This document shows, in pieces, positions 1 to 20,706 of a stretch of DNA of 20,706 bases. The notes under the pieces are model-generated. The model was not told the origin of the DNA. It saw only the letters and a list, made by a program, of their open reading frames with translations, and searched no databases. Made by a program: the position numbers and the translations under genes. This DNA is from a virus. Positions within the stretch are counted from its first letter, which is position 1, and each line of letters opens with the position of its first letter. The stretch lies in IMG/VR virus record IMGVR_UViG_3300013285_000931, positions 1-20,706 of that record; one strand, 5' to 3'.

Positions 1-1
1 T

Positions 2-898
2 ATTCACCCCGGGTGGTTCAGCTATATTGATTGCCCTAAATATAACGAAGTCAAACTTAGCTATCCCCGCAACATGGGCAAGAAGATCGCGCAGGTTGCT
101 CCGGATTATATACACATCGCGACCGAAGGTCCTCTGGGTGTGTGGGCTAGAAAGTATCTTTCAATATGTGGGATTAAGCACAATACTGCTTACCATACTA
201 AGTTTCCTGAAGGATTGAAGAAGTTATTTGGGATTCCTGAGTCACTTACATGGAGATTTGTGCGCTGGTTTCATAAGCATAGTGGAAAAGTTCTAACAAC
301 AACGGATAGCATGGTTGCTGAATTAAAAGCACACGGCTTTAGTGGCGAAGTTATTCCGTGGACACGCGGTGTTGACCGTGATATCTTCAATCCCAGTTAT
401 CGTACAGGAACGGCTGTAAACGGACCTATACTGTTGTGTGTTAGTCGTGTGAGTAAGGAAAAGAATCTAGAGGAATTTTTTGAATTAGACTATCCCAGTG
501 CAAAAAAGATTATGGTAGGTGATGGCCCCATGTTGGAAACTTACCGAAAGAAATATCCGGATGTGCATTTTACAGGTTTCAGGACTGGTAAAGATCTGGC
601 AAAATATTATGCCATGGCAGATGTATTTGTGTTTCCTAGTCGTTGGGAAACATTTGGTATCGTGATGATTGAAGCTATGGCCTGTGGAACTCCAGTTGCG
701 GCGTTTCCGTGTCAAGGCCCGAAGGACGTTATTGATCAAGCTGAAACCGGATTTATGAATGACAGTTTGGCGGATGCTGTCTCAGCTTGTCTACAGCTCA
801 ATAGAGATAGTGTGTATCGAGGCAGTCTACGTTGGACTTGGGTTCGAGCTTGGGAGATATTTCGAGATAATCTAATAGAAAAATCGGTCGCAAGATAG
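2..898 (+). CDS. GT4-family glycosyltransferase, 5' end outside window
   Basis: The frame is open from the first bases of the window, so the gene starts upstream; the ATG at 74 is internal. About 298 residues are visible. The N-terminal part has the GT4-type segment HIATEGPLG, followed by a YHTKFPE stretch typical of sugar-nucleotide-dependent glycosyltransferases acting on lipids or polysaccharides. The C-terminal Rossmann half has LLCVSRVSKEKNLEEF, GDGPMLE, and the nucleotide-sugar binding EX7E motif in PSRWETFGIVMIEAMACGTP. By family it would move a sugar from an activated donor to an acceptor, in a phage perhaps for glycosylating DNA or virion parts or remodelling the host surface. The acceptor cannot be told from sequence. 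It is followed by a clear terminator and is one of the few plus-strand genes. Confidence 0.88.
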   Translation: MHPGWFSYIDCPKYNEVKLSYPRNMGKKIAQVAPDYIHIATEGPLGVWARKYLSICGIKHNTAYHTKFPEGLKKLFGIPESLTWRFVRWFHKHSGKVLTTTDSMVAELKAHGFSGEVIPWTRGVDRDIFNPSYRTGTAVNGPILLCVSRVSKEKNLEEFFELDYPSAKKIMVGDGPMLETYRKKYPDVHFTGFRTGKDLAKYYAMADVFVFPSRWETFGIVMIEAMACGTPVAAFPCQGPKDVIDQAETGFMNDSLADAVSACLQLNRDSVYRGSLRWTWVRAWEIFRDNLIEKSVAR

Positions 899-926
899 GG
901 CATCGCTGGAACCCGTAACCAGCACT

Positions 927-950
927 AAAGAGTTTTCGAACTCTTTTTTT
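927..950 (+). terminator. Intrinsic terminator after the glycosyltransferase
   Basis: A perfect 8-bp stem (AAAGAGTT with AACTCTTT) closes a TTCG tetraloop and runs into an uninterrupted T tract ending at 950. This is a textbook Rho-independent terminator for the plus-strand glycosyltransferase gene. The next ORF begins at 951, directly after the T tract. Confidence 0.9.
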
Positions 951-1142
951 ATGGCTAAATATTTCATGGATAAAATTATAGCAACGTTAGTGATGACGCA
1001 TATCACAATAATATGTGTCACCCTCTTTTTACATCGTGGTCAAGCACACAGAGCTGTTACTTTTGCTCGACCTGTAGAACACTTTATGAGTTTTTGGTTG
1101 TGGCTTACTACGGGCATGGTTTTCGCTCCCACTAGGTCTTAA
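951..1142 (+). pseudogene. Truncated delta-9 type fatty-acid desaturase remnant
   Basis: This 63-codon ORF matches the N-terminus of membrane acyl desaturases: a THITIICVTLFLH helix, the first histidine box HRGQAHR (H28-x4-H33), then EHFMSFWLWLTTGM. In full-length enzymes that segment is followed by further helices and the second and third His boxes, all of which are missing. The frame stops after seven unrelated residues, and the other two plus-strand frames downstream show no continuation. The start lies directly after the terminator T tract and has no ribosome binding site. I read it as the remnant of a desaturase gene cut by recombination. A functional small protein is possible but unlikely, since three His boxes are needed for the di-iron site. 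Confidence 0.65.
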
Positions 1143-1144
1143 TC

Positions 1145-1159
1145 GTATTTAATAAATAC
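1145..1159. repeat. 15-nt palindrome in convergent gap
   Basis: GTATTTA-A-TAAATAC is a perfect inverted repeat with a one-base centre. It lies in the 51-base gap between the plus-strand desaturase remnant and the minus-strand gene ending at 1194. Each arm resembles the core of the TATAAATAC late motif, but no gene starts nearby to use it. No T-rich tail is seen, so it is not an obvious terminator. Confidence 0.4.
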
Positions 1160-1193
1160 AGGGAACAAATTAAAGTAGCGGTTTTCTAAGAGA

Positions 1194-2675
1194 TCAGAAG
1201 TACTTGCAGATCAAGCTGTCCACATGCTCCAGTGCCAATTGTAATTCCTTTTTCTTTCTGGATTTGGCCACAATTTTAGTGAATGTGGCCAATGCACTGG
1301 GATTTGGTCTAAAATCAAATATGGAGCTCATAGTTATCAGCTGTTCGTGACCCATCAGTGCTAACATTTCTTTTGGATCGGTTACTACAGAATAACCCAA
1401 TGTGGGAATATTCAATAGCAATAAACTATTGTGTTTATTGATCAACTGATAGTGCTTGGCAGCTAATGTTGCTACTGGACCGTACATTTTATCAAGATCA
1501 ATCTCACCAGTTGGTAATATTTCTTTAATGATGCTGTCGATATAGGGTTGCATGCTTGGTTCAGGTGCTATGGCTGTGTACATGTCTAAAAACATTTTTT
1601 GTACACTACCCTTTATCTTGGCGTTCATAGGTATAAAAACTTCTGGATTTAGTAAAGCAATATTTTTTGGATTCAATGCTGGCACAGTTCTTGGGGTGCC
1701 TAAAATTTCTTCAGTGCGATTGTGCATTATTTCTTTAGCACGTTTTACATCTAATTTCCCACAACTAAGCACAAAGTCACTAAGTTTGCTCTTGCCCTCT
1801 TTAGTGCTGGATGCTTTAACTTCTATTTTTAGGTCGCCTTGCCCCTGTGCTATTGCTATATCACCGGGATGAATTTTTTTGGTGTTTTTACCTGCTAACA
1901 CCAACATCCATTCCCCTTGTCCAGAGGCAGCATTACCAGATCCTGGATTAAGTTTTGCCAGTTCTGCCAGGATCTGGAAATACGGATTTGACCCGTCGAC
2001 CAACTGTCCCGAACCGCCGCTTGCCACCATTGCGGGCAAGTCGATTGGTTTTGTGGAATCACTAGCACAATCTTCTAGAAATTGGAACATAATCTCTGCT
2101 TTTGCTACTTTATGATAAACCACACCAACTAACGCAGTTTCTAAACTATTTTGTATTTCTTTTGGGATTTGATGCAACGCTTGAACTTTTTTGTGTATAT
2201 CAGTTTTGATATTTTCGAATACAGCATCATAGTTTTTCTCACCTTCTTGCTTACCCTGTGCATGTTCTTGAGCTTTTATTATTGCTAGGGCTTGTGCTAA
2301 TTTCGGATCTCCGGCGGCCATCTGTGTTAACAATCCGGCAGCAAATTCCGGATCCATTTCGACCATCTTTTTTGCCTGGGTCTTGGAAACAGTTCTAGCA
2401 TCCTCAGACATAGGAACTTCTTGTCGTGGCGGTTCCACAGCAGCTGGTGCTTGAGGAGCTGGTGCTTGAGGAGCTGGTTCCACAGCAGCTGGTTCCACAG
2501 CAGCTGGCGGTTCCAATGGCTCGACCATTTGGATTGCAACTGCTTGAAAAATACTTAAAATTTGATTTTTAATCTTAGCGCTAGTGGCAGGATCATTGGC
2601 TAACGACAACAGTTGTTCTATGTCGTTTGATTCAGTAGGCGGTGCAAATTCGTTTAACAGTTCGTTTATACGCAT
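1194..2675 (-). CDS. Large phage protein with Pro/Ala repeat and PD-(D/E)XK-like motif
   Basis: The protein has 493 residues. The N-terminus (MRINELLNEF) resembles the short leaders of many T4-like phage virion proteins. Residues about 55-84 are a low-complexity Pro/Ala/Glu linker coded by a 15-base tandem repeat. Residues about 90-200 are helical and charged. Residues 255-287 hold E255, then G271-D272, then I284-E285-V-K287-A, with the spacing of a PD-(D/E)XK nuclease core. The C-terminal 200 residues are unassigned. The ATG lies 7 bases after a late promoter motif and 10 bases after the bilin reductase stop, so its late mRNA would be almost leaderless. I infer a late-expressed, perhaps virion-associated protein with a nuclease-like fold; the catalytic role is unproven. 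Confidence 0.75.
   Translation of the reverse strand: MRINELLNEFAPPTESNDIEQLLSLANDPATSAKIKNQILSIFQAVAIQMVEPLEPPAAVEPAAVEPAPQAPAPQAPAAVEPPRQEVPMSEDARTVSKTQAKKMVEMDPEFAAGLLTQMAAGDPKLAQALAIIKAQEHAQGKQEGEKNYDAVFENIKTDIHKKVQALHQIPKEIQNSLETALVGVVYHKVAKAEIMFQFLEDCASDSTKPIDLPAMVASGGSGQLVDGSNPYFQILAELAKLNPGSGNAASGQGEWMLVLAGKNTKKIHPGDIAIAQGQGDLKIEVKASSTKEGKSKLSDFVLSCGKLDVKRAKEIMHNRTEEILGTPRTVPALNPKNIALLNPEVFIPMNAKIKGSVQKMFLDMYTAIAPEPSMQPYIDSIIKEILPTGEIDLDKMYGPVATLAAKHYQLINKHNSLLLLNIPTLGYSVVTDPKEMLALMGHEQLITMSSIFDFRPNPSALATFTKIVAKSRKKKELQLALEHVDSLICKYF
2431..2507 (-). repeat. 15-bp in-frame tandem repeats coding the Pro/Ala linker
   Basis: On the plus strand, two exact copies of AGCTGGTGCTTGAGG (2442-2471) are followed by two exact copies of AGCTGGTTCCACAGC (2472-2501), with partial units on both sides. 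Each unit is five codons, so copy-number change keeps the frame. It encodes the APAPQ/AAVEP-type linker of the 493-residue protein. Confidence 0.85.
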
Positions 2676-2682
2676 GATACAG

Positions 2683-2690
2683 TATTTATG
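2683..2690 (-). promoter_or_regulatory. T4-type late promoter motif for the 493-aa gene
   Basis: Minus-strand CATAAATACTGTAT closely matches the T4 late consensus TATAAATACTATT. It overlaps the stop codon of the bilin reductase gene and sits 7 bases from the ATG at 2675. Normal T4 geometry would place the transcription start about at the ATG, giving a nearly leaderless message. Confidence 0.6.
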
Positions 2691-3366
2691 CTATTTCAGG
2701 AAACAAGCATTCCTGTATGAAATGTGTAACATCCTCCTCACTGAGCCCCAAACTCACCATCACACGAGGCGTATGAGGATTGCATTTTTGATTTTCACAG
2801 TAGTAATTCTGCGATTGTGTGGTATTTTCAGCGGTATTATTAGTTTCGCCCACTGTGCTGAGATAGTGTGCCACTGTGGTGCTGGCAAGAGCTAGTATCT
2901 GTGCTAGTTCAGCTTCGTCGCTGACATTGCCAGCGGCCACCATGCTGCCACTAAAAATGTTAGTTGCCCATTCAGGTAGGGCACGAGGTTTGCGCCATTC
3001 TAGTTTGGCAACTTCGTCATGAAACCACTGCATCATTGGGTGATCATCATCACCTGCTTTTGAATAATCGTGAAAACAACCAGTGATCTTGTTTTTGCCA
3101 GCAACAACATCGAAACCGTATATGGGAGCTGGATTATGAATATGTGGGAAGATGCAACAGTGCATCATCCATAGTCCTTTAGTTTCGCGAGCATCAACCA
3201 CATCAACGTGAGCGCGGCGATAGTGATCACTAGTCCATACCCTATTAATCCAACCAGGTTGGTTAAAACGATCCATTCCAGGCTCGAAGATTTCAGTGCC
3301 AGTGCGATCAAATTCCGTCTCCAACAAGTGTTGTATGTTTATCAATGTGTCCCATACTTTACTCAT
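2686..3366 (-). CDS. pcyX: Ferredoxin-dependent bilin reductase (PcyX/PebS-like)
   Basis: At 226 residues the protein has family-typical length and strong family motifs: HYRRAHVDVVDA (46-59), KGLWMMHCCIFPH (63-75), PIYGFDVVAG (81-90) and FHDYS (98-102). The family reduces biliverdin with electrons from ferredoxin to phycocyanobilin, phycoerythrobilin or phytochromobilin. H53 and D86 align with PcyA His88 and Asp105. PcyA Glu76 seems replaced by N41, and the second Asp (PcyA Asp220, PebS Asp206) by P197 in NPHTP. This pattern argues against classical PcyA and fits the phage-type PcyX group, reported to make phycoerythrobilin. The gene overlaps heme oxygenase by 8 bases, so substrate supply is built in. 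Family call is firm; the exact product is inference. Confidence 0.92.
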   Translation of the reverse strand: MSKVWDTLINIQHLLETEFDRTGTEIFEPGMDRFNQPGWINRVWTSDHYRRAHVDVVDARETKGLWMMHCCIFPHIHNPAPIYGFDVVAGKNKITGCFHDYSKAGDDDHPMMQWFHDEVAKLEWRKPRALPEWATNIFSGSMVAAGNVSDEAELAQILALASTTVAHYLSTVGETNNTAENTTQSQNYYCENQKCNPHTPRVMVSLGLSEEDVTHFIQECLFPEIA

Positions 3367-3907
3367 TGTTCAACTCACGCATGATATTGATAGCATGTTG
3401 AAACGCCACACGGGCTTCGTCGCCCAAGTCATCCGTGAGTTCAGCACGTATGGCAGTTTTTAATTCTTCAACATTTTTGAAGTCGTAAAATTTACCACTG
3501 CTGACATGTGCCACTTGCTTTTTGATAATTTGTCCACCAAACAAATCTCCCATGTGCCTCACATACATGTGAGCTTTGACTAGGTGTTTACGATCAGCAT
3601 CACCAATCAAATCCAACAAATAAAGATGATATGCAACAGTACTGGGCAACCAGGTGTAGTTGTAAAAATCTTTGCCTGCTAGTTCTGTGAAATCTTGATA
3701 GATAGCATGCGCACGTTCCACACCTTTTAGATTTTGGAGAAAACCCTGTCGTTCACAACTTGCTTCAATTGGTCCATACACCAACAACATCTGATACAGA
3801 TATTTTGCATAGTCGTCGCTGCTGATTTTGCCACTCAACAGTGTTTGGGCAAATTGGGTTATTTCTGCTGCATGATGTAGATCTTTGGTTATGTCTTTTA
3901 GGCTCAT
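3359..3907 (-). CDS. hemO: Heme oxygenase (biliverdin-forming)
   Basis: This 182-residue soluble protein carries the HO signature. The proximal-helix HxxAE is at H11-E15 (H11 the likely heme ligand), LSGKISSDDYAKYLYQMLLVYGPIE covers the next helices, and the flexible distal helix is GDLFGGQII (120-128), matching GDLSGGQ of canonical HOs. It would open heme to biliverdin, CO and free iron using ferredoxin or another reductant. Its stop overlaps the bilin reductase start by 8 bases, and its start overlaps the clpS stop as ATGA. The three genes are thus one coupled translation unit. HO plus FDBR pairs are known in cyanophages and in some uncultured oceanic viruses with PcyX. No membrane anchor is present, as expected for bacterial-type HO. 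Confidence 0.93.
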   Translation of the reverse strand: MSLKDITKDLHHAAEITQFAQTLLSGKISSDDYAKYLYQMLLVYGPIEASCERQGFLQNLKGVERAHAIYQDFTELAGKDFYNYTWLPSTVAYHLYLLDLIGDADRKHLVKAHMYVRHMGDLFGGQIIKKQVAHVSSGKFYDFKNVEELKTAIRAELTDDLGDEARVAFQHAINIMRELNNE

Positions 3908-4206
3908 TCTTCCTCCAGTTTAACCTGGAGTGGCCATCCATTTGTGCGAGCTTGATTAGTGCATTCAACTGCCTTGGCTTCGGCAATTTCGAAACTGTAA
4001 ATTCCTGCGACGCCGCTGCCTGTTTCATGCACTTGCAGCATGATGTGTTGTGCGGAGTCAGATGTGTGTTTGAAAACATCTACCAATAATGCAATTACAA
4101 ATTCCATCGGAGTTGAATCGTCATTTAGCAAAATAACTTTCCAACGTTTGGGTTCACTGATCACTACTTTAATTTTTTCGTCTAATTGGATATCTGTAGT
4201 TGGCAT
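3904..4206 (-). CDS. clpS: ClpS, N-degron adaptor for ClpAP
   Basis: The 100-residue protein matches full-length ClpS. A short unstructured N-terminus is followed by WKVILLNDDSTPMEFVIALL (22-41), with the NDD-TPM residues that bind N-degron substrates, then the helix with H46 (VFKHT) and VHETGSG-AGIYSFEIAEAKA. ClpS docks on ClpA and delivers proteins with bulky N-terminal residues to ClpAP. No ClpA or ClpP is in the window, so it must work with host protease. It is first in the clpS-HO-FDBR unit, linked to heme oxygenase by an ATGA overlap. Only a weak GAGA ribosome binding site is seen before the ATG. A stem-loop separates it from hsp20 upstream. Confidence 0.93.
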   Translation of the reverse strand: MPTTDIQLDEKIKVVISEPKRWKVILLNDDSTPMEFVIALLVDVFKHTSDSAQHIMLQVHETGSGVAGIYSFEIAEAKAVECTNQARTNGWPLQVKLEEE

Positions 4207-4226
4207 GTTTTTGTTTTCTCATAAAT

Positions 4227-4244
4227 GGGGGAGTTGCCTCCCCC
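4227..4244 (-). terminator. GC-rich stem-loop between hsp20 and clpS
   Basis: GGGGGAG and CTCCCCC form a 7-bp stem with a TTGC loop. On the minus strand it is followed by ATTTAT, a poor U tract. It may partly terminate or stabilise the dnaK-hsp20 message and so uncouple it from clpS-HO-FDBR. Confidence 0.5.
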
Positions 4245-4250
4245 GGTTGA

Positions 4251-4691
4251 TTATTTAATTTCAATCCTGCGTGGTCGCAATGATTCTGGTACAATACGTT
4301 CAATGCTGATAACCAGCATGCCGTCTTTTACTTCAGCGTCCTTGACTTCCATGTATTCAGCAAGAGTCCAATTTTGTTCAAAATTACGACTTGCTAGACC
4401 ACGATGTAGGTATTCTTTGCCAAAGCCGGAATCTTCGCTTTGTTCATTGTGAAAACCGCGAACGATCAATTGATCTTGATCAACCTCCACTGTGATTTCA
4501 TCGCGACTAAAACCTGCTACTGCTACTTCGATAGCATATTTGGTATCACTATACTTCACAATGTTGTGCGGAGGATAGTTACCATTTGCTTGATGCAGGC
4601 GATGATTAAAGATTTGATCAAAACCCACCAGTGCTCTGCTGATTTGAGCTAGATCAGCTGGATTTATTGCTCTCAATTGCATTGTTGCCAT
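4251..4691 (-). CDS. Hsp20 / alpha-crystallin small heat-shock protein
   Basis: I start this at 4691 because an AAGGAG lies 6 bases upstream (4698-4703). An in-frame extension to 4835 would run into the dnaK 3' end and has no such site. The 146-residue protein has a divergent N-terminal arm (residues 1-45), an alpha-crystallin domain from about NIVKYSDTKYAIEVAVAGF through KDGMLVISIERIVPE, and a short tail RPRRIEIK. It resembles IbpA-class proteins and T4-like phage Hsp20s. Such proteins are ATP-independent holdases that keep unfolding proteins ready for DnaK, encoded just upstream in the same direction. Hsp20 is common in T4-like cyanophages, where it is linked to virion assembly; that role here is inference. 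Confidence 0.92.
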   Translation of the reverse strand: MATMQLRAINPADLAQISRALVGFDQIFNHRLHQANGNYPPHNIVKYSDTKYAIEVAVAGFSRDEITVEVDQDQLIVRGFHNEQSEDSGFGKEYLHRGLASRNFEQNWTLAEYMEVKDAEVKDGMLVISIERIVPESLRPRRIEIK

Positions 4692-4720
4692 TTTTATCTC
4701 CTTATGATAAGCAAGAATGT

Positions 4721-4746
4721 GTGGAGCCTGATAAACAGCACTCCAC
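4721..4746 (-). other. Stem-loop in the dnaK-hsp20 gap
   Basis: GTGGAG (4721-4726) pairs with CTCCAC (4741-4746), with a possible inner CTG/CAG pairing. It lies between the dnaK stop and the hsp20 ribosome binding site and lacks a T tail. It may be an mRNA processing or stability element. Confidence 0.35.
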
Positions 4747-4758
4747 CTGTTTAGTATA

Positions 4759-6672
4759 TTACTTCTTTTCTTCTTTGTCAACTTCTGTGAAGCTTGCATC
4801 CACAGTTTGTCCATCTGTACTTGCAGGTTGTGCATCTGCTTGTGCTTTGGCTTGTTCTGCTGCTTGCTTCTTGGTCATGATAGGACTACTTGATTCAAAC
4901 ATCTTGGTAATCGTTTCACGAATCTGTTCTGGATCTTCACCTAGACAGGCTGCTTCCAAATCAGTGACGGCTGTTTCAAAAGATTTTTTTTCATCTTCGG
5001 TCAAGTCGCCTTTGACTTCTTCAAAGTCTTTCTTCAAGCTGTGGGCTTGTGCTTCAGCTTGATTACGGGCTTCGATTAATTCTTTTGCTTTTTTATCTGA
5101 TTCAGCATTTTCTTCAGCTTCACGCACCATGCGTTCAATCTCAGCCTCAGTCAAGCCTGAATCACTCTTGATGGTGATTTTGTTTTCTTTGCCAGTGTTT
5201 TTGTCCTTGGCACTCACGTTCAAAATACCATTGGCATCCACGTCCAGCGTGACTTCAATTTGCGGTGTGCCACGCATTGCGGGAGCAATACCTTCTAAGT
5301 TGAATTCGCCCAACAGTTTGTTGTACTTGAACAGGTCACGTTCGCCCTGTGCAACTTTGATAGTTACAGCTGGTTGATTGTCTTCTGCTGTGGAGAACAC
5401 TTGTGAATGTTTGGTTGGGATAGTGGTGTTCTTGGCAATCAGCTTGGTAAACACTCCGCCCATTGTTTCAATACCTAGTGTCAGTGGAGTAACGTCCAAC
5501 AGCAACACATCAGTTTTGTCACCGGCCAGCACAGCACCTTGCACTGCGGCACCTGCGGCCACTGCTTCGTCTGGGTTGACATCTTTGCGTGGAGCCTTGC
5601 CAAACAATGCTTCCACAGCTTCTTGCACCTTGGGCATGCGTGTTTGGCCACCAACTAGGATAACTTCGTCAATGTCAGCGGCTGTGACTTTGGCGTCCTT
5701 CATGGCGATTTTGCATGGCTCAATTGAGCGAGCAATCAAGGACTCCACCATGGATTCAAACTTGCTGCGACTGATGGTCACATTCATGTGCTTGGGTCCG
5801 CTGGAGTCTGCTGTGATGTACGGCAAGTTAACGCCTGTGCTGGCAGTGCTGGACAATTCAATCTTGGCTTTTTCTGCGGCTTCTTTAAGACGTTGTAATG
5901 CAAGCACATCTTTCTTAAGATCAATTCCTGACTCTTTCTTGAATTCGTCCACCAGGTAATCCATGATGGCTTGGTCAAAATCTTCACCGCCTAAAAATGT
6001 ATCGCCATTGGTGCTTAGAACTTCAATTTGTTTATCGCCTTCGATATTCGCGATTTCGATGATTGATATGTCGAATGTGCCACCACCCAGATCGTAAACA
6101 GCAATTTTCCTATCTCTTTTATCAGCTTTATCAACACCATAAGCAAGAGCTGCCGCAGTAGGTTCGTTAATAATACGCAGTACTTCCAAGCCGGCAATGC
6201 GACCAGCATCTTTAGTTGCTTGTCTTTGGCTGTCGTTAAAGTATGCAGGAACTGTGATAACTGCTTGGGTAACTGCATGACCTAGATAGTCCTCTGCTGT
6301 TTTTTTCATCTTGCGCAGCACTTCAGCACTCACTTGTTGTGGTGCTAGCTTTTCGCCGTTGGCTTCGATCCAAGCATCACCGTTGTCAGCCTTGATAATG
6401 CTGTAGGGCATTAGGCCAATGTCTTTCTGCACAGCTTGCTCGTCGAACTTGCGTCCAATAAGACGCTTGCTGGCGTAAATTGTGTTCTTTGGGTTTGTGA
6501 CTGCTTGTCGTTTTGCTGTTGCACCTACCAGGATCTCGTCCTTGGTGTATGCAATGATTGAGGGTGTTGTTCTAGCACCTTCGCTGTTTTCAATTACTTT
6601 GGCTACTCCGTTTTCTAGAATTGCCACACAGCTATTTGTTGTACCTAAATCGATACCGATGATTTTGCTCAT
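4759..6672 (-). CDS. dnaK: DnaK (Hsp70) chaperone, full length
   Basis: The protein has 637 residues, the usual length. The N-terminal ATPase domain has [15 protein letters not shown] (4-18), [38 protein letters not shown] and [13 protein letters not shown]. The substrate-binding domain has [26 protein letters not shown] and [20 protein letters not shown], followed by the helical lid and a disordered tail ending TEVDKEEKK. The ATG has AAGGAG 7 bases upstream and a late-type motif further up. No dnaJ or grpE is nearby, so it would rely on host co-chaperones. Segments such as [19 protein letters not shown] look beta/gammaproteobacterial, suggesting capture from such a host. Complete dnaK is rare in phages; with Hsp20 it may support folding of virion proteins or late-infection proteostasis. 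Confidence 0.97.
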
Positions 6673-6731
6673 AATAATCTCCTTTTAATTAAGCAAGAAA
6701 TTTGTAGGCCCTTTACGGCGCACTACGAATT

Positions 6732-6739
6732 TATTTATC
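6732..6739 (-). promoter_or_regulatory. T4-type late promoter motif upstream of dnaK
   Basis: Minus-strand GATAAATAAATT lies about 60 bases before the dnaK ATG and overlaps the end of the MazG-like gene by one base. It fits the late motif set seen elsewhere in the window (one mismatch to TATAAATA) and would give a leader of about 50 bases holding the AAGGAG. Confidence 0.5.
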
Positions 6740-7024
6740 TCAGATATTCTCTAAATTCTGAATATTTGACCATTTTTTTAGTTTTTCTATCTTGGCAGTT
6801 TGAGCCCGTTCAATATTGGTGTAAGACACAATATCCATGCTTTGCAAGATATCAATCATGGCCAGCATATCGCCCAATTCTTCTTCCAAGTGTTCTCTAT
6901 TGGTTTTGGGTTTGCCGGGTTTTAAATTGTCTAGACCAAACCTGCTGATCTTACTTACTGCTTGAATAACTTCAGCGCATTCTTCTTGGAGAATGTCCAT
7001 TACTTCTTTTAGTTGCGTATCCAT
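6740..7024 (-). CDS. MazG-like nucleotide pyrophosphohydrolase
   Basis: The open frame can be extended upstream into the exonuclease gene, but an AGAGG in GAGGTAATGATG is 5 bases before the second ATG, so I start at 7024. The first ATG (7027) overlaps the exonuclease stop as TAATG. The 94-residue protein has the MazG metal motif: QEECAEVIQ (EExxE) and, after a helical spacer, LEEELGDML (ExxD). MazG proteins cleave NTPs or alarmone-like nucleotides to monophosphates. Phage MazGs are thought to adjust host nucleotide pools or ppGpp-like signals. It is translationally coupled to the exonuclease, an arrangement fitting nucleotide recycling. Only one domain is present, as in other phage MazG-like proteins. 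Confidence 0.82.
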   Translation of the reverse strand: MDTQLKEVMDILQEECAEVIQAVSKISRFGLDNLKPGKPKTNREHLEEELGDMLAMIDILQSMDIVSYTNIERAQTAKIEKLKKWSNIQNLENI

Positions 7025-7026
7025 CA

Positions 7027-7608
7027 TTACCTCTGGTTTGCGAATGGTGCGATATAATCGCCGTCTTTGGTTGTGCTGGTACGCAATGTGTTGTAGACAT
7101 TTTGAATACCAACTGCTTGATTCCATGCATCTTCCAATGCATGGTGTGCTGTTACTGGCGGACGTTGTGGATTGATACCCAGATCAAAGGCCGTGCGCAC
7201 ATCACGCACTTCCCAGAATTTCCAAGGAATTGCACGATTGATTTTGCGAAACACATGCTCGCAAATGATAATATCAAAACAACTGCCATTTGACCACACA
7301 CGTTTGGCACCCCAACAGAATTTGTACAGTTGCGCAAATGCATCCGCAATGTCAATTCTGCCTTCGGGATCAAAGGCTGCTTCCTGTGCTTCTTTGCTTT
7401 GCTTGGCCCACCAAGCAATAGTGTCATCACTGGTGGTTAATCCAATTCTGTCACAGCTATCCATATCTACTTTGACATAGAAACTGTCCATTTCAGGATT
7501 TTGAAATTCCCTACCTAACGGGTCAAATTTGACCGCTCCTATGGTAAGGATTGTGGCGTCAGGAGTTGTTGCTAATGTTTCAAGGTCCAGCATTACATCC
7601 GAATTCAT
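7027..7608 (-). CDS. DEDDh 3'-5' exonuclease (RNase T / DexA-like)
   Basis: This 193-residue protein carries the DnaQ-fold exonuclease motifs: Exo I MLDLETL (D8, E10), Exo II SNGSCFDIII (D112) and Exo III AHHALEDA (H155, D160), giving a DEDDh site. The length and the TTPDATILTIGAVKFD segment resemble the phage single-domain exonucleases related to T4 DexA and to RNase VIII/Rv2179c-type 3'-5' exonucleases. It would degrade single-stranded nucleic acid from the 3' end with two metal ions; DNA versus RNA preference cannot be read from sequence. It overlaps the MazG-like gene by the TAATG junction if the first ATG is used. On its upstream side is the inserted plus-strand HNH endonuclease. Confidence 0.88.
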   Translation of the reverse strand: MNSDVMLDLETLATTPDATILTIGAVKFDPLGREFQNPEMDSFYVKVDMDSCDRIGLTTSDDTIAWWAKQSKEAQEAAFDPEGRIDIADAFAQLYKFCWGAKRVWSNGSCFDIIICEHVFRKINRAIPWKFWEVRDVRTAFDLGINPQRPPVTAHHALEDAWNQAVGIQNVYNTLRTSTTKDGDYIAPFANQR

Positions 7609-7625
7609 ATATTATCTTTCTAAAG

Positions 7626-7685
7626 TTATAAATAAAAGTGCCAGTCGCGATGCTACCAACATCCACTGACTCTAACAGTTTATAA
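7626..7685 (+). promoter_or_regulatory. Late promoter inside RBS-flanking hairpin of HNH gene 1
   Basis: A perfect TATAAATA (7627-7634) is the 5' arm of a nested hairpin. TTATAAA (7626-7632) pairs with TTTATAA (7679-7685), AGTC (7643-7646) with GACT (7668-7671), and GATG (7649-7652) with CATC (7660-7663). The outer 3' arm ends inside the AAGGA ribosome binding site at 7684-7688. A transcript starting at the late promoter would lack the 5' arm, leaving the site free. Confidence 0.6.
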
Positions 7686-7698
7686 GGAACTATCAGCC

Positions 7699-8415
7699 AT
7701 GTATTTACAAAACAAATACTCCAAGTATTATTTTAACATCATCAATAGAGCAAAGTCAAGAGAAATCGCTCCAAACACCTATACCGAAAAACATCATATT
7801 ATTCCAAAAAGTTGTGGCGGAGATAATTCTTCTGCCAATTTGATTAAACTTACTGCCCGAGAACATTTTATATGTCACTTATTATTACCAAAAATGACAG
7901 AGGGAAAAGTTAAAATTAAAATGACTCATGCCGCTTGGCTTATGTGTTGTAAAAATCAAAATGGTATGAGAGATTATAAAATTACATCGCATCTATACGA
8001 AGCGCTAAGAAAGAATCATTCCAAGATTTTAGAAAAGAAAATAGGGATTCTAAATCATAATTACGGAAAAAAAACCGGACGAACTAAAGATGACTTTACC
8101 CCAGAATGGAAGGAAAACATTTCTAAATCTAAAAAAGGTGTAATTAAAGGTGAAAAGAATCCAATGTTTGGTAAAACACATAACACGGAAACTCGTGCTA
8201 AATTATCAGCTACTCGTAAAGCAAGAGCTGGAACCCCTGGCTGGAATGTTAGGCCACCGTGCAGTGACGAAAAAGCTAATAAGATTAAATTAGCTAATAT
8301 GGGCAAACGATGGGTTCATAACATAGCAACTAAAGAACGAAAATATATAGATCCGTTATTAGTTGCTGATTATGTGACTATAGGTTGGGAAATAGGACTA
8401 GGACCTAAATCTTAA
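7699..8415 (+). CDS. Free-standing HNH homing endonuclease with NUMOD3-like repeats
   Basis: The 238-residue protein has an HNH core at residues 31-60: KHHIIPKSCGG (H32, H33), then SANLIKLT (N48) and REHFICH (H56/H60). A NUMOD3-type DNA-binding stretch with short Gly/Lys-rich repeats (GKKTGR.., GEKNPMFGKTHNTETRAKLS) follows at about 120-175. The C-terminal WVHN...YVTIGWEIG module is shared by many phage HNH proteins and, loosely, by the other HNH gene here. It nicks or cuts DNA to spread its own gene. It is on the opposite strand to its neighbours, is A-rich and Lys-rich, has its own late promoter, and its TAA shares a TTAA with the bS21 stop. AAGGA lies about 10 bases before the ATG. Confidence 0.9.
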   Translation: MYLQNKYSKYYFNIINRAKSREIAPNTYTEKHHIIPKSCGGDNSSANLIKLTAREHFICHLLLPKMTEGKVKIKMTHAAWLMCCKNQNGMRDYKITSHLYEALRKNHSKILEKKIGILNHNYGKKTGRTKDDFTPEWKENISKSKKGVIKGEKNPMFGKTHNTETRAKLSATRKARAGTPGWNVRPPCSDEKANKIKLANMGKRWVHNIATKERKYIDPLLVADYVTIGWEIGLGPKS

Positions 8416-8654
8416 TACATTTTTGGTGGAAGTTGTTGATCTCGAATCTTTCTGTTCCAACGACTTTTGGCTTCGCCTTTTTTGCGCTTGCGCTCAGTAG
8501 TGGGTTTTTCGTAGAACTCTTTTGAACGAATGGTCTCCAGCAATCCAGAGTCGTCAATCTTACGCTTGAAACGACGCAGTGCTTGATTAATGTTTTCACC
8601 GTCTTTTACTGTTACCCCAGTGCCTTTACTCTTCGGCTGCATTGTCTTCTTCAT
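8412..8654 (-). CDS. rpsU: Ribosomal protein bS21
   Basis: The 80-residue, Arg/Lys-rich protein has the bS21 core GENINQALRRFKRKIDDSGLLETIRSKEFYEKPTTERKRKK. bS21 sits on the 30S platform near the anti-Shine-Dalgarno region and affects initiation. Phage-encoded bS21 is known in many aquatic phages, where it is thought to exchange into host ribosomes to favour phage messages. The ATG at 8654 has GGAG directly abutting it; the second ATG at 8642 (76 residues) has better spacing from purine-rich GAAGAAG and may be the real start. The gene overlaps the end of the upstream ORF by 17-29 bases, so it is probably coupled to it. Confidence 0.93.
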   Translation of the reverse strand: MKKTMQPKSKGTGVTVKDGENINQALRRFKRKIDDSGLLETIRSKEFYEKPTTERKRKKGEAKSRWNRKIRDQQLPPKMY

Positions 8655-8997
8655 CTCCGTTGTTTGATTCTGCTTTTAGTTTTTCCACAATCCATTCCAA
8701 ATCGTATATACGGTTTTTACTTATCAATTTGTAAGGAGTTATTTCGTCATTGGTGATGTAATGTGTATTGGGCTGTGCCAGTATAAAACTGACGAATTTC
8801 TGTGTAACACTGTCGCAATTGTCCACATCAATAATAACACAGTCCACTTGAATTGCAACACTCAGCAACCAGCTTATATCTGTATCATCGCTGTCATAAA
8901 CAAACACGTTCAAATCATCGATGCTTTGACTCAAAATTGTTTGAAACTGTTCTTTGACATGATTGCTGGGCTTGATCAGCAGGTAACTCAAATTCAT
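8626..8997 (-). CDS. Unknown phage protein with acidic C-terminus
   Basis: The start at 8997 is one base after the stop of the upstream ORF (TAACATG) and gives 123 residues. A longer form would need a TTG at 9063 and a 65-base overlap. The protein has an alternating hydrophobic pattern suggesting an alpha/beta fold (NLSYLLIKP, LNVFVYDSDD, VDCVIIDVDNCDS, THYITNDE), recalling a small Rossmann or receiver-like topology. It ends in an acidic tail GDEEDNAAEE that overlaps the bS21 gene. I do not recognise a family. Its place just before bS21 in a coupled array suggests co-expression. A role in regulation or in binding basic bS21 is conceivable but only a guess. Confidence 0.7.
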   Translation of the reverse strand: MNLSYLLIKPSNHVKEQFQTILSQSIDDLNVFVYDSDDTDISWLLSVAIQVDCVIIDVDNCDSVTQKFVSFILAQPNTHYITNDEITPYKLISKNRIYDLEWIVEKLKAESNNGDEEDNAAEE

Positions 8998-8998
8998 G

Positions 8999-9250
8999 TT
9001 AAACAATCTGTCCGGTGGTGTTATTAGGGTTATTTTTCCCAAGTTCATATAAACGCTCTTCAAAATATTCTAATTGTTCTTCAGTAAAGTGACTGAAGCG
9101 TGGGCCATTCTTTTTAATGTATTCTACGAAATTCAACAGTGCGGGGTCTGCATCATTGCTAGCATGTAGATTTTCAAATTGGCTTATTCCGTATTCTACA
9201 TACAATCTATTTATGGGCTTGCCTGGACGTTTATTGATTTGGCTCCACAA
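8999..9250 (-). CDS. Unknown phage protein, unclear start, possible frameshift partner
   Basis: The only usual start is a TTG at 9250 without a ribosome binding site, giving 83 residues. The frame is open further upstream to 9361 and continues sensibly (EKQNVVTEYIQNAEQANPGS), overlapping the 3' end of the membrane-protein gene. This suggests the product is made as a -1 frameshift extension of that protein, or that an A-run indel splits one gene. The visible part is mixed alpha-helical and polar (YVEYGISQFENL, DPALLNFVEYIKKNGPRF, EEQLEYFEERLYELG) and lacks membrane segments. I do not recognise a family. Confidence 0.6.
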   Translation of the reverse strand: MWSQINKRPGKPINRLYVEYGISQFENLHASNDADPALLNFVEYIKKNGPRFSHFTEEQLEYFEERLYELGKNNPNNTTGQIV

Positions 9251-9294
9251 GGAGCCTGGATTGGCCTGTTCAGCGTTTTGTATATACTCAGTAA

Positions 9295-10503
9295 CTACAT
9301 TCTGTTTTTCACTTGCATCTGACCTGTTGAATCCTTGGTCATGTATATCTTTTTTTTTGATTCACTGTCTGTTGCTTCAAGAGTGATTTCCTTGCCTTCT
9401 CCATCAACATAGCTTTCACCTGTTGCTAGTCTTTCTTGCAATGATTTCTCTTCAACAATTTTGTCAGCTTCTTTCTCAGCTTCTTCCACCATCTTGTTCC
9501 ATTTGTCCAGCTCAGATTCTGTGGCACCTGGAATTGTCAGTTCAGCAACAGTTTGAATCTGCACAACTTGATCAGCTGTTAATGGCGCATCGTCGGGCTT
9601 GTATGCGGGCATAGGTTCAACCACGGGCTGTACAGCCGGCACGGCCATTATGGGTTCGGTGCGTGTTACGGGATCGGGATCTTTTTTGATCGCCTCGGTG
9701 GATTTGTCCATGAACGGCATTGAAAGAATATCTTCTGTATATGTCTTTTCGTCTCGTTTCCATCCAAAGGTCATTTGTGCAGCCAACAACATGATAATGG
9801 CCAACGGATCAAACACCACAATGATTGTGATAATGACCCAAGTAACAGCACGCTCTAAAATGCCTTCACTTGTTTCACCGTAGATAAAGGCTGCAATGTA
9901 TTTTAATGGACCCACTTCTGCTTCCACTTTGCGAATTTCTGCGGCAACAGGAGCACGTTGTTGATTCAAGGCAGCAATGGCCGTTTGAGATTTGGTAATG
10001 TCAGCTTGTATCTGTGTTCTTTCTTTGGCCTGGCGCTGACGCATGGCATTGGCGTTTGCTGCACCTTGATCAGTTTTGCTACGAGCAATAGTTTCGTCAA
10101 CAGCAGCATCCATCTGCTTGAGTGCTTTGCGACTGACTTCAATATTTTCTCGTTCAGTTTTTATCTTTTCGTCATAGATAGCAATCTTACTGGTAACATT
10201 GCCACTCACCAGTGTTTGATCACTGTGTGCTTTGCTCAAGAAACCAAAAATACCCATGCTGGTAATCAACATTAACACAATCACTGCTGTGGTCATGTAC
10301 ACTTTCATCAGGGCCGGAGCACGCTCCCAATTGGCTTTTAACCATGAAGCGCACACAAGTTTACCAACTTCCAAAGCTGAACCCATAATGATAATAGGCA
10401 TCATAGCCGCTGAAAATATTGCAGTAAGACCTATCACGCTGTAATAGATCGCAACCGCAGATATTGTCAAGCCAGTAAGTAGTAGCAGATATGCAAGTAT
10501 CAT
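9295..10503 (-). CDS. Membrane protein with central coiled coil
   Basis: The frame extends to 10698, but the upstream part overlaps the preceding gene; the ATG at 10503 starts a strong membrane segment and lies 13 bases after the preceding stop, giving 402 residues. The topology is two N-terminal helices (1-20, 24-50), a third at about 68-90, a charged helical region rich in Gln/Ala/Lys at about 105-200 that should form a coiled coil, and a fourth helix around 220-245 (TWVIITIIVVFDPLAIIMLLAA). The tail after it is acidic and Pro-rich. I recall similar unnamed proteins in other marine T4-like phages but know no function. Near its 3' end a nine-A run could cause frameshifting into the next ORF. 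Confidence 0.8.
   Translation of the reverse strand: MILAYLLLLTGLTISAVAIYYSVIGLTAIFSAAMMPIIIMGSALEVGKLVCASWLKANWERAPALMKVYMTTAVIVLMLITSMGIFGFLSKAHSDQTLVSGNVTSKIAIYDEKIKTERENIEVSRKALKQMDAAVDETIARSKTDQGAANANAMRQRQAKERTQIQADITKSQTAIAALNQQRAPVAAEIRKVEAEVGPLKYIAAFIYGETSEGILERAVTWVIITIIVVFDPLAIIMLLAAQMTFGWKRDEKTYTEDILSMPFMDKSTEAIKKDPDPVTRTEPIMAVPAVQPVVEPMPAYKPDDAPLTADQVVQIQTVAELTIPGATESELDKWNKMVEEAEKEADKIVEEKSLQERLATGESYVDGEGKEITLEATDSESKKKIYMTKDSTGQMQVKNRM
9350..9358 (-). other. A9 run with A-AAA-AAG heptamer: possible -1 frameshift site
   Basis: The minus strand reads TCA-AAA-AAA-AAG in the membrane-protein frame, ending in the A-AAA-AAG heptamer known from dnaX. The -1 frame is open from 9361 to the stop at 8999 (120 codons), while the zero frame ends at 9295. 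A slip would fuse the downstream ORF to the membrane protein. No clear downstream hairpin or upstream SD-like stimulator was found by eye. A homopolymer assembly error would give the same picture. Confidence 0.4.
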
Positions 10504-10516
10504 GGTTATTCTGTCA

Positions 10517-11224
10517 TTAGAAGTTGATACCAGTTGTGCCCACTGGAGATACTGAAACTGTTCCAAACACAGTGGCTGGTGTCGCGGGCTGTTGGATGCT
10601 GATAGTTGCTTGGCCGTCACCGTTTTGGCTAGCACTGTACACACGATAAGATTTAGACCAACCACTCGTGCTGCCTGAGCAGATTGCGGTGGTGACAATA
10701 TCCTGTAATGCTCGTGCAGTGGTATTAATTATTGTTGATCCATCTTGTCCAAGATATGATGTAAGTGCCACACCATATGATTGTGTTTGATAAGATGGAC
10801 TGTAAGTTCCACTGGATGCTGCGCCAGCTGCTGCTTGAACTTTTGAGTACTCAGGCAGAATAAATTCATCACGATCAAATACCAGGGTGAAACTCAATGC
10901 AGTTGGTTGAAAGTTGGCACTTGTGCCAGCCACAGTAACCAAAGGATCTATACATCTACAATCTGCATAACTGGTAATCAACTGCATAATACGCTCAAAA
11001 CGAACGTTTCCTTGAGCCAACGCAGTTGCATATCCAGCATTGCTGGGCACTCCGCCTGTGTAAACTGTGTTTGCATTCCAATCGTATGGATTTACTCCAC
11101 CTTGTGCGGCTGTGGGGGTACCACTTCCGCTGTAAACTGGATAGTTTGTGGTGTTCATAGTCAAAGTTACGTTGTAGTAACTTGGGGTGATTTGTTCTGG
11201 TGAAATATTGAATCCTGAGGCCAT
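10517..11224 (-). CDS. Probable late virion protein
   Basis: The 235-residue protein is rich in Ser, Thr, Gly, Ala and Tyr with few charges and no membrane segment, as in beta-rich phage structural proteins. Repeated polar stretches such as NPYDWNANTVYTGG and SVSPVGTTGINF fit that view. It has its own late promoter (CATAAATACACTA) and a strong AAGGAG before the ATG, which argues for abundant late expression. The next gene downstream is the membrane protein. I do not recognise the family; a neck, tail or fibre component is possible. Position and promoter are direct; function is inference. Confidence 0.7.
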   Translation of the reverse strand: MASGFNISPEQITPSYYNVTLTMNTTNYPVYSGSGTPTAAQGGVNPYDWNANTVYTGGVPSNAGYATALAQGNVRFERIMQLITSYADCRCIDPLVTVAGTSANFQPTALSFTLVFDRDEFILPEYSKVQAAAGAASSGTYSPSYQTQSYGVALTSYLGQDGSTIINTTARALQDIVTTAICSGSTSGWSKSYRVYSASQNGDGQATISIQQPATPATVFGTVSVSPVGTTGINF

Positions 11225-11247
11225 TATACCTGCTCCTTATTATAGTG

Positions 11248-11255
11248 TATTTATG
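11248..11255 (-). promoter_or_regulatory. T4-type late promoter motif for the 235-aa gene
   Basis: Minus-strand CATAAATACACTATA lies about 24 bases before the ATG at 11224 with AAGGAG between them, which is ideal late-gene geometry. It is in the 38-base gap after the small membrane-protein gene. Confidence 0.7.
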
Positions 11256-11262
11256 CGAGCTA

Positions 11263-11604
11263 TCACTTGAATATGATCAAAGCCAGCAGGGCAGCCTGAC
11301 AGAAAAATCCAAACCCAATGGTCACAATGTTCAAAAAGTCCTTTTGAATAGCGGCTTTCAAGAAGAAACAAAACAGCCCAGCCCAGCCAAACAGCACAAG
11401 ATCCACAGGGGGCATCTTTTCGGTCAACCCTGTCAACACCGCCAACAGCGTGGGAATTGTGGCCAGATGCAACAGCACAACTGCCACCCATTCCATAGTT
11501 TCTGCACTGGCACGGGGTCCATGCTCTTTGAGGTTGCTGATCCACAAATCCAAATCAAACAAATTGTGAATTCCTGTTTTAATTTTTTCAACGATTGAGT
11601 TCAT
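11263..11604 (-). CDS. Small membrane protein, three predicted helices
   Basis: The 113-residue protein has an amphipathic N-terminal third and then three hydrophobic segments at about 38-58, 67-86 and 92-111 (TMEWVAVVLLHLATIPTLLA, VDLVLFGWAGLFCFFLK, IVTIGFGFFCQAALLALIIF). AAGGACC precedes the ATG. It is 8 bases downstream of the cell-wall hydrolase stop, in the same direction. A holin is a natural thought for a small membrane protein next to an endolysin-like gene, but no family motif supports it and the location is the only argument. Confidence 0.7.
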   Translation of the reverse strand: MNSIVEKIKTGIHNLFDLDLWISNLKEHGPRASAETMEWVAVVLLHLATIPTLLAVLTGLTEKMPPVDLVLFGWAGLFCFFLKAAIQKDFLNIVTIGFGFFCQAALLALIIFK

Positions 11605-11612
11605 TGTGGTCC

Positions 11613-12146
11613 TTAGTTGTAAAATACGTGACGGCCAATTTTTGCCACTGGTTTTTTATTCCAGACAGGTTGTACATAATCACCATGAAAGTACAGGGCA
11701 CTTTTTAAGTTGGGAAGTCTAAATCCTTCCAGCAGTACTTTCTTGGCCACTTCCATACTTTCTGTGTATACTGGGCCGTGCAGGGGTTTTAAACTTGCGC
11801 CCGGAATTGTGCAGTACCAACTGAACTGGCACAGTACCTTTTCATACACTATGTTCTTTTGATACACCACTTGGCAGATATCACTGGGGAATTGTCCGCT
11901 TTCTGAGCGATTGATTGTGACTTGCGCCACAGCTACCTTGCCTTCGAATGGCTCGGATCCTGCTTCGTGATATATGTTGCGAGCTAGACAATCCAACTGC
12001 GCTTGTCTTACTTGTGCGGTAACCGGACTTGCTGTTGCTTGGGATTGTTCCAAATGTTCAAATTTGCGAGCAACTGTGATTTGTACTACACCTATGATTG
12101 CCAAGATGACCCAGCAATTTACTGCTATTTTGATAATGCGTATCAT
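11613..12146 (-). CDS. SleB-type cell-wall hydrolase (Hydrolase_2), membrane-anchored
   Basis: I start at the ATG 12146 because AAAGGAG lies 6 bases upstream; an in-frame GTG at 12317 would add 57 unlikely residues. The 177-residue protein opens with a basic stub and one hydrophobic segment (about 5-25), a signal or signal-anchor. It then has the SleB/CwlJ catalytic domain: LARNIYHEAGSEPFEGKVAVAQVTINR, with the catalytic Glu in YHEA, followed by CQFSWYCTIPG and LYFHGDYVQPVW. The family cuts the glycan strand of peptidoglycan as a lytic transglycosylase or amidase. In a phage this fits an endolysin exported by the host Sec system, or a virion-associated lysin. Its neighbour is a small membrane protein. 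Confidence 0.87.
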   Translation of the reverse strand: MIRIIKIAVNCWVILAIIGVVQITVARKFEHLEQSQATASPVTAQVRQAQLDCLARNIYHEAGSEPFEGKVAVAQVTINRSESGQFPSDICQVVYQKNIVYEKVLCQFSWYCTIPGASLKPLHGPVYTESMEVAKKVLLEGFRLPNLKSALYFHGDYVQPVWNKKPVAKIGRHVFYN

Positions 12147-12242
12147 GTTTTTCTCCTTTACGCTGGATGAGGTATCGCTAGTACCGTCATTAAAAATGGG
12201 CTGTGTATATCTCCTATTAAAGTTAGCCTTACTGCTGTTTGC

Positions 12243-12301
12243 CCCAAAATCCTTTGGGCACAATATATAGTTATCCTCTATTGCTAGAGGAAAATAACTA
12301 T
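12243..12301 (-). other. Two stem-loops in the leader of the cell-wall hydrolase gene
   Basis: CCCAAA (12243-12248) pairs with TTTGGG (12253-12258). A longer hairpin pairs ATAGTTAT (12267-12274) with ATAACTAT (12294-12301) and CCTCT (12275-12279) with AGAGG (12286-12290). Neither is followed by a minus-strand T tract, so they are not clear terminators. They fill a 174-base gap between the 132-residue gene and the hydrolase ATG, otherwise empty to my eye apart from the hydrolase RBS. Confidence 0.45.
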
Positions 12302-12320
12302 GTTTATATACGAACACAGT

Positions 12321-12719
12321 TTAACGCCGCATTCTTGAAATGTCAACTGCTTGTTCGTCACTGAAAACGGGAACTGCATTACTCTTGTGCATGGTTGCAA
12401 TACCTTTGACTTTGTTGCCTGTGTATTGTTTAGCCGGTTTGAGAGTGGCATTACCCAACCCTGTATCTACACTCTTGATATGTGCGGTTGTGTTTCGACC
12501 TGCAGGAATAGCCAAACTGTAGAATTTGCTCAAACTGGGTGCAGTCAACCCGCGTGCACGTTTCTTGACCTCAGCTTCAATGCCCCATTTTTTTTGTAGC
12601 TCTCGCCACGACTCGTCCAAATCTCTAGACTTTCTAGCATGTTCTGCTGAAGCAAATTTCTTCTTGCCTTTCTTCTTGCCAGTAGTACTAAGCCACGGAC
12701 CTTCTAAATGCATACTCAT
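12321..12719 (-). CDS. Conserved basic phage protein of unknown function
   Basis: The 132-residue protein is strongly basic. It begins LEGPWLSTTGKKKGKKK, then a helical segment rich in Arg/Lys/Glu (ARKSRDLDESWRELQKKWGIEAE), then a polar C-terminal half with SVDTG and AKQYTGNKVKGIATMHKSN. I have the impression of similar proteins in other T4-like phages of aquatic bacteria, with no assigned role. Its ATG overlaps the preceding stop as TAATG, so it is coupled to the 133-residue gene. No membrane segment is present. The ISRMRR tail and charge suggest nucleic-acid or virion binding, which is inference. Confidence 0.75.
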   Translation of the reverse strand: MSMHLEGPWLSTTGKKKGKKKFASAEHARKSRDLDESWRELQKKWGIEAEVKKRARGLTAPSLSKFYSLAIPAGRNTTAHIKSVDTGLGNATLKPAKQYTGNKVKGIATMHKSNAVPVFSDEQAVDISRMRR

Positions 12720-13120
12720 TAGTGATATCCAATCATCGTAATATTCTTAGCATTTTTGACAATCCAATTTCCATACTTATTATGAAATTTGTCAAACACT
12801 TCACCCAACTTAGTAGGATCTAATGGTAAGTGATAATAGTTAAGCCAAGTCTTAACCACACTACCTAAATCTTCTGTAGATAAATGATTCATAGCCAAAT
12901 TAAGATAATTACTACACAATTCATTTACTGTTTTGATTGATTTACCTTGCATTTCGTTGCCGCAAATATGAGCAAAGTAGTGTGCATCAAATTTTAATTG
13001 ATTCCAAAAGTGTTGCTGTTCCGGTGTCAACGCAATCTCCAAAAGTTTGTAACAGTAATTATTATACTGTATCTTTTGGACTATGTCAACTGAGATTATA
13101 TTCGAAAACTTTGGCCGCAT
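12719..13120 (-). CDS. Unknown 133-aa phage protein
   Basis: This is a mostly helical protein with many aromatic residues and Asn (QQHFWNQLKFDAHYFAHICGNEMQGKS, WLNYYHLPLDP, FHNKYGNWIVKNAKN). Its ATG lies inside the end of the A-type Fe-S carrier gene (25-base overlap), and no other usual in-frame start is available nearby, so translation is probably coupled to the carrier. The residues H47 and H51 with C53 could bind metal, but no family motif is recognised. Function unknown. Confidence 0.7.
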   Translation of the reverse strand: MRPKFSNIISVDIVQKIQYNNYCYKLLEIALTPEQQHFWNQLKFDAHYFAHICGNEMQGKSIKTVNELCSNYLNLAMNHLSTEDLGSVVKTWLNYYHLPLDPTKLGEVFDKFHNKYGNWIVKNAKNITMIGYH

Positions 13121-13422
13121 CCACAGCGGTCACGTTCATTGGGATTGATAAAATCAAATCCTTCATTGAGCCCATTGCGGACCCAATCCATAGTTAAGCC
13201 ATTCAAATAGGCTAGACTCTTGGCATCTACCAATATTACAAAGTCTTTTTGTGCAAAATTTGTCACGCCGGTTTCTGCGATGTATTCATCCACATATTCC
13301 AGTGTGTATGCCAACCCACTGCAACCTGTGGTTTTTACACCCAGTCGGATGCCAACGCCCTTACCGCGCTTGTCCAAACTGTGTTTGATACGTTTACTTG
13401 CTGTGTCTGTTACGATAATCAT
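13096..13422 (-). CDS. iscA: A-type iron-sulfur carrier (IscA/ErpA family)
   Basis: The 108-residue protein is full length for the family. It has GVKTTGCSGLAYTLEY with C34 and the C-terminal CGCGQSF with C100 and C102, the three invariant cysteines of A-type carriers. These proteins accept Fe-S clusters or iron and pass clusters to apo-targets. The cysteine desulfurase IscS lies about 3.4 kb upstream on the same strand, and together they make a partial Isc system lacking scaffold IscU. No Shine-Dalgarno is visible before the ATG, an oddity for this window. IscA and ErpA cannot be told apart by eye. A phage A-type carrier is plausible support for Fe-S enzymes during infection. Confidence 0.93.
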   Translation of the reverse strand: MIIVTDTASKRIKHSLDKRGKGVGIRLGVKTTGCSGLAYTLEYVDEYIAETGVTNFAQKDFVILVDAKSLAYLNGLTMDWVRNGLNEGFDFINPNERDRCGCGQSFRI

Positions 13423-13440
13423 TTAATTTGTGGTTAGTTA

Positions 13441-13686
13441 TTAAGCGGGTAGATAGCGTGAGCCCGTGGGCCCAAAAAGTTGTAACATATTGATTATTCC
13501 TCCTAGCAGGAACATGTCTACTGCAACTAGCAAAGTGAGTAGAATCATTATGAACAACACCAGCAATACAATCACCCAGGATGTCAAATATCTGTCTACA
13601 CAAGATCGAGAATTGAGAACTACTATAACTACACTTGATGTTACACATGCCATCGAAAAAAATTTCAGTACAAGTAAGAACCACAT
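13441..13686 (-). CDS. Small membrane protein, two predicted helices
   Basis: The ATG at 13686 is chosen because AGGAG lies 5 bases upstream; an in-frame TTG at 13716 has no such site. The 81-residue product has a hydrophobic stretch at about 2-24 (FLLVLKFFSMACVTSSVVIVVL) and another at about 36-62 (SWVIVLLVLFIMILLTLLVAVDMFLLGGII). The short tail ends PTGSRYLPA. No family is recognised. It lies 18 bases upstream of the Fe-S carrier gene. Confidence 0.65.
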   Translation of the reverse strand: MWFLLVLKFFSMACVTSSVVIVVLNSRSCVDRYLTSWVIVLLVLFIMILLTLLVAVDMFLLGGIINMLQLFGPTGSRYLPA

Positions 13687-13752
13687 ATCGTCTCCTAACT
13701 GCTGTACTCCGTTCAATGCTTTTTGTAAAATAGCTGCATGATCAACGGTTCA

Positions 13753-14085
13753 TTAATTAGGTACCAATACAGTTCTATAGCAATTGCAGTTATAATCTAG
13801 AATTTGTTCCCAATGGAATCCTTGAGGAGATGCATAAGGTACAACCATTTGATTAGGTTGCTGAATTAACACTGGCGGCGGTTGAACTACAGATGGACGA
13901 GTCATTCCGTAAACAACAGCACCTCCGATAATTGCCGGTGCTATCCATCCCCAACTATTACCGCCTCTGTAATAGTTGTTATGATAGCCGCGATACCCGT
14001 GGTGCCCGTAATGCTGGGCCACTGCCGGTTCCGCCCAAATTACTAGCCCTGATAATAGCAAAATTATAGAAATGAATTTTTTCAT
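13753..14085 (-). CDS. Secreted His/Gly/Tyr-rich protein
   Basis: The 110-residue protein starts with a classic signal peptide: MKKFISIILLLSGLVIWA, with a likely cleavage after AVA (residue 23). The mature N-terminus is rich in His, Gly, Tyr and Arg (QHYGHHGYRGYHNNYYRGG), then a small hydrophobic segment IAPAIIGGAVVYG, a proline-rich part and a C-terminal NCNCYRTVLVPN. Similar signal-plus-HGY proteins occur in proteobacteria as periplasmic proteins of unknown role. GGGAG precedes the ATG, and two late motifs lie upstream. The His cluster could bind metal. Host envelope modification or superinfection exclusion are possible, but not shown. Confidence 0.72.
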   Translation of the reverse strand: MKKFISIILLLSGLVIWAEPAVAQHYGHHGYRGYHNNYYRGGNSWGWIAPAIIGGAVVYGMTRPSVVQPPPVLIQQPNQMVVPYASPQGFHWEQILDYNCNCYRTVLVPN

Positions 14086-14101
14086 GTCATTCTCCCAACG
14101 T

Positions 14102-14131
14102 TATTTATAACGCTCTAGGCTAGTATTTATC
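14102..14131 (-). promoter_or_regulatory. Tandem late promoter motifs
   Basis: A perfect minus-strand TATAAATA occupies 14102-14109, at the centre of the inverted repeat CGTTAT-TT-ATAACG. A second motif, GATAAATACTAG, occupies 14124-14131. Both are in the 49-base gap before the secreted protein at 14085, with GGGAG between them and the ATG. Confidence 0.65.
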
Positions 14132-14134
14132 GTA

Positions 14135-14326
14135 TTATTTGGTTTCTTTTCTAGTGTTTTTAACTGCTGTGACATCGTTGCGAGTCTCTTTGCACAGTTT
14201 GGCCAATTCTTGCAAGTGCTTGCGAACTCTAGTGCCTGCGGCGCTGACTTCTTTGTCGTAGAACTTTTCAAAATCTGCTTGCATTGTTTCTACCAGTGCG
14301 GTAAATTCTTGATATTTTGTTGACAT
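14135..14326 (-). CDS. Histone H1-like (Hc1-type) DNA-binding protein
   Basis: The 63-residue, Lys-rich, helical protein has KFYDKEVSAAGTRVRKHLQELAKLCKETRNDV, which resembles the AAGTRxRKxxQxL signature of bacterial histone H1-like Hc1 proteins found in Chlamydia, Bacteroidetes and some phages. Such proteins bind and compact DNA. AAGGAG precedes the ATG, and a good sigma70-type promoter (TTGACA-17-TACACT) lies about 40 bases upstream, suggesting early expression. That timing would suit takeover of the host nucleoid; later packaging-related roles are also possible. The tail RKETK is basic. The family assignment rests on motif memory. Confidence 0.7.
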   Translation of the reverse strand: MSTKYQEFTALVETMQADFEKFYDKEVSAAGTRVRKHLQELAKLCKETRNDVTAVKNTRKETK

Positions 14327-14345
14327 TTATTTCTCCTTATTGCGT

Positions 14346-14367
14346 ACTTGTGTAGTACTTGTGTAGT
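14346..14367 (-). repeat. Two tandem 11-bp repeats beside a promoter
   Basis: ACTTGTGTAGT is repeated exactly and back-to-back on the plus strand. The pair is bracketed by CGTAC (14343-14347) and GTACG (14368-14372), which can pair. The repeats cover the -10 element and the expected start site of the promoter for the H1-like gene, the classic place for an operator. Confidence 0.6.
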
Positions 14368-14393
14368 GTACGGCCTGACAATGCAAATGTCAA
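14365..14393 (-). promoter_or_regulatory. Sigma70-type promoter for the H1-like gene
   Basis: On the minus strand, TTGACA (14388-14393, consensus -35) and TACACT (14365-14370, four of six -10 matches) are separated by 17 bases. The -35 overlaps the PAAR gene stop codon. The start site would fall about 30 bases before the H1-like ATG, leaving room for AAGGAG. Confidence 0.6.
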
Positions 14394-14698
14394 CCGCAAT
14401 TGGCATTGCCGGAACCTGGGCCAGCTGTCGATCCGTCGATGCGTGAATCTCCCACCCGATGCACAGGTTTGCCTTCGATAAACACTGTGCTGCTGCCGCC
14501 CACTGCTGTTTGATTGCTGGCCACACCTTGTGGATGGCTGCGACGATTTTGATTGTAAAGTGTGTCATTTTGAGTGCTGCCAGTTTGACCTGCCAATGCC
14601 ACACCCTTGCCGTTTATTTTAACGGTGGAAGACAGCCCAGTATCAAACGGTGCACCACCATGCACATTTGTATCGCCGCCAACAGATATAGCTCCCAT
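14390..14698 (-). CDS. PAAR-domain spike-tip protein (T4 gp5.4-like)
   Basis: The 102-residue protein is rich in Gly, Ser and Asn with repeated short turns: VHGGAPFDTGLSSTVKINGKGVALAGQ near the N-terminus and SSTVFIEGKPVHRVGDSRI near the C-terminus. This two-fold pattern, with GKxVxRxGD, is the PAAR signature. PAAR proteins form a sharpened metal-binding cone at the tip of the phage central spike, equivalent to T4 gp5.4, and help pierce the outer membrane. Candidate metal ligands are H13, H55, H80 and C101. It overlaps the Sm-like gene by a TAATG junction. Confidence 0.88.
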   Translation of the reverse strand: MGAISVGGDTNVHGGAPFDTGLSSTVKINGKGVALAGQTGSTQNDTLYNQNRRSHPQGVASNQTAVGGSSTVFIEGKPVHRVGDSRIDGSTAGPGSGNANCG

Positions 14699-14988
14699 TA
14701 TACCAATTTGATTCCTGTGGTTTGCTGAATATAGGTGTCAGCTGCATCTTTGATAGTGGCTGCCAAAACCATAATGGTATTTCTGTTTATGGTTATTTCA
14801 GTTTCTGGGTCAGTGGTAAACAAAAATGGCACTAGTCCAATACCATCCTTGGTCGCTGTCAAACACAATGGCTTGCTAACTTTGACACCCAACGGTCCAT
14901 CTTCTATCAGTTTGGCCACAATCTCTTCACCTGCTGTGGTTTTGATTGTGATTACTTCGCCTGCTGTGATACCTTTATTGATCAACAT
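14698..14988 (-). CDS. Small beta-rich phage protein, possibly Sm-like
   Basis: The 96-residue protein has the alternating pattern of a small SH3/Sm-like barrel: GEVITIKTTAGEEIVAKLIEDGPLGVKVSKPLCL, then a loop and strand GIGLVPFLFTTDPETEITINRNTIMVLAA, and a C-terminal tail ending QQTTGIKLV. The tail and TAGEEIVAKL segment look like a protein conserved beside structural genes in other T4-like phages, but no function is known to me. It lies between glutaredoxin (3 bases away) and PAAR (1-base overlap). An Hfq-like or baseplate-accessory role are both possible. The fold call is inference from strand pattern. Confidence 0.7.
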   Translation of the reverse strand: MLINKGITAGEVITIKTTAGEEIVAKLIEDGPLGVKVSKPLCLTATKDGIGLVPFLFTTDPETEITINRNTIMVLAATIKDAADTYIQQTTGIKLV

Positions 14989-14990
14989 TG

Positions 14991-15221
14991 TTATACCTTT
15001 TCAAAATGTCTTTTGAGTTCTGTGAACCCGCCTATATAATTATCGTCTAAAAATATCTGCGGCAAAGTTCTGGCTGTGGGCACAGCTTCCAACAGTTGTT
15101 CTTTGGTCCAATCTTTACTTACGTTACGTTCTTCGTATTCAATGCCTTTTATTTCTAGTAAGGCTTTGGCCTGTACACAAAATGGGCATTGATTTTTGCT
15201 CCATACTATTGCTTTTGACAT
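14991..15221 (-). CDS. Glutaredoxin
   Basis: The 76-residue protein is a classic glutaredoxin: CPFC (C12, C15) after a short beta strand, TLPQIF with the cis-proline (TARTLPQIFLD), and the GGF element (DNYIGGFTEL). It would reduce the C-terminal disulfide of ribonucleotide reductase, like T4 NrdC and E. coli NrdH/Grx1. It lies 18 bases downstream of nrdB, which supports that role. Glutaredoxins can also bind Fe-S clusters, of interest given iscS and iscA nearby, but the CPFC site is of the dithiol redox kind. Confidence 0.95.
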   Translation of the reverse strand: MSKAIVWSKNQCPFCVQAKALLEIKGIEYEERNVSKDWTKEQLLEAVPTARTLPQIFLDDNYIGGFTELKRHFEKV

Positions 15222-15239
15222 ACTTCTTTCCTTTGTATA

Positions 15240-16340
15240 TTATAGCGCAGGTAACTCATCGTACTCTAATGTTTCACTCATTACACCCAGCACATAGTTC
15301 GTACTCTCCGACTCTTGTAATGCAGTTTGTTTTTTGCTGGTATCAACGTGTTTGTTGAACCAAGGGATTGGTGTGCTCTTTGGTGCAGTTGCTTGATATT
15401 TGATTCCAATATCTTTAAGTGCGCCGACTGCGGTGTAGTCTACAAAGTCACGCAGAATGTTTGCGTTGAGTCCAATCACTGGCCCCATCTTGAACAAGTA
15501 AGTAGCCCAATCTTTTTCTTCACGTATCACGTCCATGTACAAGGCATACACCTCAGCTTCACACTCTGCCTTGGCTTCAACAAATCGTGGATCTTCTTTG
15601 ATTACCTGATTAATCATATACGCAGTCCAGCCTTTGTGCAATAACTCATCTTGTAGAATCAAACTGATGATATTGCCATTGCCAATAAAGATCTTGTTTT
15701 CCACCATGGCCAGGCTAGTGGCAAATGACACCATGAATCGAAATGCTTCCAACGCATAGCTGGCATGCAGGGCCATCCAGATTGCTCGAATGTGTTCTTT
15801 TTCTGTAACAGGTTGCCCTAGTTCTTTGCGACAATTGATTTGATGTAGCGCATCATAATAGTTACCCACACTTGATGCCATGCCAATGATTTCTTCAGTG
15901 TCATGAATAGTGTTGAACACATCCTTGGGCACATTGTAAATATTACGTATGATATGACTGTATGATTTGCTGTGGATATTGGTTTCAAAGAATCCCCAGT
16001 TGTACATCAGTGCTTCCACTTCAGGCAAGCTGCATACTGGAGTAAATACCTGTGTGGGGCCACGGCCTTGTAAACTATCCAACGCCGTTTGACGCAACAG
16101 ATTGCTAGTAAAAATATGTTTGACTGCATCGCTTGCTTCCTTGAAGTCGTTTGAGTCTTTGGTAAGACTAACTTCCTCGGGCTGCCAAAAAAATCCGCGA
16201 GCTGTGGAATCAAAATCTGCAATCTTTGGGTATCGAACCTCTTCAAATCTCTGTATGGTGACAGGTCCTGCTGGATCCAGAAACATTTTTCGTTTGAGGT
16301 AGTCTGTTTTAGTTTTTAAATTATATTGGCTTTGTGACAT
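15240..16340 (-). CDS. nrdB: Class I ribonucleotide reductase, beta subunit
   Basis: The 366-residue protein has the R2 motifs with all metal ligands: D88 (TALDSLQGR), E119 and H123 (FFETNIHSKSY), E198 (ALEAFRF), and E232/H235 (DELLH). The radical tyrosine position is Y127. The glutamate and histidine at 119/123 are spaced i/i+4, whereas E. coli NrdB has i/i+3 (E115/H118), an apparent one-residue insertion in a metal-ligand helix. With NrdA it converts ribonucleotides to deoxynucleotides for phage DNA synthesis. nrdA lies 4.1 kb upstream, separated by iscS and small genes; glutaredoxin follows directly. The C-terminus YDELPAL is the tail that docks on NrdA. Confidence 0.95.
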   Translation of the reverse strand: MSQSQYNLKTKTDYLKRKMFLDPAGPVTIQRFEEVRYPKIADFDSTARGFFWQPEEVSLTKDSNDFKEASDAVKHIFTSNLLRQTALDSLQGRGPTQVFTPVCSLPEVEALMYNWGFFETNIHSKSYSHIIRNIYNVPKDVFNTIHDTEEIIGMASSVGNYYDALHQINCRKELGQPVTEKEHIRAIWMALHASYALEAFRFMVSFATSLAMVENKIFIGNGNIISLILQDELLHKGWTAYMINQVIKEDPRFVEAKAECEAEVYALYMDVIREEKDWATYLFKMGPVIGLNANILRDFVDYTAVGALKDIGIKYQATAPKSTPIPWFNKHVDTSKKQTALQESESTNYVLGVMSETLEYDELPAL

Positions 16341-16483
16341 TTAATTTTTCCTAATTGTTTATTGTATTTTACGAAGAGGACAAAACTTCCTAGCTTAAAA
16401 ACAAAACCAAATTGATTGCTTGTTAGTGGATAGAAGTTAAATCCTGTGCGGATAACACCGCCTTCGTCTCTAATGTATATCAT
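16316..16483 (-). CDS. Small ORF, 55 aa, unknown
   Basis: An ATG at 16483 with a weak GAAG-rich upstream region opens a 55-codon frame that overlaps the nrdB start by 25 bases. The product (MIYIRDEGGVIRTGFNFYPL... rich in Phe/Gly) has a mixed polar and hydrophobic pattern consistent with a real small protein, and it fills an otherwise empty 175-base gap. Stop/start overlap with nrdB fits the coupling seen across the window. No family is recognised and the ORF may be chance. Confidence 0.45.
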   Translation of the reverse strand: MIYIRDEGGVIRTGFNFYPLTSNQFGFVFKLGSFVLFVKYNKQLGKIKCHKANII

Positions 16484-16515
16484 ATCTTATCTTCTTTAAT
16501 TAATTGTGAATCGTT

Positions 16516-16725
16516 CTACACATTTCTATCATATAACGTACTTTCTTTAAGTAATCGCCATGTTCTTTCTTGCGCAGTTTCGGTCCATTCAAAGTATCTT
16601 TCTGACAACGGGGGTCTTCCTGTACTTCGATCATACGCATCTCTGTGACGGAAGTAGTATTTAAGCCAAATTCGTTTTTTGCTTGTGACTTTTACTGGCC
16701 ACCATGCAAATAATCGTTGTTCCAT
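16516..16725 (-). CDS. Small conserved phage protein, 69 aa
   Basis: The protein is Arg/Trp/Tyr-rich: RLFAWWPVKVTSKKRIWLKYYFRHRDAYDRSTGRPPLSERYFEWTETAQERTWRLLKES. The tight mix of aromatic and basic residues and the RPPLSERYFEW stretch resemble unnamed small proteins of other T4-like phages. Basic aromatic surfaces suggest nucleic-acid binding, but this is inference. Its start overlaps the 36-codon CDGSH-like ORF. No clear ribosome binding site is visible. Confidence 0.7.
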   Translation of the reverse strand: MEQRLFAWWPVKVTSKKRIWLKYYFRHRDAYDRSTGRPPLSERYFEWTETAQERTWRLLKESTLYDRNV

Positions 16726-16771
16726 AACGATATGGTGCTCTAGTTGTCCTACCGCAAGTACAATTACTCAT
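16661..16771 (-). CDS. 36-aa ORF with degenerate CDGSH-like iron-sulfur motif
   Basis: The product starts MSNCTCGRTTRAPYRYGTT. This lines up with the CDGSH zinc-finger-like Fe-S motif (C-x-C-xx-T-xxx-P-x-C-D-G-T-H): C4, C6, T9, P13 and G17 match. The third cysteine and the aspartate are R15 and Y16 (one base change each from TGT and GAT), and the His is T19. It starts 16 bases after the iscS stop, so it could be a decayed Fe-S gene in an iron-sulfur operon. The rest (ICMVASKSHKQK) is unrelated. It overlaps the next gene and may not be translated. Chance resemblance is possible. Confidence 0.35.
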   Translation of the reverse strand: MSNCTCGRTTRAPYRYGTTIICMVASKSHKQKTNLA

Positions 16772-16787
16772 TACGACTTATCCATTA

Positions 16788-18008
16788 TCAATGACTTGCC
16801 CACTGTATAGTGTCTAGGTCAATTCCGTCTTGATACATTTCCCAAAGTGGACTAAGTTCTCTCAGACCTGCAATCTTACGTTGAATTAATTCAATAGCAA
16901 AGTCTATTTCTTGTTCAGTGGTGTATCTGCCTAGTGTGAATCTTATACTGCTGTGCGCCAGTTCGTCATTGCGACCCAGGGCCCGCAGTACATAACTGGG
17001 TTCAAGGCTGGCTGATGTGCAGGCAGATCCTGAACTCACCGCCAGTTGTTTCAAGGCCATTATCATGCTTTCGCCTTCCACATAGTTAAAGCTGATATTG
17101 AGGTTATGCGGTACACGTTGGGTCATATCACCATTGATGTACACCTGCTCAATCTCTTGTAAACCTTGAAGCAATCTGTCACGCAATACGCCTATACGTG
17201 TGTTTTCTGTTGACATGTGCGTCTTAGCCAGCCTAAATGATTCGCCCATGCCAACAATTTGATGTGTCGCCAATGTACCACTACGCATTCCGCGCTCATG
17301 GCCACCTCCATGAATCTGAGACTCAATACGAATCCGGGGTTTGCGGCGTACATACAAAGCGCCAATACCTTTGGGACCGTAGGTTTTGTGGGCACAGAAG
17401 CTCATCAGATCCACTTTGAGTGTCTGTAGATCAATCGCTACTTTTCCTGTGGCCTGCGCAGCATCCACATGAAACACGATACCTTTTGCACGGCAGAACT
17501 CACCAATGCAAGCAATGTCTTGGACAACACCAATCTCGTTGTTTACAAACATCACTGAAACCAGAATAGTATCTGGGCGTACGGCTGTTGCAAACACTTC
17601 AAAATCAATCAAGCCATTCGGTAAAACATCTAGATAAGTTACTTCAAATCCTTCGCGTTCCAGTTCTCGGCAAGCATCCAGCACCGCCTTGTGTTCAGTT
17701 TTTACAGTAACTACGTGTTTGCCTTTATCTTTGTAGAAATGGGCAGCGCCCTTAATAGCCAGGTTATTGCTTTCAGTGGCCCCCGACGTCCAGATAATTT
17801 CTCTGGGATCAGCACCCACCAAGTCAGCCACATGCAGTCGTGCCTGTTCTACCGCAGCTTCTGCGCTCCACCCGTATGCGTGACTACGCGATGCGGGATT
17901 TCCAAACTGCTCACGCATGTAGGGAATCATAGCATCAACTACCAGTGGATCCATTGGGGTAGTTGAACTGTAGTCTAAATATACTGGAAATTTGTTGTAG
18001 TCTGTCAT
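16788..18008 (-). CDS. iscS: Cysteine desulfurase IscS
   Basis: The 406-residue PLP enzyme is full length (E. coli IscS has 404). It has [15 protein letters not shown], the PLP-stacking H106 (KTEHKAVL), [10 protein letters not shown], the PLP lysine K208 in AHKTYGPKG, and the active-site loop [15 protein letters not shown] with C330. It ends [21 protein letters not shown], matching the IscU-binding C-terminus of housekeeping beta/gammaproteobacterial IscS. It draws sulfur from cysteine for Fe-S clusters and tRNA thiolation. A GAGG site precedes the ATG. It sits in a run of small genes behind a strong sigma70-type promoter, suggesting early expression. IscU is not in the window, so it must use host scaffold. 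Close likeness to host IscS suggests recent capture. Confidence 0.97.
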
Positions 18009-18067
18009 TGTTATCCTCTATTACACCTGTTATATATCACAAAGGCAACACACTCTAAGTTTTCGTA

Positions 18068-18163
18068 TCATATCTGACCTTGTTTCTGAACACGCACTGC
18101 CCAGTTGCCACGAAGTGCAAAGTCTGGCAATTGTTGCCAATAGTTTTTCAATATTGCTTTCAT
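18068..18163 (-). CDS. Small ORF, 31 aa, unknown
   Basis: The ATG at 18163 overlaps the preceding stop as ATGA and has AGGAG 7 bases upstream (inside the 64-residue gene), so initiation signals are good. The product MKAILKNYWQQLPDFALRGN... is 31 residues with amphipathic helical character. No family is recognised. It is the last member of the small-gene run before iscS, which starts 60 bases further on. Confidence 0.6.
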   Translation of the reverse strand: MKAILKNYWQQLPDFALRGNWAVRVQKQGQI

Positions 18164-18354
18164 TCTTCAACTCCTATTCCAAAATATTGTTTAATGTTTC
18201 TAGATTTATAATCATTTTTCAGCATACCGAATGTTTTACCATCATCCGTACTAACCATTATGGGATCGGTTCCATATATCATATATTTTTTAAATGGCAG
18301 CTTAATTCCATCTCGATAACAATATGCCACCATCCAATGATTAATTTGTGTCAT
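18160..18354 (-). CDS. Small phage protein, 64 aa, unknown
   Basis: The product (WMVAYCYRDGIKLPFKKYMIYGTDPIMVSTDDGKTFGMLKNDY) has alternating hydrophobic residues suggesting a small beta sheet. It overlaps the upstream 62-residue gene by ATGA and the downstream 31-residue gene by ATGA, so it is part of a coupled array. No family is recognised. Confidence 0.7.
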   Translation of the reverse strand: MTQINHWMVAYCYRDGIKLPFKKYMIYGTDPIMVSTDDGKTFGMLKNDYKSRNIKQYFGIGVEE

Positions 18355-18539
18355 TGTTCAACTCCGAAATGTTCTCTTATCGATTTTCCAATACTTTGCC
18401 ATTTTTCACTGGTTGCGTCTGCATTGTCGGCCACTTCAGCACATTCTCTAACAATCAACTCGGCGAACTTTTCCGCATCTAAACAATTGGCTTGATGTCT
18501 CCAGCATTGTTTCTCAAATCCTCTAATTCGTTCGTTCAT
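18351..18539 (-). CDS. Small conserved phage protein, 62 aa
   Basis: The sequence EKFAELIVRECAEVAD, followed by SIGKSIREHFGVEQ, matches a small helical protein found in many tailed phages with no assigned function. Its ATG lies within the stop of the membrane-protein gene (4-base overlap) and its stop within the next start. It belongs to the promoter-driven run 18922-16788. Confidence 0.78.
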   Translation of the reverse strand: MNERIRGFEKQCWRHQANCLDAEKFAELIVRECAEVADNADATSEKWQSIGKSIREHFGVEQ

Positions 18540-18922
18540 ACAGTTTCCTTGAGCATTTGATCAGCACGGGTAATAGCGGCCAGTCGCTGGTCTTCAGTGA
18601 GTTCATCACAACGACTAGAGTGATCTGGCGCTCGCAACCACTGTACACCCTTTCGTGGTGCATACACATTTTCAGTGGTACGAAATACAGCCCAAGTGGC
18701 AAACGCCATGCTGATGATGGCAATGTGTCCAATCATGTTGTAACCAATTGTGAGAAGTTCGCCCACATATAGTCCAAATGCCAGGCTCCAAAAACAACCC
18801 AGGAGGATTGAGGCAAAGTATTTGATGTGGGCAGGTGCATGCCGCAGAGGATTGATGTTAGGGTTCATGATGTTCCACGAGGAACGACTGATCACCCAGA
18901 GAAATTTGAGTATGCTAAACAT
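18536..18922 (-). CDS. Membrane protein, first gene of the iscS operon
   Basis: The 128-residue protein has an N-terminal amphipathic part, then two hydrophobic segments at about 34-56 (KYFASILLGCFWSLAFGLYVGEL) and 62-82 (MIGHIAIISMAFATWAVF). Its C-terminal half is soluble and charged. AGGA lies 5 bases before the ATG, and the consensus promoter at 18952-18981 is directly upstream. It leads a coupled series with the 62-, 64- and 31-residue genes and iscS. No family is recognised; a role at the host inner membrane early in infection is inferred from promoter and topology. Confidence 0.72.
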   Translation of the reverse strand: MFSILKFLWVISRSSWNIMNPNINPLRHAPAHIKYFASILLGCFWSLAFGLYVGELLTIGYNMIGHIAIISMAFATWAVFRTTENVYAPRKGVQWLRAPDHSSRCDELTEDQRLAAITRADQMLKETV

Positions 18923-18951
18923 AAAAGTCCTATCTAGATATTAAATAGTTA

Positions 18952-18981
18952 ATTATATAGCATCTCTCAGTATCATGTCAA
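18952..18981 (-). promoter_or_regulatory. Consensus sigma70 promoter for the iscS operon
   Basis: The minus strand has TTGACA (18976-18981) and TATAAT (18952-18957), both perfect consensus, separated by 18 bases. The start site would fall just upstream of the AGGA and ATG of the gene at 18922. This is the strongest host-type promoter in the window and points to early transcription. A 24-codon ORF (18953-19027, MRALAKIDWAFGQ...) overlaps it and may be chance or the tail of a gene disrupted by the HNH insertion. Confidence 0.75.
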
Positions 18982-19014
18982 TGATCTTTTGTCCAAAAGC
19001 CCAATCGATCTTGG

Positions 19015-19722
19015 CTAGGGCTCGCATACTTCATTGCTGTTCTTTTTGTTATAAGGTCTAGTTGTTTTTCTAGCATAAGGTTCAGCCCGACCTGTGGCTC
19101 CTTGAGCGTTGGTACGCCTAGGAGTCAGTTCTGCTGATCCACGGCCCGGAATCCATCCTTCTGTCTTTGACTGTTCCAGCTGATCTTTATTGATCATCTT
19201 ACTAACAGATCCGTTATTCACCCAGACTCTACCCTGTGATACACTAGCCGCTCCACAGTTGTCACCGTGATATCTACTGTAGTTTACCATGTGCTTGCCA
19301 GTCTTACCGCATTTTTCACACGTCCAAGACTGATGAGCAGAGTGTGTTCCGTTAGATAATTGTTTGTCCATCATCTTTCTTTGCCATTCCAAATTGTTAA
19401 AATGATGTGTTCCATTCTTGCTAGATATCTGACTCCAGTGAGTTCCGGCTCGTGCCCGAGCCAAATTCATATTTCTAGTTGTTTGACTTTTTTCTTCCTG
19501 ACTGATATTTAATCTCTTTGAGACTGACCAAGCTGCTCCCCAGTCTTCTTGTTTTTTGTGTAGATTATAATGTTCTTCTATACTCAATGCTACCAAATTA
19601 GATATCGCATTGTTGGTGTAATCTCCGTCAATGTGATGTATATCGTATGATCTGCCTTGCGAGTCCCTGGGTATCTCTCCGTGATGCTGTTTATATATTT
19701 TTATATATTCTCTATTTCTCAT
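19015..19722 (-). CDS. Free-standing HNH homing endonuclease with zinc finger
   Basis: The 235-residue protein has an HNH core at about 27-55: YDIHHIDGDYTNN (H29, H30), NAISNLVALS (N42) and EEHYNLH (H51, H55). A zinc finger follows at 135-156 (CEKCGK ... RYHGDNC, C-x2-C ... H-x3-C), then RVWVNNGSVSKMINKDQLEQ..GWIPG, a module shared by phage HNH proteins. The tail is basic. It cuts DNA to spread its gene, probably near nrdA-linked genes where T4-like phages often carry such elements. Expression looks controlled by the hairpin-embedded late promoter just upstream. AGGAG lies 6 bases before the ATG. It interrupts the gap between the class II aldolase gene and the iscS operon promoter. Confidence 0.9.
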   Translation of the reverse strand: MRNREYIKIYKQHHGEIPRDSQGRSYDIHHIDGDYTNNAISNLVALSIEEHYNLHKKQEDWGAAWSVSKRLNISQEEKSQTTRNMNLARARAGTHWSQISSKNGTHHFNNLEWQRKMMDKQLSNGTHSAHQSWTCEKCGKTGKHMVNYSRYHGDNCGAASVSQGRVWVNNGSVSKMINKDQLEQSKTEGWIPGRGSAELTPRRTNAQGATGRAEPYARKTTRPYNKKNSNEVCEP

Positions 19723-19725
19723 ATC

Positions 19726-19764
19726 ATGCTCCTATTAGGATAAAGTATTTATCCTTTGGAGCAT
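19726..19764 (-). promoter_or_regulatory. Late promoter inside RBS-occluding hairpin of HNH gene 2
   Basis: The transcript would fold as two stacked perfect stems. ATGCTCC (19758-19764 on the minus strand) pairs with GGAGCAT (19726-19732), and inside it GGATAAA pairs with TTTATCC (19738-19744 and 19748-19754) around a 3-base loop. GGAGCAT contains the Shine-Dalgarno of the HNH ATG at 19722. The late motif GATAAATACT (19744-19753) is in the inner 5' arm, so a late transcript would start after the 5' arms and leave the site free. Confidence 0.72.
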
Positions 19765-19774
19765 AAATGTAAAA

Positions 19775-20431
19775 TTAATATCTTCCGCTGGTTAAAATGA
19801 TCTTAGCAATATGTTCACATCGTTCGATGTGTTCATAAGCACGCCACGGGCTGGTGTCAATGGCAACTACCCCGTGTCCTTTGATGCCCACAATGTCGTA
19901 GGCAACATTACCTGCTTTATCTAATTCAAGATTCTCGTGGCAACGGTCAGCAAGCTCTTGACTAATTGGAGCCACATCTCCCACATTAGGCGCTACTCGA
20001 GTATAGCGATTCAATTCTGGAAATGCGTCACTAACAGTGCTGAGGTCAATGCCAGCATGCATAGCCGCAATACAGTAAGTAGGGTGTACATGTACTACTA
20101 CACGCACTTCACCGCTATGCTGACCCATTTCCTTTTGTAAGCCAAAGTGTAAAGGAATCTCTCCGCTGGGCGTGAGGTTCTTGCTGATGTCAGTGTAGGG
20201 CAGATCTCTCCACGAGTAATTAAAGATATCAGTGCGGTGTCCGCTGTTGATAGTTCTATCAATACTGATTTTCTTAAACTGATCAGGTTGTAGAGTTTGC
20301 TTACGCACACCGCTGGGTGTGATATAAAAGTGGTCACGATCATGGTGCCTGATACTCACGTTACCGTCTCTACTGGTAATCCAATTGCGCTTGTAAGCGT
20401 CTTCCAATACTTCACATATGGTTTCTAACAT
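19775..20431 (-). CDS. Class II aldolase/adducin-family protein
   Basis: The 218-residue protein has the family hallmarks: TSRDGNVSIR (19-28), ITPSG (37-41), E91 in SGEIPLH where FucA has its catalytic Glu73, HVHP with H114 and H116, and H186 in KGHGVVA, the three zinc histidines. Relatives cleave or epimerise sugar phosphates such as fuculose-1-P or ribulose-5-P, or act in methionine salvage (MtnB). The substrate here is unknown. It is 8 bases downstream of nrdA and has AGGA before its ATG, so it is co-transcribed with the reductase. A link to nucleotide or pentose metabolism is inferred only from that position. Confidence 0.9.
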   Translation of the reverse strand: MLETICEVLEDAYKRNWITSRDGNVSIRHHDRDHFYITPSGVRKQTLQPDQFKKISIDRTINSGHRTDIFNYSWRDLPYTDISKNLTPSGEIPLHFGLQKEMGQHSGEVRVVVHVHPTYCIAAMHAGIDLSTVSDAFPELNRYTRVAPNVGDVAPISQELADRCHENLELDKAGNVAYDIVGIKGHGVVAIDTSPWRAYEHIERCEHIAKIILTSGRY

Positions 20432-20439
20432 AATAGTTC

Positions 20440-20706
20440 CTAGAGCTTGCAGGATTCACATGATTCTTCGTTATCAAAATCAATAGCTTCCAATATAGTG
20501 GGTGCTTCCTCTGCTTTCATCTTACTACCTGCTTTATTGATAAGTGAGTAGTAAAAAGTTTTTAAACCATAATAGTGAGATTGCATCAAGTTCTTGGCAA
20601 TCAATGTTGTGGGAACTTTCCTATCAGCAAAGTGTGCGGGGTTATAAAAAGTATTCACAGAAATAGCCTGATCAACATAGGCCGCAATAACAGCCGCAGT
20701 TTTCAA
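20440..20706 (-). CDS. nrdA: Class I ribonucleotide reductase alpha subunit, C-terminal part
   Basis: The frame runs off the right edge, so only the last 89 codons or so are visible. They match the NrdA C-terminus: AYVDQAISVNTFYNP, RKVPTTLIAKNLM, and GLKTFYYSLINKAG, ending with the swinging-arm cysteine pair in ESCESCKL. Those two cysteines relay electrons from glutaredoxin or thioredoxin to the active site. A glutaredoxin and nrdB are encoded further downstream. Class I reductases are typical of T4-like phages. Confidence 0.95.
   Translation of the reverse strand: MKTAAVIAAYVDQAISVNTFYNPAHFADRKVPTTLIAKNLMQSHYYGLKTFYYSLINKAGSKMKAEEAPTILEAIDFDNEESCESCKL

Follow-up and report, generated by a model that had tools for sequence, protein, structure and literature searches.

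The leader of a mobile HNH gene in a T4-like aquatic phage holds a candidate late promoter inside a ribosome-site hairpin

Introduction

Does a homing endonuclease gene that settles among the genes of a phage bring along the timing of its own expression? The question is raised by an HNH gene on the minus strand of a viral sequence of 20,706 nucleotides (IMG/VR record IMGVR_UViG_3300013285_000931, positions 1 to 20,706; hereafter the window). So far, delayed expression of homing endonucleases is known from a handful of T4-type phages that infect laboratory hosts: a review lists I-TevI, I-TevII, I-TevIII, SegB and Aeh1 MobE (PMC2988022), and a second source adds the genes e, soc and 49 (PMC3014915). 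The original prediction proposed the same design for the segment 19726-19764 of the window, with a late promoter embedded in a hairpin that hides the ribosome-binding site.

We consider it very probable that this leader is a portable late timing switch of the I-TevI kind. In this reading, a T4-like aquatic phage received the mobile HNH gene in its nrdA-aldolase-nrdB run, at the point where the aldolase gene ends. RNA reading through from upstream would hold both outer arms of the hairpin and so lock GGAG and AUG into base pairs, which would keep the gene silent. Late polymerase would start at GATAAATA, inside the hairpin, and produce an RNA without the 5′ arm, whose ribosome site would be open and from which the endonuclease would be made. 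Our analysis establishes the stem, the motif and its positional bias, the folding energies, the compensatory changes and the joint movement of leader and gene; where the late RNA starts, that it is made late and that the long RNA stays silent are inferences.

Results and discussion

The endonuclease gene and its insertion site

The HNH gene occupies positions 19722-19018 of the minus strand (stop codon at 19017-19015) and encodes a protein of 235 amino acids with a Pfam HNH_3 domain (E = 2.7e-9). The gene (19722-19015) also matches phrog_12324, 'intron-like DNA endonuclease' (E = 2.1e-22), and its product shares a catalytic domain with I-TevIII and the HNH enzymes of phrog_12324 (38% identity, residues 6-132). 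We compared the window with seven phage contigs bearing the HNH gene, 65-85% identical, which gives eight leaders in all. The motif DIHHIDG...NN...N..H is invariant in the eight homologues, and dN between the window gene and the other seven is about 0.1 of dS. Together with the occupied and empty sites and the homing scar described below, the domain matches identify the product as a putative homing endonuclease.

Immediately upstream lies a gene of the class II aldolase/adducin type (Pfam Aldolase_II; 20431-19775, minus strand), itself preceded by the end of the gene for the large subunit of ribonucleotide reductase. The aldolase stop codon and the HNH start codon are separated by 52 nucleotides, which form the leader. 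All seven homologous genes are likewise located downstream of an aldolase gene. The HNH gene is free-standing, between the aldolase gene and nrdB (L002, L004) or other genes; Rfam detects no intron in the window, and the gene, unlike I-TevIII proper, is not encoded in a group I intron of nrdB. Just downstream of the HNH gene, the window contains a perfect sigma-70 promoter (TTGACA-18-TATAAT, 12/12; 18981-18952, minus strand), which presumably drives the genes beyond it early in infection.

Leader and endonuclease gene travel together. Of 80 related aldolase loci, 79 have neither endonuclease nor leader, the aldolase gene being followed directly by nrdB (often with an overlapping TAATG) or by other genes; the eightieth, L110, is the contig of L005, which does bear the endonuclease. 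When 2.9 million contigs were searched with the sequence pattern of the leader, only endonuclease-bearing contigs were matched. We rejected the idea that the leader is ancestral intergenic DNA, since it is missing from relatives without the HNH gene. The unit fits precisely into the aldolase-nrdB junction of L002 and L004, where it recreates the TAATG overlap. In L003, positions 287-1720 bear a homing scar: the aldolase, mostly 47-73% identical to that of the window, rises abruptly to 90% identity over the final 30 codons; downstream of the endonuclease, and fused to it in frame, lies another aldolase C-terminus, a diverged one (MKHICKIVLASNKH-stop). Judging from the occupied and empty sites, the insertion site is the 3′ end of the aldolase gene, and these sites and the L003 scar together make this 3′ end the likely homing target. 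The switch would thus belong to the mobile unit, not be borrowed from the insertion site, so that delayed expression would be a selected, portable trait of a selfish gene.

Anatomy of the leader

On the minus strand, the leader runs from 5′ to 3′ through ACATTT, ATGCTCC, AAA, GGATAAA, TAC, TTTATCC, TAATA, GGAGCAT and GAT to the start codon ATG. As originally predicted, it contains two perfect stems of seven base pairs, one of which includes the Shine-Dalgarno sequence. In the outer stem (7/7 pairs), delimited by sequence, folding and compensatory changes, the anti-Shine-Dalgarno arm ATGCTCC (19764-19758) pairs with GGAGCAT (19732-19726), which holds GGAG at 19732-19729; the fold extends past this stem, an upstream CAU pairing with the AUG. 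The inner stem, nested within the outer one and delimited by folding, pairs GGATAAA (19754-19748) with TTTATCC (19744-19738) in 7/7 pairs, around a loop at 19747-19745.

The late motif had been placed within the inner 5′ arm. The motif GATAAATA (19753-19746) does overlap this arm, but it spans arm and loop and is not confined to the arm. A late transcript would start at about 19740-19738, six nucleotides past the end of the motif and within the inner 3′ arm. The promoter would therefore lie inside the hairpin, and its RNA would lack the 5′ arm.

The importance given to the inner stem turned out to be overstated. Its 5′ arm is not conserved, the stem is imperfect in most relatives, and it is gone in L006, although the motif and the outer stem persist there; the conserved part of the leader consists of the outer stem and the motif. 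A leader peptide encoded by a short ORF over the stem (ATGCTCCAAAGG...TAA) was also discarded, this ORF having no Shine-Dalgarno sequence and not being conserved (in L002 it is reduced to ATG CTT TAA). No known RNA family was recognized at the Rfam gathering threshold, and matches at E values up to 1 were at chance level or unrelated.

The promoter within the hairpin

We counted ATAAATA in four contigs. Of 82 copies, 43 fall in non-coding DNA no more than 80 nucleotides upstream of a gene start on the same strand, and two do so on the wrong strand; these counts are approximate, because the gene calls simply took the longest ORF. Control heptamers of equal composition score far lower, with the exception of overlapping shifts of ATAAATA itself. 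In a 278-kb relative (G008) that has the same aldolase-nrdB junction and encodes a homologue of the late sigma factor gp55, the count is 20 on the same strand versus 0 on the other. The gp55 family (phrog_234) is present in the related contigs G007-G011 and was not found in the partial contigs bearing the HNH gene. This strand-specific placement marks ATAAATA as a genuine promoter motif in these phages, and (N)ATAAATA as a putative T4-type late promoter. The core ATAAATA is exact in seven of the eight leaders, with GATATATA at the same place in L007.

The promoter in the hairpin could instead be recognized by the host sigma-70 factor (TTTACA followed by TAAATA or AATACT) rather than by gp55, in which case the leader would still choose between transcripts, but not specifically late in infection. 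The invariance of TTACA in the eight leaders speaks for this, as does the overlap of the late site with TTTACA-18-AATACT (9/12 matches, 18-nucleotide spacing) and the presence of CTTACA-17-TATATT in L007, which has no ATAAATA. However, sigma-70 matches are no commoner in the region than in shuffled sequences (5 versus 4.8), the -10 box is poor in most leaders, and the conserved TTTTACAT takes part in the fold as well, pairing with the region of the start codon. ATAAATA, kept in 7/8 leaders, is in addition a genome-wide upstream motif. We regard a sigma-70 promoter as unlikely.

Two further features were observed behind late motifs. Several genes begin with similar peptides, MRAREF or MRINELL (G001:7109, G001:34365 and window 2675 on the minus strand), which suggests a conserved N-terminal signal. 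By eye, ATAAATA motifs also directly precede tRNA-looking sequences at G003:22372 and G003:27684.

Conservation of the outer stem in relatives

The outer stem is kept by all seven homologues, and 55 of the 56 pairs in the eight leaders are standard. Its arms have changed together in L002 (ATGCTTT/AAGGCAT), in which two C-G pairs have become U-A, and in L007 (ATGCTCA/TGAGCAT), in which a C-G pair has become A-U; G-U pairs occur in L002, L003, L004, L005 and L006. These compensatory changes and G-U wobbles argue for an RNA rather than a DNA structure. When the 3′ arms were permuted among the leaders, 1.8% of all permutations paired as well as the real arrangement, a test that is weak because it has only eight sequences to work with. 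Compared with the window gene, the homologues have strongly diverged synonymous sites (dS 0.7-2.6), and the leader alignment averages 83% column identity, so that the conservation of the leader reflects selection and not recent copying.

The same data bear on the possibility that the inverted repeat is a DNA operator at which the endonuclease represses its own promoter. I-TevI does bind an operator overlapping its own late promoter (PMC2988022), and autorepression would be compatible with a late timing switch. Nevertheless, the G-U pairs in 5/8 leaders break the symmetry of the DNA while keeping the RNA pairing, and the stem always covers the ribosome site; an operator is, in our judgement, a rather improbable account of the repeat.

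Still less probable is a translational coupling to the aldolase gene without any late restriction, in which ribosomes ending at the aldolase stop codon open the hairpin. The outer 5′ arm begins 10 nucleotides past this stop, and a ribosome ending there (19775) would come near the arm and could open it briefly, but the stem would re-form once the ribosome is released. Coupling would also leave unexplained why a promoter motif is conserved between the two arms.

Accessibility of the ribosome site

The comparison of long and late RNAs by folding, proposed with the original prediction, gave a clear difference. Two RNAs were folded, the long read-through RNA and a short one that begins six nucleotides past the motif. 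Freeing the ribosome site, taken as six bases, costs 13.0 kcal/mol in the former and 1.0 in the latter. In the seven homologues, the corresponding values range from 5.4 to 11.2 kcal/mol (long) versus 0.1 to 2.2 (short). In the read-through RNA, the Shine-Dalgarno sequence is thus predicted to be sequestered by a stable stem. When the sequence upstream of the presumed transcription start was shuffled, none of 300 shuffles was as hard to open (z = 5.0), and 0/300 shuffles reached the real opening energy in six of the eight leaders. A chance or neutral palindrome, favoured by nothing more than the AT-rich context, is hardly credible in view of these shuffles and of the compensatory changes in relatives, and neither is a transcription terminator, no T-run following the stem and no intrinsic terminator being called here on the minus strand.

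We also ranked 44 sites with the late motif, taken from the window and from three related contigs, and the leader of the HNH gene comes first in sequestration. Only four of the 44 sequester the ribosome site at the 1% level, two of these four belonging to the same HNH gene family. Late promoters here thus do not generally sequester the ribosome site, nor does the hairpin simply come along with having a late promoter in an AT-rich genome. Two other genes without assigned function show the same design, a late motif within a hairpin that covers the Shine-Dalgarno sequence: L149 1620-1655 (G001), where the hairpin reads CTGCTCTCCC...GGGAGAGCAG, and L156 12781-12815 (G003).

Relation to known systems

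The T4 I-TevI precedent invoked from the start held up well. In I-TevI, the ribosome site lies in a stable hairpin, read-through RNA folds and stays silent, the late RNA lacks the 5′ arm and is translated (PMC2988022), and ATAAATA begins inside the hairpin at -30 from the ATG, the spacing found in the window. As a positive control, the same calculation gave 12.3 kcal/mol for the long and 0.55 for the short I-TevI RNA, close to the values of the window. I-TevI differs in belonging to the GIY-YIG family and in being carried by an intron (in td), whereas the HNH gene is free-standing; beyond the late motif, we saw no similarity between the two leaders. The I-TevI-type reading is supported in that it agrees with everything that can be tested from sequence.

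The closest sequence relatives in isolated phages are I-TevIII and its homologues of nrdB introns (38% identity over about 54%). They are linked to nrdB and also present a hairpin over the ribosome site (7.8 versus 1.4-1.8 kcal/mol when trimmed), but they are intron-borne, with another leader sequence and a TATAAT-like promoter box. The MobE genes of Aeh1 and T4 are described as free-standing HNH genes in or beside nrdA/nrdB, like the gene studied here, and they differ in that the neighbour here is an aldolase gene. In Aeh1 MobE, a hairpin over the ribosome site lowers translation, with a similar promoter arrangement (PMC2988022, PMC3014915); for the leader described here, compensatory evolution is seen over eight phages. 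In the T4 late genes e, soc and 49, a hairpin hides the ribosome site in early read-through RNA, and the late RNA of gene e starts inside it (PMC3014915). These are resident phage genes, however, whereas the mobile HNH gene brings its own leader. The mechanism would thus be of a kind already known from I-TevI, I-TevIII and Aeh1 MobE, in a new instance: the same design is now found in uncultivated freshwater phages, with an RNA stem supported by compensatory evolution.

A second leader before endonuclease genes

The other endonuclease gene of the window (7699-8415, plus strand) is preceded by a different structured RNA leader (7638-7697, plus strand), which is also found before more distant HNH relatives of the minus-strand gene. 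This leader of about 57 nucleotides, ending in CAGC before the ATG, was recovered in 95 distinct copies from many aquatic phage contigs. It starts about five nucleotides past a late motif (exactly five in 60/91) and consists of a helix P1, a conserved internal loop UCGCG/CCA, a helix P2, CUCUA, a small ribosome-site hairpin and CAGC-AUG. Covariation is strong: in 50 sequences, 97% of the P1 cells are paired, and four of the six P1 pairs vary in both partners, whereas the whole structure is paired in 87% of cells versus 30-46% in slid controls. Since the copies were gathered by a sequence pattern, the positions that it specifies are conserved in part by construction; the pattern did not include the helices.

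The second leader is absent from Rfam 15, a small literature search found no description of it, and the window copy has no BLAST match in isolated phages, so that it is apparently an undescribed structured RNA element. A consensus-like query gave one weak match, in an isolated Rhizobium phage; a covariance model supports this copy, which is outside the training set (E = 1.3e-6) and is followed by a homing endonuclease of phrog_314. In a set of 70 copies, most of the genes that follow encode homing endonucleases, which belong to several families (NUMOD3/HNH, HNH_3, GIY-YIG, SegE-like).

Unlike the sequestering hairpin, the second leader appears in folding calculations to keep the ribosome site open (mean 2.1 kcal/mol versus 3.8 with the 5′ part shuffled). 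Protein binding is one possible role; stabilization or insulation of the late RNA would be others. Common to unrelated endonuclease families, it would represent a new RNA family with a testable role. We lean towards the view that portable leaders for late expression are a feature of the whole class of homing endonuclease genes in aquatic T4-like phages, and that they come in at least two unrelated kinds, the sequestering hairpin and the 57-nucleotide RNA.

A stem-loop of the form TGTAG...GCC...GG...CTACA, resembling P1, was also observed straight after a late motif in the window (6739-6672, minus strand), upstream of a dnaK-looking gene; stem-loops of this form also follow late motifs at G001:32315 and G002:4656, and all three stand before other genes than the second leader does.
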